A stretch of 64,000 bases of DNA from NCBI RefSeq assembly GCF_010365305.1, contig NZ_CP048279.1:186001-250000 (forward strand), in the 5' to 3' direction. Under the pieces are notes generated by a model, which saw nothing but the letters and a program-made list of their open reading frames with translations, was not told where the DNA came from and did not search any database. This DNA is from Staphylococcus sp. MI 10-1553. Lineage in GTDB: Bacteria > Bacillota > Bacilli > Staphylococcales > Staphylococcaceae. The position numbers and the translations under genes are program-made. Positions within the stretch are counted from its first letter, which is position 1. Every line of letters begins with the position of its first letter. Shown here piece after piece: positions 1 to 64,000 of this stretch.

Positions 1-633
1 ACGTTTAATGTTTTGAGGTGTATCGTCCATCACTAAACGTCCTTGATTAAGGACAATGACACAATCAGCCATTTGTTCTACTTCTTCAATGTAATGAGAC
101 GTATACAAAATCGTACGTCCATCCGCTTTCAACTTGCTAATCATAGACCAAAAGTGTTGACGCATTTCGACATCCATTGCACTCGTCGGTTCGTCTAAAA
201 TAAGACATTGCGGTTGGCCGACAAGTGTTAACGCAAAGTCGAGAATGCGTTGTTGTCCCCCTGAAAGTTGAGTCGCAAATTGTTGGAGCTGTTTTTCTGT
301 AAACTGTGTGATGGCTACCCATTCCTCAAAAGGGAGTGGCGATGGATAACAATGTGCAAACAAGTGATACAGTTCAATGACTTTCATGCGCTCTGGAAAA
401 CGACTTTGTTGAAACAATACGCCTAACCGTTCAGAGGTTAAAAGATGGTCAGGATCTTCAATCGTGCCTTGTACAGGATGACGGTCACCGATGATCATAT
501 CAATAAGCGTGGTTTTTCCAGAGCCATTCGGACCAATAAGCGCTGTACATTGGCCGGCATGAATTTGAAAAGAAACGTCATTCACAACAGGTTTTTGGTG
601 ATATGTTTGGGTTAAGTGGGCTATGCGAATCAT
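1..633 (-). CDS. ABC transporter ATP-binding protein (C-terminus cut by window edge)
   Basis: Reading from ATG at 633 toward position 1 gives 211 open codons that run off the window. Visible motifs are Walker A GPNGSGKTT, the Q-loop region (GVLFQQSRFP), signature LSGGQQR, Walker B CLILDEPTSAMD and the switch histidine in LYTSHYIEE. It is the nucleotide-binding subunit of an ABC-2 type transporter of the YvfR/drug-export kind; the substrate cannot be read. An AAAGGATG ribosome binding site lies about 8 bases before the ATG. Upstream (694-729) are two tandem GTGA..TTGTCA inverted repeats, suggesting control by a LuxR-type response regulator, as in DesR/YvfU-like systems (inference). The permease gene is expected just outside the left edge. 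Confidence 0.9.
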   Translation of the reverse strand, partial: MIRIAHLTQTYHQKPVVNDVSFQIHAGQCTALIGPNGSGKTTLIDMIIGDRHPVQGTIEDPDHLLTSERLGVLFQQSRFPERMKVIELYHLFAHCYPSPLPFEEWVAITQFTEKQLQQFATQLSGGQQRILDFALTLVGQPQCLILDEPTSAMDVEMRQHFWSMISKLKADGRTILYTSHYIEEVEQMADCVIVLNQGRLVMDDTPQNIKR

Positions 634-693
634 ACAAGTCACATCCTTTAGTCAGGTTATGTTTATTGTATGTCTGTAGTTGATAGCGTAGTA

Positions 694-729
694 GTGAAGT
701 TTGTCACGAGATTCATATGACATTTGTCA
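694..729. promoter_or_regulatory. Tandem inverted repeats, candidate response-regulator operator
   Basis: Two dyads, GTGAAGTTTGTCAC (694-707) and TGACATTTGTCA (718-729), lie one to two helical turns apart just upstream of the leftward ABC ATPase gene. The second is a perfect TGACA-TT-TGTCA palindrome. Such paired dyads are typical of dimeric LuxR/NarL-type response regulators. No regulator gene is visible in the window, so the assignment is inference. Confidence 0.4.
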
Positions 730-839
730 CTATTTTGGAGTGAAAGCGAGGTTCAAATAATAAGGACAAATCGTAGGAAAGGAGATGGGACACAAAAATT
801 TTTGATGCTATTGATGTAGTATTTTTGTTTAACTTGCTC

Positions 840-1190
840 TCCCTATGATTTGTGTGTGTTTTTGATTGCCCTCATGGCTGCCCTTTCTAGGGGCTAACTC
901 TCCAACTCAATTCGTCTTGATTGAAGCATACATGAGATGGAAGACGAATTGGATTTTAGGCGCAATACAGAAATCTCATGTGCAACAAAGATTTCGTAGT
1001 ACTGCCCCCGCAAGACTGACTAGACTTCTCAAAAGCATCCGTATTGAGAAGTCAGACAGCTACTGCGATAAACAGGAGCCACTATCAAAGTGACTAGATG
1101 TGATGTGGTATTTTCACTTTCCCCTTAGGAGTGTCAGCCTTCTGGGCAATCTTACATTCAATATAGTGAAACTGAGGGCAAGTTGATAAA
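840..1190 (-). repeat. Interspersed structured element, copy A
   Basis: This stretch matches 60480-60790 (copy C) in inverted orientation; the core near 955-1090 is almost identical. A shorter relative is at 47255-47405. It folds into several hairpins: 908-918 with 941-951 (CAATTCGTCTT, 11 bp perfect), 970-976 with 989-995 (GAAATCT), and 1023-1032 with 1044-1053 (GACTTCTCAA, 10 bp perfect). Read on the - strand, GCAGTAC pairs with GTATTGC through a G-U wobble, which hints that the - strand is the RNA. The open frame at 866-1093 lies inside this element and is not considered a gene. Confidence 0.7.
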
Positions 1191-1293
1191 ATCAAGAAAA
1201 CAATAGCATCGATTTTTTGTATCCCATTCACCCTCATTTTCGGACTGCTTTAAAATCATTAATGAATCATAAATCTATGAATGAATGGATTGA

Positions 1294-1319
1294 GGCTGGG
1301 AAAACTTAATGTCCCAGCC
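1294..1319. terminator. GGCTGGGA/TCCCAGCC hairpin
   Basis: GGCTGGGA (1294-1301) pairs with TCCCAGCC (1312-1319) around a 10-base loop. It belongs to a hairpin family used repeatedly after genes in this window (7374, 8520, 43383, 55018, 60324). Here it has no clear T-tract and no adjacent complete gene on the + strand, so it may be a displaced copy. Confidence 0.5.
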
Positions 1320-1434
1320 CCATTCCTACGATTTGTCAAGGGTTCAATAAGTGAAATTGACATTACTGAACTAGACCGTCCAATTTTTACTTTTTTGAAT
1401 AAGGTGTTATGATGTATATGATTATGTGGTTTCG

Positions 1435-2643
1435 TTAGTGTGGTGCTTTCTGATAATCATATAATTTATCATTGACTATCAAGTAGTGAATGGTCTTTAA
1501 TAAGCGATTGATACTCGCTATTACGGCAGTCTTGTGGGGTTTCCCATGAGGCTGCTCTCTTAATTTATAATAATAATCCACAATATGGCTTTGATAATGA
1601 TTTCTTCCCCTAAGAATGTTCATAGTGATTAAATACAATAAACGCCTTGCTTTTTTATTTCCTCTTTTATTAATCGTATCTCGACTCTTTGAAGTTCCTG
1701 ATTGGTAACGTTTAATATCAATGCCTACAAATGCATTCAGTTGTTTATTTGTTTTGAATTCTCTAATATCTCCAAGTTCCCCAATAAGCAATGTAGCTGT
1801 GAGTTCTCCGATGCCAGGAATTGAAATAATATTTTCAAACTCAGTTGTATTTTTAGCTAAATCAATCATTTCCTGATTAAATGCTTTCATTTCTTCTATC
1901 CCAATAAGCAGTTTGTCGCATAAGTATTGGACTTTTTGTAGGAGGAAAGAAGACTTGCGCACATTCGGAAAACTATTATTCTTTATTTCAATTAATTTTT
2001 TGGCATACTTGTGCGCTTTTTTAATTGAAATGCCTTTATCAGTTGAATGAAGTACTTTTTCCACCAATTCATCATGAGTCAAAATACTTACATAATCAGG
2101 ATGAGGAAATGCTTTAGCTATATTTAATGCGATTTTTGAATATCTGTTAGTAAATAACTTTTCTAACCCTGGAAATGTTTGATGTAGTGTTTCGACTAAC
2201 TCAACTTTGAGACAATTTTGGTTGATCTCCATTTCTAAGTGAAAGCGCGCACGTTCTCTCAGTTCAAAGTAGATCTCTTCAGGATGACGTTGTACCTTTG
2301 AATCTTTCATTCTAAAGGCAAGAAGTGCGAGTTTATGTGCGTCTGACTTATCTGTTTTCCATGATCTTAACGAATTTGTTTTAAACTTGGCTTCTAGGGG
2401 GTTCATTTCTAAGTAATTTATTTTGTGAATTTCACAAAAGTGTTTCATACCTCTTGAATAAACACCTGTTGATTCAAAGAGGATAAACAGGGAATCAAGA
2501 TGCTTGATATAATTTTTAAGATAACGATAGCCATTTTGATTATTTTGAATGACCAATTCTTTAACGAAAACTTCATCCTTATAATGTGCGACCACACTTT
2601 CTGACTTACTGATATCAATACCAAAACAGTTAATAAAAATCAT
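1435..2643 (-). CDS. IS110 family transposase
   Basis: This 402-residue protein has both IS110 domains. The N-terminal RuvC-like DEDD domain shows D10 (FGIDISK), E57 (LFESTG), D98 and D101 (KTDKSDAHKLA). The C-terminal Transposase_20 domain has the IPGIGELTATLLIGELGD helix-hairpin-helix stretch and the serine-containing YQSGTSKSRDT segment. All catalytic residues appear intact, so the element may be active. Recent work on the family shows that IS110 elements use a bridge RNA encoded in a non-coding end to choose target and donor. The flank at 2644-2830 upstream of the start codon is where such an RNA would be sought for an IS110-group member. Exact IS ends were not determined because the family lacks standard inverted repeats. 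Confidence 0.93.
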   Translation of the reverse strand: MIFINCFGIDISKSESVVAHYKDEVFVKELVIQNNQNGYRYLKNYIKHLDSLFILFESTGVYSRGMKHFCEIHKINYLEMNPLEAKFKTNSLRSWKTDKSDAHKLALLAFRMKDSKVQRHPEEIYFELRERARFHLEMEINQNCLKVELVETLHQTFPGLEKLFTNRYSKIALNIAKAFPHPDYVSILTHDELVEKVLHSTDKGISIKKAHKYAKKLIEIKNNSFPNVRKSSFLLQKVQYLCDKLLIGIEEMKAFNQEMIDLAKNTTEFENIISIPGIGELTATLLIGELGDIREFKTNKQLNAFVGIDIKRYQSGTSKSRDTINKRGNKKARRLLYLITMNILRGRNHYQSHIVDYYYKLREQPHGKPHKTAVIASINRLLKTIHYLIVNDKLYDYQKAPH

Positions 2644-2946
2644 ACCTTTCTCTATTGAATTGAGAAGATTTTAACTTTACTTAGCCTTTTTCATTTCATT
2701 TTCCTATACACGGTTTCTAAAACCCAACATACTTCAATCGAATTTCAAAAGGAGAGTAAAGCTGATCAGTTTACATTACGGATTCAAAGATCCAAGGGAC
2801 TGCGCGATCTACTTCTCTCTACAACTATAAAAAATAGCTGTGAAGAAATCTATCGTCATAAATTTCTTCACAGCTAATCTTAGTATGTTTGAAATGAGGT
2901 CATGTCTCAATCATTGTCGCAAATAGAAATGGGATGTAGAGATCAA
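2644..2946. other. Non-coding flank of IS110 transposase; candidate bridge-RNA region
   Basis: No open frame of note. The part from 2644 to about 2830 lies 5' of the transposase and may hold the IS left end and bridge RNA. The part from 2835 is the terminator of the leftward DUF4870 gene. The junction between IS and host sequence could not be placed by eye. Confidence 0.4.
2835..2876 (-). terminator. Rho-independent terminator of the DUF4870 gene
   Basis: A perfect 15-bp stem, 2835-2849 (TAGCTGTGAAGAAAT) with 2862-2876, surrounds a 12-base loop. On the - strand the second arm is followed by TTTTTTATAG. It sits about 70 bases past the stop of the leftward gene ending at 2947. Confidence 0.85.
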
Positions 2947-3270
2947 TTAAAGTTGATCGACAACTAATACTTTAATACCAGAGTACAAGTTATACACTAA
3001 GTAATAAAGAGAGCCTACAATTGTAATAATGATGACAATCACGAGTAAAGTTGTCAGCAACGCACCGTTTGTATTGACAATCGCGATGAAACAAGCGAAA
3101 GCGATGATGGAAAACACAGTTGGCAAAATGTGATACATCAATGCTTTTTTACCATGTGTTGACACAGGCTGTGGCGCGGCCAACCATACGATAAGTGGAA
3201 ATAATACCGGCGCAAAAAATACGCTGAAATATGAAAGACAAGCTAATAATTTTTCTGTTGTAGTTGACAT
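2947..3270 (-). CDS. DUF4870 (Tic20-like) small membrane protein
   Basis: The 107-residue protein has an N-terminal helix (LSYFSVFFAPVLFPLIVWLAA), a charged HGKKALMYH segment and two long hydrophobic stretches (about 50-66 and 69-93), giving three to four membrane spans. This matches the DUF4870/Tic20-like family of unknown role. An AAGGAGG ribosome binding site precedes the ATG. A promoter (TTCAAT-17-TATAAT on the - strand) lies at 3292-3320, and a strong terminator follows the gene, so it is monocistronic. Confidence 0.8.
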   Translation of the reverse strand: MSTTTEKLLACLSYFSVFFAPVLFPLIVWLAAPQPVSTHGKKALMYHILPTVFSIIAFACFIAIVNTNGALLTTLLVIVIIITIVGSLYYLVYNLYSGIKVLVVDQL

Positions 3271-3291
3271 TGTGTCAGCCTCCTTTTTGTC

Positions 3292-3356
3292 ATTATAATC
3301 ATAACTTTCTTTGAATTGAAATGATTATTTTAGAAATCAGAAAAATATAATCATTT
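3292..3356 (-). promoter_or_regulatory. Promoter of DUF4870 gene with overlapping dyad
   Basis: On the - strand, -35 TTCAAT (3315-3320) and -10 TATAAT (3292-3297) are 17 bases apart. A 10-bp inverted repeat AAATGATTAT (3319-3328) / ATAATCATTT (3347-3356) abuts the -35 and could be an operator or the tail of an upstream transcript. Confidence 0.5.
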
Positions 3357-3380
3357 TTATTTTCCTCAATATCATGCTAA

Positions 3381-3538
3381 GTGAACTACTCACCACTTAG
3401 CTAAAAACTAAAGGTTCTTAACGCTTGAAGTGGGAGCTTCTTGGGAATAGAGCGTACTTGTAAGTGTATTTCTTTACTAACAGAGGTTTCTCTTATTGAC
3501 CAAGCTATCCCCGTAGACCCTACGGTTATCGGTCTTTT
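3381..3538 (-). ncRNA. Predicted TnpB guide (omega/re) RNA scaffold and right end of element
   Basis: The roughly 160 bases after the tnpB stop end, on the - strand, in AAGTGGTGAGTAGTTCAC (about 3381-3398), the typical right-end motif of IS200/IS605 elements. They carry short hairpins such as GAAGCTCCCACTTC (3427-3440). In characterised systems this right-end transcript is the scaffold of the TnpB guide RNA, and the guide is the host sequence just outside, here about 3361-3380 read on the - strand. The RNA is inferred from position and motif; no expression data exist here. Confidence 0.55.
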
Positions 3539-4681
3539 CTAAGCTAATGTTTGCATTCGTAGCCCTTCGGTCAAAATATTGATGCTCGCGTTTATATCTC
3601 GGTCATGGTGAGCATGGCAAATAGGACAAGACCATTCTCGAATTTTGAGATTTTTCTTGCCATCATTATGTCCGCACTCTGAACAGACTTGACTTGATGG
3701 AAACCATTTATCAATCTTGACTATTTCACGTCCATACCAGTCAGCTTTGTATTGTAGCTTAATCACAAAGCTAGACCATGACACATCAGAAATGCTTTTA
3801 GCCAGTTTATGATTTCGCAACATACCTTTTGTGTTTAAGTCTTCAATACAGATAATATCGTGATTTTTGATAATCTCTGTACTCAACTTGTTTAGAAAGT
3901 CAGTGCGTTGATTCATTACCTTTTCATGTAGTCGTGCAACTTTCTGTTTTTGTTTCTGGTAGTTTTTGGCTTCAAAGAGATTGATACCCTTCTTTTTGGC
4001 TAACAGGGCACGTCTCGACAACTTACGTTGTTCACGTTTTAGTTTCTGTGCCATTTTCGAAGTGAACTTATTATTATCAATCTTTTGACCGTCAGAAAAA
4101 ATGGCAAAATGAGTGATTCCAAGGTCAATTCCAATTGCAGAATTAGTTTTAGGAAACTCGACAACTTCTTCTTTGCACAATAAAGAAACATAGTATTTAC
4201 CGCTTGAACGGCGTGATATTGTAGCTGATTTGATAATACCTTTAGGTTGTCTATGAAGCTTTATTTTAACTGATGACTTCAACTTAGGAACTTTGATGAA
4301 TTTATTATCAATCAAGGATATTGTGCCATTTTGATTATTAGTGGTATAGCTTTGAACGGGATTCTTCTTACTTTTGAACCGAGGAAATCCAACAGATTTA
4401 TCTCTAAAGAAATTCTTATATGCCTTGTCTAAATTGAGTTGTGCATTAGCCAAGGCAAGGCTATCTACTTCCTTCAAAAATGGAAATTCATTCTTATATT
4501 TAGCTGGTGTCGGGAACTTCATTTTTTTAGAAGAAACATTCTTAGCTTCTTCATAAGCTTTCATTCGTTCATCAAGCATTAGATTGTAGACCTTACGGAC
4601 ACAACCGAAAGACTTAGCGAAGAAAATTTTTTGTTCTTCAGTTGGATAGATTCTAAATTTATATGCTTTGAGTCGTTCCAT
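3539..4681 (-). CDS. tnpB: IS200/IS605-family TnpB, RNA-guided endonuclease
   Basis: A full-length 380-residue OrfB/TnpB. It has the N-terminal HTH_OrfB domain ([13 protein letters not shown]), the RuvC-like core with D186 (IGIDLG), E280 (ICIEDLN) and D362 (HDRDINAS), and a zinc ribbon with C333, C336, C352 and C355. All nuclease residues are present, so cleavage activity is expected. No Y1 transposase tnpA lies beside it, so the unit is a stand-alone tnpB element, mobile only in trans. Left-end structure is seen at 4735-4770 and right-end motif at 3381-3398. It is inserted between the DUF4870 gene and the chitosanase operon and interrupts neither. Confidence 0.95.
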
Positions 4682-4724
4682 AAGCTATGCACCTCTCTAT
4701 TTATGATTATAACCCTCATACCGA

Positions 4725-4775
4725 ACGGCATTCATCACCCACCTATAGAGGATGGGAGACTTCTGCCTGAATTAA
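4725..4775. mobile_element. Left end of the tnpB element
   Basis: Read on the - strand this contains GAAGTCTCCCATCCTCTATA followed by GGTGGGTGATGAATG. CCCATCC pairs imperfectly with GGTGGG to give the subterminal hairpin expected at an IS200/IS605 left end. With the right end near 3381, the element spans about 1.4 kb. The exact cleavage site and target-adjacent motif were not fixed; the outer flank is A/T-rich (TTTAACTTAATTCA). Confidence 0.55.
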
Positions 4776-5072
4776 GTTAAATTTCTCCTCAAACTCTAAT
4801 CTTCTCTTATGTTGAAATACATCCAAAGTTGTTTGCTGTTTTTTAAATATGTAAAAAAATATTTGTGATGATATGAAGAGTTTATTCTCAGTTTAAAGTT
4901 TCAATTAATAATGCACTTGAAAGCGTTTACTGCCATGGCGGAAATCATTGAAAAGGATTATGCTCTATTTGTTAGCTAGACTAACCTTATTAAGATGGAT
5001 GTTGCACAGTTTTGATTGGGAATCGTAATTAATTGTGTAATGAACAGTTCAGTGATGCATAGGAGGAGAAAA
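4776..5072. other. Leader region of the chitosanase-glucanase operon
   Basis: No gene is seen. It is AT-rich and holds a cre-like site at 4918-4931 and a strong AGGAGGAG ribosome binding site at 5061-5068. No single convincing -35/-10 pair could be chosen. Confidence 0.5.
4918..4931. promoter_or_regulatory. cre-like site upstream of chitosanase
   Basis: TGAAAGCGTTTACT matches the CcpA catabolite-responsive consensus TGWAANCGNTNWCA at 13 of 14 positions. It lies about 140 bases before the chitosanase start. Carbon catabolite repression of the polysaccharidase operon is the natural reading, but binding is inferred. Confidence 0.5.
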
Positions 5073-6044
5073 ATGAAAAACACAGTTAAGGTCATTTTAT
5101 CTGGGGCAGTCGTCGCATCAAGTTTAGCGACTTACGGAAATGTAGCACAAGCAGCCACTCAAGAAGGTCAAGATGTGACAACACAAATTTCACAAAAAGC
5201 GAGTGATATTAATCCAGATCATTATATGGACAGTAATTATCATTTACGTAAAACGATTATGGCGTTAGTAGGTGCGGCCGAAAATACTGACAGCAACTAC
5301 TCTCATAACTATGAATATATTGAAGATATTGGTGATGGAAGGGGCTACACAGCAGGGGTTATCGGTTTTACAACGGGTACGGATGATATGGTCCATCTTG
5401 TAGCACATTACAACAAGCTGAATCCCAATAACCCATTGAAACCATATGAAAGTGCATTGAAAAAACTTGCGCAAGAAGGGTCGGACTCTCATGAAGGATT
5501 AGACGGCTTTGAGGAAGCTTGGAAAGATGCAAATCAAAATGACAGAGATAACTTTGTGAAAGCGCAAAATTACGTTTTGAAAAAGGACTATATGGATAAG
5601 GCTGTGAGTGCGGCTAAAGAGGATGGATTATCACAATTAGGTCAATACATTTATTTTGATGCCATTGTTAAACACGGTCCAGGTGAATTCAAAAAAGGCG
5701 GTTATCATGAAAAAGACCCTGCTGAATGGAGCTTTGATGAATTACGTGAAAAGGCTATTGAAGAAAGTGGGGACAAATCGCCAAAACAAGGTGCAGATGA
5801 AGCGGACTTTTTAAACCACTTTATAGATGGACGTTTCACAGCGACACAAAAAGAAAATGAAGACAACAATAGTGATGATACGAATGTATTCGATCGCTTG
5901 AAAGTACAACAACAGTTCATTAAAGATCAAAACTTCGACTTAAACCTACCATTAGATTTCAAGATGAACGAAGAATCATTCCATTTAGATGAAGATGCAA
6001 TCAGTCACTACAATGACCAAGACGTAGATTTTGAGCATGCATAA
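5073..6044 (+). CDS. Secreted GH46 chitosanase
   Basis: The protein has 323 residues when started at ATG 5073, behind AGGAGGAG; an upstream in-frame TTG at 5016 lacks such a site. Residues 1-27 form a signal peptide ending AQA. The catalytic segment AENTDSNYSHNYEYIEDIGD is followed by GRGYTAGVIGFTTGT, the GH46 hallmark. E70 (general acid) and D88 (base) are 18 apart, as in Streptomyces chitosanase N174. The enzyme should hydrolyse chitosan outside the cell. The acidic C-terminal tail (about residues 260-323) is rich in D/E/N and has no recognised domain. It is followed after 22 bases by the GH5 gene, in one operon. Confidence 0.9.
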   Translation: MKNTVKVILSGAVVASSLATYGNVAQAATQEGQDVTTQISQKASDINPDHYMDSNYHLRKTIMALVGAAENTDSNYSHNYEYIEDIGDGRGYTAGVIGFTTGTDDMVHLVAHYNKLNPNNPLKPYESALKKLAQEGSDSHEGLDGFEEAWKDANQNDRDNFVKAQNYVLKKDYMDKAVSAAKEDGLSQLGQYIYFDAIVKHGPGEFKKGGYHEKDPAEWSFDELREKAIEESGDKSPKQGADEADFLNHFIDGRFTATQKENEDNNSDDTNVFDRLKVQQQFIKDQNFDLNLPLDFKMNEESFHLDEDAISHYNDQDVDFEHA

Positions 6045-6066
6045 TGAATGAAGGAAAGGTGATTGG

Positions 6067-7332
6067 ATGAAAAAACGTGTAATCAGTTCAATTTTAGCCG
6101 CAACGACATTGATGACGCTTGCTTTACCAACACATCACGCCAATGCTGAAGAGATGAGTCAGCTTAAAACGGCAGGTAAAGCGATTCAAAAAGATGGAAA
6201 AGCGTTTCAACTTAAAGGTGTGAATGCAGGAAATGCGTTTACGACTGAAGGTTATTTAGGTGGTATTACAGGTGACCAGTATAAGGATTTTCCGAAACCC
6301 TATCAACATTTATCGTATAAAGCATTGAAAGATAAAATGGATGATGAATTTGGTCCTGATGAAGCGAGAAAAAAACTGAATACTTATGCAGACAATCATT
6401 GGAAAGATGAAGATTTTCAACGCGTAAAAGATATGGGAATGAATACAATTCGTTTGCCTTTGAACTATATTAACATCACTAATTATCAAAAAGGGATGAA
6501 CCCAGACGATGTAAAAGTCGAAGCGGATTCATTTGATACGGTGGATAAATTTGTAAAAAAAGCGAAAGCACACGGGTTGTACGTTATCCTCGACTTCCAC
6601 GGTGTACCTCAATCTCAAAATGCAGCGGAACACTCAGCTGATACGAACGGTGGCAACGAAGGCTATGGCGGCTTTTGGGAAGATAATAATGCACAAGGTA
6701 AAGCAAAAGAAATTTTATATCAAATGGCAGATCACTACAAAAATGAAAGTGCGATTGCCGGTTATGACATTTTAAATGAACCTAAAGGCGTGACACCTAA
6801 AAATAAGGATGATGGTAAGAGTGATGACCAAGTTCACGCATTTTATAAAGATGCCATTCAGTCGATTCGTGATACAGGTGACAAACATATTATCTTTTTA
6901 GAAGCGGTGTGGGACCCTCAAAATATGAAAGAGCCTTCTTATTATCATGATTCAGCCGACAGTCTTGTCTATGAATACCACAATTACGCGACTCAATTTG
7001 ATGAAAGTGTCCAAGCATCATTTGATAAGAAGTTAGATAGTATCGAAAACAGTGATTTTGATGTACCAAGTTATTTAGGTGAATTCAACATTCAATCTAT
7101 GGACGGTGGACCTGGCGTTAAACCGGGTGACCTTGAATATATTATGAATAAAGTGAACCATAATCATTTATCGTGGACATTTTGGAACAATGATGCACAA
7201 GGTGATGGTAATTGGGGCGTCTTCAATTATGACCATATGAATGAAGACCCAAACAGTCCAGACTTTGGTGAAAAAGAGGACGTGCAAAAAAATGGTGATA
7301 TTTACAACACTTTAAAAGACGCTGCACAGTAA
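6067..7332 (+). CDS. Secreted GH5-family beta-glucanase/cellulase
   Basis: The 421-residue protein begins with a signal peptide (cleavage near HANA, residue 27). The GH5 barrel signatures are MNTIRLPLNY, YVILDFHG (D176, H178), DILNEPKG with acid/base E238, YEYHNY (H305), YLGEFNI with nucleophile E339, and the aromatic LSWTFW near 368-373. All catalytic residues are intact. The family covers endo-1,4-glucanases and exo-1,3-glucanases, and the long N-terminal loop (residues 55-110) resembles neither clearly, so substrate is open. Its start is 22 bases after the chitosanase stop with GAAAGGTG as ribosome binding site. The pairing suggests joint attack on polymers that contain chitosan and beta-glucan, such as fungal walls (inference). 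Confidence 0.88.
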   Translation: MKKRVISSILAATTLMTLALPTHHANAEEMSQLKTAGKAIQKDGKAFQLKGVNAGNAFTTEGYLGGITGDQYKDFPKPYQHLSYKALKDKMDDEFGPDEARKKLNTYADNHWKDEDFQRVKDMGMNTIRLPLNYINITNYQKGMNPDDVKVEADSFDTVDKFVKKAKAHGLYVILDFHGVPQSQNAAEHSADTNGGNEGYGGFWEDNNAQGKAKEILYQMADHYKNESAIAGYDILNEPKGVTPKNKDDGKSDDQVHAFYKDAIQSIRDTGDKHIIFLEAVWDPQNMKEPSYYHDSADSLVYEYHNYATQFDESVQASFDKKLDSIENSDFDVPSYLGEFNIQSMDGGPGVKPGDLEYIMNKVNHNHLSWTFWNNDAQGDGNWGVFNYDHMNEDPNSPDFGEKEDVQKNGDIYNTLKDAAQ

Positions 7333-7670
7333 GAAAAGTACACGCCAATTCAATCAGCTAAGCAAGACACATGGGGCTAGGGCATGAAGTTGTCCAGCCT
7401 CTTATTTGGTGTAAGGATAAAGGGCGCATACCTAACCTCAAACGTGCAAATGAACAATAATATTTCAAATGCATATACATAAAACAGCGAAAAAAATAAC
7501 CTAGAAACTGTTTTAAGAAAGGAAATTAAGCCACACCTAAATATAAAACAATACGTTGATTAACGATAGGAGCTTGACTTTAACAAGGAACGGCGTAATA
7601 TCTATTGTATAAAAGTATTATAGCATACGTTATTATTTAATTAATAAAAAGGGAGAAAGGTGTGGTTAAA
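7333..7670. other. Intergenic region between glucanase and amidase genes
   Basis: It holds an imperfect terminator of the GGCTAGG...CCAGCC family at about 7374-7400, then AT-rich sequence with a possible promoter for the amidase near 7600-7650. No open frame is supported. Confidence 0.5.
7374..7400 (+). terminator. Imperfect hairpin after the glucanase gene
   Basis: GGGCTAGGGCA pairs with TGTCCAGCCT around a short loop with one or two mismatches. It closes the chitosanase-glucanase operon about 45 bases after the stop. Confidence 0.5.
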
Positions 7671-8504
7671 ATGCTTAAAGGTATGACGACTATGGCACTG
7701 TCTGCTGTGATGACACTCACTTCATTATGCTTTGCAACTTCGAGTTACGCAAGTACTTTATTGGGAACAACGACTTTAGCTGCTTCATCTACCGCCCCTA
7801 CTGCAATACAACAACCTCAACATGTACCGACTCATAAAAGTTTGATGTCCCAAAGTCAGCAAGAGCCACCTCAGTCATTATCACAAGACAGGGCACCCAT
7901 TCCTTATCCTGATGTGAATCAATATATTATCAAAAACCATATTCAACATTCCCCAGTTGTCAAAGATACACGAATGAATACACTCCCTAAAATTCCGTAT
8001 AAATATGGCACGTATATCGGTATCGTCATTCATGAAGTCGGTGAAGATTATCGTACGTTACAACAATGGGTCGATCGAATGTACGCCACCTATAATACTG
8101 CTTTTGTCCACGCGTTTGTAGATGCAAATCAAATTCATATTACAGCGCCATCGAACTATATCGCTTGGGGTGCAGGTAAACAAGCCAACCCTTACTTCTA
8201 TCATATTGAACTCGTCCGGCTGTATAGCTTTGATGACTTTGCAAGGTCGGTAAATAACCAAGCATGGCTCGCAGCATACATGTTGAAACAGCAAAATATT
8301 GAACCAACACTCGCCGACGATCAAGAAGGGGTAGGTTCGATTATTAGTCATAACGCCGTTTCGAGATATTGGGGTGGCACAACGCATACAGATCCTATCG
8401 CTTATTTTAATAGATGGAATTACAACATGGAAAAATTCTTTGAGTTAGTGAAATATCATTATGATCAAATGGAAGATTACGAAGTTGTGACTGACAAAGA
8501 ATAA
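7671..8504 (+). CDS. Secreted Atl-type N-acetylmuramoyl-L-alanine amidase
   Basis: The amidase_2 domain (from about residue 105) closely follows the AmiA/Atl layout. GIVIHEVG gives the first zinc histidine, NTAFVHAFVD and APSNYIAWGAG the groove, and SHNAVSRYWGGTTHTD has the second zinc histidine, catalytic histidine and zinc aspartate spaced as in S. aureus AmiA. It cuts the amide bond between MurNAc and L-alanine in peptidoglycan. Residues 1-30 are a signal peptide; a Ser/Gln/Pro-rich linker follows. Unlike Atl there are no GW, SH3b or LysM wall-binding repeats, so targeting is unclear. ATG 7671 is preferred (GAAAGGTG 8-10 bases upstream); a GTG at 7662 would add three residues. Confidence 0.88.
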   Translation: MLKGMTTMALSAVMTLTSLCFATSSYASTLLGTTTLAASSTAPTAIQQPQHVPTHKSLMSQSQQEPPQSLSQDRAPIPYPDVNQYIIKNHIQHSPVVKDTRMNTLPKIPYKYGTYIGIVIHEVGEDYRTLQQWVDRMYATYNTAFVHAFVDANQIHITAPSNYIAWGAGKQANPYFYHIELVRLYSFDDFARSVNNQAWLAAYMLKQQNIEPTLADDQEGVGSIISHNAVSRYWGGTTHTDPIAYFNRWNYNMEKFFELVKYHYDQMEDYEVVTDKE

Positions 8505-8519
8505 TGAGAATAAGAAGAG

Positions 8520-8552
8520 TGGGCTAGGAAAACGTAATGGTGTCCTAGCCCA
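8520..8552. terminator. Bidirectional terminator between convergent genes
   Basis: TGGGCTAGGA (8520-8529) pairs perfectly with TCCTAGCCCA (8543-8552). It lies between the rightward amidase (stop 8504) and the leftward YagU-like gene (stop 8557), serving both. Confidence 0.8.
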
Positions 8553-8556
8553 TGTT

Positions 8557-9057
8557 TCATTGAAGTTCGGATTGATGTTTATAAAAGTAAAGTTGACGGG
8601 CACCTTCAATCGTCATCATCCAAACGATATGTCCGAATAACTCAGATAAATGCTCATGGAAAGGTTGATTCCATGGTGCAGGAACGGTGTGCGTCAGTGG
8701 CATTAAAATCAAATGGAAGAACACCCAAACGACCACCCCGAAAACAGCCCCATACCCCATAGCGACAGCTGCGTACTTTTTCACTAACATGCAGTAAATG
8801 ACAGCAATAACAATAGAAAAACTAAAATGTACGATAAAACTTACCCAAGGCATCGTCATTTGTGAAAATGTATAAGTTTGATGTGTAAAGTCATGACTAA
8901 ATCCGAATTGTTGTAATAGCTCTTGTGGTGGATTTGTCGCATTTCTTTCTGGCGTACGCGGTGGAAACATGACTTCCCAACCGAGTTTAACGATTCCAGA
9001 TAATATACCTCCAATAATACCTGTAAAGAGTAACATGCCCCATTGTCGTTGTCTCAA
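8557..9057 (-). CDS. YagU family (DUF1440) membrane protein
   Basis: The 166-residue protein has four hydrophobic spans (about 7-24, 68-92, 97-118, 140-155) and the family features FTGIIGGILSGIVKLGWEVMFPPR near the N-terminus and NPP/HE motifs in the loops. In E. coli YagU is an inner-membrane protein linked to acid resistance; function in Gram-positives is not established. An AAGGAGG ribosome binding site is present. Monocistronic. Confidence 0.8.
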   Translation of the reverse strand: MRQRQWGMLLFTGIIGGILSGIVKLGWEVMFPPRTPERNATNPPQELLQQFGFSHDFTHQTYTFSQMTMPWVSFIVHFSFSIVIAVIYCMLVKKYAAVAMGYGAVFGVVVWVFFHLILMPLTHTVPAPWNQPFHEHLSELFGHIVWMMTIEGARQLYFYKHQSELQ

Positions 9058-9371
9058 TATCAGGACCTCCTTGTTGTATCAGATATTCAAAGTATAGTTG
9101 TATGTGAAAAATTTATCAATATATTATTTAAGAATACTTTTGAACATTTGATGGCGAAAAATGGCGTGAAATGCAGGATTCAATTGAGTTTGTGACCAGG
9201 AACTATAACGAGAAAGTATGGAGATAACTGCAGTGCTGTGTGATTCGCATTAGGGGATTTTACCTTTAGAGCTCATCGATATTGTTGGACTATACAACGC
9301 AAACAAGACGGAGCCCTGAACGAATGTGTTGTAAGTAGATTGGAAAAATGACTATCTAAAGGAGAATTAAG
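9058..9371. other. Intergenic region with no clear feature
   Basis: Divergent promoters for the YagU-like gene and the FMN reductase must lie here. Broken frames around 9170-9340 translate to plausible-looking peptide pieces (for example LELIDIVGLYNANKTEP), which may be a decayed gene, but no family was recognised. AAGGAGAA at 9359-9366 is the ribosome binding site for the next gene. Confidence 0.3.
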
Positions 9372-9929
9372 ATGAAAAATATGGTATTTATATGTGGTAG
9401 CTTGAGGAAAAATTCTTACAATCGTATTTATATGGAGAAAATGATGCAACAAGTCCCTGAAAATTGGAATATTAAGGAAGTATCATTTAAAGATGTTCCC
9501 GTATACAACTTTGACCTTGAAGGCGATCAAGAGCCAGCAGCTGTAACAGAATTTCGTGATGCATTAGGCGAAGCAGACGGAATTGTCATCGTTACACCAG
9601 AGTACAATACAGGTACACCAGGTCCATTGAAAAATGCGATTGATTGGGCATCTCGTATTAAAAATAAAGGGGACCGTTCACCATTAATCGACCGTCCATT
9701 TGCGATTGCAGGTTGTTCACCAGGTGCAACAGGTTCTGCATTGTCTCAAGCACAATTAAGACAAACATTAACTGCGATGAATGCGCATATTATGCCAGGA
9801 CCCAAATTGATTGTTGGACGCGTGCATGAATTGATTACAGATGCAGGGACAATTGAAGACGAGCGTACAATTTCTTATATGAAACGTTTTGTAAATGCGT
9901 TCGATGCGTATATTGATCGTTTAAATTAA
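9372..9929 (+). CDS. NADPH-dependent FMN reductase (azoreductase/ChrR-like)
   Basis: The 185-residue flavodoxin-fold protein starts ICGSLRKNSYNR, the FMN phosphate loop, and carries TPEYNTGTPGPLKNAIDW, the family's FMN isoalloxazine-binding motif, then AGCSPGATGSALSQAQLR. Members reduce FMN, quinones, azo dyes or chromate with NAD(P)H in the cytosol; the physiological substrate here is unknown. Length fits the family. It stands alone with a terminator just after it. Confidence 0.9.
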   Translation: MKNMVFICGSLRKNSYNRIYMEKMMQQVPENWNIKEVSFKDVPVYNFDLEGDQEPAAVTEFRDALGEADGIVIVTPEYNTGTPGPLKNAIDWASRIKNKGDRSPLIDRPFAIAGCSPGATGSALSQAQLRQTLTAMNAHIMPGPKLIVGRVHELITDAGTIEDERTISYMKRFVNAFDAYIDRLN

Positions 9930-9937
9930 TATATATA

Positions 9938-9976
9938 AAAGTTCATGGTAGTGATGGCTATCATGAGCTTTTTTAT
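9938..9976 (+). terminator. Terminator of FMN reductase gene
   Basis: AAAGTTCATGGTAG pairs with CTATCATGAGCTTTTTT with one mismatch and ends in a T-tract, starting about 10 bases after the stop. Confidence 0.7.
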
Positions 9977-10344
9977 TGATGTTCGTAGTTATAAGGAAAG
10001 AAAAGTGAACAGGTTATACATACCACAGATGCGTACAGGGCGATTTTTATCACATTTGATAGTTACATATTCTATAAAAAGAGTAAATTAACTTAACCAA
10101 ACGTTTACAGTTTCATTACAAAATGATTGATTTTCTGTATAGAGTCAATAAATGCACAATGAGTTAGTTAGCAAAACTTATCAAAATAGGTCGCAAACAA
10201 GCGCTATGACCCATTAAAACGGACATAGTCAACTATTTTGACTATTAAATTTTTAAAGAAGAAAGGAACATATTCAACTATATGTATCATTTGAATGAAG
10301 AATAGCGTTGTACCAATGTTTATGCTATTTTTTCACCTAAAAAC

Positions 10345-10369
10345 AAGTGGTATAAAAATGATACCACTT
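10345..10369. terminator. Hairpin in the surface-protein leader
   Basis: AAGTGGTAT and ATACCACTT form a perfect 9-bp stem around AAAAATG. Only TTG follows the + arm, so termination is possible but not certain. No gene ends nearby. Confidence 0.35.
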
Positions 10370-11239
10370 TGTTCAACAGTACAATCTATATGTTTTCATG
10401 ATTTTTCATAGTGATTTTACGCAACGCTTGTCCTGATTGAGTTGGTCAGACCAATTCACTGAATGGGAGAGGCGTTTTTCGTTGTGAACTAGTGAAAACG
10501 TTTATCAAATATTTATGACATTTGTAGTTTCGGTGTTAGAATGGCGAAAGTTGTATGAAAGCTTTTCAAATATTTAAGGTTGATTATATTGTGAATGGGT
10601 CCATTCAGTGATCTATAGAGAGTAAACTTGGTAATTTGTGTTTGAGCAAATTAACAAAGATATCACTTTTTTAGAGAAAATAATATTTTTTTGTTACTTC
10701 GGTTTCATTTCCGTATGAATATGAAAAGATATTAAATTTAATTGCACAATCTTCTCTGTTTGTATTTGCAATTTGTTGGTACGTATATGCGCTTATGTTC
10801 AAATGGTTTGTCATAAACATAGTGTATTTACGTTCGTATAAAAAAGGATTTAAAACTACTGCGATATACTGTGCACGCATATATTCTCCTATTTATGAAA
10901 GTTAAGCATAATAAAGACTATAAATGTTAAAAGATTTTTTTAGATTTTATACATATAAATTATTTTTTGTAAATAATACACTCTTAAAAATAATTTATAT
11001 TGTTTATCACTAGAGTTTGAAAAATATAAAGTGATAAAAGTCTATTTATGTTTAAAGTTTTATATTAATATTTTGAAAACCATACATTTTTAAAATTACA
11101 AACCAAAATAAAATACTATATTTAAAATATAGTAACACCTTAGTGAAAATTTTAAAAAATCTTTAGTTGTACAAAGTAATAGTTTGTTATATCGTTTAGC
11201 TGCAAGTGAATTTAAAATATTTTAGGAGTTGATAATTTC

Positions 11240-14200
11240 ATGAACAAATCAAAAGAAAAACATTTTAACTTTTTGTCAAAACGTCAAAATCGGTATGCCA
11301 TTCGTCGCTTTTCAGCTGGTATCGCTTCAGTGCTTGTCGGTACTGCTTTATTTTTCGGTGCCCATACGAGTGAAGCATCTGCTGCGGAACAAGATCAAAC
11401 ATCTGAAGCAAAGCAAACACCCCTTGATGCTTCCGATACTTCGGACACTTTAACAGAGACGAACGAAAAGGCAGCACAAGCTCCGACAACAGAAACAAAT
11501 CCTTCAGTTGAAGAAATGAATCATAAAGAAGCAACTGTAAATGGACAATCAATAGCATCATCACAAACCGCAGAACAAAGTAATGAAGCAAAACCAACAG
11601 AAATGCCTACCAATGACACAGAAAACACAACCGAAGCCCCTGTGAAAGAACAAACGAAAGACGCACAAGCCACTGACGAAAATATCGATGTCACTCCGAA
11701 AAATGATACTGAACTACAAGCAAATAATGAAACATCAACTCGTAACTCTAAAACAGCAGAAGAAACGACAACTGAAGAATCAAAAACCGAAGCATCTACA
11801 AAAGAAAATGTAACCGAAGAAAAAACTACAAAAGAAACACCTCAAGAAGATACATCTCATAGCGAAGAAGTGTCTAAAAATGAAAAGCGCACAATAGAAA
11901 AGCAGGCAACAGAATCTTCGGCAAGTGAAAAGTCTACAACAGAAATGCCTACGCATCAACTAGAATCTCCATCTACAGAAATTCCAATAGATCAAACTCA
12001 AATGAATACAAAACAACCACAAACAACAGAACAACAATTTGAAAAGATATTAAAAGAAACAAATTTCGACAATATGGATCCAGCTACAAAAACACTTTAT
12101 TTAGAACTTCTTAAAGATTATGCTGACAAACAAGATACGCTCAAAACAGCCGCAACAGTGAGTACGAGAAATAGACCTGAGAAAATCGCTGCACCTAAAA
12201 AGAGAACATGGTCAAGTGATGTCGTTCCAGAAAATGAAGTAGAGATACTTGCAGATGCAATCGCAAACGGTTATATCGGTTCTGCCACAGATGCGACGAA
12301 TGCGGCACATACGTTGTCAGGTCGTGCATGGGTGTTCGGTCACGGTACACCGGCAACAATGGCAAACGGTTTAAAACCTGTTCCAGAAGGCACAAAAGTT
12401 CACCTACAATGGATAGATACAGATGGTGCAACTTCACCCATTTATACTGCGAAAACAACGAACAGACTCAGTTCTGTAGACGGCAGTCAAATGGGACCTG
12501 GCGCGTATGCATTTGATTTACGTGATGGTTGGACAGATGCAAATGGAAAACACCACTTATACAGTGCGGTAAAAGGTCAACGTTATAAATTGTGGATTGA
12601 CGACTTCGAAACTAAAGATGGCAATGTCAATACGATGTTACGTGTATCAGGAGGCTTTCGCCCAGGAACGTTTGTTGATTCAGTAACGTATAATAATATG
12701 GGGCAATTCCCGTTAATTGGTACGAATATGCAACGTACAGGTATCTTTATGACAACGATTCCTTCAAAAAAATATTTAACTGCAAAACACGTCGTTACTG
12801 ATACAAAAGGTGCGACTGCTAATCCAGCGGTGACAATGATTGAAGACGATTTTGTCAGTGGTAAAATTTGGGTTGAAACAGGTTATGGGGACTATGCCAA
12901 CTCTGCAACAGGTCCAAACTATAATATGAAAGATGTTGCTGCAAATGGATACAAAGTGGTTATGACATCATTAACAGACCAAGGTGCTAAAGCGTATGAT
13001 ACGCAAGTGAATCATTTGCCAGAAAAAGATCGAGCAGAAGCAGCACGCAAATTATTAACGGCACATCCGGAATATATGTCAGTGACTGTGGAAGGGACAA
13101 CCAATAAACGTGGTGAATACACATTACGTTTCCCTAAAGGTACATTGAATAAAGACCATCTTTACGGTTACGTGTTAAGTCCAGACGGTGAAATTGTAAC
13201 AAGTTATTCAGGCTTTACTTCACCAGAGTTTCGTAGACCGAATTATGATTTAGCAACTGCACCACAAACGGCACCGTATTACAGACCGATTCGAAACGCT
13301 TGGAACAATGTCAACTTTGCGGTTGTTGAAACGACACAAACGCAAATCAATATTACAAATTTTGACGTGACATCTAACCCTGCACATCGTGGCCAAACAG
13401 CATACGTTAATATCACAGATATGCCTAACACTTCATTACTGACACGAGTACAATGGAAAGATTCATCAGGCAAAGTTGTTCAAGATAGTGGACCTGTGAC
13501 TTCGGAAAAAGCAGCTGAAAGTAAAGCGAGATTTGTGATTCCGACTAACGCAAAATCAGGTGAAGTGTATACTGTACAAATGGTGGTAGGTGGCCATGTT
13601 ATAGCTACGGATTCACTTATTGTACATGTCAATGAAGATGCAGCGAAATATCATCCAGTCTATCCATCGACAACAGTGGAACCGGGTCAAAAGGTAACCA
13701 TTCCAACACCTAAAAATGCAAACGGTCGTCGATTACCGAACGGCACAACTTTTGAAAAAGGTCATCATGTCCCTAAATGGGTAACAGTGAATCATGACGG
13801 TTCGATGATAGTAAAACCTGGAGAAAAAGTAGAAGAAGGTGATTATGATATTCCAGTGATTGTGACTTATCCAGACGGTTCTAAAAATACAATTCTTGCA
13901 CCTGTGACAGTTCAAGAAAAAGAACCAATGGCATCGGAATACGAACCAACAAGTGAAGGCGTAACGAAAAAATACGGCACACCAGTAACATCGGATGACG
14001 TGACAAATTCAATTCACGTTCCGAACTTCCCGGCAGAAGGGGAGCAACCAGTCGCAACGGTAGACGACGAAACACAATTACCGGACGGCACAACAGAAGG
14101 TCAAGTAGATGTCGGCGTAACGGTCACATACCCAGATGGAACAACAGACCATATTACAGTGCCGGTAGTAACACAGAAGCAACCAGATGGGGATAAATAC

Positions 14201-17200
14201 GAACCAACAAGTGAAGGTGTAACGAAAAAATACGGCACGCCAGTAACATCAACTGATGTAACAGATTCAATTCACGTGCCGAACTTCCCGGCAGAAGGGG
14301 AGCAACCAGTCGCAACAGTGGACGATGAAACACAATTACCGGATGGCACAACAGAAGGTCAAGTGGATGTCGGTGTAACAGTCACATATCCAGATGGAAC
14401 AACGGACCATATCACAGTGCCGGTAGTAACACAGAAGCAACCAGATGGGGATAAATACGAACCAACAAGTGAAGGTGTAACGAAAAAATACGGCACGCCA
14501 GTAACATCAACTGATGTAACAGATTCAATTCACGTGCCGAACTTCCCGGCAGAAGGGGAGCAACCAGTCGCAACAGTGGACGATGAAACACAATTACCGG
14601 ATGGCACAACAGAAGGTCAAGTGGATGTCGGTGTAACAGTCACATATCCAGATGGAACAACGGACCATATCACAGTGCCGGTAGTAACGCAAAAACAACC
14701 GGATGGAGATAAATACGACCCGACAACAGGTGGAGTAACGAAACCATTCGGCACGCCAGTAACATCGGATGACGTGACAAATTCAATTCACATCCCGAAC
14801 TTCCCGGTAGAAGGGGAGCAACCTGTGGCAACGGTAGACGACGAAACACAATTACCGGATGGCACAGTAGAAGGTCAAGTAGATGTCGGCGTAACGGTCA
14901 CATACCCAGATGGAACAACAGACCATATTACAGTGCCGGTAGTAACGCAAAAACAACCGGATGGAGATAAATACGAGCCGACAACAGGTGGAGTAACGAA
15001 AAAATACGGAGAGCCAGTAACATCAACTGATGTAACAGATTCAATTCACGTGCCGAACTTCCCGGTAGAAGGTCAACAACCAGTCGCAACAGTGGACGAT
15101 GAAACACAATTACCGGATGGCACAACAGAAGGTCAAGTGGATGTCGGTGTAACAGTCACATATCCAGATGGAACAACGGACCATATCACAGTGCCGGTAG
15201 TAACGCAAAAACAACCGGATGGAGATAAATACGAGCCGACAACAGGTGGAGTAACGAAACCATTCGGCACGCCAGTAACATCGGATGACGTGACAGACTC
15301 AGTGAAAATCCCGAACTTCCCGGTAGAAGGTCAACAACCAGTCGCAACAGTGGATGACGAAACACAATTACCAGACGGAACAGTAGAAGGTCAAGTAGAT
15401 GTAGGTGTAACGGTCACATATCCAGATGGAACAACGGACCATATCACAGTGCCGGTAGTAACACAGAATCAACCTGATAATGAAAAATATGATCCAGTGG
15501 CAACGGGTATCTTGAAACAATTTGGTGATCCAACGACAGCGGAAGACGTTACGAAATTAGTGGAAGTTCCATACTATCCGGAAGATAAAGAACAGCCTAA
15601 GGTCACAGTAACTGACCCAACCACTTTGCCAGATGGACAAACACCAGGTAAAGCGGATGTTGATGTAACAGTGACATATCCAGATGGAACAACCGATCAT
15701 ATTCAAGTTCCTGTTTGGACGAATAAACAACTAGATAAACACAAATACGAGCCAACAACAGGTGGAGTAACGAAAAAATATGGTGTGCCAGTAACATCGG
15801 ATGACGTGACAGACTCAGTGAAAATCCCGAACTTCCCGGTAGAAGGGGAGCAACCTGTGGCAACAGTGGATGACGAAACACAACTACCGGATGGCACAAC
15901 AGAAGGTCAAGTAGATGTAGGTGTAACGGTCACATATCCAGATGGAACAACAGACCACATCACTGTGCCGGTAGTAACGCAAAAACAACCGGATGGAGAT
16001 AAATACGAGCCGACAACAGGTGGAGTAACGAAAGCATTCGGCACACCAGCAACATCGGATGACGTGACAAATTCAATTCACGTTCCGAACTTCCCGGCAG
16101 AAGGGGAGCAACCTGTGGCAACGGTAGACGACGAAACACAATTACCGGATGGCACAACAGAAGGTCAAGTAGATGTCGGTGTAACGGTCACATATCCAGA
16201 TGGAACAACGGACCACATCACTGTGCCGGTAGTAACGCAAAAACAACCGGATGGAGACAAATATGAGCCGACAACAGGTGGAGTAACGAAACCATTCGGC
16301 ACGCCAGTAACATCGGATGACGTGACAAATTCAATTCACGTTCCGAACTTCCCGGTAGAAGGTCAACAACCGGTGGCAACAGTGGATGACGAAACACAAT
16401 TACCGGATGGCACAACAGAAGGTCAAGTGGATGTCGGTGTAACGGTCACATATCCAGATGGAACAACGGACCATATCACAGTGCCGGTAGTAACACAAAA
16501 ACAACCAGATAATGAAAAATATGAGCCAACTACAACAGGTATTACAAAAGCTTATGGCGTCCCAACGACAGCAGCTGAAGTAACAGGTTCAGTTCAAATC
16601 CCACATTTCCCAGTGGATGGAAAGCAACCTGTTGTGACAGTGAATGATCCAAGACAATTGCCAAATGGTAAAAAAGAAGGTCAAATCAATGTTCCTGTTA
16701 CAGTGACATATCCAGATGGTACAAAAGATCTCATGACAGTACCGGTTATTACAGGTAAACAAGCAGAAAATGAAAAATACGAACCAATCACATTAGGCGT
16801 AACCAAAGATTATGGTGACCCTACAACTGCAGCTGATGTGACAGATTCAATCCAAATACCAACATATCCAGTAGGTGGACAACAACCAGTCGCAACAGTG
16901 GATGATGAAAATCAATTACCAGATGGAACAACAGAAGGTGAAGTGGATATTCCTGTCACAGTGACGTATCCGGATGGTACTCAGGATCATATCACTGTCC
17001 CAGTATTTACAAATCAACAACGAGATAATCAGAAGTATGAACCGACAAGTGAAGGTGTGACCAAAGATTATGGCGTTCCAACAGGTGTGGATGATGTGCT
17101 AGATACAGTCACAGTACCGAATTACCCAGCTGATCGCGAGGAACGTCCTGTGAAAACTGTAGATGCGCCAGACCGATTACCAGATGGTACGACAGAAGGC

Positions 17201-18760
17201 CAAGTCCTTGTCGGTGTGACAGTGACATATCCAGACGGTTCAAAAGATTATATTAAAGTGCCAGTCGTGACAAACCCACCGACAGATAACGTAAGATATG
17301 AACCTACAACTCAAGGTATTACAAAGCCATTTGGTGAACCAACAACAGCAGATGATGTGACAGGGGCGGTTAAAATACCAAACTTCCCAACAGATGGCGA
17401 GCAACCTGTTGTCACAGTCATTGATCCAAGACAATTGCCTAATGGTAAAAAAGAAGGCCAAACGAATGTCGGTGTAACCGTGAAATACCCAGACGGCACA
17501 ACAGACTACTTTACAGTTCCAGTTGTGACAAATAAGCAATCAGATAGCGATAAATATACACCAACAACTGAAGGTATTACGAAATCATTCGGCATGCCGA
17601 CAAATGCAGATGAAGTGGAAGATGCTATACAGATTCCAGGCTATCCAGAAGATGCGGAACCGCCTGTTGTGACAGTAAAAGACCCAATGCAATTACCAGA
17701 TGGCAGTGTAGGTGCAACAGTAGATGTCGATGTGACAGTGACATATCCAGACGGTACAACAGATGAAATAAGTGTTCCAGTCACAACAGCAAGTTCAGAT
17801 GATGGTGGTGGTAACGGTTCAAGCGGTTCATCAGCGGGAGGATCAGTGCCAGGCTCTAATGGTCCAACAGTTAGACCCTCTATCCAATTGACGGGGTTGA
17901 AAGGCTTTGTACCGCATTTCGCAGGACCAACAGACCATCATCAACAAGCAGATAGTGATAAGTACAGTCCAACAAGTGAAGGTGTAACGAAAGCACACGG
18001 CACACCAGTTACAGTGAGTGATGTGGAAGATTCTGTGTCCATTCCGAACTATCCAACTGACGATGCACAGCCTACTGTTACAGTAAAAGATGCATCACAA
18101 TTACCAGGTGGCACAACAGATGGGACAGTAGATGTCGATGTTGAAGTGCACTATCCTGATGGCTCAACAACAGCGCTCACAGTACCCGTGACGATTGGAA
18201 GCGCACCGACGATTCAATTAGAAACAACTGATTCAAGTGGTGTTAAATCAACGCTAACAACGGTTGACGGAGTAGATACGCAAACAGAAAAAATATCAAC
18301 AACGAAAGATGACACACCATCAGCAGACGACGTAACGACAGTCGCTCAAGGTCATGAAACAGATGCATCAGCAACGAAATATCAACGACCAGTGCGTGAT
18401 AAAGTAGTCACAATCCCAACAGTTGCTCATGGCTCAAAACAAGCAAATCATGATGATGAAAATACATCACATGCATCAAACCAAACAAATGAGATGACTG
18501 AAAAAGTTACGCCTGTGACTACAACAGCAGCAAGTGTGGCAAATGGCGATGTTGTTCCAACGCATCTCGCTGCTGCACCACATACTCAAGTAACGCAAGC
18601 TGTAAGAACTTCAACTGAAACAACAGCTAAAGAAGAGGTGAAGCAATTACCAGAAACAGGTGAAAACAAGAAACAAGCAGGTGCATTATTAGGTGGATTC
18701 ATTGCAGTGATTGGTGGTTTACTAATATTCGGTAGACGTCGTAACGAAAAGAAAGACTAA
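11240..18760 (+). CDS. Giant YSIRK/LPXTG cell-wall-anchored protein with 16 Rib-type repeats
   Basis: The 2506-residue protein has a YSIRK-type signal (RYAIRRFSAGIASVLVG, about 17-33), a Ser/Thr/Glu-rich low-complexity segment (about 48-300), then a non-repeated region (about 310-800) likely to hold the ligand-binding domain. A degenerate Rib-like domain spans 800-895. Sixteen units of about 86 residues begin at 900 (KYEPT..GVTK..G.PVTS..V), each with the LPDGT...VTVTYPDGT core of the Rib/alpha-like domain. A Gly/Ser-rich linker splits unit 15 from unit 16 (start 2241). LPETG is at 2470-2474, followed by a membrane span and RRRNEKKD, so sortase A anchors it. Expected role: adhesion or biofilm stalk; ligand unknown. 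AGGAG precedes the ATG. Confidence 0.95.
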   Translation: MNKSKEKHFNFLSKRQNRYAIRRFSAGIASVLVGTALFFGAHTSEASAAEQDQTSEAKQTPLDASDTSDTLTETNEKAAQAPTTETNPSVEEMNHKEATVNGQSIASSQTAEQSNEAKPTEMPTNDTENTTEAPVKEQTKDAQATDENIDVTPKNDTELQANNETSTRNSKTAEETTTEESKTEASTKENVTEEKTTKETPQEDTSHSEEVSKNEKRTIEKQATESSASEKSTTEMPTHQLESPSTEIPIDQTQMNTKQPQTTEQQFEKILKETNFDNMDPATKTLYLELLKDYADKQDTLKTAATVSTRNRPEKIAAPKKRTWSSDVVPENEVEILADAIANGYIGSATDATNAAHTLSGRAWVFGHGTPATMANGLKPVPEGTKVHLQWIDTDGATSPIYTAKTTNRLSSVDGSQMGPGAYAFDLRDGWTDANGKHHLYSAVKGQRYKLWIDDFETKDGNVNTMLRVSGGFRPGTFVDSVTYNNMGQFPLIGTNMQRTGIFMTTIPSKKYLTAKHVVTDTKGATANPAVTMIEDDFVSGKIWVETGYGDYANSATGPNYNMKDVAANGYKVVMTSLTDQGAKAYDTQVNHLPEKDRAEAARKLLTAHPEYMSVTVEGTTNKRGEYTLRFPKGTLNKDHLYGYVLSPDGEIVTSYSGFTSPEFRRPNYDLATAPQTAPYYRPIRNAWNNVNFAVVETTQTQINITNFDVTSNPAHRGQTAYVNITDMPNTSLLTRVQWKDSSGKVVQDSGPVTSEKAAESKARFVIPTNAKSGEVYTVQMVVGGHVIATDSLIVHVNEDAAKYHPVYPSTTVEPGQKVTIPTPKNANGRRLPNGTTFEKGHHVPKWVTVNHDGSMIVKPGEKVEEGDYDIPVIVTYPDGSKNTILAPVTVQEKEPMASEYEPTSEGVTKKYGTPVTSDDVTNSIHVPNFPAEGEQPVATVDDETQLPDGTTEGQVDVGVTVTYPDGTTDHITVPVVTQKQPDGDKYEPTSEGVTKKYGTPVTSTDVTDSIHVPNFPAEGEQPVATVDDETQLPDGTTEGQVDVGVTVTYPDGTTDHITVPVVTQKQPDGDKYEPTSEGVTKKYGTPVTSTDVTDSIHVPNFPAEGEQPVATVDDETQLPDGTTEGQVDVGVTVTYPDGTTDHITVPVVTQKQPDGDKYDPTTGGVTKPFGTPVTSDDVTNSIHIPNFPVEGEQPVATVDDETQLPDGTVEGQVDVGVTVTYPDGTTDHITVPVVTQKQPDGDKYEPTTGGVTKKYGEPVTSTDVTDSIHVPNFPVEGQQPVATVDDETQLPDGTTEGQVDVGVTVTYPDGTTDHITVPVVTQKQPDGDKYEPTTGGVTKPFGTPVTSDDVTDSVKIPNFPVEGQQPVATVDDETQLPDGTVEGQVDVGVTVTYPDGTTDHITVPVVTQNQPDNEKYDPVATGILKQFGDPTTAEDVTKLVEVPYYPEDKEQPKVTVTDPTTLPDGQTPGKADVDVTVTYPDGTTDHIQVPVWTNKQLDKHKYEPTTGGVTKKYGVPVTSDDVTDSVKIPNFPVEGEQPVATVDDETQLPDGTTEGQVDVGVTVTYPDGTTDHITVPVVTQKQPDGDKYEPTTGGVTKAFGTPATSDDVTNSIHVPNFPAEGEQPVATVDDETQLPDGTTEGQVDVGVTVTYPDGTTDHITVPVVTQKQPDGDKYEPTTGGVTKPFGTPVTSDDVTNSIHVPNFPVEGQQPVATVDDETQLPDGTTEGQVDVGVTVTYPDGTTDHITVPVVTQKQPDNEKYEPTTTGITKAYGVPTTAAEVTGSVQIPHFPVDGKQPVVTVNDPRQLPNGKKEGQINVPVTVTYPDGTKDLMTVPVITGKQAENEKYEPITLGVTKDYGDPTTAADVTDSIQIPTYPVGGQQPVATVDDENQLPDGTTEGEVDIPVTVTYPDGTQDHITVPVFTNQQRDNQKYEPTSEGVTKDYGVPTGVDDVLDTVTVPNYPADREERPVKTVDAPDRLPDGTTEGQVLVGVTVTYPDGSKDYIKVPVVTNPPTDNVRYEPTTQGITKPFGEPTTADDVTGAVKIPNFPTDGEQPVVTVIDPRQLPNGKKEGQTNVGVTVKYPDGTTDYFTVPVVTNKQSDSDKYTPTTEGITKSFGMPTNADEVEDAIQIPGYPEDAEPPVVTVKDPMQLPDGSVGATVDVDVTVTYPDGTTDEISVPVTTASSDDGGGNGSSGSSAGGSVPGSNGPTVRPSIQLTGLKGFVPHFAGPTDHHQQADSDKYSPTSEGVTKAHGTPVTVSDVEDSVSIPNYPTDDAQPTVTVKDASQLPGGTTDGTVDVDVEVHYPDGSTTALTVPVTIGSAPTIQLETTDSSGVKSTLTTVDGVDTQTEKISTTKDDTPSADDVTTVAQGHETDASATKYQRPVRDKVVTIPTVAHGSKQANHDDENTSHASNQTNEMTEKVTPVTTTAASVANGDVVPTHLAAAPHTQVTQAVRTSTETTAKEEVKQLPETGENKKQAGALLGGFIAVIGGLLIFGRRRNEKKD
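13937..17797 (+). repeat. Tandem 258-bp repeat array (15 Rib units)
   Basis: Units start every 258 bases: 13937, 14195, 14453, 14711, 14969, 15227, 15485, 15743, 16001, 16259, 16517 and on. Units 2 and 3 look identical at the DNA level (about 14163-14690). Units 1-6 and 8-10 are highly similar; unit 7 (15485-15742) and units 11-15 are clearly diverged. This is the pattern of recent unequal crossing over in the N-terminal part of an older array. A 16th unit follows a linker at 17960-18205. Confidence 0.93.
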
Positions 18761-18788
18761 TCCTTTGATTCACGTATATTTATTGATA

Positions 18789-18826
18789 AAGGCTTGTCCT
18801 CGTTCGTGAGGGCAGGTCTTTTTTTA
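18789..18826 (+). terminator. Terminator of the LPXTG protein gene
   Basis: GGCTTGTCCTC (18791-18801) pairs with GAGGGCAGGTC (18808-18818) using wobble pairs and is followed by TTTTTTT. It is 30 bases past the stop. Confidence 0.8.
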
Positions 18827-18988
18827 AATCAGTATCATCACTCTGGATATTTTAAATGATAATATATGCATAAGTTAGTAGTTTTATGAAATATAGTTTA
18901 CTTATTACATTTATTTTATTTATAATAGTTTTGATAGAGATGATTTCATTCAGCCAAATAGAGAAAAAGAGAGATTGGAGTGTATGAA

Positions 18989-19270
18989 ATGAGTTATGCT
19001 GTAGGTATTAGTTTTACAATTTTAATTTTATTAACAGGTCTATGGTTTATTATTTTTAACCGCCATCAACCTATTATTTTCTTTTTTCCAGAAAAGGCAC
19101 GTACGAATATATTAACAGGAAGATCTTTTCTAGTTTTAAGTTTGGTTTATTTTATCATTGTCATCATTTTACCCGTACGCATCTCGACCATGTTGTTACT
19201 TTACATAGGTTTGACGGCGTTGGATTTAATTGTCATGTACATATTATTGAAACTAGAAGTGATTGAATAA
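18989..19270 (+). CDS. Small three-span membrane protein, unknown
   Basis: ATG 18989 follows GGAGTG by 6 bases and gives 93 residues; an in-frame GTG at 18980 overlaps that site and is less likely. Three hydrophobic segments are visible: residues 6-24, about 48-66 and 70-88. Basic residues sit between the first two spans (NRHQP, PEKARTN, TGRS). No family was recognised. It ends in a terminator hairpin at 19286, so it is not co-transcribed with the helicase. Confidence 0.6.
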   Translation: MSYAVGISFTILILLTGLWFIIFNRHQPIIFFFPEKARTNILTGRSFLVLSLVYFIIVIILPVRISTMLLLYIGLTALDLIVMYILLKLEVIE

Positions 19271-19285
19271 TGAGCAATATGTGAG

Positions 19286-19315
19286 ACGGCTTTGTGTGAA
19301 ACAAGGTCGTTTTTT
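19286..19315 (+). terminator. Terminator of the small membrane protein gene
   Basis: ACGGCTTTGT (19286-19295) pairs with ACAAGGTCGT (19301-19310) through wobbles around GTGAA and runs into TTTTTT. Confidence 0.75.
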
Positions 19316-19321
19316 GTGTGA

Positions 19322-19337
19322 TGTTTCACGTGAAAAC
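19322..19337. promoter_or_regulatory. parS-like ParB (Spo0J) binding site
   Basis: TGTTTCACGTGAAAAC matches the Firmicute parS consensus TGTTNCACGTGAAACA at 14 of 16 positions, including the whole central TTTCACGTGAAA palindrome. It is intergenic. parS sites cluster around the replication origin, so this suggests an origin-proximal location. ParB binding itself is inferred. Confidence 0.6.
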
Positions 19338-19557
19338 TTACGGGTGAAGTAAAAGAAAGAATAAGTGATTTACACAAATGAGGTCATATGAATGAAATCG
19401 GATGTGTGGCATACATTAACAAGTGTGAGAGATACATGAAAGATATAAAGTGGTGACGCCATATGACTGGTTATATGATTCCAATAAAAAGTATAAAACC
19501 CCTAGTATTATTGATAAAATATAAGTGAATATTAAGACAATTTTGGAGGTTTATATA

Positions 19558-22500
19558 ATGGTCGAATTAGTGAAGAATACACTGTCAGCTTGGTCATTAT
19601 TAGAGACGTTACAACCTGGCACCATTGAAGATATCAAAACGTATTTAAATAAAGATATTTTTGTGCAAAATGAACAACAAAAGAAAGTTCACGATTTCAC
19701 TTCATATTATACAATTTGGGAAGATCAAAGGTTTCAATTAAAGGAAGATTTGAAAAGTAAAAGTAAAATACAGTTTCAAATGTACCGCTTTAACTTTAAA
19801 TTTGGGGAAGTTGAAAAGCTATTGCGAAGTATGTTCAATGATGAAGAAGTATATAATGTCGATCAAACAGACTGTTATGGTTATACGTTTATGGTAGATG
19901 ATAAAGGAAACGTGCTCATTGAAACATTACATGTGCCGATGCTGATGAGCGCACTTGCACAAATTAAACAAAACAAAGGTGCAGATATTGAAGCGATATA
20001 CTTTGATCATTTTGAGAAATTTAAACATAAATGTGAAGAAGTGCTTGGCAACAATCCATTAGATAAGGAAAAGATATTACAGTTAGATGAATTATATCGT
20101 CATTATTTTGAAGTTTTGATATCCGAACGTTCAGGATATTTCAATCATGCGATTGCAGTACACCACATTGAAAATGACAAACAGAATAATGAATTGAACA
20201 GTTTTTATATTTCGGATTTAGAAATGGCAAAAAATAATCCAAATGAGACACTCAAACAGTATATCCACGGTTTAAATGATAATGATAGAAATGTCATTGA
20301 TGAAAATAGAGCGTTGATAGAACAGTATTTAGAACCTCAGAATTATCCTGATGGACGATGGCCGTCATTAGTTGAACACAGACTGTCACTGATGCAACAA
20401 GTAGCCGTCAATCAAATTACAAGTGATGCTGATCAGGTGAGCTCTGTGAATGGTCCTCCTGGTACGGGGAAGACGACATTGCTTAAAGATATTTTTGCGC
20501 ATCATATTGTTGAAAGAGCGAAAACTTTTGCTGAATTGTCACGTCCTACTGATGCTTTTGTATACAAAAAAATTCATGAAACAGACCAATATGCGACTGC
20601 TTTTCTGAATCATCAACATACACTGTTCAAAATGGTTGTAGCATCAAGCAATAATGGAGCGGTCGAAAATATTTCTAAAGACTTGCCAAAGTTGTCCGAA
20701 ATGATTAGGGATGGAGAAAATACACAATTTCCGCATTATGAAGCGGCATATCAAGAAGTTGCACATCAATTAGAATTGTTTAAAGACATAGCTGAAAGAC
20801 TGATAGGAGAACCAGCTTGGGGATTGTTCTCAGGTGTATTCGGTAAAAAGGCAAATATTGATAAAGTAATGGCACAGATGATATCAGATAGCGAAAGTCA
20901 ACCATTGAACAAGTTGTTAATTAAAACTTTGAATCCGACTGAAATAAATAAAGAATGGAAAGAAGCTAAAGCAGCATTCGAAAAAACATTAGCAAAAGTC
21001 ACATCGTTGAAGGAAGAAATTTCGCAAGGTGTCCAACTTTATAAAAATATGCAGCAGCAAGCGAGGCAGTGTCAAAATGATATTATTTTACGTGATGAAT
21101 ATCAAACAAAAATCAATCAATTTGAAAGTGTTGAAAATCTTGAAAATGACAGGAATGATGTCGTCAAACAGATTGAGAAGATTGAAAGCGATAAAGCGGA
21201 TATTGAACAGTTGATTCAAGCGATGAAGGCAAACATGTCTTTAATGGAAAAGGTTAAAAATAAATTTTCTGGTAATGAACAAGTTGAAGCTTATCGAACT
21301 GAAATTGAAGCGTTATTAATGAAAAAAGTAGCATTGAACAAACAGAAAACAGCTATAGATGAAGCTATCAATGAGTCTAAACAGCTGTTTAAAAGTTTAC
21401 AAGAAGAGAAAAATCAAGTTGACGCACGACTGAAAGATTATGAATTGTCTCAAGAGGCTTATTCGACATTTGTAGAAAAACATCCTGATATTCATACGCC
21501 AAGTGATGACTTTTGGGAAGATACCAACGATGCATACCAAGCAAGACAAGAAAAAGTTTTATGGACTTCTGATGCATTACAATTTCATCGAGGCATGTTG
21601 TTTTTAAACGCGATGGTATTACATAAGTTGATTTTAGTAGGCAATGCAAAACAAATTCAATCCGGTCTTTATGATTTTCAAAGACGTTTTGAATATATGG
21701 TGTCATCGCCTAGTAAAGTAGAAAATGCATGGAATGTGATTCATCTTGTTTTTCCTGTGATTAGTACGACTTTTGCGAGCTTTAGAATGATGTATCAAAC
21801 GATGCCTAAAGATTTTATTGACTATCTTTTTATCGATGAAGCGGGTCAAGCCGTTCCTCAGGCTGCAGTGGGCGCAGTTCAACGTTCAAGGCATATTGTA
21901 GCAGTAGGTGATCCTATACAAATTGAACCGGTAGTCACGCTCGACAAAAATTTAGTTGATTTAGTGAGAAAAGCTTATGATGTGCCAGAAAGACTTGTAA
22001 GTGTAGAGGCTTCTGTACAGACACTTGCTGATTATGCCAATCGTTATGGCTATTGGAAAGAAACGCAAAGCCATAAACAATGGATAGGGATACCCTTATG
22101 GGTGCATAGAAGATGTTTAAATCCTATGTTCACAATTTGTAACAAAATTGCATATGAAGAAAAAATGGTGCTCCCTCAGTATATTAAAAATAATGAGCAA
22201 AAAGGCGTGATAGGCAAAGTATCGTGGTTAGATGTAAAAGGTAAAGCGAATCCAAAGCAATATGTCAAAACGCAAGGGGAAGCAGTCGTTTCTGCGCTGT
22301 ATCGAGATTGGGAAGAAGCATTAAAGAAAAATCAATATCCACCGAGTGTTTTTGTCATATCGCCATTTACTCAAGTGAAAAATGAAGTGATTAAATTAGC
22401 TCGAATCAAATTAGCAGAACAAATGCCTAAAGAGATAGGTCTTTCGGAATGGTTGACGTCATCCATTGGGACAGTGCATACTTTTCAAGGTAAAGAAGCG

Positions 22501-22689
22501 GCTAAAGTGTATTTTGTGACGGGGACAGATGAAACACAAAATGGTGCGATTAAATGGTCATGTCAAAAACCAAATTTAATTAATGTGGCGGTAACACGTG
22601 CAAAAAAGGAATTTATTATTGTAGGGGATAAAGCTCGTATCAGTGAATTTGATTATTATAAGACAATCGATGAAGAGAAAAACGCATAA
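19558..22689 (+). CDS. Large SF1 (Upf1-like) helicase/ATPase with coiled-coil insertion
   Basis: ATG 19558 follows TTGGAGG; this gives 1043 residues. Motif I is GPPGTGKT (299-306), the Walker B is FIDEAGQ (D760, E761), motif III is AVGDPIQIEP, motif V region is GTVHTFQGKEAAKVY and motif VI is NVAVTRAKKEF. This is the COG1112 superfamily I DNA/RNA helicase layout. Between motifs I and II lies a roughly 400-residue insertion, rich in E/K/Q and predicted coiled coil. The N-terminal 290 residues match no domain I recognise and no nuclease motif was seen. Relatives include stand-alone helicases in defence islands, but nothing next to it supports defence. It appears monocistronic. Confidence 0.85.
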   Translation: MVELVKNTLSAWSLLETLQPGTIEDIKTYLNKDIFVQNEQQKKVHDFTSYYTIWEDQRFQLKEDLKSKSKIQFQMYRFNFKFGEVEKLLRSMFNDEEVYNVDQTDCYGYTFMVDDKGNVLIETLHVPMLMSALAQIKQNKGADIEAIYFDHFEKFKHKCEEVLGNNPLDKEKILQLDELYRHYFEVLISERSGYFNHAIAVHHIENDKQNNELNSFYISDLEMAKNNPNETLKQYIHGLNDNDRNVIDENRALIEQYLEPQNYPDGRWPSLVEHRLSLMQQVAVNQITSDADQVSSVNGPPGTGKTTLLKDIFAHHIVERAKTFAELSRPTDAFVYKKIHETDQYATAFLNHQHTLFKMVVASSNNGAVENISKDLPKLSEMIRDGENTQFPHYEAAYQEVAHQLELFKDIAERLIGEPAWGLFSGVFGKKANIDKVMAQMISDSESQPLNKLLIKTLNPTEINKEWKEAKAAFEKTLAKVTSLKEEISQGVQLYKNMQQQARQCQNDIILRDEYQTKINQFESVENLENDRNDVVKQIEKIESDKADIEQLIQAMKANMSLMEKVKNKFSGNEQVEAYRTEIEALLMKKVALNKQKTAIDEAINESKQLFKSLQEEKNQVDARLKDYELSQEAYSTFVEKHPDIHTPSDDFWEDTNDAYQARQEKVLWTSDALQFHRGMLFLNAMVLHKLILVGNAKQIQSGLYDFQRRFEYMVSSPSKVENAWNVIHLVFPVISTTFASFRMMYQTMPKDFIDYLFIDEAGQAVPQAAVGAVQRSRHIVAVGDPIQIEPVVTLDKNLVDLVRKAYDVPERLVSVEASVQTLADYANRYGYWKETQSHKQWIGIPLWVHRRCLNPMFTICNKIAYEEKMVLPQYIKNNEQKGVIGKVSWLDVKGKANPKQYVKTQGEAVVSALYRDWEEALKKNQYPPSVFVISPFTQVKNEVIKLARIKLAEQMPKEIGLSEWLTSSIGTVHTFQGKEAAKVYFVTGTDETQNGAIKWSCQKPNLINVAVTRAKKEFIIVGDKARISEFDYYKTIDEEKNA

Positions 22690-22700
22690 GTCAACGAAAT

Positions 22701-22733
22701 AAACAGTCGTAGCTTCAAATGTTGCGACTGTTT
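22701..22733 (+). terminator. Terminator of helicase gene
   Basis: AAACAGTCG (22701-22709) pairs perfectly with CGACTGTTT (22725-22733). It lies 12 bases after the stop; the T-tract is short. Confidence 0.65.
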
Positions 22734-22835
22734 ATTGATGCTTACCTATGAATGAGGTTGTCCATCACCATCATTCGAGAATGTCTGCTATAATATGGAG
22801 CGTTAAGAAAAGTATCGAAATCAGGGGATAAGAGA

Positions 22836-23546
22836 ATGCAAGGGCGTAATGATTTTATCGAGAGATTGCTTGAAAATGCGGGTGTTACAACAGGTATGCG
22901 ACGGATGAAGTGACGCAAATGGTGGCGAAAATCGTTGGTGAGACAGGTGAGGTCATTGGTGTAGATATGAATCGAAATTTATTGGATATTGCTGAAAATA
23001 ACAATTACGCGCCCCATGTTCAATTTATAAAGGCAGGATCTTTATCAAGTTCCTGAATCACTCGGTCAGTTTGATGTGATATTGGGACGTCGTATTTTAA
23101 TGTATTTGCCAGATGTTCCCAAAATATTAACTCTATTGAAATCGCGATTAAACTCGAAAGGTATTATGTGTTTTCAAGAAAGTGACACGATCAATGGGGA
23201 TGTTGGTGCGGAATCATTACCGGAACATCAACAGGCGATTCAACGTGTGTGGTCAACGATTCAACAGGGAGGTAGCGATATGCATATCGGTCAAAAATTG
23301 TACTATCTGTTTCTACAAGCTGGTTTGACAGACGTCCATGTGCATGCGGAAGCCCTCATTCAAACGTCTGACAACAACGTTTTACAGTGGTTGACAGAAA
23401 TGATGTTGCCAAGAATGGTTCAGCATAACATCGTGAGCGAAGACTTCTCCCTAGATCAATGGAAGCAAGCGATGGATAGAGATGCAAGACAGCATCAGGC
23501 AGCCTTTATTCGTGACATGCCTTATGGAATTTTTGGAAGAAAATGA
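22836..23546 (+). pseudogene. Class I SAM-dependent methyltransferase, broken
   Basis: ATG 22836 opens a frame that reads 25 codons and stops. A deletion at about 22899 removes the glycine-rich SAM motif I and shifts frame. The next piece (TDEVTQMVAKIVGETGEVIGVDMNR...) runs to about 23034, where one extra G in AAGGCAGGATC shifts frame again. The rest (about 23040-23546) encodes FDVILGRRILMYLPD and the C-terminal half intact. With two independent lesions, including loss of motif I, it cannot make an active enzyme. The original substrate is unknown. A GGGGATAAGAG ribosome binding site remains. Confidence 0.85.
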
Positions 23547-23578
23547 TTTCATGCTATATCAACCTAATCTAACTAATG

Positions 23579-23622
23579 AAAAACGAGCATCGATCTAATG
23601 ACGGGTCTGAATGCTCGTTTTT
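23579..23622. terminator. Bidirectional terminator between two broken genes
   Basis: AAAAACGAGCAT (23579-23590) pairs perfectly with ATGCTCGTTTTT (23611-23622), giving a T-tract on both strands between convergent genes. Confidence 0.85.
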
Positions 23623-23629
23623 AATATTA

Positions 23630-24870
23630 TTACGCATGTGTCTGTTGTTCATCCTTACGCAAAAGAACTACAAAAATAAAGAGAAGTGCAGCAACAACTA
23701 ATAAAATAGCTGAAATGTAAAATGCGATAACCTTTGAACCTGTCATATCTCCAATGAGACCTGTTAACCAAGGCGCAACAACAGACGAAGACATGCCAAA
23801 AAAGTTAAACATTCCAAGTGCTTTTGCAACAACGTCTTCTTTGACAGAATCAGATACGTACGTTATTAGCACAGGATCAATCGCCAATTTGCCAAGTAAT
23901 CCATAAAGAATAAGTGCGATATAGAGAACGATTGGTGTAGGTGAAAAGACTGTTAAGCTAATTGTAATCGCAGCTGCAAATAGTAAAAAACGATCAAATT
24001 AAGACGTTGGTGTGCATTTTTGTCAATATACTTTGAAAAGATTAATGCGCCAGGTACAGCTGTAATAGCTACGATAGCTGCAACATAACCAACAGACGAT
24101 TGTTCAAAGTTCTTTTCGGCGACTAAAAATGACGGTAACCAAGTGACAATCATGTAATAGCCGTAACAAGTTGCAAAATAAACGAAATAGATGACGAGTT
24201 GTTTCGGTGCAAACAAACTCACCTGTTGGGTTTCTGTTGATACAGTATGATGTGTCTCTTTTGCCTGTTGAGTTGATGTTTGTGATTTATCGCTTTTGAT
24301 AAATAAAACGAAAACGCATGTGACTGCTAAAATAATGATGCTAGTCATGTATAGCATATAGTTCCATTGGATATTTAGTCCACCCACTAATACAGATGAC
24401 CCTACTAAACCGATAATCATACCTAAAGCAGAACCGCTGTTAATGATGGCGTTGGAGAAGCTCTTTTTATCTTTCGGTGTATATTTGGCTGAAAGTGAGA
24501 AAGCTGCGCCATAATATGAACCTGTAGAAATCCCTGCAACTAACGCCCCTAAATAAACTTGTGTAAGTGTATGTGCAGTTCCGATGATAAAAGCTGCAAT
24601 CGCAAATCCTAAGAATGCTGGAATTAACACTCTTTTTTGACCGAATTTATCGACAAGTGCGCCAGATGGAATTTGCATTCCGGTGTAAGCAAAGAAATAT
24701 ATACTTGCGACGAGCCCAATCTGAGAGTCGCTTACATTGCCGAGATCACTCTGGATTTGCGGATAAATTGGTGTTAAGACAGTACGATAAATCCATATCG
24801 CAATCCAACCGAGGACAAGAGCTATAATAATTTTTTTATAATAGTTAGCGTCTGTCATCTGCTTATTCAT
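23630..24870 (-). pseudogene. MFS transporter, frameshifted
   Basis: The leftward frame from ATG 24870 encodes about 290 residues of a 12-span major facilitator (LGWIAIWIYRTVLTPIYPQ, signature DKFGQKRVLIPA) and then shifts near 23985-24003 at GATCGTTTTTTAC, ending at 23953 in a nonsense tail. The missing end continues in another frame to the stop at 23630 (LAIDPVLITYVSDSVKEDVV...). Joining the two restores a normal length of about 413 residues. A single missing base explains it. Position beside pucR suggests a former ureide or organic-acid transporter. A sequencing error or phase variation in the T-run is possible. Confidence 0.8.
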
Positions 24871-24979
24871 AATGATTCCCTCCTGATTTTTCTTTAATTC
24901 TAGTTTACTAGTATCTTAGGAGAGAAAAATTGTTGGAAACTATAAAAAACACTTTTCTTTTTGTGAAATTCAACAAATT

Positions 24980-26587
24980 TTACATGGTAATATGTTCAGA
25001 AGTGTAAATTGCAATGCGGATATCTAATGAATTTTTAGGGTGTGTGACATCCATATTAAGCAATTCTTCACATTTCTTGATGCGATATTTAACTGTATTC
25101 CGATGAATAAATAAAATATTAGCCGTCTGTGTAATGTCGCATTGATGTTCTACAAATGTTTTCAAAGTTTTTTTCAATTCTTGATCTTTAGGGTTATCTG
25201 GATAGGCTAATGGACCTAAAGTATACGTGACAAATGGACGTAGCTTATCTGTTGGTATCAGTTGGAGTAGCTCTTCAACATTTTTCGATTTGTAAGTATT
25301 TAAAAACTCTTTTTCTTCTTTTTCTACGTACGTATCATAAATGTCATTGGCTTCTACAAAAGACATAGGGATTTGTTTGAAGTCTGTTACCTCATGTCCA
25401 ATACCGAATGAAATGGTACTGTTGAAGTGCTTTTGATATTCCTTTTGTAAAAAGCGACAATAGTCTAAATAGTATGTGTGCCTTTTTTGTAGTAAAATGG
25501 CGTATTTATTTTGATCATTGAGACCAAAGACACTAATATCGTTATCTAAATCTGTCAACATACTGTAAAGCCAATCAAAAGTGAGTTGATGACGCTCCGA
25601 TAAATAAATACTATTTTCGACACCTTCTTCTTTGTCGACACCACAAATAATGACTTGATAATAATTAGAATGCTTTAAATTATAACGTTTGAAAAACTCT
25701 GGGTTCATTCTCATATCAATAGGTGCAGGATCTTTACTGTACATTAAAGAAGTGAAAAATTGGCTGCTTTCATGTTGCTCTGTTGCTCGAATCTTACTGT
25801 TTTTATAAATTGCAAAACTGAGTGTATTGATTGCTTGTTCCAAAGCTAAATGGCTAAAAGGATAACTTAACGTATAAGCTTTTGAGATTAGTAAATAGTA
25901 TGGAAAATATTTGAAAGCAGGAACTTCTAAAACGACATAATCACGTTGGAAGTCATGCTCATTCTCTAATTTTTGCTCAAGATACGTATTATGAAAGAAT
26001 TTTAGTGCTTGCTGTGTGGCTTTCTGATCATTCTCAAAATGTCCACCTTTTGATTCAACTAAATGAAACGGATTAATTAACAGGACAGGGACTTTTAACA
26101 TTTTTGCCATTTGATGAATCATGGTAGAAACAGGATACTCATTGATAAGCATGCGATTCATTTTTTGTTGAATATCTAAAGCATAGTATAGCTTTTCTGT
26201 CTCTTCATCAAGTATAAAAGATGAAATATGATGCGTGAGCGGTCCGAGTTTCCAATGTGAAGGAATCTCAATCAATGGAAAATTTAATTCATTCGCAAAA
26301 TCTATGACCTCTTGATCTAATTTTTGTAAAAAGCGAGACAATTTTATTGCGAGCCCTGCTATAGGAACGTTATGAAGTTCACGGATAAAGTCAATGAGTG
26401 CACGTTGATTGTTTTGAAAAATCATCCCTGTTGTTAAGAGTAACGCATTTGCTGTTGTATAGTTCATGACGTCAGGCGTTTCAGTAATATCCACACTTTC
26501 TACAATACGATTTAAATCAGCCTCATCATTCAAAACGGATAACCCCGAAAATTGCTCCACCTGTAAAATGTCCTCTAAAGTTGCCAT
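24980..26587 (-). CDS. pucR: PucR-family transcriptional regulator of purine catabolism
   Basis: The 535-residue protein has the PucR domain (residues 1-125; ATLEDILQVEQFSGLSVL), a variable middle with a GGDEF-like CdaR region (about 280-430), and the C-terminal PucR helix-turn-helix (DITQTANILFIHRNTVKYRI). Bacillus PucR activates purine and ureide catabolic genes with allantoin or related compounds as effector. It is divergent from the permease and allantoinase genes, and the 140-base gap holds a dyad (26690-26699). It probably activates the 26.7-40.8 kb genes (inference). Confidence 0.88.
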   Translation of the reverse strand: MATLEDILQVEQFSGLSVLNDEADLNRIVESVDITETPDVMNYTTANALLLTTGMIFQNNQRALIDFIRELHNVPIAGLAIKLSRFLQKLDQEVIDFANELNFPLIEIPSHWKLGPLTHHISSFILDEETEKLYYALDIQQKMNRMLINEYPVSTMIHQMAKMLKVPVLLINPFHLVESKGGHFENDQKATQQALKFFHNTYLEQKLENEHDFQRDYVVLEVPAFKYFPYYLLISKAYTLSYPFSHLALEQAINTLSFAIYKNSKIRATEQHESSQFFTSLMYSKDPAPIDMRMNPEFFKRYNLKHSNYYQVIICGVDKEEGVENSIYLSERHQLTFDWLYSMLTDLDNDISVFGLNDQNKYAILLQKRHTYYLDYCRFLQKEYQKHFNSTISFGIGHEVTDFKQIPMSFVEANDIYDTYVEKEEKEFLNTYKSKNVEELLQLIPTDKLRPFVTYTLGPLAYPDNPKDQELKKTLKTFVEHQCDITQTANILFIHRNTVKYRIKKCEELLNMDVTHPKNSLDIRIAIYTSEHITM

Positions 26588-26685
26588 TGAGACACCACCT
26601 TTGTATAAAATAACTAAAAAAATATTTGTTTATGTCAAAAGTGACAAAGAATATTCATTGCTTCAATAGTACACTAATTTTTGAA

Positions 26686-26703
26686 AGATTTGTATACAAT
26701 CTT
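26686..26703. promoter_or_regulatory. Dyad in the pucR-pucI intergenic region
   Basis: The palindrome TTGTATACAA (26690-26699) is extended by AAGATT on the left and TCTT on the right, an imperfect 18-19 base dyad about 30 bases before the permease start. It is a candidate PucR operator or an extended -10 region. Confidence 0.35.
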
Positions 26704-26729
26704 GAAAACTTCATAAAAGGGGGATCATC

Positions 26730-28187
26730 ATGGCTTTGCATCAGTATGACCCAACATTCTATGAGCAACGTGGTTACAATAAAGATATTATGCCCAAAGG
26801 CCCCGAGCAAAGAGATACTTCAGCCTTTAACTTTTTCACATTGTGGATGGGTGCTGTGCATAATATTCCGAACTATGCAGCTGTAGGTGGTTTTTTAATA
26901 CTCGGTCTTTCGCCGTTACAAGTCATGTTTGCACTCGTTATTAGTTCGCTATTAATTGGGATTTTACTTGCGGTGAATGGGTATGCAGGTTCCAAATATG
27001 GAATTCCATTTGCGATTCACTTGCGGTTAACATACGGTGACATCGGTGCAAAATTACCTGGTATTTTACGTGGTGTTATTGCAGGGATAGCGTGGTTTGG
27101 TTTACAAACTTTTGCAGGTTCTGTTGCATTGATTATCGTATTAAACAAAATTTTTCCTGGTTTTTCTGACATTGGCGGTGGACATAAATTTTTAGGTATT
27201 ACTGTATCAGGGTTTATCGCATTCATGCTCTTCTGGCTAATTAATTTTGCAATTGGATTTGGTGGCGGAAAAATTCTCAACAAATTCACAGCAGTGTTAA
27301 ATCCACTCATTTATATCATTTTTGGTGGAATGACGATTTGGGGAATCAAAGCAGGTGGAGGATTTTCCAACATTTTAAATTATGAGTTGTCAACAAACGG
27401 TAGTACAGCTTATCCGGTATTGTTAGGATTTTTTATCGTATTTAACTCATTACTTGCTGTATGGGCAGCACCTGGTGCGAGTGTTGCAGACTTTACTCAA
27501 CGTGCAAAATCAACAAAAGCACAAATTATTGGCCAAATTTCGGGTGTCATTGTGGCACATGTGTTATTCGCGTTTTCAAGTATTTGTATTCTTATCGGTG
27601 GTTCGATTTTTTATGGCAAACAAGAATGGAATATTTTAAACATTATTGAACGATGGGATAGTAACATTGCAATTGTATTTGCTGTAGGGATTTTATTGAT
27701 GACAACGATTTCTACCAATGCGACAAGTAATATTATTCCAGCTGGTTATCAAATTAGTGCACTTTTCCCTAAGAAAATTTCATACCGTAAAGGTGTTGTG
27801 ATCGCAGGGATTGTTAGTATATTAATTATGCCGTGGAAGATGATGGAAAATAATGATAGTATTTTTCTCTTCTTAAATATGATTGGCGCTATTTTAGGTC
27901 CAGTCGCAGGGGTTATGGTTTTTCATTTCTATGTTGTCGCTAAGCAGAAAATCAACTTAGAGAAATTGTATTTTGATATGAATGATGTTTCAAAGAGTGT
28001 TCAACGTTTTAATATGAGCGCTTATGTTGCAACGATTATCGGTGTGATTGTTTCATCTTTGGGATTCATACCACAACTTGGGATTATCGGACAATTATCA
28101 TGGTTTATAGGTTTCTTTATTGCAGGTCTTTGTTATCTTGCACTTAATCAAATGTTAAGAAGAAAAGGTGATTATGATGAAATTTGA
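26730..28187 (+). CDS. pucI: NCS1 family allantoin permease
   Basis: The 485-residue membrane protein has 12 hydrophobic spans and NCS1 features: an N-terminal QRDTSAFNFFTLWMGAVHNI, a GAKLPGILRGVIAGIAWFGLQ stretch and NATSNIIPAGY. NCS1 carriers import nucleobases, hydantoins or allantoin with Na+ or H+. Position at the head of the allantoinase operon points to allantoin. GGGGGATCATC precedes the ATG. The stop overlaps the beginning of allB, so the two are translationally coupled. Confidence 0.9.
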   Translation: MALHQYDPTFYEQRGYNKDIMPKGPEQRDTSAFNFFTLWMGAVHNIPNYAAVGGFLILGLSPLQVMFALVISSLLIGILLAVNGYAGSKYGIPFAIHLRLTYGDIGAKLPGILRGVIAGIAWFGLQTFAGSVALIIVLNKIFPGFSDIGGGHKFLGITVSGFIAFMLFWLINFAIGFGGGKILNKFTAVLNPLIYIIFGGMTIWGIKAGGGFSNILNYELSTNGSTAYPVLLGFFIVFNSLLAVWAAPGASVADFTQRAKSTKAQIIGQISGVIVAHVLFAFSSICILIGGSIFYGKQEWNILNIIERWDSNIAIVFAVGILLMTTISTNATSNIIPAGYQISALFPKKISYRKGVVIAGIVSILIMPWKMMENNDSIFLFLNMIGAILGPVAGVMVFHFYVVAKQKINLEKLYFDMNDVSKSVQRFNMSAYVATIIGVIVSSLGFIPQLGIIGQLSWFIGFFIAGLCYLALNQMLRRKGDYDEI

Positions 28188-29541
28188 TTCAATTATTAAA
28201 AATGGTCGTGTTATTTTACAAGATGGAGAAGCAAATGTAGAAATTGGAGTTAAAGACGGTGTGATTGCGGCGATTGGTCAGGAATTGGGAGATGCTGATA
28301 CAATTATCGATGCTCAAGGTCATATCGTATCACCAGGTATGGTAGATGCGCATGTTCACATTACAGAACCAGGTGGTGGCTATCGTGACGAATGGGAAGG
28401 CTATGAAACAGGCACACGTGCATCTGCAAAAGGTGGTGTGACAACAATTGTCGAAATGCCACTCAACCAAGTCCCTGCGACAGTGGACCACGAATCTATT
28501 CAAGCTAAATTTGAGGCTGGAAAAGGTAAGTTGTCTGTCGATGTTGCAAGTTATGGTGGTTTAGTACCGTTTAATCTAAATGGTGGAATTCAAGAGTTAG
28601 ATCAAGACGGTGTTGTTGCATATAAGTGTTTTGTAGCAACATGTGGCGATCGTTCAATTGATGGTGACTTTATGAATGTGGATGACTATTCACTATATGA
28701 AGGTATGAAACAAATCGCTAAAACGGGTAAAATTTTATCTATTCATGCTGAAAATGCAGCGATTACAGATGCGTTAGGCCAACAAGCTTATGAAAATGGG
28801 GAAACAACTATGGCAGCTTATGTTGACTCACGTCCTGTATTTACAGAAGTTGAGCCAATTCGTAAAATTATTTTATTCGCGAAAGAAACAGGTTGTCGCG
28901 TACACATTGTACATGTTGCTTGTGAAGAAGGTGTGGAAGAAGTGAAAAAAGCACAGGCAGAAGGTGTAGACATCACTTGTGAAACATGTACACATTACCT
29001 TTATTTTTACAAAGAAGAATTAGATGAGATAGGACCGGTTGTGAAATGTTCACCGCCAATTCGTGAAAAATCGCGTTTAGAAGGTATGTGGCAACGTGTG
29101 CTAAATGGTGATATCTCGTTTGTAACATCTGACCATTCTCCATGTACACCTGACCTTAAAGATAAAGACAATGCATTTGAAGCGTGGGGAGGAATCGCCG
29201 GCGTACAAAACAATGTAGATGTGCTCTTTGATGAAGGTGTCAATAAACGTCAAATGTCATTGCAACGTTTTGCAGAAATCATTGCACACAATCCAGCAAA
29301 ACGCTTTGGCTTAACAAATAAAGGAACAATTCAAGTTGGTAAAGATGCGGACTTTGTATTTATAGCACCGAATACATCTTACACGTTACAAGCTCAAGAT
29401 TTGGCGTATAGACACCAAATCAGTCCTTATATCGGTCGCGAAATTGGTGCACGTGTTGTGAAAACAATCTTAAAAGGTCATGTGATTTATGACATTGAAA
29501 CAGGTTTGAGTGACGAAAAACATGGTGCATTCATTTCATAA
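28177..29541 (+). CDS. allB: Allantoinase
   Basis: The cyclic amidohydrolase opens allantoin to allantoate. Counted from ATG 28177 (behind AAAAGGTG), metal ligands fall at H59 and H61 (DAHVH), carboxylated K150 (AYKCF), H190 (SIHAEN), H246 (HIVHVA) and D319 (TSDHSP). These nearly match the E. coli AllB positions. Length 454 is typical. ATG 28174 or GTG 28168 would add one or three residues. It overlaps the permease gene by 11 bases. A terminator follows, so permease and allantoinase form a two-gene operon separate from allC onward. Confidence 0.95.
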   Translation: MKFDSIIKNGRVILQDGEANVEIGVKDGVIAAIGQELGDADTIIDAQGHIVSPGMVDAHVHITEPGGGYRDEWEGYETGTRASAKGGVTTIVEMPLNQVPATVDHESIQAKFEAGKGKLSVDVASYGGLVPFNLNGGIQELDQDGVVAYKCFVATCGDRSIDGDFMNVDDYSLYEGMKQIAKTGKILSIHAENAAITDALGQQAYENGETTMAAYVDSRPVFTEVEPIRKIILFAKETGCRVHIVHVACEEGVEEVKKAQAEGVDITCETCTHYLYFYKEELDEIGPVVKCSPPIREKSRLEGMWQRVLNGDISFVTSDHSPCTPDLKDKDNAFEAWGGIAGVQNNVDVLFDEGVNKRQMSLQRFAEIIAHNPAKRFGLTNKGTIQVGKDADFVFIAPNTSYTLQAQDLAYRHQISPYIGREIGARVVKTILKGHVIYDIETGLSDEKHGAFIS

Positions 29542-29564
29542 TTAAGTTGTAGGAAATAAAAAAT

Positions 29565-29635
29565 AGCACGGTGAGTTATCTGTTGAAACGTCAAATGTAG
29601 AGAGGTTTCAATTGGATGGGCTCACCGCGCTTTTG
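29565..29635. terminator. Terminator between allB and the convergent amidohydrolase gene
   Basis: AGCACGGTGAG (29565-29575) pairs with CTCACCGCGCT (29621-29631) with one mismatch, followed by TTTT on the + strand and preceded by an A-tract that serves the - strand. The loop itself holds a small GAAAC/GTTTC hairpin. Confidence 0.75.
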
Positions 29636-30880
29636 TTAAGAATTCAATTGTGTTGTTTTATAGCTTAACTGAAGTGCTGTTTGTATAAGTACTTCAACAC
29701 CTATTCGTATCTGGTCATCTGTCACACTTTCATCTGGTGAATGACTAATGCCTTTTTCACAGGGGATAAAAATCATACTTGTAGGACAACATTTTGCTAA
29801 TTGCATAGCATCATGTCCAGCACCGCTAAATAAATATTGATATGTTATCTCATTTGTTTGACAAATAGACTCAATCATCTGGCCGATAGGTTGTGATAGA
29901 TGTGTTGGTGTCTCCTCGGTTAATGTAGTTAAAGTGTAAGTGATATCGCGTTGTTGTGTCGTAGTTGCAATTGCTTGTTCAATAGCAGTAGCTGCTTCAT
30001 CACGTGCTGTCGTATCAATACTACGTAAATCAACGAACAAGGTTGCTTCACCTGGAATAGCGTTCATCGTATTAGGGCGAATGTCTATATGTCCCACAGT
30101 TGAAACTAGTCCGCTTTCTTGGTAGTGCTGACCAATTGATTCAATTTGTGTAATGATTTCAGCTGCGCAAGTGAGTGCATCTTGTCGCATCATCATAGGT
30201 GTTGCCCCCGAATGACTGGTTACGCCTTGAAGTGTCAGTTTAAATCTTTGAGGTGCTGCAATATGTGTGACTATGCCAATATCAGTTACCGTTTTTTCAA
30301 GAACAGGACCTTGTTCAATGTGAAGTTCAACATAAGCTTTCGGTTGAGGTGTTGTTGAGAAATCAGCAGCTTGAGTCGTGACAGTTTCTTGTACCGCTTC
30401 ATATAAAGTCTTTCCATCTTGATCAGATAACTTTTCCATTTCTTCTTTTGAGAGATTCCCACAATAATAACGACTTCCAAGTGTTGCTACATTAAAGCGT
30501 GCAGACTCTTCACAAGTGAATGCCACAATCTCAATGGGATGATCGGTTTCAATTTGTTGATCATTTAAGTAACGTACAAATTCTAATGCCCCTACAATAC
30601 CTAGTAATCCGTCGTAACGTCCACCTTCTGGAACGGTATCGATATGTGAGCCGATAAGAACCGGCGGCAAGTCTGGATAGCGTCCCTCACGTCTTGCGAT
30701 AACATTGCCGATCCCGTCAAAATGCACCTTTAGGCCTTCTTCTTGGCAATACATGGAAAATTTAAGAGCTGCTAAACGCTCATTGTGAGTAAAAGCAAGT
30801 CGATTAATGCCTTTTAAAGAGGTGCTCAAACCTAAATTGTTAAAACTATTAAGCGTTTTTAATACACGAGTTAATTTCAT
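29636..30880 (-). CDS. M20-family N-carbamoyl amidohydrolase (AllC paralogue)
   Basis: The 414-residue dinuclear-metal hydrolase has GSHIDTVPEGGRYDG (metal H and D), FTCEESARF (catalytic Glu pair), ELHIEQGPVLE (metal H), SHSGATPM (dimerisation/substrate) and ISHSPDES (last metal H). It belongs with allantoate amidohydrolase, beta-ureidopropionase and L-carbamoylase. A second, AllC-like protein is encoded at 31884, so this one may act on another N-carbamoyl compound such as an N-carbamoyl amino acid, or be a redundant AllC. It lies 12 bases after the alpha/beta hydrolase gene in a leftward operon, divergent from allC. Confidence 0.85.
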   Translation of the reverse strand: MKLTRVLKTLNSFNNLGLSTSLKGINRLAFTHNERLAALKFSMYCQEEGLKVHFDGIGNVIARREGRYPDLPPVLIGSHIDTVPEGGRYDGLLGIVGALEFVRYLNDQQIETDHPIEIVAFTCEESARFNVATLGSRYYCGNLSKEEMEKLSDQDGKTLYEAVQETVTTQAADFSTTPQPKAYVELHIEQGPVLEKTVTDIGIVTHIAAPQRFKLTLQGVTSHSGATPMMMRQDALTCAAEIITQIESIGQHYQESGLVSTVGHIDIRPNTMNAIPGEATLFVDLRSIDTTARDEAATAIEQAIATTTQQRDITYTLTTLTEETPTHLSQPIGQMIESICQTNEITYQYLFSGAGHDAMQLAKCCPTSMIFIPCEKGISHSPDESVTDDQIRIGVEVLIQTALQLSYKTTQLNS

Positions 30881-30892
30881 ATCAACACTCCT

Positions 30893-31711
30893 TTATTGTG
30901 ATTGTTGTTGCCATAAAAAATTTGTAGCTTTTCGGTAAAGATTAATATTGTCTTCAGTTACTAGACGATCAAAATCATGAGCGTGCTTCGAAATGGCCTC
31001 TAGATGATGTTGTGGAATATAATGCGCCATTGTTTGGCTGTATTCAAAAGGGACATCTGGATCGAATGTACAGTGTGCAAGAAAAGTTGGTGGTAGCGTC
31101 TTAAGGTCCGAATGTTGAAGTTCATACGAATCAATGTGCTTACCCATTCGAGTCAACCAAATGTCGCGATGTCTGTAATAAAGATAGATCAAGTAGCGAA
31201 TAGGTGTTTCTTTATTAGTTATAGGTTCATTGTGGGTCAATTCAGTTTCAAGTTTATCGTTAAGCATTGAAGCAATATGTTGTTGGTCCGTCGGTAAACG
31301 CTGAAATGCAGCATGTTTAAAATCGTAATATCCATAGAATAAAATGAGTCCTTGTACTGAACGAAGTGTCGCGAGTAGGCAAGCGAGATAAGCTCCAGAT
31401 GAACGCCCCATTACGTAAATGGGACTGTCTTGTTGTTTGGCTATGTGATCATAGGCCGCTGTAACATCTTCAACAATATGTGTGAGTTTTGCTTCTGGAA
31501 TAAAACGATAAGGTACAGTAAAGACATTGAATGAACGTCTTAAAACATTCATATAAGGTTCCGGTAAATCGTCCACTTTTCCAAACACGAGACCACCACC
31601 GTGAATATAAAGAAGTGTGCCAAGAGGGGCGTCGGTATTTGTTGTGGGGTACCAACGGCCTGTAAGTTTAAAAGTTGAACCAAATGTCTCAAGCATAGAT
31701 TTTTCAGTCAT
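30893..31711 (-). CDS. Alpha/beta hydrolase (HSL-like)
   Basis: The 272-residue protein has the oxyanion motif IHGGGLVFG (about 34-42), the nucleophile elbow GRSSGAY (Ser near 107), an acidic residue in CTFDPDVPF and a C-terminal histidine in SKHAHDFD. It is therefore a complete carboxylesterase-type triad. The substrate is unknown; co-transcription with a carbamoyl amidohydrolase inside the ureide island suggests hydrolysis of a ureide-linked ester or amide. AAAAGGAG precedes the ATG. Confidence 0.8.
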   Translation of the reverse strand: MTEKSMLETFGSTFKLTGRWYPTTNTDAPLGTLLYIHGGGLVFGKVDDLPEPYMNVLRRSFNVFTVPYRFIPEAKLTHIVEDVTAAYDHIAKQQDSPIYVMGRSSGAYLACLLATLRSVQGLILFYGYYDFKHAAFQRLPTDQQHIASMLNDKLETELTHNEPITNKETPIRYLIYLYYRHRDIWLTRMGKHIDSYELQHSDLKTLPPTFLAHCTFDPDVPFEYSQTMAHYIPQHHLEAISKHAHDFDRLVTEDNINLYRKATNFLWQQQSQ

Positions 31712-31846
31712 GTGTGATGCTCCTTTTAAGTAAAAGTCTCCTAAATATATAGTAACTTACCAAATGCTGCTTGTATTTGTATGAAGTGCATAAAATAGAG
31801 GTGAGATATTGTCTGTTACGTCAATGAAGAGTCAGCATAATCTTTT

Positions 31847-31852
31847 TATAAT
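31847..31852 (+). promoter_or_regulatory. -10 element of the allC operon
   Basis: TATAAT at 31847-31852 lies 32 bases before the allC start. No good -35 hexamer is found 16-18 bases upstream, which fits a promoter that needs an activator such as PucR (inference). Confidence 0.45.
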
Positions 31853-31883
31853 GGAACATATAGATGACTAAGGAGGACGTACA

Positions 31884-33107
31884 ATGAACATACTTAGCGA
31901 GTTTGAAAAAATGGACAAACTTTTTACTTCTTTTGGAGGTCTTGAACAAGGTGGTATTACGCGTCTTTTATATTCAAAAGAATGGAAAGCAGCAGTCGAT
32001 CAATTAATACAAATTTTCGAACAAGAAGGTTTTGAAGTTCAAAAAGATGCTGTCGGAAACATTTCAGGTCGTTTGGTAGGTACGACGTATCCTGGAGAGA
32101 CAGTAATGTCAGGTTCACACATTGATACTGTAGTTGAAGGCGGCCATTTGGACGGTCAATTCGGTATTTTAGCAGCGTTAATCGCAACAAAGTATTTGAA
32201 AGGAAAATATGGTCAGCCGAAACGTTCAATCGAAGTGCTGTCATTAGCTGAAGAAGAAGGAAGTCGTTTTCCATTTACATTTTGGGGAAGTAAAAACTTC
32301 TTTAATTTAGCAGATAAAAAAGATGTTGAAGATATTGCAGATGCGGAAGGTGTACGTTTTGTAGATGCAATGCATGAAGCTGGATTTGATTTCCGTAAAG
32401 ATAATAAAGTACGTGATGATATTAAAGCTTTTGTGGAAATTCATATTGAACAAGGAAAAGTGCTTGAAGTCGAAGGTAAACAAATCGGTGTGGTTAATGG
32501 AATTGTAGGTCAAAAACGATACACAATTCGTTTGAAAGGTGAGGCTAATCATGCTGGTACAACACCCATGGGCTTACGTCGAGATGCTGTTGTTGCATTT
32601 AGTGAAATTGTTCAAACACTTACAGCACGTGCGGAAGAAATTGGAGATCCGCTCGTTTTAACATTTGGGCATGTCACACCAACGCCAAATACAGTTAATG
32701 TTGTTCCAGGAGAAGTGGAATTTTCAGTAGATACACGTCACGTTGATCAAAAAGTATTAAACACATTTGCTGATGAAATTGAGAAAACAATTCGAAGTGT
32801 TGCAGAACGAAATTATATGGATGTCGACATTAACTTGTGGATGGATGAAGCGCCAACACTAATGAACGACACGATTATTGAAAAAGTACGCAATGCGGCA
32901 GAAAAGTTAGCTAGTGATAATTATAAAGTCATGCCATCAGGTGCTGGTCATGATTCACAAATCTTTGCTAAATATGTACCGACTGGCATGATTTTTGTAC
33001 CGTCTATTGATGGTATATCACATAATACTTCAGAAGAAACAAAAACAGAGGATTTAATTAAAGGTATCGAAGTTTTAGCTGAGGTTTTATACCAGCTTGC
33101 ATATTAA
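31884..33107 (+). CDS. allC: Allantoate amidohydrolase
   Basis: The 407-residue M20 enzyme shows metal ligands H79 (GSHIDT), D90 (GGHLDG), E125 (AEEEGSRF), H187 (VEIHIEQG) and H380 (ISHNTSEE), with NHAGTTPMGLRRD at the dimer-contact region. It hydrolyses allantoate to (S)-ureidoglycine, ammonia and CO2 in the cytosol, with Mn2+ expected. Directly followed by allE, its partner step, which is why this copy rather than the one at 29636 is called AllC. GGAGG precedes the ATG. It heads a + strand run of nine genes to 40792. Confidence 0.92.
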   Translation: MNILSEFEKMDKLFTSFGGLEQGGITRLLYSKEWKAAVDQLIQIFEQEGFEVQKDAVGNISGRLVGTTYPGETVMSGSHIDTVVEGGHLDGQFGILAALIATKYLKGKYGQPKRSIEVLSLAEEEGSRFPFTFWGSKNFFNLADKKDVEDIADAEGVRFVDAMHEAGFDFRKDNKVRDDIKAFVEIHIEQGKVLEVEGKQIGVVNGIVGQKRYTIRLKGEANHAGTTPMGLRRDAVVAFSEIVQTLTARAEEIGDPLVLTFGHVTPTPNTVNVVPGEVEFSVDTRHVDQKVLNTFADEIEKTIRSVAERNYMDVDINLWMDEAPTLMNDTIIEKVRNAAEKLASDNYKVMPSGAGHDSQIFAKYVPTGMIFVPSIDGISHNTSEETKTEDLIKGIEVLAEVLYQLAY

Positions 33108-33132
33108 AAACAATTATAAAGGAGTGTCATGA

Positions 33133-33921
33133 ATGGGTTACTTAAACCATAATCAAGGATATAGAGAAGGTTTATTAGAAACAAGATCAGTTATTAAAAA
33201 GGATAATTATGCTGTTATTACACCAGATGGCGTTGTAAACAATGTAGTTCCAGGGTTTGAAGATTGTGATGTCACGATTTTAGGATCACCAAGACTTGGT
33301 GCGCGTTTTGTTGATTATCTCGTAACAGTTAAAAATAATGGTGGCAACAAACACGGCTTTGCAGGTGACGGTGTACAGTCATTTGTATATGTCGTATATG
33401 GCGAAATTAAAGCTTACGCTGGAGAACAAGTATATACATTAAAACAAGGCGGTTATCTCTATGTTCCACCTCATTTAAAATTAACATTTGAGAACAATAA
33501 CAATGGTGAAGATAGCCGATTGTTCTTATATAAAAAACGTTATCAACCTCTTGAAGGTCATTCACCAGAAATTGTATTTGGCAATGTTAATGACTTGAAA
33601 CAAACGCCATATGAAGGTATGGATGAAGTTTTAATTCAAGATTTACTACCTGCAGACATTGCATATGATATGAATATTCACATTCTATCATTCAAACCAG
33701 GTGCTTCACATGGCTATATTGAAACACATGTACAAGAACATGGTGCTTATGTATTAAGTGGTCGTGGCATGTACAACTTAGACAATGATTGGTTACCTGT
33801 CGATAAAGGCGATTATATTTTTATGGGAGCATATGTACCACAAGCGACATATGCCATTGGACTAGAGGAACCATTTGCGTATATTTATTCAAAAGATGCC
33901 AACAGAGATGTTGAAATTTAA
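33133..33921 (+). CDS. allE: (S)-ureidoglycine aminohydrolase
   Basis: The 262-residue bicupin begins GYLNHNQGYREGLLETRS, a family signature, and has two cupin barrels (about 65-125 and 180-250). The Mn2+ site of the C-terminal barrel is visible as HGYIETHVQEHGAYVLSG (E, H, H). It converts ureidoglycine to ureidoglycolate and ammonia, preventing spontaneous decay to glyoxylate. Length equals the E. coli enzyme. It sits 25 bases after allC. Confidence 0.93.
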   Translation: MGYLNHNQGYREGLLETRSVIKKDNYAVITPDGVVNNVVPGFEDCDVTILGSPRLGARFVDYLVTVKNNGGNKHGFAGDGVQSFVYVVYGEIKAYAGEQVYTLKQGGYLYVPPHLKLTFENNNNGEDSRLFLYKKRYQPLEGHSPEIVFGNVNDLKQTPYEGMDEVLIQDLLPADIAYDMNIHILSFKPGASHGYIETHVQEHGAYVLSGRGMYNLDNDWLPVDKGDYIFMGAYVPQATYAIGLEEPFAYIYSKDANRDVEI

Positions 33922-33936
33922 GTAGGTGTGACTGAT

Positions 33937-34968
33937 ATGGAAATTGAAAATTTGACCTATATAGAAGGTAGGCAGTTACGTCAATTAATGAAAGAAAAGC
34001 TTGTCACAGCGGGTCTTCCCGTTGCCCAAGCTGAAAAGTCAGCAGATTTATTAATTTTTGCGGATGAAAGAGGAATTCATTCGCACGGTGCTGTTCGAAT
34101 GCGTTATTATGCAGAACGCATTGTGAAAAAAGGATACAATTTGGAACCTCAAATGAAGTTTGAAAAGACGGGACCAAGCACAGGTGTCTTTCATGGCGAC
34201 AATGCCTTGGGACACTTTGTTGCTTATGAAGCAATGCAACATGCGATAGATTTAGCAAAAGAGAGCGGTATAGGTGCTGTAGGTATATACGAAATGGGAC
34301 ATAGTGGTGCAATTGGCTATTTTGCTAAACAAGCTGCTGAAGCTGGAATGGTGGCATTAACGATGTGCCAATCTGATCCAATGGTAGTGCCTTATGGTGG
34401 GACAAAGCCATATTATGGTACGAATCCAATTGCATTTGCAGCGCCGAGGTTAGGTGAGACACCGATTTTATTCGATATGGCGACAACTGTTCAAGCATGG
34501 GGCAAAATTCTAGATGCACAAAGTAAAGGGCGTACAATTCCAGATACTTGGGCAGTCGACGAGAAAGGACATCCGACAACAGATCCGAATCAAGTGAGTG
34601 CGCTTTTACCAATGGCAGGGGCTAAAGGTTACGGATTAATGATGATGGTCGATATACTGGCTGGAAGTTTGTTAGGTTTGCCTCATGGTATGCATGTCAC
34701 TTCAATGTATAAAGATTTGTCTGAATATCGTCGATTAGGTCAATTTCATTTAGTAATTAACTCAAGCTTCTTTGGAGAACAAGATGCCTTTTTAAATAAA
34801 GTGGAACAAATGGTTAAAGAATTACATCAAATTCAGCCGGCAAGCGGTTTTGAAAACGTTTGTTATCCGGGTGAAATTCAAGAAACTGTGGCAAAAACAT
34901 ATGCACAATCAGGTATTCCAATTCCAACTGACATCGTGCAATATCTTGAGTCACCAACGCTATATTAA
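33937..34968 (+). CDS. allD: Ureidoglycolate dehydrogenase, copy 1
   Basis: ATG 33937 is 8 bases after AGGTG; a GTG at 33928 overlaps that site. The 343-residue protein belongs to the malate/L-lactate (LDH2) family with a novel NAD fold: RGIHSHGAVRM (catalytic His region), MGHSGAIGYF, MCQSDPMVVPYGG, FGTNPIAFA-type TNPIAFAAP and AKGYGLMMMVDILAGSLLG. It oxidises ureidoglycolate to oxalurate with NAD+. It is 15 bases downstream of allE and followed by a close paralogue. Confidence 0.88.
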   Translation: MEIENLTYIEGRQLRQLMKEKLVTAGLPVAQAEKSADLLIFADERGIHSHGAVRMRYYAERIVKKGYNLEPQMKFEKTGPSTGVFHGDNALGHFVAYEAMQHAIDLAKESGIGAVGIYEMGHSGAIGYFAKQAAEAGMVALTMCQSDPMVVPYGGTKPYYGTNPIAFAAPRLGETPILFDMATTVQAWGKILDAQSKGRTIPDTWAVDEKGHPTTDPNQVSALLPMAGAKGYGLMMMVDILAGSLLGLPHGMHVTSMYKDLSEYRRLGQFHLVINSSFFGEQDAFLNKVEQMVKELHQIQPASGFENVCYPGEIQETVAKTYAQSGIPIPTDIVQYLESPTLY

Positions 34969-34985
34969 GCAATGGAGGAGATTGT

Positions 34986-36035
34986 ATGAAAGTCACGAAA
35001 CAAGCACTATTTGATTTAATACAGAATAAATTGATGAAAGCTGGATTACCAGAAGAAGCATCCTATGATGTGGCTGACGTTTTAACGTTTGCAGATCATC
35101 GTGGAATACACTCGCATGGTGCAGTGCGTGTGGAGTATTACGCGGAACGTATTGCAAAAGGTGGAATAACAATACACCCTCATTATCAATTTAAGAAAAC
35201 AGGTCCATCAACAGCTGTATTAGATGGGGATAACGGTCCTGGACATCAAGTTGCAAAGATAGGTATGCAACATGCAATTGATATGGCACGTGAGTCTGGC
35301 ATTGCAGTTGTCGGAATGAAACACCTTTCTCATAGTGGCGCATTGGGATACTTTGTAGAACAGGCAGCAAAGGAAGGTATGGTTGCCTTGAGTATGTGCC
35401 AGTCTGATCCAATGGTAGTCCCATTTGGAGGAACAGAACCGTATTTTGGAACAAACCCTATTGCATTTAGTGCACCGACAAGTGATGAGCGGATTATTAC
35501 ATTTGATATGGCGACAACTGTTCAAGCATGGGGCAAAGTTTTAGATGCGCGAAGTAAAGGCGAGTCTATACCAGATACTTGGGCGGTGAATGCCAAAGGA
35601 GAGCCTACGACAGACTCAAGAGATGTACATGCATTGTTGCCTGTTGCCGGACCTAAAGGATATGGATTAATGATGATGGTCGACATTCTAGCCGGAAGTC
35701 TATTGGGTGTTCCACATGGGATGCACGTATCTTCAATGTATGAAGATTTAACTAAAGGACGCGACTTAGGTCAACTCCATATTGTGATTAATCCGTCTTA
35801 TTTTACAGATGCAGATCAATTTAAACGTCAAGTTGCGCAAATGTTAGATGAACTTAAAGCTCAACCGGCAGCACCAGGTTTTAGTGAGATCTATTTCCCT
35901 GGTGAACGAGGTCGCTTGCGTAGTAAAAAATATGACCAAGAAGGAATCGAAATTGTAGATACGATATACGATTATCTTGTATCAGATGATGTGCATTATG
36001 ATCGATATCATGGAAAAAACAGATTTGCAGAATGA
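34986..36035 (+). CDS. Ureidoglycolate dehydrogenase-like, copy 2
   Basis: The 349-residue LDH2-family protein aligns with the preceding gene over its whole length (RGIHSHGAVRVEYYAERI; TNPIAFSAPT; TWAVNAKGEPTTD; GYGLMMMVDILAGSLLG). Identity by eye is well over half. It arose by tandem duplication. Either could be the main AllD; the other may take a related 2-hydroxy acid or form a heteromer. GGAGGAG precedes the ATG, 17 bases after the first copy. Confidence 0.88.
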   Translation: MKVTKQALFDLIQNKLMKAGLPEEASYDVADVLTFADHRGIHSHGAVRVEYYAERIAKGGITIHPHYQFKKTGPSTAVLDGDNGPGHQVAKIGMQHAIDMARESGIAVVGMKHLSHSGALGYFVEQAAKEGMVALSMCQSDPMVVPFGGTEPYFGTNPIAFSAPTSDERIITFDMATTVQAWGKVLDARSKGESIPDTWAVNAKGEPTTDSRDVHALLPVAGPKGYGLMMMVDILAGSLLGVPHGMHVSSMYEDLTKGRDLGQLHIVINPSYFTDADQFKRQVAQMLDELKAQPAAPGFSEIYFPGERGRLRSKKYDQEGIEIVDTIYDYLVSDDVHYDRYHGKNRFAE

Positions 36036-36061
36036 AGTCGAAATAAAAATGGAGGAAGAAC

Positions 36062-37816
36062 ATGTTATATACAATCATAAAAGAAAATACGTATCAAGAT
36101 TCAATTGTATTAATGTTATTGTCAAACAAACTGAATTCGATTGATGGCGTGAAAAAAGTATCAGTGATGATGGGGACACCTGCCAATAAAGATATTTTTA
36201 GAGCATCTGGATTAGGTTCAGATGAATTGGATCAAGCGAACCCGAATGACATTGTTGTTGTCATTGATACTGAAGATGAAGCAAAAGTGACTGAAGTTGA
36301 TGAAATGGTTGAAGCGACATTGAAAGGTGAAAACAGTGTAGATGCATCGTCTAGTGAACAAGAAGCGCACAATTGGAAACGTGCAATGGAACTAGCGAAC
36401 AACCCTAATATGGCGTTGATTTCAATTCCTGGACAATATGCAGCAATGGAAGCGGAAAATGCACTTAATGAAGGATTACATGTTTTCATGTTTAGCGATA
36501 ACGTTTCTAAGGCAGATGAGTTACGTTTAAAAGAGATGGCACATGAAAAAGGCTTACTCGTAATGGGACCAGATTGCGGAACAGGTATCATTCATTCTGT
36601 ACCACTTGCATTTACGAATATTGTCAAAGAAGGAAACATCGGATTAGTAGGAGCGTCAGGTACAGGTATCCAAGAAGTCACAACGATTATTGATAGAGAA
36701 GGAACAGGTGTTACAAATGCCATCGGAACAGGTGGACGCGACTTGTCGACTGAAATGGGTGCGATAACAATGTTAGATAGCATTAAAGCGTTAAATCAAG
36801 ATCCAAAAGTTAAAGTGATTACGGTGATTTCTAAGCCACCTGCAAAAGAAGTAAAAGATAAGGTGCTCAACGTATTAAGGAATATCGAAAAACCAGTTGT
36901 AACACTTTTCTTAGGAGATATGCCTATGTATCATGAACCAGGTATTTATCATGCATACACATTAGAAGAAGCGGCACGTGTGTCTGTACAGTTATCGAAT
37001 GGTGAGACACCTAATTTCAAGCCGTCTATTTTAACAGATATTGATGTGAACTTTGCTGAAGGTCAGGTCGGAATTAAGGGTTTTTATTCAGGCGGAACAC
37101 TTGCATATGAAGCTGCAATGTTGATTAATCATACGTTAAAGAATACAAAATCAGAAAAACAAGAAGGTTACATGTTGAAAACTGAATCACATGCAGTGAT
37201 TGACTTAGGTGATGACATTTATACGCAAGGTAAGCCACATCCGATGATTGATCCAGAAAAACGTATCGAAATGTTGGAAGCGTCTATTGAAGATGAAACA
37301 ACTGCGGTGATTTTACTAGATGATGTGATTGGTAATGGTAGCCATGACGATATGGCATCTAAACTTGCACCAACCATTTCAAAAGTCATTCAACATGCGA
37401 AAGACCGAGGTCGTAACATTGTTGTATTAGCGACTGTTGTCGGTACGGAACAAGACCATCAAGGTTATCAGCAACAAATTGATATTTTAAAACGTGCGGG
37501 TGCTGTGATTTGCGAAACAAACGATCAAATGGTGCGTACAGCGATCCACCTGTTAGGTCATGATGTACAACAACCAGGACGTGAAGAAAAAGTGTTTGAT
37601 AAAGAAGTAGTGGATTTAACAGTGAGTGATGAGATTGTTCAATTACTCAATGTTAAACCAAGCATTATTAATATCGGTTTAAAAAGTTTTTCAGAAGCCA
37701 TTCGTGACAGTGGTGCAGAATGCGTACAATTCAACTGGAAGCCTATTGCAGGTGGCGATGAAAAACTAATGAAAGTCTTACAATTTTTAAATCATTTAGA
37801 AAGGGAGACAGTCTAA
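36062..37816 (+). CDS. fdrA: FdrA/AllF, oxamate carbamoyltransferase large subunit
   Basis: The 584-residue protein resembles succinyl-CoA synthetase alpha-type folds: GPDCGTGIIHSVPLAF, GLVGASGTGIQEVTT and GTGGRDLS in the Rossmann region. E. coli FdrA (renamed AllF) with AllG and AllH forms the carbamoyltransferase that splits oxalurate into oxamate and carbamoyl phosphate. The gene order here, fdrA-allG-allH-carbamate kinase, equals that set. GGAGGAA precedes the ATG. Its stop shares one base with the next start. Confidence 0.88.
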   Translation: MLYTIIKENTYQDSIVLMLLSNKLNSIDGVKKVSVMMGTPANKDIFRASGLGSDELDQANPNDIVVVIDTEDEAKVTEVDEMVEATLKGENSVDASSSEQEAHNWKRAMELANNPNMALISIPGQYAAMEAENALNEGLHVFMFSDNVSKADELRLKEMAHEKGLLVMGPDCGTGIIHSVPLAFTNIVKEGNIGLVGASGTGIQEVTTIIDREGTGVTNAIGTGGRDLSTEMGAITMLDSIKALNQDPKVKVITVISKPPAKEVKDKVLNVLRNIEKPVVTLFLGDMPMYHEPGIYHAYTLEEAARVSVQLSNGETPNFKPSILTDIDVNFAEGQVGIKGFYSGGTLAYEAAMLINHTLKNTKSEKQEGYMLKTESHAVIDLGDDIYTQGKPHPMIDPEKRIEMLEASIEDETTAVILLDDVIGNGSHDDMASKLAPTISKVIQHAKDRGRNIVVLATVVGTEQDHQGYQQQIDILKRAGAVICETNDQMVRTAIHLLGHDVQQPGREEKVFDKEVVDLTVSDEIVQLLNVKPSIINIGLKSFSEAIRDSGAECVQFNWKPIAGGDEKLMKVLQFLNHLERETV

Positions 37817-39081
37817 TGGCATTTAAAACAATTGATGAAGCAAATGATGCAGTAATTGAAAAGATGATTGCAGCAGCGCCATTTTTAACGGATGTCGTTC
37901 CTGCAAAATCAGTTATTCCAGAGTTGAAAGAACATGTCCTTTTACACGCAGGGCCGCCAATTAAATATGAGAATATGACAGATCCAATGCAAGGTTCGTG
38001 TGTAGGTGCAATTCTTTTCGAAGGTTGGGCAAATGATGAAGCAAGTGCACGTGAATTATTGGAAAATAACCGCATTACTTTTATTCCTTGTCACCACGTA
38101 AACGCAGTAGGACCTATGGGAGGTATTACATCACCTAACATGCCAGTACTTGTTGTTGTGAATAAAGAAAATGGTAATGAAGCTTATTGTCAGATGAACG
38201 AAGGTATTGGAGCGGTGTTACGTTTTGGTGCATACAATACACAAGTTATTGAGCGATTGGAATGGATGAGAGATGTTCTTGGTCCAGTGTTAAGCAAAGC
38301 GTTGAAGTCATTTGAAGAAGGATTAAATGTGAATGTCATGATTGCAAAAGCCATTGCGATGGGTGATGAGTTTCATCAACGTAATATTGCTGCATCGTTA
38401 GCGTTTTTAAAAGAAGTTTCACCAGCAATTACAGAATTAGAAAATGTTTCAAGCAGTGAAAAAACTGAAGTCATTCAATTTTTAGCTGATACGAATCAAT
38501 TTTTCTTAAATATAGCTATGGCAACTGGTAAAGCAATGATGGATGCGGCACGTACGATTCAACATGGTACAGTAGTCACTGCAATGTGCCGTAATGGTGA
38601 AAATTTTGGTATTCGTATTGCAGGTATGGGAGACGAATGGTTCACAGCACCAGTGAATACGCCACAAGGATTGTACTTCACAGGATATTCAGCTGATGAT
38701 GCGAATCCAGATATTGGTGACTCTGCTATTACAGAAACGATTGGTGTAGGTGGTATGGCTATGATTGCAGCACCAGCTGTTACACGATTTGTTGGATCAG
38801 GCGGTTTTCAAGATGCCTTAGAAACAAGTAATCAAATGATGGAAATCTGTGTTGGTGAAAATCCAAACCTTATCATCCCAACTTGGGATTTTAAAGGTGC
38901 ATGTTTAGGTATAGATGCACGTAAAGTAGTGGAAACAGGTATTACTCCAGTGATTAATACAGGTATTGCACATAAAGTTGCTGGCTATGGTCAAATCGGT
39001 GCAGGGACTGTGCATCCACCTATCGCATGTTTTGAAAAAGCAATTGTGGCATACGCTAAAAAATTAGGGTTTGAATCATGA
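37816..39081 (+). CDS. allG: AllG (YlbE, DUF1116), oxamate carbamoyltransferase subunit
   Basis: The 421-residue protein is a full-length DUF1116 member, with PPIKYENMTDPMQGSCVG, HHVNAVGPMGGITSPNMP and IGAGTVHPPIACFEKA as conserved stretches. It is the partner of FdrA in oxalurate carbamoyl transfer. Its start overlaps the fdrA stop by one base and its end overlaps allH by four bases (ATGA), so the subunits are translationally coupled. Confidence 0.88.
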   Translation: MAFKTIDEANDAVIEKMIAAAPFLTDVVPAKSVIPELKEHVLLHAGPPIKYENMTDPMQGSCVGAILFEGWANDEASARELLENNRITFIPCHHVNAVGPMGGITSPNMPVLVVVNKENGNEAYCQMNEGIGAVLRFGAYNTQVIERLEWMRDVLGPVLSKALKSFEEGLNVNVMIAKAIAMGDEFHQRNIAASLAFLKEVSPAITELENVSSSEKTEVIQFLADTNQFFLNIAMATGKAMMDAARTIQHGTVVTAMCRNGENFGIRIAGMGDEWFTAPVNTPQGLYFTGYSADDANPDIGDSAITETIGVGGMAMIAAPAVTRFVGSGGFQDALETSNQMMEICVGENPNLIIPTWDFKGACLGIDARKVVETGITPVINTGIAHKVAGYGQIGAGTVHPPIACFEKAIVAYAKKLGFES

Positions 39082-39857
39082 TTTATTACGCAAGTGCGGT
39101 CGGTTCGGTCGTACTTGCTTTATTAAAAGAGACAACAACTTGGCACGTACACAGCCTATTTAAAAAAGGATTTAATTTAATGAATCAAAACGGGGCCATT
39201 ATTTTTATTGGCACGAATGAAAATGGCTTGTTTCCATTTGGTATATCGGTAGATGAACAAACTAAGCAAAAGATGATGTCACATATTCAGCATAATGATG
39301 AATTTTGTGCAAATCGACTCAAATTGCGGCATGCACAGTTTTCTATAGACTTAAACACGACCATCGTAGAACCACGGCGGAACTTTCATGATGCTGATGT
39401 AGAGGCATTAAGGATGTGTTTGATGGCGTATGATTTTTCGGATTATGTGGATAGTGATTTTTCATTATCACGCATGACAGCATTGAAACGTTCTCTTTCA
39501 GATGCTGACGAAATGGTTTTAACTCAATTAGAGTTTCTTGTAGGGCGAGGGAACGGTTTAACACCAACTGGTGATGATATTCTTGTCGGCTTGCTTTATA
39601 GCCATTTTATTCAACCATTTATCGTGCCAGTACATTTTCAATCAATAAAGACAGTGATAGCGCAAGAACGTACAACAATCATTAGTGAAAACTTTATTAA
39701 CCTTGCAATTCAAGGGATTTTTAGTTCGAGAATCAGTCAGTTAAACGATACTGTTTCTGATGAGGCGATTCAATCACTTGCTGAAGTGGGATCGAGTTCA
39801 GGTAAAGACACACTATACGGTATATACATTGGTTTAATTAAAGGAGTGAATGAATGA
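39078..39857 (+). CDS. allH: AllH (YlbF, DUF2877), oxamate carbamoyltransferase subunit
   Basis: The 259-residue protein carries the DUF2877 signature GRGNGLTPTGDDILVGLLY near residues 155-173 and SSSGKDTLYGIYIGL at the C-terminus. It is the third subunit of the E. coli type AllFGH enzyme. It overlaps both neighbours by four bases. Sequence conservation with AllH is by motif memory only. Confidence 0.85.
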   Translation: MIYYASAVGSVVLALLKETTTWHVHSLFKKGFNLMNQNGAIIFIGTNENGLFPFGISVDEQTKQKMMSHIQHNDEFCANRLKLRHAQFSIDLNTTIVEPRRNFHDADVEALRMCLMAYDFSDYVDSDFSLSRMTALKRSLSDADEMVLTQLEFLVGRGNGLTPTGDDILVGLLYSHFIQPFIVPVHFQSIKTVIAQERTTIISENFINLAIQGIFSSRISQLNDTVSDEAIQSLAEVGSSSGKDTLYGIYIGLIKGVNE

Positions 39858-40792
39858 TGGGAAAAAAAGTAGTGATTGCACTAGGGGGGAATGCGATTTT
39901 ACAACCGAAGCAAACACCTACCTTTGAAAATCAATATCGTAATATAGAAAATGCGACACGTCATATGGTAGAAATTAAAGAAGCTGGTCATCAGATTATT
40001 GTGACGCATGGCAATGGTCCACAAGTCGGTAATATTATTGCACAAAATGAAGCTGCTAAAGAGACAGTACCGCCATCACCAATTGATGCTTGTAACGCAC
40101 AATCACAAGGGCTTATTGGTTATATGATGGAGCAATGTCTCAAAAATCATTTGCAAAAGCGCCATATGACAGATAATGTTGTGAGTTTATTGACAATGGT
40201 AGAGGTTGATCCAAAAGATCCGGCATTTGAATCACCAACAAAACCGATTGGCGTCTTTTTCAATGAAGCAGAAGCTAAACAAATGGAAGCTCAAGGTTTT
40301 CCAATGGTTGAAGATGCGGGACGTGGTTATCGACGCGTTGTTCCTTCACCAGAACCGATGCGCATTCATGGTGTGGACGAAATCAAACAAATTCTTGACC
40401 GTACGATTGCCATATCATCTGGCGGTGGGGGAATTCCTGTGTATAAAGATGAAGAACAGCAACTTCATGGGTTGGAAGCTGTTATTGATAAAGATCGCTC
40501 AGGTCTTAAATTGGCGGAACAAATAGAAGCAGATGTTTTTATGATGTTGACGGATGTACCGAATGTTTATATTAACTATGGTCAACCTAACCAAGCTACG
40601 TTACATGAAGTGTCTGTTCAAGAAATTGAACAATATATTCAAGAAAATCAATTTCCAAAAGGGAGTATGCTTCCCAAAATAGAAGCTGCACTTCAATTTG
40701 CGAAGTCAGGTAAAGAAGCGATTATTTGTGCTTTAGATGAGGCTGTGGATGCATTAGCAGGAAAAGCAGGTACTCGAATTGTATTAAAATAA
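39854..40792 (+). CDS. allK: Carbamate kinase of the ureide pathway
   Basis: The 312-residue amino-acid-kinase-fold protein has ALGGNAIL, THGNGPQVGNI, the SSGGGGIPV loop and DKDRSGLKLAEQI, all carbamate kinase signatures. It turns carbamoyl phosphate and ADP into ATP, ammonia and CO2, the energy-yielding last step. Arginine deiminase ArcC has the same activity, but the operon position assigns this copy to oxalurate breakdown. Start at ATG 39854 or 39857. A terminator follows at 40816. Confidence 0.92.
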   Translation: MMGKKVVIALGGNAILQPKQTPTFENQYRNIENATRHMVEIKEAGHQIIVTHGNGPQVGNIIAQNEAAKETVPPSPIDACNAQSQGLIGYMMEQCLKNHLQKRHMTDNVVSLLTMVEVDPKDPAFESPTKPIGVFFNEAEAKQMEAQGFPMVEDAGRGYRRVVPSPEPMRIHGVDEIKQILDRTIAISSGGGGIPVYKDEEQQLHGLEAVIDKDRSGLKLAEQIEADVFMMLTDVPNVYINYGQPNQATLHEVSVQEIEQYIQENQFPKGSMLPKIEAALQFAKSGKEAIICALDEAVDALAGKAGTRIVLK

Positions 40793-40815
40793 TATAGGTT
40801 GTCAATCGCTAGCAT

Positions 40816-40868
40816 GAGAACGAACGCACACACGGAGAATTGTACAGCCGTGAACGTTCGTTTTTCTC
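40816..40868 (+). terminator. Terminator of the allC-allK operon
   Basis: GAACGAACG (about 40818-40826) pairs with CGTTCGTTTTTC (40855-40866); an inner CACGG/CCGTG stem lies within. A T-tract follows. Confidence 0.75.
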
Positions 40869-40912
40869 ATCAAATGTTATCAATATGAAGTTGAAATGGC
40901 GGGGTGTGAAAT

Positions 40913-42130
40913 ATGGAAAAGAAAACGCGTATTTTTAGAATCCAGGATCGCTGGTGGGTTGTCATTGGAATAGTTCTGGTTGCTTCGACACTTCGAGCAC
41001 CATTAACAGCAGTAGGTCCTGTCATTGATGATATTAAGAATGGGCTACACATTAATAATTCACTAGCCGGCTTGTTGACAACGATTCCTCTAGCCATTTT
41101 TGGTATTGTATCACTCTTCGTAGCGAGAACAATGGCACACATTTCGATGGCAACTTTAGTAACATGTGCCATGCTATTTTTACTCGTAGGTTTGATTGTG
41201 CGTATTTTGGGTACAATTGAATTTTTTATCATCGGTACTATGATTATTGGTGTTGCGATAGCTTATGGTAACGTCATATTGCCAAGTTATGCAAAATGGC
41301 TTTTTCCAGCACAAATTGGGATGATTACTGGAATTTACAGTGCGACAATGAATTTTACGGCTGGACTTGGGGGAGGTCTCAGTTACCCATTATCTCAAAT
41401 CGCTTCATTTGGATACAAGGGTTCATTAGGTTTTTGGATTTTGCTTTGTATATGTGCGCTTATTGTTTGGCGTAAGCATAATAGTCGTTTATCTATAGAA
41501 CAGTTTACACCAGCAAAAGATGAAACGAAAAAGCAAAATGTTCAGCGTTTGAAAGTCTCACGGACGTCGCTTGCTTGGGCGATTGCATTGACAATGGGTT
41601 TTCAGTCTATGATTTTTTATGTAATCGTCGCTTGGTTACCTTCAATCGTTATTGATAGGGGTCTGTCACCAAGCGCAGCAGGTTATTACTTTATGTTAAA
41701 TCAATTTGCGCAAGTGCCAATGACATTTATTTTTCCAATCATTGCGTCAAAAATGAAATCTCAAAGCACGCTTGTTTGGATCATTTTCGTGCTATATATG
41801 GCAGGATTAATTACATTATTGACGTTACCGGTATCGCTGTTATTTTTATCAATGATTATTTTAGGCTTGTCATTAGGTGCAGCATTTAGTATTTGTATGA
41901 CATTCTTTTCAATCCGTGCGAATACAAGTGATGGAAGTGTTGCTTTATCGGGATTTGGTCAGTCTATTGGTTATATTGTTGCGGCTTCTGGTCCGTTTGT
42001 GATTGGTACTATTCATGATATTGCAAATGGATGGCGTATTCCTTTGATTTTAGTCATGATTATGGCGTGCGGTTTTCTTTTCGTTGGACTGATTTCATCT
42101 AAAGATCGTTATATAGAAGAATATTTATAA
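40913..42130 (+). CDS. CynX/NimT-family MFS transporter
   Basis: The 405-residue protein has 12 predicted spans and the CynX/NimT opening LRAPLTAVGPVIDDI with GLLTTIPLAIFGI. Family members are linked to cyanate and nitroimidazole transport. Placed right after the oxalurate genes, it may export oxamate, the dead-end product of AllFGH, or import a ureide (inference). A GGGG-containing weak ribosome binding site (GGCGGGGTG) precedes the ATG. Confidence 0.85.
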   Translation: MEKKTRIFRIQDRWWVVIGIVLVASTLRAPLTAVGPVIDDIKNGLHINNSLAGLLTTIPLAIFGIVSLFVARTMAHISMATLVTCAMLFLLVGLIVRILGTIEFFIIGTMIIGVAIAYGNVILPSYAKWLFPAQIGMITGIYSATMNFTAGLGGGLSYPLSQIASFGYKGSLGFWILLCICALIVWRKHNSRLSIEQFTPAKDETKKQNVQRLKVSRTSLAWAIALTMGFQSMIFYVIVAWLPSIVIDRGLSPSAAGYYFMLNQFAQVPMTFIFPIIASKMKSQSTLVWIIFVLYMAGLITLLTLPVSLLFLSMIILGLSLGAAFSICMTFFSIRANTSDGSVALSGFGQSIGYIVAASGPFVIGTIHDIANGWRIPLILVMIMACGFLFVGLISSKDRYIEEYL

Positions 42131-42271
42131 TATGGTCGAAACCGAGAAATTCGTTATCAATTACGGAAGGCTCGGTTTTTGTTGTATCACAGAAAATCCG
42201 GCGCTGGACTTATTGAATGTTTGGAACTTCAAATGTAATATAAATCTCATAAATTTGTTAAGGAGATTTTT

Positions 42272-43297
42272 ATGAATTCCGATAAAAAAGAGAATTGAAG
42301 TTTTAGATTATTTAAGAGGTTTGGCACTATTCGGTATTATTTTTGCCAATATTTTATCTATCCTTGAAAATTTTTCATATCATCATGGACTCCTCTCGGT
42401 GATGTATGAAAGTCATGTTGATGTGCTTTACAACAAATATTTGAATATTTTTGTGGAAGCGAAGTTTTTTCTATTTTTTCATTATTATTTGGTATAGGAT
42501 TTTTTCAAATCTTTTTCCATAATGCGAAAAATAAAAATGCCAATCCTTTTACTTTATACGTTAGACGTAGCGTGGTGTTACTGTTAATCGGTATCGTTCA
42601 CCAAATTTTCCAACCCGGAGAAGCACTTCTTTTTTATTCCATCATAGGTCTATTCATACTCCCTCTTACATTCGTGAAAAGACGCATTAATTATTGATAG
42701 TGCTCATTTTATTAGTTTTAGGGGTGCTTAGTGGCAACAAACAGCATTATTTGTATTAGGTTATATGATCGGACAATATCACCTTCATCAAACGATTTAT
42801 CAGCATAAGAAAGCATCGCGAATGACGTTTGTCTTTTCATTGATAGGCTTTGTCATCTTTTTAGTACGCTTACACTATTTCTAAATACCACCTACGTTTG
42901 ATCTAGCGAAAGATCAAATGAATATCAAAGTTTACGCCGAGCGAAATAATTTTTATTCTGACCTTACCGTCTATACAGCACCGTTCATCTCGCTATTCTA
43001 TATTTTATTCTTCGTAACGATATTAGAAAGTCCCGTAATGAAGCGCATTTTGCTTCCTTTTAATATTATGGTCAAATGGCTTTAACGAACTATTTATTAA
43101 ATACTGCATTGATTTTAGTGGTCGGCCAATTGATTTCTGTAGGTATCGCAGTGTCAGGTGTCGTATCATTATTGATTATTCTGTTCCAAATGCTGTTTTC
43201 TATGTTATGGCTGCGATTCTTTAGATACGGCCTACTTGAATATATTTGGAGATTGTTAACGTATTTACAATTTTTCGGCATTAGAAGAACGTCATGA
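42272..43297 (+). pseudogene. DUF418 (YeiB-like) membrane protein, multiply broken
   Basis: AAGGAGA and ATG 42272 begin MNSDKKE and then shift frame after nine codons. The fragments still spell a DUF418 protein: IEVLDYLRGLALFGIIFANIL, then LLFGIGFFQIFFHNAKN, RSVVLLLIGIVHQIF, and the C-terminal FNIYGQMALTNYLLNT stretch (Y lost at a frame break). At least four frameshifts and an in-frame stop (near 42883) are seen. The decay is old compared with the single lesion in the MFS gene at 23.6 kb. Confidence 0.85.
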
Positions 43298-43382
43298 AAT
43301 AAAAAATTATGAGTATGATAGAAAGATGTGTGTTGGTTAACTTCACAACTACATTAAAGTTTAAATGTATTGAGTGAATAGA

Positions 43383-43410
43383 GGCTAGGAACCCTAGCCC
43401 CTAAATTTTT
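43383..43410 (+). terminator. GGCTAGG/CCTAGCC terminator
   Basis: GGCTAGG (43383-43389) and CCTAGCC (43393-43399) form a perfect stem with an AAC loop, followed by TAAATTTTTT. It lies between the decayed DUF418 gene and the convergent cupin gene. Confidence 0.7.
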
Positions 43411-43501
43411 TGGATGTTATTTATTCGAATACACATGGTTCAATTGAATTTGATTTTTAAGTAACCTCTTGAATTTGCACTTAGTTTAATAATTTTTAAT
43501 C

Positions 43502-43858
43502 TTATTCATAAGGAATGAAATCAAGTGGCATTGGCGTCGCAAAACCTAGCATGACAAAATCTTTATCTCCTGTGTTAGTCATACCATGTGCATCTCCTGG
43601 TAATGACACGAAAATGTCGCCCGCTTTTATCGTTTTCTTTTCATGATTGTTTGTATAAAATGTACCTTCTCCTTTAATTGCAATCCATACATCGTCTGCG
43701 TTTTGATGTGTATGACAAGGTAATGTTTGGCCAGGTTTTAAACACCAAATTGCACCAGCTGAGTGCTCAGATTGATAGAAAATCGTCTTTTTAGCTGCTT
43801 CATCAGAAAAAGTTTCTAATTCTTTCATTTTAAAGAAACGCTGCTTGGCTTGTGACAT
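43502..43858 (-). CDS. Small cupin-domain protein
   Basis: The 118-residue single-barrel cupin has PCHTHQNADDVWIAIKGEG (metal His, His, Glu) and GDIFVSLPGDAHGMTNTGD (motif 2 His). Such proteins bind a metal and act as isomerases or dioxygenases or sense small molecules. It follows the 2-hydroxyacid dehydrogenase by 11 bases in the same leftward operon, with AGGAGG overlapping the dehydrogenase stop. The substrate is unknown. Confidence 0.82.
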   Translation of the reverse strand: MSQAKQRFFKMKELETFSDEAAKKTIFYQSEHSAGAIWCLKPGQTLPCHTHQNADDVWIAIKGEGTFYTNNHEKKTIKAGDIFVSLPGDAHGMTNTGDKDFVMLGFATPMPLDFIPYE

Positions 43859-43869
43859 GTTAAGGCCTC

Positions 43870-44826
43870 CTATGCATTGACAATATATTTCGGTTTTTGA
43901 TCAGTGAGTGCTAATACAACATTGTTTGCGGCAATATTAGCCATCATATCTCTCGCTTCAAATGTTGCGTTACCGATATGTGGTGTAATGACAACATTTT
44001 TCATAGTTTTTAATTCTTCAGTAATTTCGGGCTCAAATTCGAAAACATCGAGTGCTGCACCTTCTATTAATTTATCTTCAAGTGCACGAACTAACTCACT
44101 TTCATGTACGATAGGTCCTCGTGAAGCATTAATTAAATAAGAAGTTGATTTCATTTTTTTAATGGCTTCATAGTTAATCATATGTTTAAGAGAATCATTA
44201 TATGCACTATTAATAGTGATGAAATCAGATTCAGCGAGCAACTCATCTAAAGTTACATAACGTGCATTTAACTCGGCTTCTTTGTCTTCATAACGTGTAG
44301 GACCTGTATATAAAATTTCCATATCGAAACCTTTGGCACGTCTAGCCACAGCTGTTCCAATAGAGCCAAGTCCTATGATACCAATTTTTTTGCCAGATAC
44401 TTCTCGTCCTCTGAAGAAAAGTGGAGACCAACCATTAAATCCAGTTGTACGACAAAGCTGATCGCCCTCAGGTATACGACGTGCAACAGCTAGTAAAATA
44501 CCCATTGTTAAATCTGCAGTAGCATTAGTTGAAGCAATAGGTGTATTTGTTACGTCAATTCCATGTTCACGTGCAGCTTCGATGTCGATGTTATTAAAAC
44601 CTGCACCATAATTGGCAATAATCTTTAAATCTGGTGCAGCTTCAATCACTTCACGTGTAACTTGTGTGGATAATAAACTGATTAAAGCATCAGCATCACG
44701 TACTTTTTCAAGTAATGCTTCATGAGAAATGAGTTTTTCTCCTGTATACATTTCTACTTGGAACTGTGCTTGAAGTTGTTCCAGTCCAACCTCAGGAATG
44801 GCTCCCGCAATGAACACTTTTTTCAT
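43870..44826 (-). CDS. D-2-hydroxyacid dehydrogenase (glyoxylate/hydroxypyruvate reductase type)
   Basis: The 318-residue protein has the D-isomer-specific layout: NYGAGFNNIDIEAA, the NAD loop GLGSIGTAV, catalytic Arg in NASRGPIV, Glu in FEFEPEI and His in TPHIGNAT. It reduces a 2-keto acid with NAD(P)H in the cytosol. Glyoxylate is a likely substrate given the ureide island nearby, but D-lactate or hydroxyisocaproate types are possible. AGGAG precedes the ATG. Confidence 0.88.
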   Translation of the reverse strand: MKKVFIAGAIPEVGLEQLQAQFQVEMYTGEKLISHEALLEKVRDADALISLLSTQVTREVIEAAPDLKIIANYGAGFNNIDIEAAREHGIDVTNTPIASTNATADLTMGILLAVARRIPEGDQLCRTTGFNGWSPLFFRGREVSGKKIGIIGLGSIGTAVARRAKGFDMEILYTGPTRYEDKEAELNARYVTLDELLAESDFITINSAYNDSLKHMINYEAIKKMKSTSYLINASRGPIVHESELVRALEDKLIEGAALDVFEFEPEITEELKTMKNVVITPHIGNATFEARDMMANIAANNVVLALTDQKPKYIVNA

Positions 44827-45325
44827 AAATGATCTACTCCTTTATGTGAAAAAAATCACAATTTATAGCTTAAGTGTATCATTTTCAGTCTGAATAAATA
44901 TGGCAAAAATGACAAATAAGAGTATGTTATTTATTCGATATAGACAAATTAAAAGTATGAAAATTGATGTTGTGTTTTAAATTTTTGAACTTAATATCAA
45001 ATCGAAAGAGAAGTTCTGTCTTATTTGAAATACAATATGAAAATAATGGTTTGAAGAGATTCGCATGTGCAAGTGTGAGTCTCTTTTTAAGTCTGAAAAG
45101 CCTGATGTTAAAAGGGTTTCGTTATATGGAATGCATTCCGTTTGTAAAAATAAATACAGAGGTTTATCATGTTCGTATAATGATTTATTGTTTAATTGCA
45201 CTTTTCAATTAAGTGGAATGGAGTATGGATTAAGATAGGTTTAATTGTCATAAACGGGAGACTAACTGTAGCACGTTTTTTATAAATAAAAGTAAGACGA
45301 TTTTATTGAAGAAAGGGAGAGCGAC
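44827..45325. other. Intergenic region with a terminator-like hairpin
   Basis: No supported gene. A hairpin at 45055-45088 ends in a T-tract on the + strand although no gene precedes it, so a short untranslated transcript or a lost gene is possible. GAAAGGGAGAG at 45310-45320 is the ribosome binding site of the acetyltransferase gene. Confidence 0.4.
45055..45088 (+). terminator. Orphan Rho-independent terminator
   Basis: AGAGATTCGCA (45055-45065) pairs with TGTGAGTCTCT (45074-45084) with two G-U pairs, then TTTT. It is not preceded by a rightward gene. Confidence 0.5.
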
Positions 45326-46132
45326 ATGAACTTTAAAGATCTTGAAAATTATATCGATATTAATCAAGAAGATATGGAAAAGCATTCATATGAAGAGCTA
45401 CAAAAATTTATTTATCATTTTATGCTGAACATTCCTTTCGAGGCGATTGATGTGTTCAATGGTGACAAAATTACGATGGATGTTGAAAAAAATATAGATA
45501 AATTTGTCAATGAACAGCGCGGTGGACTTTGCTATGAAAATAACCTTGTAACGAATGCGTATCTCAAAGACCGTGGTTTTGATACGAAACTGCTTTCTGG
45601 TTATGTGAAGCCACCTAATAAAGATTGGAAAGAAATGGATACGCACTTAACAACACTCGTGACAATTGATGGTAAAGATTATATTGCGGATACAGGTTTC
45701 GGTCATTTTCCAAGTCAACCGATTCCGTTAGATGGTACGTATGTTTATGACGAAGATGATATTTATCGTATTATTCCTGCTGAAGATCAAGACAATGCGT
45801 ACTATGTGCAAACGATTAAAAATAATGGTGAAAGTACTGAGTGGACGGACTTACTCTTTTTCGAAAATGTCGATCGAGAACTCGGTTACTTCGATGCACG
45901 TTATGATTTTACGATTAATCATCCGAAATATGCGTTCAAAAAAATGTTGATGATTAATAAAAAAACACCGCATGGTCATAATACGATGTCACTCAATAAC
46001 GTGACGATTACGACTGAAGATGGTAAAGAAAAAATTCCGGTGACTGCGGATAATTATCGTGAATTATTGAAAAAATATTTTGGTTTAGATGTACGCATTC
46101 CAAAATTAGAAAATCAAAAACAAGAACAATAA
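45326..46132 (+). CDS. Arylamine N-acetyltransferase
   Basis: The 268-residue protein has the NAT catalytic triad C69 (RGGLCYENN), H107 (DTHLTTLV) and D122 (ADTGFG) at the usual spacing. It transfers acetyl from acetyl-CoA to arylamines or hydrazines via the cysteine. Staphylococcal NATs are slightly shorter than 280 residues, as here. It is followed after 21 bases by an esterase gene, so the pair may handle acylated aromatic amides. Confidence 0.92.
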   Translation: MNFKDLENYIDINQEDMEKHSYEELQKFIYHFMLNIPFEAIDVFNGDKITMDVEKNIDKFVNEQRGGLCYENNLVTNAYLKDRGFDTKLLSGYVKPPNKDWKEMDTHLTTLVTIDGKDYIADTGFGHFPSQPIPLDGTYVYDEDDIYRIIPAEDQDNAYYVQTIKNNGESTEWTDLLFFENVDRELGYFDARYDFTINHPKYAFKKMLMINKKTPHGHNTMSLNNVTITTEDGKEKIPVTADNYRELLKKYFGLDVRIPKLENQKQEQ

Positions 46133-46153
46133 GGGTTGAAGGGAAGGCTTAAT

Positions 46154-47107
46154 ATGGAACGGAAATATCTGAATGGTGTAGATGTGGATTTACAGCATGT
46201 CGCAAAATCGATGCCACATCTAAAGTTAACACGGGATAATTTGGAAGACTATCGGGCAAATGTCCTCAGCCACGCGAAAACGACGATTGACCCGCAGCTT
46301 GACGTAACGATTGAAGATGTGGATGTGCCTTATGAAGACGAGATGATTCATGTGATAATGTTTCGACCAAACAAAGCGTTAACTGAGATGCCGGGCTATT
46401 TGTATATGCATGGCGGTGGTATGGTGTCTGGTGGTGCACATTTGGATAATAGCGACAATGCATTGATTGCACATGAACTTGGATGTGTCGTTGTATCAGT
46501 TGATTATCATTTGGCACCTGAAACGATATTTCCCGGGCAATTAGAAGCGTGTTATGCAGTGTTAAAATGGATGCATGATAATGCGGATACTCTTCATATC
46601 GACCGTTCGAAACTGGCTGTTGGTGGTAACAGTGCAGGTGGCATGCTTGCGGCAAGTCTTGCGCAACTCGCTTTAGATCGTGGTGAAGTGGACATTATTT
46701 TTCAAAACTTGCATATCCCGATGCTAAATGATCAGACTGTGTTGGCAGAGCCGTCGAATCCTTATGCAGGCAATGTAGGTTGGAACCGTGATATGAATCG
46801 TTTTGCATGGGAAATGTATCTCGGTCATCCAGTCGATGGACGCACACCCGAACCGTATGCCGTACCAGCGCGTCGTCAAAATTTTGAAGGGCTTCCGGCG
46901 ACATTCATCACGATTGGTAGTTTAGATTTGTTTGTCGATGAAGTGATGGATTATGCCAAAAACTTATTGCATGCAGGTGTCTCGACTGAGTTGCATATTT
47001 ATCCTGGCCTCTATCATTTAGGTGAACTTGTGCCAGGTGCGCGAGTACGAGACCAAATTTTAAACGATCGACTCAATGCGATGCGCCGTGCTTTTGAAGA
47101 TAAATAA
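46154..47107 (+). CDS. Alpha/beta hydrolase, hormone-sensitive lipase family
   Basis: ATG 46154 lies 6 bases after GGAAGG; the upstream TTG at 46136 is unlikely. The 317-residue protein has MHGGGMVSGG (oxyanion hole), GGNSAGGML (nucleophile Ser near 153), LDLFVDEVMDYA (Asp) and LYHLGEL (His). A complete HSL-type triad is therefore present. The substrate is unknown; probable carboxylesterase or arylamide hydrolase, co-transcribed with NAT. Confidence 0.88.
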   Translation: MERKYLNGVDVDLQHVAKSMPHLKLTRDNLEDYRANVLSHAKTTIDPQLDVTIEDVDVPYEDEMIHVIMFRPNKALTEMPGYLYMHGGGMVSGGAHLDNSDNALIAHELGCVVVSVDYHLAPETIFPGQLEACYAVLKWMHDNADTLHIDRSKLAVGGNSAGGMLAASLAQLALDRGEVDIIFQNLHIPMLNDQTVLAEPSNPYAGNVGWNRDMNRFAWEMYLGHPVDGRTPEPYAVPARRQNFEGLPATFITIGSLDLFVDEVMDYAKNLLHAGVSTELHIYPGLYHLGELVPGARVRDQILNDRLNAMRRAFEDK

Positions 47108-47117
47108 CGGTTTCTAT

Positions 47118-47168
47118 AATACCTCGGTAAGTTGAATGATGACAATCGCTTATCGGGGTATTTTTTAT
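47118..47168 (+). terminator. Terminator of the NAT-esterase operon
   Basis: AATACCTCGGTAAG (47118-47131) pairs with CTTATCGGGGTATT (47149-47162) using two wobble pairs and is followed by TTTTT. Confidence 0.85.
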
Positions 47169-47254
47169 ACAATTGCCGTGATTTTGTCTATTTTCAAACA
47201 GTCTTTCAAACATTTTTAAATTATTATCTCATTGATTCGCAACATTTAAATTCA

Positions 47255-47405
47255 AATTGCTAAAATGGGCGAGACTCCTGAGGGATCAGACGCAGCCGAA
47301 AATCCAATTCGGCTTCCATTCAGTGTATCTTTAATAAAGCCGAATTGAGTTGAGGCAAGTCCCCTAGGAAAGGGAGCCCATGGTGGCAATTGTGAAATCT
47401 AAAAA
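47255..47405 (+). repeat. Interspersed structured element, copy B (short form)
   Basis: It begins ATTGCTAAAATGGGCGAGA and ends near GGCAATTGTGAAATCT, as copy C does at 60489 and 60769. It lacks the about 150-base internal part. Its main stem is AATTCGGCTT with AAGCCGAATT (10 bp perfect, about 47305-47347), at the same place where copy A has CAATTCGTCTT/AAGACGAATTG and copy C has CCAACGCT/AGCGTTGG. Non-coding. Confidence 0.65.
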
Positions 47406-47477
47406 GGTTGTCCAATGAAGACAATTTGATTAATATATATTAATTATGACAATCAAAAACTTTTAAATTCAGCCCCT

Positions 47478-48719
47478 CTATCGTTTCAACAACTGTGATA
47501 ATCGGTACATCGTTGGCATAATCGGTTTGACAAAATCACCGACATATTCTTCCACGTGTATGCCGAAACCTTCTTTAAAGCGTTGCACACCATAGTCTTC
47601 CGCATGTTTCGTAAAATCACCGGTAATGCCGTAAAAATTATAACGGTCAATGCCTTGCTGTTTGGCGAATTGAATCATTTCCCACTGTAATCGAAAGGCG
47701 CCCATATACGCATTGTACTTAGGATTCGATCCACTCGATAAATAATACACTTCATGATTGTTGTATATATAAATCGCTGCAGCTAAATCTAATATTTCAC
47801 CATCTTCAGCTATGAATTGACGCGTTTTTTCAATTTTACGTTCTTGCGCTTGCAGTTGTTGTTCGGTTTGTTTTAATTTAGTTTTGTTTTTCTTAGAGTT
47901 AGGATGACTTTCTAACGCTTCTTGAGTTTCCGCAATTGTTGTTTTTAATGTGTCTAATTTCTCAGTTTGCTTCTTCAAAAGGTCATTTAAATCAATATAA
48001 GCCAACTTGAGCATACTATTTTTAGCATACATTTTCTGCATTTCTTCAAAATAAGGTAAGTCTCTAAAAGTAAAGCCGTGTTTTTCTTCAGCCATTTGAA
48101 AAAGTTTGAAAAAGCGGTCCGTTTCTTCGATAGGTAAAGTTTTGACTTGGACATCCATTTCATATGTCTTTTTAATGTTACGTCGTGTTTGGTAATCCAT
48201 GTCTTCTAAAAGTTGTTGTTCGGACTTATCTTTCAGGTCGAGCACGGAAAGCCAGCGAATTTGACTCATGCTCGAATAACCAATAGGAAAGCCTTGATGT
48301 TTGTATCCGAGACGGCCTAACGTTTTGAAAAGTTGTGAGTAATCGAAATGTTGCGTAATATTCCCTTTTGCGTCACGACTATGGTTGTGCACGTATGGAT
48401 CGACTAACACATAAAGACAGCGTTGTTGTTTTAAGTATTGTGTGAGGTGCTCAAAAAAGAATTGGACCAGTTCGAGGTTGTTGTAATCTAATACTGGACC
48501 GCGATGTGTATAAAAATATTTGAAAAATTTAAGTGCGCGCGCTTCGGTTAATAAACAAGCCGCAATCACTTCATCTTGATCATTTTTAACACCGACTAAA
48601 TGGACATCATTTTTATATTTGTTTCTATACTGGTAGTGACCTGCGTCTTGCGTATAATGCGAAAAATGGTTTGTTACAAAGTCGTCAAAAGCTTCAACAC
48701 TCAATTGCGTAAAGTACAT
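47478..48719 (-). CDS. Stand-alone FemA/FemB-family aminoacyltransferase
   Basis: The 413-residue protein follows S. aureus FemA throughout: HYTQDAGHYQYRNKY, KFFKYFYTHRGPVLDY, LYVLVDPYV, a helical coiled-coil arm (about 240-310), WEMIQFAKQQGIDRYNFYGITGDF and EEYVGDFVKPI. The family adds glycine or serine from tRNA to the peptidoglycan interpeptide bridge. True femA and femB are adjacent; this gene is alone. It is thus more likely an Fmh-type or lysostaphin-immunity (Lif/Epr)-like paralogue that alters bridge composition. Divergent from the LacI-type regulator. Confidence 0.88.
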   Translation of the reverse strand: MYFTQLSVEAFDDFVTNHFSHYTQDAGHYQYRNKYKNDVHLVGVKNDQDEVIAACLLTEARALKFFKYFYTHRGPVLDYNNLELVQFFFEHLTQYLKQQRCLYVLVDPYVHNHSRDAKGNITQHFDYSQLFKTLGRLGYKHQGFPIGYSSMSQIRWLSVLDLKDKSEQQLLEDMDYQTRRNIKKTYEMDVQVKTLPIEETDRFFKLFQMAEEKHGFTFRDLPYFEEMQKMYAKNSMLKLAYIDLNDLLKKQTEKLDTLKTTIAETQEALESHPNSKKNKTKLKQTEQQLQAQERKIEKTRQFIAEDGEILDLAAAIYIYNNHEVYYLSSGSNPKYNAYMGAFRLQWEMIQFAKQQGIDRYNFYGITGDFTKHAEDYGVQRFKEGFGIHVEEYVGDFVKPIMPTMYRLSQLLKR

Positions 48720-49020
48720 GGTAACCCTGCTTTCTTAGTTTTGTTTCATACATTATTAAATATACTAGAGTAGTCAGACATTTTCAAAGTATTTTTATAC
48801 TGTGTAATATCATATGTTGTACGTTATTTTAGTCTTTACAAATAGTAAAAATGATGAAGCATCGGATGAGGGCATACAAGTTGAAGTGTGAGAAAGGTTT
48901 AAGATATAGCACGCTTTAAAAAAGGGATGACAGCGATAAAAGTGAACTAGAAGAAACAAGCGATAGTGTATTTTTTGTGTTATATTTAATTTATTATGAA
49001 GACATAAAAGGGGAAGGACT
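48720..49020. other. Divergent promoter region, fem-like gene and LacI-type regulator
   Basis: About 300 bases with no gene. AAAGGGGAAGG at 49008-49018 is the regulator's ribosome binding site. A TTTACA at 48836-48841 could be part of a promoter; no cre-type dyad was seen here, so autoregulation by the same operator is not evident. Confidence 0.4.
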
Positions 49021-50001
49021 ATGGTAAGTGTAAAGGATGTCGCAAAGTTAGCAAATGTATCGACAGCAACGGTTTCACGGGTGCTCAGTAATACGGGGAA
49101 GGTCAAGCCGAAAAATCAACAACGTGTGTTAGAAGCCGCAAAAGCGCTCGGTTATCATCCGAATAATATTGGGAGACAACTGCGTAAAATGGAAACGATG
49201 ACGATTCTTGTCGTCGTACCGGATATTACAAATTCATTTTTCTCAGCGATACTCAGAAACATTGAAAATATTGCACGAGAACATGGCTATGAAGTGATTC
49301 TCGGAGATACTCAAAATAAACAAGGTGATACATATTTTTCTTATTTGTATGAAAAGAAAGTCGATGGCATGATTGTGCTCACGTCCTATCTTGATCTTGA
49401 AAATTTAGAAAAAGTCAGTGCGCAATACCCTCTTGTGCTCGCTTGTGAACAAATTACAGAAATCGATGTGCCTTCTGTCTCAATTAATCATATTGAAGCA
49501 TCTGCATTGATGACGCGTCATTTAATAGAAGTTGGACATACGAAAGTGGGACATATTACTGGCCCATTGGATGGTATTTTAGGTCAATACCGCTTGCAAG
49601 GCTTTCGTGAAGAGATGGACAACCATGGTTTAACGGTACGCGATGATTGGATTATAGAAGGGGACTTTTCTTTAGAGTCGGGTTATCGCATTGGCAAGCA
49701 ATTACTTGAACAAGCTGAGATGCCGACTGCGTTATTTGTCGCAAATGATGAAATGGCGATTGGGATTATGAAAGAATTGAAAAAGCATGGGAAACGTGTA
49801 CCTGAAGATATGGCGATAGTGGGATTTGATAATATTATTTTGTCAGAAATTGTCGACCCAGGTTTGACGACCTACGCACAACCTGCAACTGAAATTGGTA
49901 TACGTGCGATGGAAAAATTGTTAGTGCTATTAAAAGGAGAAGATTTGGAAGAACGCGATACTTTACTTGAAGGTGAGTTGTTAATACGCCAATCGACTTA
50001 A
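49021..50001 (+). CDS. LacI-family transcriptional regulator
   Basis: The 326-residue protein has the LacI helix-turn-helix and hinge (VKDVAKLANVSTATVSRVLS, residues 3-22; HPNNIGRQLRKMET) and a periplasmic-binding-like sugar sensor (VVPDITNSFFSAIL...; MAIVGFDNIILSEIVDPGLT). It lies 184 bases before the dehydrogenase/glucosidase operon, whose promoter is flanked by two dyads. It probably represses that operon and the opposing ABC importer operon in the absence of a sugar ligand. It is shorter than and distinct from a typical CcpA only by context, so ligand is unknown. Confidence 0.9.
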   Translation: MVSVKDVAKLANVSTATVSRVLSNTGKVKPKNQQRVLEAAKALGYHPNNIGRQLRKMETMTILVVVPDITNSFFSAILRNIENIAREHGYEVILGDTQNKQGDTYFSYLYEKKVDGMIVLTSYLDLENLEKVSAQYPLVLACEQITEIDVPSVSINHIEASALMTRHLIEVGHTKVGHITGPLDGILGQYRLQGFREEMDNHGLTVRDDWIIEGDFSLESGYRIGKQLLEQAEMPTALFVANDEMAIGIMKELKKHGKRVPEDMAIVGFDNIILSEIVDPGLTTYAQPATEIGIRAMEKLLVLLKGEDLEERDTLLEGELLIRQST

Positions 50002-50065
50002 AACAGTTCAAATATATCTGATTAAAGTGCGTTGATGATAGCAAAATAAGTTGATGCATCCTGTG

Positions 50066-50122
50066 TGAATCCGTTTACAATAGGGTGCATTTTTGTTATA
50101 TTTTAAAATGTAATCGATTACA
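50066..50122 (+). promoter_or_regulatory. Promoter with two flanking LacI/CcpA-type operators
   Basis: -35 TTTACA (50074-50079) and -10 TATATT (50097-50102) are 17 bases apart. Operator 1, TGAATCCGTTTACA (50066-50079), covers the -35. Operator 2, TGTAATCGATTACA (50109-50122), is a perfect palindrome near the start of transcription. Both fit TGWAANCGNTNWCA, with one mismatch in operator 1. The matching pair at 60096-60163 links the two operons. Confidence 0.7.
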
Positions 50123-50185
50123 AAAAGTAGAAACAGGATCGAACTTAAAGAGACGGAAATATCATCAAAGATAGGAGTGTATTGT

Positions 50186-51262
50186 ATGGGGATTAAAGTA
50201 GGCATCATTGGTTGTGGTGGCATCGCGAATGGTAAACATTTACCGAGTCTAGCGCAAATCGATGACGTAGAAATAGTGGCATTTTGTGATATTGACATCG
50301 AAAAAGCAGAGACAGCAGCAACAACGTTCGGAACGGTTGATGCAAAAGTGTATCAAAATTATCAAGAATTATTAAAAGATCAAGCTATTGATGTCGTACA
50401 TATTTGTACACCGAACTATCTTCATTGTGACATGACGGTACATGCACTTGAAGCAAATAAACACGTCATGTGTGAAAAACCAATGGCCAAAACAACTGCC
50501 GAGGCTCAGCAAATGTTAGATGCAGCAAAACGGACAGGTAAAAAACTGACGATTGGTTACCAAAATCGTTTTCGTGCCGACAGTCAATTTTTGTATCAAG
50601 TGACTGAGCGTGGAGATTTAGGAGACATTTATTTTGGTAAAGCGCATGCCATTCGACGTCGTGCCGTGCCGAACTGGGGCGTCTTTTTAGATGAAGAGGC
50701 ACAAGGTGGAGGTCCGTTAATTGACATTGGGACACATGCGTTAGATCTCACGCTTTGGATGATGAATAATTATGAGCCAGTAGCTGTTATGGGGTCTACA
50801 TTCCATCAATTGAGCCAGCAAGAAAATGCCGCAAATGCTTGGGGACCATGGGATCCGAAAGATTTTACTGTAGAAGATTCAGCATTCGGATTTATTAAAA
50901 TGAAAAATGGCGCCACAATTATTTTAGAGTCCGCGTGGGCACTCAACTCTTTAGACGTAGATGAGGCGAAATGTTCGCTATCGGGAACAAAAGGCGGTGC
51001 GGACATGAAAGAAGGGTTACGTATTCATGGCGAAGAGTTTGGTGCATTGTATACGAAACATATCGAACTGGACAATAAAGGAGTCGATTTTTACGAAGGC
51101 GAGACAGTGGATGAAGCGTTGGAAGAAGCAAAGGCATGGATAGACTGTGTTCAAAACAATACATCGCCTCGTGTAAAACCTGAAGAAGCGCTTGTCGTTA
51201 CACAAATATTAGAAGCGATTTATGAGTCGGCCCGTACTGGGAAAGCGGTTTATTTTGATTAA
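50186..51262 (+). CDS. Gfo/Idh/MocA oxidoreductase 1
   Basis: ATG 50186 follows TAGGAGTG; the GTG at 50177 lies inside that site. The 358-residue protein has the NAD(P) loop GIIGCGGIANGKH, the catalytic-lysine motif CEKPMAKT and the GGGPLIDIGTHALDL region with the conserved Asp/His. It oxidises a sugar or inositol at a ring hydroxyl. With the adjacent paralogue and isomerase it is expected to interconvert keto-sugars derived from imported oligosaccharides. It is the first gene of the operon. Confidence 0.9.
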   Translation: MGIKVGIIGCGGIANGKHLPSLAQIDDVEIVAFCDIDIEKAETAATTFGTVDAKVYQNYQELLKDQAIDVVHICTPNYLHCDMTVHALEANKHVMCEKPMAKTTAEAQQMLDAAKRTGKKLTIGYQNRFRADSQFLYQVTERGDLGDIYFGKAHAIRRRAVPNWGVFLDEEAQGGGPLIDIGTHALDLTLWMMNNYEPVAVMGSTFHQLSQQENAANAWGPWDPKDFTVEDSAFGFIKMKNGATIILESAWALNSLDVDEAKCSLSGTKGGADMKEGLRIHGEEFGALYTKHIELDNKGVDFYEGETVDEALEEAKAWIDCVQNNTSPRVKPEEALVVTQILEAIYESARTGKAVYFD

Positions 51263-51283
51263 TACAACGAAGGAGACATCACG

Positions 51284-52324
51284 ATGAAACCATTGAAAAT
51301 AGGTGTGATTGGCACTGGAGGTATTGCTAGAGATCGACATATTCCACTCATTCAGCAACATGAACGTGCAGTACTTACGGGTGTATATGATGTGAATGGA
51401 GCACTCGCGCGAGAAGTTGCGACACAATTTGAGATAGATTACGTTGCACCCACATTAGAAGCATTGTTAGCACAAGTAGAAGCAGTGATTATTTGTACGC
51501 CAAATACGTTTCATGCTGACTTGACGATTGCTGCGCTCGATGCAGGTGTACATGTGCTATGTGAAAAACCAATGGCGATGACGACTGCAGAATGTGATGC
51601 GATGATTGCAGCTGCACAACGCAATGCGCGCATATTAACGATTGCATACCATTACCGTTTTACGGATGTAGCACAAGCAGCAAAACAAGCCGTCGAGCAG
51701 GGTGCGGTCGGTGTGCCGGTAGTCTCCCGTGTGCAAGCGTTGCGTCGTCGAAAAGTGCCTGGATGGGGCGTGTTTACTAATAAAGCATTGCAAGGTGGCG
51801 GTTGTTTAATCGACTATGGTTGTCACGTGCTCGACCTCGTGTTGTGGCTGTTAAATGACATACAACCTACAGAAGTTTTAGGACGTACATACAATGCTTT
51901 AAGTCGTCAGCCGCAGCAATTGAATGATTGGGGGACATTTGACCATAAGACTTTTGATGTGGAAGACCATGCGTCAAGTTATGTGACATTTGAAAATGAT
52001 GCGAGTATGCAATTTGAATGCTCTTGGGCAGCCAATATTCATAATGACATGTTAGATGTGAGCATTTCAGGTGATACGGGTGGATTACAATTATTCCCAT
52101 TTGAAGTATATGCATCAAGACCAGACGGTTACCATATTTTGGAACAGGATGTCAGCTTAAATGAAGATGTTGCCGCATCCCGTCAGATGGATCATTTCAT
52201 TCGCAGTTGCTTTGGAGAGGTAGAACCATTAGTCAAACCTGAAGAGGCAAGACGTGTGACACAATTGATTGATGCGATTTATCAAAGTGATAGAGAACGA
52301 CAAAGTATCGCAATAAAAAGATAG
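51284..52324 (+). CDS. Gfo/Idh/MocA oxidoreductase 2
   Basis: The 346-residue paralogue has GVIGTGGIARDRH, CEKPMAMT and GGGCLIDYGCHVLDLV, the same architecture as the previous gene. Tandem dehydrogenase pairs of this family often run opposite oxidation and reduction on one sugar (for example in glucoside 3-dehydrogenase cycles), a role inferred here. AAGGAGA precedes the ATG, 21 bases after gene 1. Confidence 0.9.
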   Translation: MKPLKIGVIGTGGIARDRHIPLIQQHERAVLTGVYDVNGALAREVATQFEIDYVAPTLEALLAQVEAVIICTPNTFHADLTIAALDAGVHVLCEKPMAMTTAECDAMIAAAQRNARILTIAYHYRFTDVAQAAKQAVEQGAVGVPVVSRVQALRRRKVPGWGVFTNKALQGGGCLIDYGCHVLDLVLWLLNDIQPTEVLGRTYNALSRQPQQLNDWGTFDHKTFDVEDHASSYVTFENDASMQFECSWAANIHNDMLDVSISGDTGGLQLFPFEVYASRPDGYHILEQDVSLNEDVAASRQMDHFIRSCFGEVEPLVKPEEARRVTQLIDAIYQSDRERQSIAIKR

Positions 52325-52339
52325 GAAGGTGTGTTCAAT

Positions 52340-53308
52340 ATGAAATTAGGTGTATTTTCAGTATTATTTTATGATCGTGATTTTGACCAGATGTTAGATG
52401 ATGTTGCTGCAGCAGGCCTCGATATGATTGAAGTCGGTACAGGGGGCAATCCAGGGAATAAGTTTTGTGACCTTGATGCACTGCTAGCAGATGAAAATGA
52501 GCGACAAACATTTATGGACAAAATTCAACAACGCGGACTAGAGATTAGTGCTTTCAGTTGCCATAACAATCCTATTTCTCCGGATGCAGCAGAAGCTAAA
52601 GAAGCAGATGAAACGTTGCGCAAAACCATTCAACTCGCGGCGTTACTTGGTGTCCCTGTCGTTAATACTTTCTCAGGTATTGCAGGTTCTGATGACAGTG
52701 CGAAATATCCAAACTGGCCGGTAACGCCTTGGCCAACAGCTTATTCTGAAATTTATGATTATCAATGGAATCAAAAACTCATTCCGTATTGGCAAGATTT
52801 AGCAGCATTTGCGAAAGCACACGATGTCAAAATTGCGATAGAACTGCATGCTGGTTTTCTCGTACATACGCCATACACACTTTTGAAACTACGAGAAGCA
52901 ACGAATGAATATATCGGTGCGAACTTAGACCCGAGTCATTTATGGTGGCAAGGTATTGATCCTATTGCAGCGATCCGCATTTTAGGTCAAGCGAATGCGA
53001 TTCATCATTTCCATGCGAAAGACACATACATTAACCAAGACAACGTGAATATGTATGGTTTAACAGATATGCAGCCGTATCAACAAGTTGCAACACGTGC
53101 TTGGACATTCCGTACAGTCGGTTATGGTCATAGTCCTTATGAATGGGGCGAGATGATCAGCCAATTAAGAATTCATGGCTACGATGATGTGCTCAGTATT
53201 GAACATGAAGATCCGATTATGTCAGTAGAAGAAGGGTTTCATAAAGCTGTAGAAAATTTAAAATCAGTCAATGTTTACGATCAAGCACCCAATATGTGGT
53301 GGGCATAG
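52340..53308 (+). CDS. Sugar phosphate isomerase/epimerase (xylose isomerase-like TIM barrel)
   Basis: ATG 52340 follows AGGAAGGTG; the upstream GTG 52331 is unlikely. The 322-residue AP-endonuclease-2-fold protein has metal-binding positions in AIELHAG, NLDPSHLWW, HHFHAKDT and LSIEHEDPI. Homologues act as keto-sugar isomerases, epimerases or C-glycoside/3-keto-glycoside hydrolases together with Gfo/Idh partners. It lies 15 bases downstream of the second dehydrogenase. Confidence 0.88.
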   Translation: MKLGVFSVLFYDRDFDQMLDDVAAAGLDMIEVGTGGNPGNKFCDLDALLADENERQTFMDKIQQRGLEISAFSCHNNPISPDAAEAKEADETLRKTIQLAALLGVPVVNTFSGIAGSDDSAKYPNWPVTPWPTAYSEIYDYQWNQKLIPYWQDLAAFAKAHDVKIAIELHAGFLVHTPYTLLKLREATNEYIGANLDPSHLWWQGIDPIAAIRILGQANAIHHFHAKDTYINQDNVNMYGLTDMQPYQQVATRAWTFRTVGYGHSPYEWGEMISQLRIHGYDDVLSIEHEDPIMSVEEGFHKAVENLKSVNVYDQAPNMWWA

Positions 53309-53342
53309 TGAGCACAAATTGGGAAGTGAAGGAGGTCTCAAA

Positions 53343-55001
53343 ATGAGCGAAACAATAGCCAGACAATGGTGGAAGGAAGCGGTGGCGTACCAAGTATATC
53401 CCCGCAGTTTTAATGATTCGAATGGGGATGGAATAGGTGACTTAAGAGGCCTCATTGAAAAGCTAGATTATTTACAAGAACTCGGTATTGATGTCATTTG
53501 GTTAAGTCCGATGTTTCCATCACCGAATGCGGATAATGGTTATGATATTAGTGATTATCAAGCAATTAGTGAAACGTACGGGACGATGGCAGATTTTGAT
53601 GAATTGCTTGAAAAAGTTCATGTACGCGGTATGAGATTGATTTTAGATCTTGTAGTCAATCATACATCTGATGAGCATCCGTGGTTTATCGAGTCTAAGC
53701 AAAGTCGTAACAACCCAAAACGTGATTGGTACATTTGGTGTGATCCAGCAACGGATGGGTCTGAACCGAATAATTGGGAGAGCATTTTTAACGGCTCGAC
53801 TTGGAAATATGACGAGACAACGGATCAATACTATTTCCATTTATTTAGTGAGAAGCAACCGGATTTGAACTGGGAAAACCCAGCAGTTCGCGATGAAGTG
53901 TATAACATGATGAATTGGTGGTTTGATAAAGGGATTGACGGTTTTCGTGTCGATGCCATTACACATATTAAAAAATCATTTGAAGCGGGTCACCTTCCTG
54001 TACAAGAAGGCCAACAGTATGCACCTGCATTTGATGTGGCCATGAATCAACCAGGTATTTTAACGTGGTTACGTGAAATGAAGGCCAAATCACTGTCGCA
54101 ATATGACATTATGACAGTCGGTGAAGCAAACGGTGTAAACCCAGATGATGCTGAAAACTGGGTCGGTAGTGACAAAGGTGTTTTTAACATGATTTTCCAA
54201 TTTGAACATCTTGGGTTATGGGATAATATGGCATCACGACTGGATATTAAAGCGTACAAACAAGTACTCAATCGCTGGCAAAAGCAGTTGGAAAACATTG
54301 GGTGGAATGCGCTGTTTATTGAAAATCACGACCAACCGCGACGTGTGTCGACTTGGGGAGATGATCAACAATATTGGTATGCTTCAGCGACTAGTCATGC
54401 GCTTGTCTACTTTTTACAACAAGGTACGCCATTTATCTATCAAGGACAAGAAATAGGGATGACAAACTATCCGTTTACATCTATTGAACAATTCGATGAT
54501 GTGTCCGTTAAAAATGAATACCGTATTGTGCAAGAAGCGGGCGGCAATGTTGACGCATTACTTGAAAAATTGAGAATGGACAGTCGTGATAACTCAAGAA
54601 CACCAATGCAGTGGAATACGAGTGATCATGCAGGTTTTACGACAGGTACACCGTGGTTTCCAGTGAATCCAAACTATGTGGATATCAACGTAACACAACA
54701 AGAACAGGATCCGAAGTCGATTTTGAACTTTTATAAAGACCTCATTCGGTTGAAGAAATCAGATGATATTTATACGTATGGGCAATTTGATTTGGTCGAT
54801 GCTGATAATGATCAGTTGTTTGCTTATACACGATGTTTGAAAGGTCGCACTGTAGTGGTTATTGGCAATTTATCGGAGGAAGTCGCAAGTTTGAATACAG
54901 ATTTGAAGTTGAATGAAGGAGAAGTGCTACTCCATAATCATGGAGGCGCGGTGGACTTTAATGCCATTCGTCCTTATGAAGCATGTGTCGTTGCACTTTA
55001 A
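53343..55001 (+). CDS. GH13 alpha-glucosidase (oligo-1,6-glucosidase type)
   Basis: ATG 53343 sits 7 bases after AAGGAGG; the longer frame from 53271 overlaps the isomerase gene. The 552-residue protein has catalytic D204 (GFRVDAI), E261 (VGEAN) and D330 (ENHDQPR), close to positions in Bacillus oligo-1,6-glucosidase, and YQVYPRSFNDSNGDGIGDL at the start. It is cytosolic (no signal) and should split glucose from isomalto- or malto-oligosaccharides. It is last in the operon, so the sugars taken up by the opposing ABC importer are likely its substrates. Confidence 0.93.
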   Translation: MSETIARQWWKEAVAYQVYPRSFNDSNGDGIGDLRGLIEKLDYLQELGIDVIWLSPMFPSPNADNGYDISDYQAISETYGTMADFDELLEKVHVRGMRLILDLVVNHTSDEHPWFIESKQSRNNPKRDWYIWCDPATDGSEPNNWESIFNGSTWKYDETTDQYYFHLFSEKQPDLNWENPAVRDEVYNMMNWWFDKGIDGFRVDAITHIKKSFEAGHLPVQEGQQYAPAFDVAMNQPGILTWLREMKAKSLSQYDIMTVGEANGVNPDDAENWVGSDKGVFNMIFQFEHLGLWDNMASRLDIKAYKQVLNRWQKQLENIGWNALFIENHDQPRRVSTWGDDQQYWYASATSHALVYFLQQGTPFIYQGQEIGMTNYPFTSIEQFDDVSVKNEYRIVQEAGGNVDALLEKLRMDSRDNSRTPMQWNTSDHAGFTTGTPWFPVNPNYVDINVTQQEQDPKSILNFYKDLIRLKKSDDIYTYGQFDLVDADNDQLFAYTRCLKGRTVVVIGNLSEEVASLNTDLKLNEGEVLLHNHGGAVDFNAIRPYEACVVAL

Positions 55002-55017
55002 TATTAGCATTTGATTG

Positions 55018-55050
55018 AGGCTGGGAAAGTGAATTTCCTGGCCTTTTTTC
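55018..55050 (+). terminator. Terminator of the glucosidase operon
   Basis: AGGCTGGGAAA (55018-55028) pairs with TTTCCTGGCCT (55034-55044) with two wobbles, followed by a six-T run. Confidence 0.85.
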
Positions 55051-55142
55051 ATACACTCTCGCTAAGCAAGTTTAAATAAGATTAATCGGTGTTAAGTATA
55101 TATTGTGAATCTTCTTTATGGGGGCGTAATTTTAATGAGGTG

Positions 55143-55523
55143 ATGATGTTGTTAAAAGATAAAGAAAGTTTTAGACTGCTATACCAAGCCATCAGTGAAA
55201 TAGCAGATCGACTTGGAGATAACCAGTTAGAGACGGTTTCTGTAAGCTTATTGTTACTTGATTTTGATTTTGAACATGAAACTTTCGATAAACTCTATTT
55301 AGCATTATTGAAGTATTTGGATAAAGTGAATTCAGATCATATGAATCATAAGGAAATTTTAGATTTGATAGATCACACGATTCCAGAAGATAGAGAAATG
55401 AGCCTTTTTGTGAAAAATAAATTGATTATTGGTTTTGCTCATACGTACTTCCCGAAATTACAAGAGTTAGCAAATGAGATTAAGTCAGATATGGCAACTT
55501 CAATGGTGAAAAATCTTGAATGA
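55143..55523 (+). CDS. Hypothetical all-helical protein
   Basis: The most likely start is ATG 55143 or 55146 behind GAGGTG, giving about 126 residues. A TTG/other start further up (55089) lacks a site. The sequence is acidic and helical (ESFRLLYQAISEIADRLGD; LYLALLKYLDKVN; KNKLIIGFAHTYFPKLQELANEI) with no Cys and no membrane span. I do not recognise the family. It lies between two sugar operons and has its own terminator. The stand-alone layout and size resemble small immunity or anti-toxin proteins, but nothing shows that. Confidence 0.6.
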   Translation: MMLLKDKESFRLLYQAISEIADRLGDNQLETVSVSLLLLDFDFEHETFDKLYLALLKYLDKVNSDHMNHKEILDLIDHTIPEDREMSLFVKNKLIIGFAHTYFPKLQELANEIKSDMATSMVKNLE

Positions 55524-55528
55524 TGTTA

Positions 55529-55566
55529 AAAAAACAAGCAGAGTATACGCGCTCTGCCTGTTTTTG
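55529..55566. terminator. Bidirectional terminator
   Basis: AAAACAAGCAGAG pairs with CTCTGCCTGTTTTT with one mismatch, with A- and T-tracts on either side, between the hypothetical gene and the convergent permease gene. Confidence 0.8.
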
Positions 55567-55573
55567 TAAATGT

Positions 55574-56413
55574 TTAGCCTTTTGTTGCCCCAGCTGTTAA
55601 ACCTGAAACTAAAAACTTTTGTAAGAATAGGAACACGATTGAGATAGGTAATGCAATCATAATCGCCCCAGCTGCAAAGACTGTGAAATTGTTGGCATAT
55701 TGATGGTTAATAAAGTTAAACAATCCGACTGCCAACGTATATTTTTCAGGGCTACGTAAGAGGATCTTCGGTAAGATGAAGTCCATGAAAGGCCCCATGA
55801 AATTAAATAATGCAACGACTGCTAAAATCGGTTTTGCGAGTGGTAACATAATTTGAAAGAAAATACGCATATGACTCGCACCGTCAATTTTAGCCGATTC
55901 GTCAAGTTCTTTCGGTATGGTGTCGAAATAACCTTTAACTAGGAAGGCATTCATCGGAATAGAACCACCGATGTACACTAATGTTAAGCCGAGTAAAGAA
56001 TCGAGCAGACCGATAGTATTGAGCAAGATATAAATCGCCACCATCGCCATGAGTACAGGGAACATTTGTAAGATAAGAAAGGTGATTAAACCGTATTTTC
56101 GTCCTACAAAACGATATCTAGAAAATGCATAAGATGTCAGTGTGACAAAAATCACGCTAAATAATGCATTAGCTGAAGCGACGAGTAAAGTGTTTTTATA
56201 CCAAGTTAAATATTGGCTATTTTCATCTGTCAGTAAATAAATATAATTGGCAAAGGTCGCGTTGTCTGGAATCATTTTGGCGCCATAAAGTGTTGTGCCC
56301 GGATTGAGCGAGATGCCGAACGTCCAAAGCAGTGGGTATAAAATGATGACAAACATGAACGCAATAAAGCCATAGATACCGATTGCTTTCCAAACTTTTT
56401 TATTTTGGTTCAT
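55574..56413 (-). CDS. Maltodextrin-type ABC transporter permease (MalG-like)
   Basis: The start at 56413 (GGAGGGATTTAGT before ATG) gives 279 residues, one base after the malF-like stop; a longer frame to 56512 lies inside the upstream gene. Six hydrophobic spans are seen, and the EAA loop ELDESAKIDGASHMRIFFQIMLP contacts the ATPase. It ends VSGLTAGATKG, as MalG homologues do. It forms the channel with the next protein. Confidence 0.92.
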   Translation of the reverse strand: MNQNKKVWKAIGIYGFIAFMFVIILYPLLWTFGISLNPGTTLYGAKMIPDNATFANYIYLLTDENSQYLTWYKNTLLVASANALFSVIFVTLTSYAFSRYRFVGRKYGLITFLILQMFPVLMAMVAIYILLNTIGLLDSLLGLTLVYIGGSIPMNAFLVKGYFDTIPKELDESAKIDGASHMRIFFQIMLPLAKPILAVVALFNFMGPFMDFILPKILLRSPEKYTLAVGLFNFINHQYANNFTVFAAGAIMIALPISIVFLFLQKFLVSGLTAGATKG

Positions 56414-56414
56414 A

Positions 56415-57683
56415 CTAAATCCCTCCCTCGTCCTTGAATGTGCTTGTACGTCTGAATTGTAAAAATGCGATAATCGCGACGATAAAGCCGATAATGAGTG
56501 ATACAACGGCACCCATATTAAAATTGTTGAATTCGAAAGTTAAGCTGTAAACCCAAGAAATCAGGATGTCTGTGCTACCTGCATTTTGTCCTGGTACAGG
56601 CGGTCCCCCTTCATTAAAGAGGTAAATTAAGTTGAAGTTATTAAAGTTTCCAGCATATTGCATAATAAGTAATGGCGCTGTCGCAAATAAGACGTGTGGC
56701 AATGTAATGTGACGGAATTTTTGCCAACTTGATGCCCCATCGATGTCTGCTGCCTCATACCAGTCTGGCGAAATACTTTGTAATACACCTGTGAAAAGGG
56801 CGAAAACAAATGGGAAGCCGAGCCATGTTTGAATTGCGATTAAAGCGACTTTTGTCCAAAACGGATCATTCAACCAAGCAGGTGCAACACCTAATAATGG
56901 TTGCAAAATGGTATTGTTAATCGCACCAAATTCATCATTAAATAATGCTGCAAAAATTAAGATTGTGACGAATGCCGGAACAGCCCACGGTAAAATTAAT
57001 ACTGTACGAATGAAGCGTTTGAATTTCACGAGTGGGTGGTTCACAATAATGGCTAAAAAGAGTCCTAATGCAATTTGTAATGTCGTTGCGACAAGAGTCC
57101 ACACAATCGTCCAAGTGATGACGCTAAAAAATGTATGGCGCCAAATGTCGATAGTGAATAAAGTTTTAAAGTTTTCAAGACCGACCCATTCTAATGTGTG
57201 ACGCGGGGGTGCATTGTATAAGTTGTAATTCGTGAATGCGACCGCACCCATAAACAATAATGGGAAGACAACAATAAAGACGAGTAAAAACATGCCTGGT
57301 GAAATTAACAAGTATGGAAATGTTTTGTCCCACGCTGCAATACGACGTGCTTTCGAGTCTTTAATTTCTTCACCACGATTAAAGCGTTCAGCTGTGCGAT
57401 AAGCGTCGGTGATGTTCACAATATAAAGCGTTAACGCAAAAGCGATGAGTAATACTGAAATAATCCCTTGTGCTAATAACACGCGTGAATCATCTAATTT
57501 AGGGATAGTTCCGAGTGTGAAGAGCCCCCAAAAGCCAATGTTGAAAAATTGATAGAATACAGAAATAAAGCTGATGAAAAAGATGATGCAACAGAGCCCT
57601 TTGACAAATTGACGATTATAGCATTGTCCGAGGCCTGGAATGATGGATAGTATTGCCGCTAATTTAGCATTTCGTTGATTCAT
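56415..57683 (-). CDS. Maltodextrin-type ABC transporter permease (MalF-like)
   Basis: The 422-residue protein has about eight spans: two extra N-terminal ones (about 5-40, 70-95) as in Gram-positive MdxF, then the transport core with EAADIDGASSWQKFRHITLP, the EAA loop. TFWTKVALIAIQTWLGFPF and GGPPVPGQNAGSTDIL are conserved in maltodextrin permeases. AAAGGAG precedes the ATG. It is between the binding-protein and MalG-like genes. Confidence 0.92.
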   Translation of the reverse strand: MNQRNAKLAAILSIIPGLGQCYNRQFVKGLCCIIFFISFISVFYQFFNIGFWGLFTLGTIPKLDDSRVLLAQGIISVLLIAFALTLYIVNITDAYRTAERFNRGEEIKDSKARRIAAWDKTFPYLLISPGMFLLVFIVVFPLLFMGAVAFTNYNLYNAPPRHTLEWVGLENFKTLFTIDIWRHTFFSVITWTIVWTLVATTLQIALGLFLAIIVNHPLVKFKRFIRTVLILPWAVPAFVTILIFAALFNDEFGAINNTILQPLLGVAPAWLNDPFWTKVALIAIQTWLGFPFVFALFTGVLQSISPDWYEAADIDGASSWQKFRHITLPHVLFATAPLLIMQYAGNFNNFNLIYLFNEGGPPVPGQNAGSTDILISWVYSLTFEFNNFNMGAVVSLIIGFIVAIIAFLQFRRTSTFKDEGGI

Positions 57684-57697
57684 AGGGCGACTCCTTT

Positions 57698-58957
57698 CTA
57701 TTCGTTATCGTTCGGTTGCAAAATTTTGATATTTTGTTGAATGTCTCGGTTAGCATCTTCTAATGCTTGCTTTGGATCTTGGCCTTCTGAAATGAACGTA
57801 CTTGCATTTGCCATTGGTGTCCACACTTGTCTCATTTCAGGAATATTTGGCATCGGTTCAGCATTTCTCGCTTGTTCTTCAAAAGCCTTTAAGTTTGGAT
57901 TAGACGATTTCACATCGAGACGACCTGTAATTTCATTGCGTTCATCTGTATATTTTTGAAGTGTATCCTGACTTGTTAAATACAACATCAAATCTTTAGC
58001 CCAATATTTAGATGCGCTATATTCAGATAAATACCAACCACGCACGCCGAGATAAGGTCTCATCTTCATCCCATTATCAGAAGGCAACGTTGTTACACCG
58101 AGGTCATCACCCAATGTTTGTTGAAATTCTGTAAGGTTCCACGGCCCTGTCACAAACTGGCCGACTTGTCCATCTTTGAATAAACCAATCATAATGTTAT
58201 GTGTAGCCGCTTTAGGTAAGTAACCTTTCTCGTACCATTTTTGTAGTCGTTTACCGTTTTTAATGACTTGTGGATCATTAATGCCAGTTTGGTGAACATC
58301 ATACTGGTCGCCATTTTTCTTAAATACGTAATTATTGCTGTTAAACATGAATGGATAGTTAAAATACGGATCACGGCCATCAAATAAAAAGCCGTATTGA
58401 TGGTCATCAGGCTTATTAATACGGTCGGCATTCGCTTCGACTTCTTGAATCGTCTTAGGTGCCGTTTTGACATACTTCTTGTTATAGAGTAATGCTGTTG
58501 ACTCAACAATAGACGGTAAAGCGAGTTGTTTATTGTCATAATTGAGTGCGCGTAATGCTTGTTTGTTAAAGCCCTCCAATTGTTTATCCGTAAAGTCCAG
58601 TTCGGCAGCAAGCCCTTGCAAATATGCACTACCTGTATTGTCATGCGCGAGGAAAAAGAGGTCAGGTCCTTTACCAGCTGGCGCATCCAAGGATAAATTT
58701 TCTAACTGATCATTTTGTGCGACATTAACGAGACGAACTGGAATGCCTGTCTTTTTCGTATAGGCAGCAGTAATTTTTTTGTAAAAGGCCATTTGCGCAT
58801 CACCATCGACCCACATAGTGAGTTGCTCCGGTTTTTCTTTCGTATTATCACGATTCAATGCTGCTTCTATGTCTTTTTGTGAACGGTTAGGACCACAAGC
58901 CGTTAAGACGACAAGCACGGTGATGAGTAAGAGTGCTGCTTTTAACATCTTGTTCAT
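57698..58957 (-). CDS. Maltodextrin-type substrate-binding lipoprotein
   Basis: The 419-residue extracellular binding protein starts with a lipoprotein signal ending LTAC (Cys near residue 21), so it is anchored to the outer membrane face. The type-1 binding fold shows LTMWVDGDAQMAFYKKI, GKGPDLFFLAHD and GPWNLTEFQQTLGDD with the late NEITGRLDV region. It should deliver malto- or related oligosaccharides to the two permeases. GGGGGGAT precedes the ATG, 12 bases after the ATPase gene. Confidence 0.9.
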   Translation of the reverse strand: MNKMLKAALLLITVLVVLTACGPNRSQKDIEAALNRDNTKEKPEQLTMWVDGDAQMAFYKKITAAYTKKTGIPVRLVNVAQNDQLENLSLDAPAGKGPDLFFLAHDNTGSAYLQGLAAELDFTDKQLEGFNKQALRALNYDNKQLALPSIVESTALLYNKKYVKTAPKTIQEVEANADRINKPDDHQYGFLFDGRDPYFNYPFMFNSNNYVFKKNGDQYDVHQTGINDPQVIKNGKRLQKWYEKGYLPKAATHNIMIGLFKDGQVGQFVTGPWNLTEFQQTLGDDLGVTTLPSDNGMKMRPYLGVRGWYLSEYSASKYWAKDLMLYLTSQDTLQKYTDERNEITGRLDVKSSNPNLKAFEEQARNAEPMPNIPEMRQVWTPMANASTFISEGQDPKQALEDANRDIQQNIKILQPNDNE

Positions 58958-58969
58958 GTGAATCCCCCC

Positions 58970-60067
58970 TTATACGATGCGATTTCCATTAGCTGGATTA
59001 AAGAAGTGACATTTGTTCATATCAAAAGCGAGTGTAAGTGTTTCACCTGCTGACACTTTTGTCCGTGCGTCGAGTTTAGCGATGATTTCATGCTGTTCAA
59101 ATTGTGTGTGCACCATAATTTCAGAACCTAATAATTCAGAGACAATGACTTTAGATGCGAAAGCTGTTTCTGGTGACGCTTGAATAAAAATAGGTTCTTC
59201 ATGAATGTCTTCAGGACGGATACCTAATGTGACAGTTTGATTTTCAAAGCCTTTTTCTTTTAACTTTTCGAATTTTTTGTGCGCTAATTTAAATCGTTTT
59301 GTGCCGATTTGAATCCCTTGAGCAGTGACTGTCACATCAATCATATTCATGGCAGGTGAGCCGATAAATTGTGCGACGAAAATATTGTCAGGTGCATCGT
59401 AAATTTCACGTGGTGTACCGATTTGCATAATATGCCCATCTTTTAATACGACGATACGTGTGGCCATTGTTAAAGCTTCAGTCTGATCATGTGTGACATA
59501 AATCGTTGTTGTGTTCAGACGATGATGTAGTTTTAAAATTTCTGTGCGCATTTGAACACGTAATTTGGCATCTAGATTTGATAACGGCTCGTCCATTAAA
59601 AAGACTTTGGCATCTCGCACAATCGCACGACCCAATGCGACACGTTGACGTTGCCCACCAGAAAGTGCTTTCGGTTTACGGTTCAAATAATCTGTAAGTC
59701 CTAAAATCTCTGCTGCTTCTTTGACACGTTTGTCGATTTCAGCTTTGTCGAATTTACGCAGTTTGAGGCCGAATGCCATATTTTCATAAACCGTCATGTG
59801 CGGATAAAGTGCATAGTTTTGAAACACCATCGCAATGTCACGGTTTTTAGGTTCAACATCATTCATACGTTGTCCATCAATATAAAAATCTCCCCCTGTA
59901 ATGGATTCAAGTCCCGCAATCATACGTAATGTTGTTGATTTACCGCAACCAGATGGCCCAACAAAGACGATGAACTCCTTATCAGAAATATCTAGATTGA
60001 AATCTTTAACGACTGTGTTGTTGTTATCGTAAACCTTTTTGATATGTGACAATTTTAACTCAGGCAT
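58970..60067 (-). CDS. msmX: Sugar ABC transporter ATPase (MsmX/UgpC family)
   Basis: The 365-residue protein has Walker A GPSGCGKST, signature LSGGQRQRVALGRAIV, Walker B VFLMDEPLSNLD, switch His in YVTHDQTEA, and a C-terminal TOBE/regulatory domain (about 240-365) ending in NPANGNRIV. It energises the importer encoded downstream and, in relatives, may serve several sugar importers. It is the first gene of the leftward operon, whose promoter is flanked by two cre/LacI-type dyads. GGGGGTAT precedes the ATG. Confidence 0.93.
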   Translation of the reverse strand: MPELKLSHIKKVYDNNNTVVKDFNLDISDKEFIVFVGPSGCGKSTTLRMIAGLESITGGDFYIDGQRMNDVEPKNRDIAMVFQNYALYPHMTVYENMAFGLKLRKFDKAEIDKRVKEAAEILGLTDYLNRKPKALSGGQRQRVALGRAIVRDAKVFLMDEPLSNLDAKLRVQMRTEILKLHHRLNTTTIYVTHDQTEALTMATRIVVLKDGHIMQIGTPREIYDAPDNIFVAQFIGSPAMNMIDVTVTAQGIQIGTKRFKLAHKKFEKLKEKGFENQTVTLGIRPEDIHEEPIFIQASPETAFASKVIVSELLGSEIMVHTQFEQHEIIAKLDARTKVSAGETLTLAFDMNKCHFFNPANGNRIV

Positions 60068-60095
60068 AGCTATACCCCCTGTGAAGATTAAATTT

Positions 60096-60163
60096 TGTAA
60101 TCGTTTACAAATAGTTTATAATTCCGTTCTGTTCCTGTCAATTTAAATTTGAAAACGATTACA
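60096..60163 (-). promoter_or_regulatory. Promoter of the ABC importer operon with two operators
   Basis: Read on the - strand: dyad TGTAATCGTTTTCA (60150-60163), -35 TTGACA (60136-60141), -10 TATAAA (60115-60120, spacing 15) or an overlapping TAAACT (spacing 17), and dyad TGTAAACGATTACA (60096-60109). The dyads lie upstream of the -35 and after the -10, the same arrangement as at 50066-50122. Confidence 0.7.
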
Positions 60164-60323
60164 TTTTAAAGTGGAAATGTATGGATGATTAAAGAAAAGT
60201 CCGTGTGAAGTTTTTAATGAAAGAAGGGCGATGAAATAGAAAGCGCATGTGACGATTAAAAAAAGAGGAGGGGAATAAAGTGATATGAGCCACCATACTA
60301 ACACTTTGACACAAATTGAAAAA

Positions 60324-60349
60324 AGCTAGGACAGCGCGTTATCCTAGCT
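60324..60349. terminator. AGCTAGGA/TCCTAGCT hairpin
   Basis: A perfect 8-bp stem (60324-60331 with 60342-60349) of the same family as the hairpin at 8520. There is an A-tract before it (serving the - strand) and only a short T-rich stretch after. No gene ends here. Confidence 0.45.
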
Positions 60350-60479
60350 ATTCTTGCCTATGATAAGTGGAAATCAGATTAGTGAAATCTAAAATCAATT
60401 GAGGTTAATGGGGTCAAAAAAACTAATGCTTTAGATCCTTTTCAGTCCAAAAATTTGCCCTCATTCATTCACTGTCTTT

Positions 60480-60790
60480 GAAATTTAATTGCTAAAATGG
60501 GCGAGATTCCTGGGAAAGCATGATAAAGTCAAAATATTGTCATCTAACTTTAAAAGTGGCTACTGTTTAATGCAGTAGCTGTCTGACTTCGCAATGCTCC
60601 GGCTTTTGAGAAGTCTAGTCAGCCTTGCGGGGGCAGTACTACGAAATTTTTGTTGCACATAAGATTTCTGTACTGCTCCCAAAATCTGCCAACGCTTCCT
60701 TTACACATGTAACAGTAAAATTAGAGCGTTGGTGAGTTGAAGGGGCAGCCTAGGAACGCGAGCTCATGATAGCAATTGTTGAAATTTAGA
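60480..60790 (+). repeat. Interspersed structured element, copy C (long form)
   Basis: Inverted relative of 840-1190 and extended relative of 47255-47405. Hairpins: 60585-60594 with 60606-60615 (GACTTC.CAA, one mismatch); GCAGTAC...GAAAT with ATTTC...GTACTGC (about 60633-60677); and CCAACGCT with AGCGTTGG (about 60688-60735). Starts near TTGCTAAAATGGGCGAGATT. Not translated in any convincing frame. Confidence 0.7.
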
Positions 60791-60860
60791 AAGGGACGCG
60801 GGTCATTTTATTAAAATATATCATGTAAGACAATCAAACTTTTTAAAGCATATGACAGAT

Positions 60861-62036
60861 TTACGCACTACCTGGAAGGGATGCTTTTTTCTGCTTTTTA
60901 AATACACGTTTTGCAATTTTCGGTGCGAATTGGAACAGTGTCACACCGATAATGGCAGAGATAAGGATGAATATCCCGCTTAATGTTTTAATTTGTGTCG
61001 AGGCAAATCCTGCGATAATCATTGAAAATTCACCGCGCTGTGTGAAGGACAATCCCGCTCGTAATGCAGGGACGTTGTTGAGCCCAAATTGTTTGCCACC
61101 CACATAGCCGACAATGAGTTTTGATAAGACCGACCAGACGACAAGGACGATTAAAACGTTGACCATTGAAATACCCGCAGTGAGTTCAATCGACAACCCA
61201 AAGTTAATAAAGAAAATCGGCATTAAGAGGTCACGTAAGTTGCGCACAGTTTGTTGTAACATCGATGTTTTGCGTATTTCAGCTAACATCATTCCGGCCA
61301 AAAAGGCACCGAATACTTCTGATAGGCCGAGCTGAATCGCAATACCGGCATAAGTTAAGCTAATTCCGACCATAAATAAAATAAAGAAATCTTCGTTGAC
61401 ATATTTTTCGACAAAAGTCCCAAGCTTTCTGAAAATAAATTGTCCGATGAGAATCGCCCCAGCGAGCAATACGATAATTTTAACGAGTACGAGTGACAAA
61501 CCGCTTGCTGTTAATGCTTGACTCATGAACAGACTAGCAATGATGGTCACGAGTAATGGAGAAACAATATCTTCAAAAACGAGTAAGCCTAAGATGAAGT
61601 TAGAATCTTTTGTTGTCATTCGATTGTTTTTCTCCAGGAGTTTAACGGTAATCGATGAACTTGTTGCATAAACGACGCCGCCTAATAATAAAGCAATCTC
61701 AATAGGTTGTTTCATGAAAAGGAGTAAAGCAACAGTCACGCCGAATGATAAGAAGAGGTCTAATAATCCAGCTTTGTAAATATTTAATGCGAGTTTTTTG
61801 AGTTGATTGACAGGGAATTCCATACCGAGCATGAAAAACATCAACACAATACCTACTTCTGCAGCAAACGCTAATATTTCAGAATGGCTCACAAAGAACG
61901 CGAGCCCGATACCGATAAGTAAAAAGATAATAATATCAGGTGCTTTAATTCGATTGGCAAGGTAAGCGCTAATAAAAAGCAGTGAAATTAAGAGCCCGCT
62001 CAGTAGTAGGACTTCAGACATGTTAGAAAAGTCCAT
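60861..62036 (-). CDS. CPA2-family cation:proton antiporter
   Basis: ATG 62036 follows AAGGAT, which overlaps the stop of the upstream gene; an in-frame ATG at 62060 lies inside that gene. The 391-residue protein has about 12 spans, with FFMLGMEFPVNQL, VVYATSSSITVKLLEKN, LLVFEDIVSPLLV, GAFLAGMMLAE and LSFTQRGEFSMIIAG as Na+/H+-exchanger (KefB/KhtU) landmarks. It exchanges K+ or Na+ for protons. The regulatory subunit is encoded just upstream. Confidence 0.9.
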   Translation of the reverse strand: MDFSNMSEVLLLSGLLISLLFISAYLANRIKAPDIIIFLLIGIGLAFFVSHSEILAFAAEVGIVLMFFMLGMEFPVNQLKKLALNIYKAGLLDLFLSFGVTVALLLFMKQPIEIALLLGGVVYATSSSITVKLLEKNNRMTTKDSNFILGLLVFEDIVSPLLVTIIASLFMSQALTASGLSLVLVKIIVLLAGAILIGQFIFRKLGTFVEKYVNEDFFILFMVGISLTYAGIAIQLGLSEVFGAFLAGMMLAEIRKTSMLQQTVRNLRDLLMPIFFINFGLSIELTAGISMVNVLIVLVVWSVLSKLIVGYVGGKQFGLNNVPALRAGLSFTQRGEFSMIIAGFASTQIKTLSGIFILISAIIGVTLFQFAPKIAKRVFKKQKKASLPGSA

Positions 62037-62041
62037 AAGCG

Positions 62042-62527
62042 CTATCCTTGTGGTCGACAAGCGGCTTCGAATTCTGAAACTGCATCGTTATACCCAATGA
62101 CGAGTAAGATATCCCCTTCATGTATCAGTTCGCTTGAATCAGGTTTTGGAATGATGTCTGAACCACGACTAATGCCGACGATGTTCACGCCATTTGGCAC
62201 ACGGTGTTCAGCTTGTTCAATATTAATGCCTTTTAATGGAGAAAGTTGGCCCACCTTAATCCAGTCCACGAGCATTTGTTTACGCAATAATGTAAAACGT
62301 TCGAAAGCTTGCTTTTCCATTGTGTCATGGTTAACGTCCATGAGCTTTAATGCAATTTCGCGTGCTTCACTTTCATTTAATCCAATATTTGCGATGACAT
62401 CTTCATCATCGTCAGTAATGTAAATTTCTCGTTTACCATTATAATGTAAAATCACGTGCACAATTTCGTTGTTAGCGGTAGTGAGACTGTACTTTGTCCC
62501 TACGCCAGGAATGATTTGTCCTTCCAT
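62042..62527 (-). CDS. TrkA-C domain regulatory subunit of the antiporter (KhtT-like)
   Basis: Start at 62527 behind AAGGAGG gives 161 residues; the frame to 62578 has no such site. The N-terminal part (about 1-85) resembles KhtT (IPGVGTKYSLTTANNEIVHVILHYNGKREIYI), and the C-terminal TrkA-C domain is HRVPNGVNIVGISRG...LIHEGDILLVIGY. In Bacillus KhtTU, this subunit gates the antiporter in response to pH or cyclic di-AMP. It ends 5 bases before the antiporter start, so the two genes are coupled. Confidence 0.88.
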   Translation of the reverse strand: MEGQIIPGVGTKYSLTTANNEIVHVILHYNGKREIYITDDDEDVIANIGLNESEAREIALKLMDVNHDTMEKQAFERFTLLRKQMLVDWIKVGQLSPLKGINIEQAEHRVPNGVNIVGISRGSDIIPKPDSSELIHEGDILLVIGYNDAVSEFEAACRPQG

Positions 62528-62676
62528 GTTAAAGCCTCCTTGTTGAAAAAGGTTGTTTACTTTACTCTTTCGGGTCATTAGTAGTATAATATTTATACTG
62601 ATATCATTAGATTATAGACGTTAATGTATTAATAGTCAAACTCATCTATTACAGTATTGAGAATGGAGTGGGGAAC

Positions 62677-63120
62677 ATGGCAAAGCAGTATACGGGCGAA
62701 AAAATTAATGTTTATTTCGAGTCTAAACGCTGCGTGCATGCAACGGAATGTGTACGTGGTTTAGGTGAAGTGTTTGATGTGGAGAAAAGACCCTGGGTAC
62801 AACCCGATAACGCATCAGTAGAGGACGTCATCAAGGTGGTTGAACGATGTCCGAGTGGTGCGTTAACATATGAACTCCCATCAAACGAACAAGAAACGCA
62901 TGCTGAAACGAGAGTCGCGTATGGGGACGACGGTGAGATTTTTATTTATGGGGACTTTGACTTAGTACACAACGGTGAAGTGATGCATTTAAATCGCGCC
63001 ATCTTAACGAGTGACGAATCGAATACGGACAATCCACCATTTTATAGTAAAAGTTTCAGCGAACAAGGTGACAAAGAGCAGTATTACAAACCAATTCAAG
63101 ATGAACAATTCGAAAAATAG
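62677..63120 (+). CDS. Divergent (4Fe-4S)-type ferredoxin protein, Fer4_19 family
   Basis: ATG 62677 follows GGAGTGGGG; a GTG at 62668 overlaps it. The 147-residue protein opens with the divergent 4Fe-4S domain (KRCVHATECVRGL ... VVERCPSGALTYE), where three cysteines are plainly visible. The second half carries IFIYGDFDLVHNGEV and a charged, Cys-free tail, so it has no CDGSH iron-sulfur motif. It likely carries electrons or stores a cluster; partner unknown. It is followed after 15 bases by the dioxygenase gene. Confidence 0.8.
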   Translation: MAKQYTGEKINVYFESKRCVHATECVRGLGEVFDVEKRPWVQPDNASVEDVIKVVERCPSGALTYELPSNEQETHAETRVAYGDDGEIFIYGDFDLVHNGEVMHLNRAILTSDESNTDNPPFYSKSFSEQGDKEQYYKPIQDEQFEK

Positions 63121-63135
63121 AAGGAGGCAGAGAGT

Positions 63136-64000
63136 ATGGAACCAATTAAACATATCCATCATATCTCAGCAATTGTAGGACATCCTAAAGAAAACAAAGA
63201 CTTTTATGAAAAAGTGCTTAACTTACGTTTAGTTAAAAAAACAGTGAACTTTGACGATCCAGGTACGTATCATTTATATTTCTCAAATGATAATGTAGAT
63301 CCAGGTACAATTATGACTTTCTTCCCATGGGTGAACGCTTATGACGGTCGAGTTGGTAGTGGTCAAGTGGGCCGTATCGCATTCAGAATTCCTAAAAACT
63401 CTAAAGACTACTGGATTCAACGTTTAAACGATAACAATGTTGAAACGACAGAAACAGAACTTTTTCGTCGTCCAACAATCGAGTTTGAAGATATTCATGG
63501 TCTTGACCTCGCATTAGTTGAAAGTGACGAAGAAAGTGACACAAACAAAATTCTTGGTTTCCACGGTTCTGTATTATTATCATTACGTCCTGTAGAAACT
63601 TTAAAAGAACTTGTGGATGATTTAGGTTTAACAGAACTTGAACACGATCCAGACTACTTCCACTTTGAAACAGCGGGTGAGTTGAAACATCATATCATCA
63701 TCCCTAAAACACCACTTCCAGAAGGTCGTTGGGGTGTCGGTACAGTACACCATATCGCATGGTCTGTAGATAATGATGAACAACATCTTGCATGGCAAAA
63801 ATATTTAATGTCACAAGGTTATCACGTGACAGAAGTGAAAGATCGTAACTACTTCAAAGCGATTTACACTAAAGAACGTGGTCACATTATTTTTGAAATT
63901 GCGACAATTCCTCCAGGTTTTGATCGTGACGAACCAAAAGATCAATTAGGTCAAAAAATGATGTTACCACCTCAATATGAAAGTCAAAGAGAACAATTAT
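63136..64000 (+). CDS. Ring-cleaving dioxygenase, glyoxalase/VOC family (3' end cut by window edge)
   Basis: AAGGAGG and ATG 63136 start a protein open through the right edge (288 codons). It has two VOC modules: HIHHISAIVGHPKENKDFYEKVL (metal His) and TVHHIAWSVDNDEQHLAWQKYL (second metal His), with HIIFEIATIPPGF (metal Glu). This is the MhqO/MhqA type of extradiol dioxygenase that handles hydroquinones and catechols under thiol-reactive electrophile stress. The expected full length is around 310 residues, so only some 20 codons are missing. Confidence 0.9.
   Translation, partial: MEPIKHIHHISAIVGHPKENKDFYEKVLNLRLVKKTVNFDDPGTYHLYFSNDNVDPGTIMTFFPWVNAYDGRVGSGQVGRIAFRIPKNSKDYWIQRLNDNNVETTETELFRRPTIEFEDIHGLDLALVESDEESDTNKILGFHGSVLLSLRPVETLKELVDDLGLTELEHDPDYFHFETAGELKHHIIIPKTPLPEGRWGVGTVHHIAWSVDNDEQHLAWQKYLMSQGYHVTEVKDRNYFKAIYTKERGHIIFEIATIPPGFDRDEPKDQLGQKMMLPPQYESQREQL

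Follow-up and report, generated by a model that had tools for sequence, protein, structure and literature searches.

A two-hairpin repeat with compensated stems in staphylococci and streptococci, a candidate mobile element at terminator sites

Two nested repeats in the window

The window analyzed here is a stretch of 64,000 nucleotides, positions 186001-250000 of the single 2.9-Mb contig of Staphylococcus sp. MI 10-1553, and three copies (A, B, and C) of an interspersed repeat lie in it. Beside copy A is an IS110-family insertion sequence of the bridge-RNA type (1306-2700; transposase at 1435-2643, minus strand), which occurs in the genome in at least 10 near-identical copies (10 of 178 candidates were scored). 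Thirty-two bases at an end of this insertion sequence match the left flank of copy A (765-796) in inverted orientation at 91%, so that it may target such palindromes. Also near copy A lies a gene for a TnpB RNA-guided endonuclease (3539-4681; NCBIfam IS200_TnpB). There are 13 matches to Y1 transposases in the genome, and a 2,506-codon frame (11240-18760) carries at least 13 copies of a 258-base tandem repeat.

The initial annotation had placed one multi-hairpin element at three sites. All three were located in the sequence, as were the first-stem letters quoted for each copy and the GTATTGC wobble in copy A. Inside the window, BLAST aligned copy A with copy C over 149 bases at 87% and with copy B over 100 bases at 81%, while copies B and C matched over 106 bases at 72% and a further 53 bases at 79%. 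The fold of copy A (780-1240) has a z score of −7.2, with 0 of 100 shuffles as good; the values are −4.5 (0 of 200 shuffles) for copy B (47240-47460) and −3.7 (0 of 100) for copy C (60430-60850).

The hairpins are thus present, but they belong to two nested elements, an inner core and an outer palindrome, rather than to one. The core is about 115 nt long and consists of hairpin 1, with the pattern GTAG-CTGTCTGACTTCTC..GAGAAGTCTAGTCAG, and hairpin 2, with the pattern GGGGGCAGTAC-NAC-GAAATC..GATTTCTGTACTGCTCCC. The outer palindrome reads ATTGC..GAGACTCCTGAGGGA..inner stem..CCTAGGAANGCGAG..GCAAT. As had been stated, the internal module is missing from copy B, so that of the three copies only two hold it; the genome contains at least 84 matches to the core (model R1, described below; 150 of 1,343 candidates scored). 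Copy A does lie at 840-1190 but had been drawn too small, its inverted arms spanning about 787-1225. The features are as follows.

787..1225, minus strand: copy A, including its outer inverted arms, which read GGGACACAAAAATTTTTGATGCTATTG (787-813) and CAATAGCATCGATTTTTTGTATCCC (1201-1225); the ends were judged by eye (sequence, fold, and A-like full-length matches at other loci of the genome)
952..1079, minus strand: two-hairpin core of copy A (model R1 match at contig positions 186952-187079; model R2 match at 958-1067)
47255..47392, plus strand: copy B, the outer palindrome alone, without core (sequence, BLAST, fold)
47305..47347, plus strand: inner stem of copy B, CAATTCGGCTT / AAGCCGAATTG (sequence, fold, inner-stem pairing statistic)
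60487..60777, plus strand: copy C, the outer palindrome around the core (sequence, BLAST, fold)
60559..60686, plus strand: two-hairpin core of copy C (model R1 match at contig positions 246559-246686)
60571..60628, plus strand: core hairpin 1 in copy C (GCAGTAG-CTG..CAG), which covaries between genomes (alignments, covariation)
60629..60680, plus strand: core hairpin 2 in copy C (GGGGGCAGTAC..GTACTGCTCCC), whose opposite strand corresponds to the STAR start signature (alignments, covariation)

Besides copy B, at least six more copies in the genome are outer elements without a core; the core itself is mostly enclosed by the outer palindrome and lies near the 3′ ends of genes. The end motifs of the outer palindrome (GCGAGACTCCTG.GGGA and CGGAAAGCGAGC; window 47257-47392) may resemble a repeat found in Bacillus genomes.

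Distribution, compensatory change, and relation to named repeats

Copy C gave at least 41 BLAST matches in the MI 10-1553 genome (best 40 of 107 candidates scored). The covariance-model search of Staphylococcus genomes that had been proposed showed the family to be widespread, but with a model, R1, built from 31 copies of the internal module in MI 10-1553 rather than from the three window copies. R1 matched in at least 67 of 81 genomes of the genus (up to 42 candidates scored per genome); since its structure is the RNAalifold fold of these 31 copies, a different, longer-range fold without hairpin 2 and with 0 of 28 pairs compensated, R1 matches depend largely on sequence. In three other genomes, a second model, R2, which was built across genomes, matched 73, 77, and 58 times. 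Under stricter filters, 121 genomes of the class were searched with R2; matches came from 8 genomes of the genus and from 3 that belong to one other family, together 2 of 72 genera, and six loci of the other family align over the full length of R2 (E 2e-25 to 2e-17). Furthermore, a scan of named genomes for the hairpin-2 pattern yielded, among the matches listed, Streptococcus (S. parasanguinis, S. cristatus, S. australis, S. sanguinis, and others), Staphylococcus, and Mammaliicoccus; because its copies carry the same letters as these named streptococcal matches, the other family is taken as Streptococcus. Plasmids and phages gave no blastn hit to a 150-nt piece of copy C (E 1e-5), and a link between this family and streptococci was not found in the open-licence literature.

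The claim that stem sequences change while pairing is kept holds for the internal core, both between genomes and between copies within one genome, G055, and compensatory change occurs in both hairpins. In a cross-genome set of 31 sequences (30 distinct) from 30 genomes, both sides changed in 23 of 38 pairs, a count uncorrected for descent like all those given here, and 94.6% of cells pair, compared to 79.9% after shuffling. None of 500 shuffles attained any of five measures, pairing dropped to 49% or less when the structure was slid, and RNAalifold recovered the same helices from this set, with 22 of 37 pairs compensated. G055 contributed 47 distinct copies; in their alignment, which was fitted to the model and is hence biased towards it, both sides changed in 23 of 36 pairs, and there were 192 double-changed cells compared to 56 after shuffling and at most 35 after sliding; one of the five measures, that of further pair types, was attained by 9 of 500 shuffles. 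Hairpin 2 displays eight quartet combinations in 14 parsed matches of G055, six of them perfectly complementary (12 of the 14 matches), one combination in G046 (14 of 14), and two in G048 (5 and 5), all in counts that include some copies twice through overlapping loci.

Within MI 10-1553, stems were counted in 70 of 80 copies, the other 10 being shorter than 117 nt. The 2,496 stem cells comprise 2,324 Watson-Crick pairs, 75 A.C, 49 G.T, and 48 others, with compensated double changes in only 6 cells; changes in the core are mostly one-sided. The GTACTGC/GTATTGC wobble in copy A, which had been counted as covariation, is therefore better read as decay. As for the inner stem, whose covariation had also been claimed, it pairs better with its own partner (8.64 of 10) than with those of other copies (7.83; the best of 300 permutations reached 8.17, and 72 of 81 copies were parsed, with 9 left out), but much of this is the difference between two stem types, the values within the AATTCGGC type being 9.04 and 8.81 (best permutation, 8.98). 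The base stem of the outer element scored 4.83 of 7 with its own partner compared to 4.36 when permuted (at best 4.70; stem parsed in 30 of 80 copies).

GTAG ahead of a hairpin is a hallmark of REP sequences, and GTAG precedes hairpin 1 in most sequences, as would be expected of a REP/BIME-like sequence moved by a REP-associated tyrosine transposase (RAYT). Nonetheless, no PF01797 match was found in the eleven genomes with at least 37 scored copies (G003, G017, G034, G037, G038, G046, G048, G055, G057, G065, and G078), while G030 has 12 PF01797 matches and no element match. On this presence and absence of Y1 (PF01797) transposases, the RAYT explanation was discarded as very improbable.

The initial annotation knew no named family that fits; the core, however, resembles the backbone of Rfam S35 and of the STAR loci of S. 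aureus. The S35 model (RF02894; srn_0335) covers the core on its reverse strand, hereafter the S35 strand, in five loci of other genomes (L057, L041, L046, L048, and L040; E 4e-13 to 1.3e-4, all under the gathering score), and in L057 it aligns hairpin 2 and hairpin 1. The core shares the two-hairpin S35 backbone on its reverse strand, a likeness shown through loci of relatives rather than directly in the window copies. S35 gave no gathering-score match in the window, and loci L001 and L031 gave none even at E up to 10; it exceeded the gathering score only in L055, on STAR-like repeats next to the core. S35 has STAR-like repeats between its two hairpins, whereas the copies of MI 10-1553 have none. 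STAR loci and the present family are alike in being interspersed and intergenic and in occupying species-specific places, and the STAR start signature, GTGGGACAGAAATGAT, given by Purves et al. (PMC3532100), corresponds to an arm of core hairpin 2. The defining STAR motif, TNTGTTGNGGCCC, occurs neither in the window nor in any of 84 loci of MI 10-1553, yet the S35/STAR-like backbone is abundant in this genome. Zero STAR motifs were counted in S. pseudintermedius in the same study (PMC3532100).

These likenesses bear on the possibility that the core is a regulatory RNA family, made up of small RNAs or 3′-UTR modules acting in cis or in trans, whose spread is secondary. In S. aureus, S35/srn_0335 is listed among the bona fide sRNAs, validated by Northern blot, and marked "repeated region" (PMC5826253). 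The covariation within G055 also fits a regulatory RNA, as does the lower divergence of stem columns than of other columns in MI 10-1553 (3.7% compared to 13.9%), and a weak excess of A.C over G.T mismatches in this genome (75 to 49; P = 0.024) is what would be expected if RNA from the S35 strand mattered. In G055 these mismatches numbered 38 to 19 with two pairs left out (P = 0.016) and 63 to 63 with all pairs, and in A2 they numbered 17 to 11 (P = 0.35); the signal is weak and shifts with the choice of omitted pairs, and strand assignment from mismatch type was abandoned. Against a regulatory RNA stand the mere 6 compensated cells in 70 copies, the loss of the core or of the entire element at orthologous sites, and the varying gene context, the last two described below. 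STAR positions, moreover, are reported not to be common to different species (PMC3532100). We thus consider a regulatory RNA family unlikely.

The BOX, RUP, and SPRITE repeats of pneumococci resemble the present family as small interspersed folding repeats, and SPRITE is reported to fold like a terminator and to be enriched between convergent genes (PMC3049150). Identity with SPRITE was excluded on anatomy, namely, ends, GC content, and stem number: SPRITE has 28% GC, AAAA/TTTT ends, and one 18-bp stem, whereas the streptococcal units have 42-50% GC and two covarying hairpins.

Gene context, terminators, and element-free alleles

The element had been proposed to act from the minus strand of copy A and the plus strand of copies B and C. 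This is probably wrong, since in 69 of 80 copies of MI 10-1553 the upstream gene on the opposite strand, the S35 strand, is directed towards the element (4 of the 84 core matches, being weak, partial, or overlapping, are left out of these context counts). By a simple frame caller, 45 of these 80 copies lie between convergent genes and 3 between divergent genes. In 71 streptococcal copies, the orientation of the neighboring genes is with the S35 strand in 22, against it in 27, convergent in 13, and divergent in 1, with 8 unassigned; in 41 copies of G055, the context is divergent in 11, convergent in 11, against the S35 strand in 15, with it in 3, and unassigned in 1. The 45 convergent and 3 divergent sites of MI 10-1553 are as expected from selection against harmful insertions, and together with the many copies per genome and the one-sided decay in MI 10-1553 they favor a selfish DNA hairpin, the fold of which serves as a transposase substrate only, so that terminators would simply be tolerated as insertion sites and transcription would play no part.

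The repeat had also been held to be "not just a terminator." The streptococcal unit, however, has a terminator-like hairpin at one end and occupies the terminator site of element-free alleles. Of 68 streptococcal copies, 43 are followed by a terminator on the S35 strand, compared to 3 in shuffled sequence and 2 with one upstream. Elsewhere, a downstream terminator was found in 3 of 10 copies in G046, 0 of 9 in G048, 4 of 16 in other staphylococci (1 shuffled), and 0 of 7 in G055, and 12 of 17 other staphylococcal copies have a stable hairpin within the 80 nt next to hairpin 1. In MI 10-1553, a terminator signal is seen farther from the element, by 120 bases (18 of 80 copies, 2 shuffled) and by 180 bases (22 of 80, 1 shuffled), and may represent the neighboring genes' own terminators.

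The streptococcal unit starts with GAGAGTGGGACAGAAATC and closes with a hairpin terminating in GTCCCAGCCTC; in 38 aligned copies, conservation drops sharply at both ends. Of 65 copies defined by this pattern, 61 are 175 bp long, 50 have an A-tract to the left (mean of 5.1 in control windows), 46 have a T-tract to the right (mean of 4.0), and 35 have both. The two ends form imperfect inverted repeats, matching at 12 of 16 positions by eye. A clear target duplication was not seen in these 65 copies, of which none had junction identity of 3, 5, 6, or 8 bases, 13 had identity of two bases, and 2 had identity of four. Among the loci examined, element-free alleles were found for 3 of the 65 copies, and all three have a hairpin between A-rich and T-rich tracts, with folds of −12.8 to −21.9 kcal/mol. 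Both the tracts exactly at the unit ends and the terminator hairpins of element-free alleles point to a chosen rather than a tolerated target, and we regard a purely selfish DNA hairpin as rather unlikely; neither observation, on the other hand, implies that the element itself terminates transcription.

Three loci of MI 10-1553, L022, L009, and L137 (positions 1971792, 1139786, and 695254), were followed in five relatives, giving one clean case, one ambiguous case, and one without an empty allele. At L137, a terminator (−20.5) was found in G053, which is element-free, and none was detected in MI 10-1553, G015, G050, G059, or G066. At L009, the element is full in G015 and G066, reduced to the outer part in G050, without its center in G059, and absent from G053; G053 has a terminator there, but MI 10-1553, G050, G059, and G066 retain another next to the left gene, and the locus is ambiguous as a case of terminator replacement. 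At L022, G053 carries the outer element, and hence no empty allele is available. At the place of copy C, moreover, G015 retains the outer element but lacks the core and inner stem.

Further inverted arms lie outside the outer element, some common to several copies and some matching only their own locus. At L022, L009, and L137, inverted arms of about 110-200 bases around the element pair together and not with the arms of other copies; the own-partner scores of the noncoding flank arms were 36.6, 30.2, and 29.4, compared to shuffled maxima of 15.9, 14.9, and 17.5, respectively. Insertion with inverted duplication of the neighbor's coding end looked striking by eye at L137 and L009 but is not claimed: the true partner ranked first in 4 of 68 right genes and 2 of 48 left genes, with 1 expected in each, and at L137 the score was 15.6 compared to shuffles of up to 15.2, with none of five orthologues above shuffles. 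In G066, the full copy at the L009 locus (L196) is preceded by another, incomplete left arm and outer element, an arrangement that suggests local duplication.

A proposed route of movement

The reading that we favor, at a probability of roughly one-half, is that the core constitutes a non-autonomous mobile element family of Gram-positive cocci that replaces intrinsic-terminator stem-loops. Element-free sites would be those that have yet to gain the element rather than those that lost it, a predicted polarity. In IS1272 (IS1182 family), a stem-loop target is reported to be replaced without target duplication (PMC5678879). By analogy, a trans-acting transposase from another element would recognize the folded ends and move the unit by stem-loop replacement, so that the unit takes the place of the terminator stem-loop between the host A-tract and T-tract. 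The likeness lies in the target mode, an inverted repeat being at the target site in all three streptococcal element-free alleles; the unit differs from IS1272 in being about 175 bp long and carrying no transposase. In streptococci, hairpin 2 would adjoin the host A-tract, which reads as a T-tract on the opposite strand, while the T-tract would adjoin the end hairpin; with a hairpin next to a T-tract at each end, the site could still terminate transcription in both directions, for both neighbors. The element hairpins are putative terminators in this scheme, and selection would act on RNA rather than on DNA folding. Copies unable to fold would cease moving, and the surviving lineages would drift through compensatory change towards lineage-specific stems. 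In the MI 10-1553 clade, where terminator function is least supported, the core would have come to lie inside a second palindrome. Hairpin 1 is not adjacent to a T-tract, and its covariation is not explained by terminator function alone but needs a further reader of the fold. Also counting against this reading are the ambiguity at L009, the gene context that varies between genomes, and the low counts of downstream terminators in G046, G048, G055, and other staphylococci.

A broader form of this reading is tentative and somewhat doubtful: a single family would be common to Staphylococcus, Mammaliicoccus, and Streptococcus, its moving unit would be a two-ended terminator that swaps with a gene's terminator hairpin and evolves by compensatory RNA change, and STAR loci and S. 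aureus S35 would be locally expanded members. If so, STAR loci, S35 RNA, and the recurring terminator letters of staphylococci and streptococci would unite in one family with a structural model, of which the streptococcal members provide exact ends and a testable target rule. Mobile terminator exchange would rewire 3′ ends genome-wide without gene disruption, and the spread of STAR, left open by Purves et al. (PMC3532100), would become directly testable.

A matching autonomous element was not found among the loci examined. In the same loci, matching unit ends more than 650 bases apart occur only in L315 (4709-7386), where a 416-codon frame lies between them; this stretch could be an autonomous partner or two adjacent ends.
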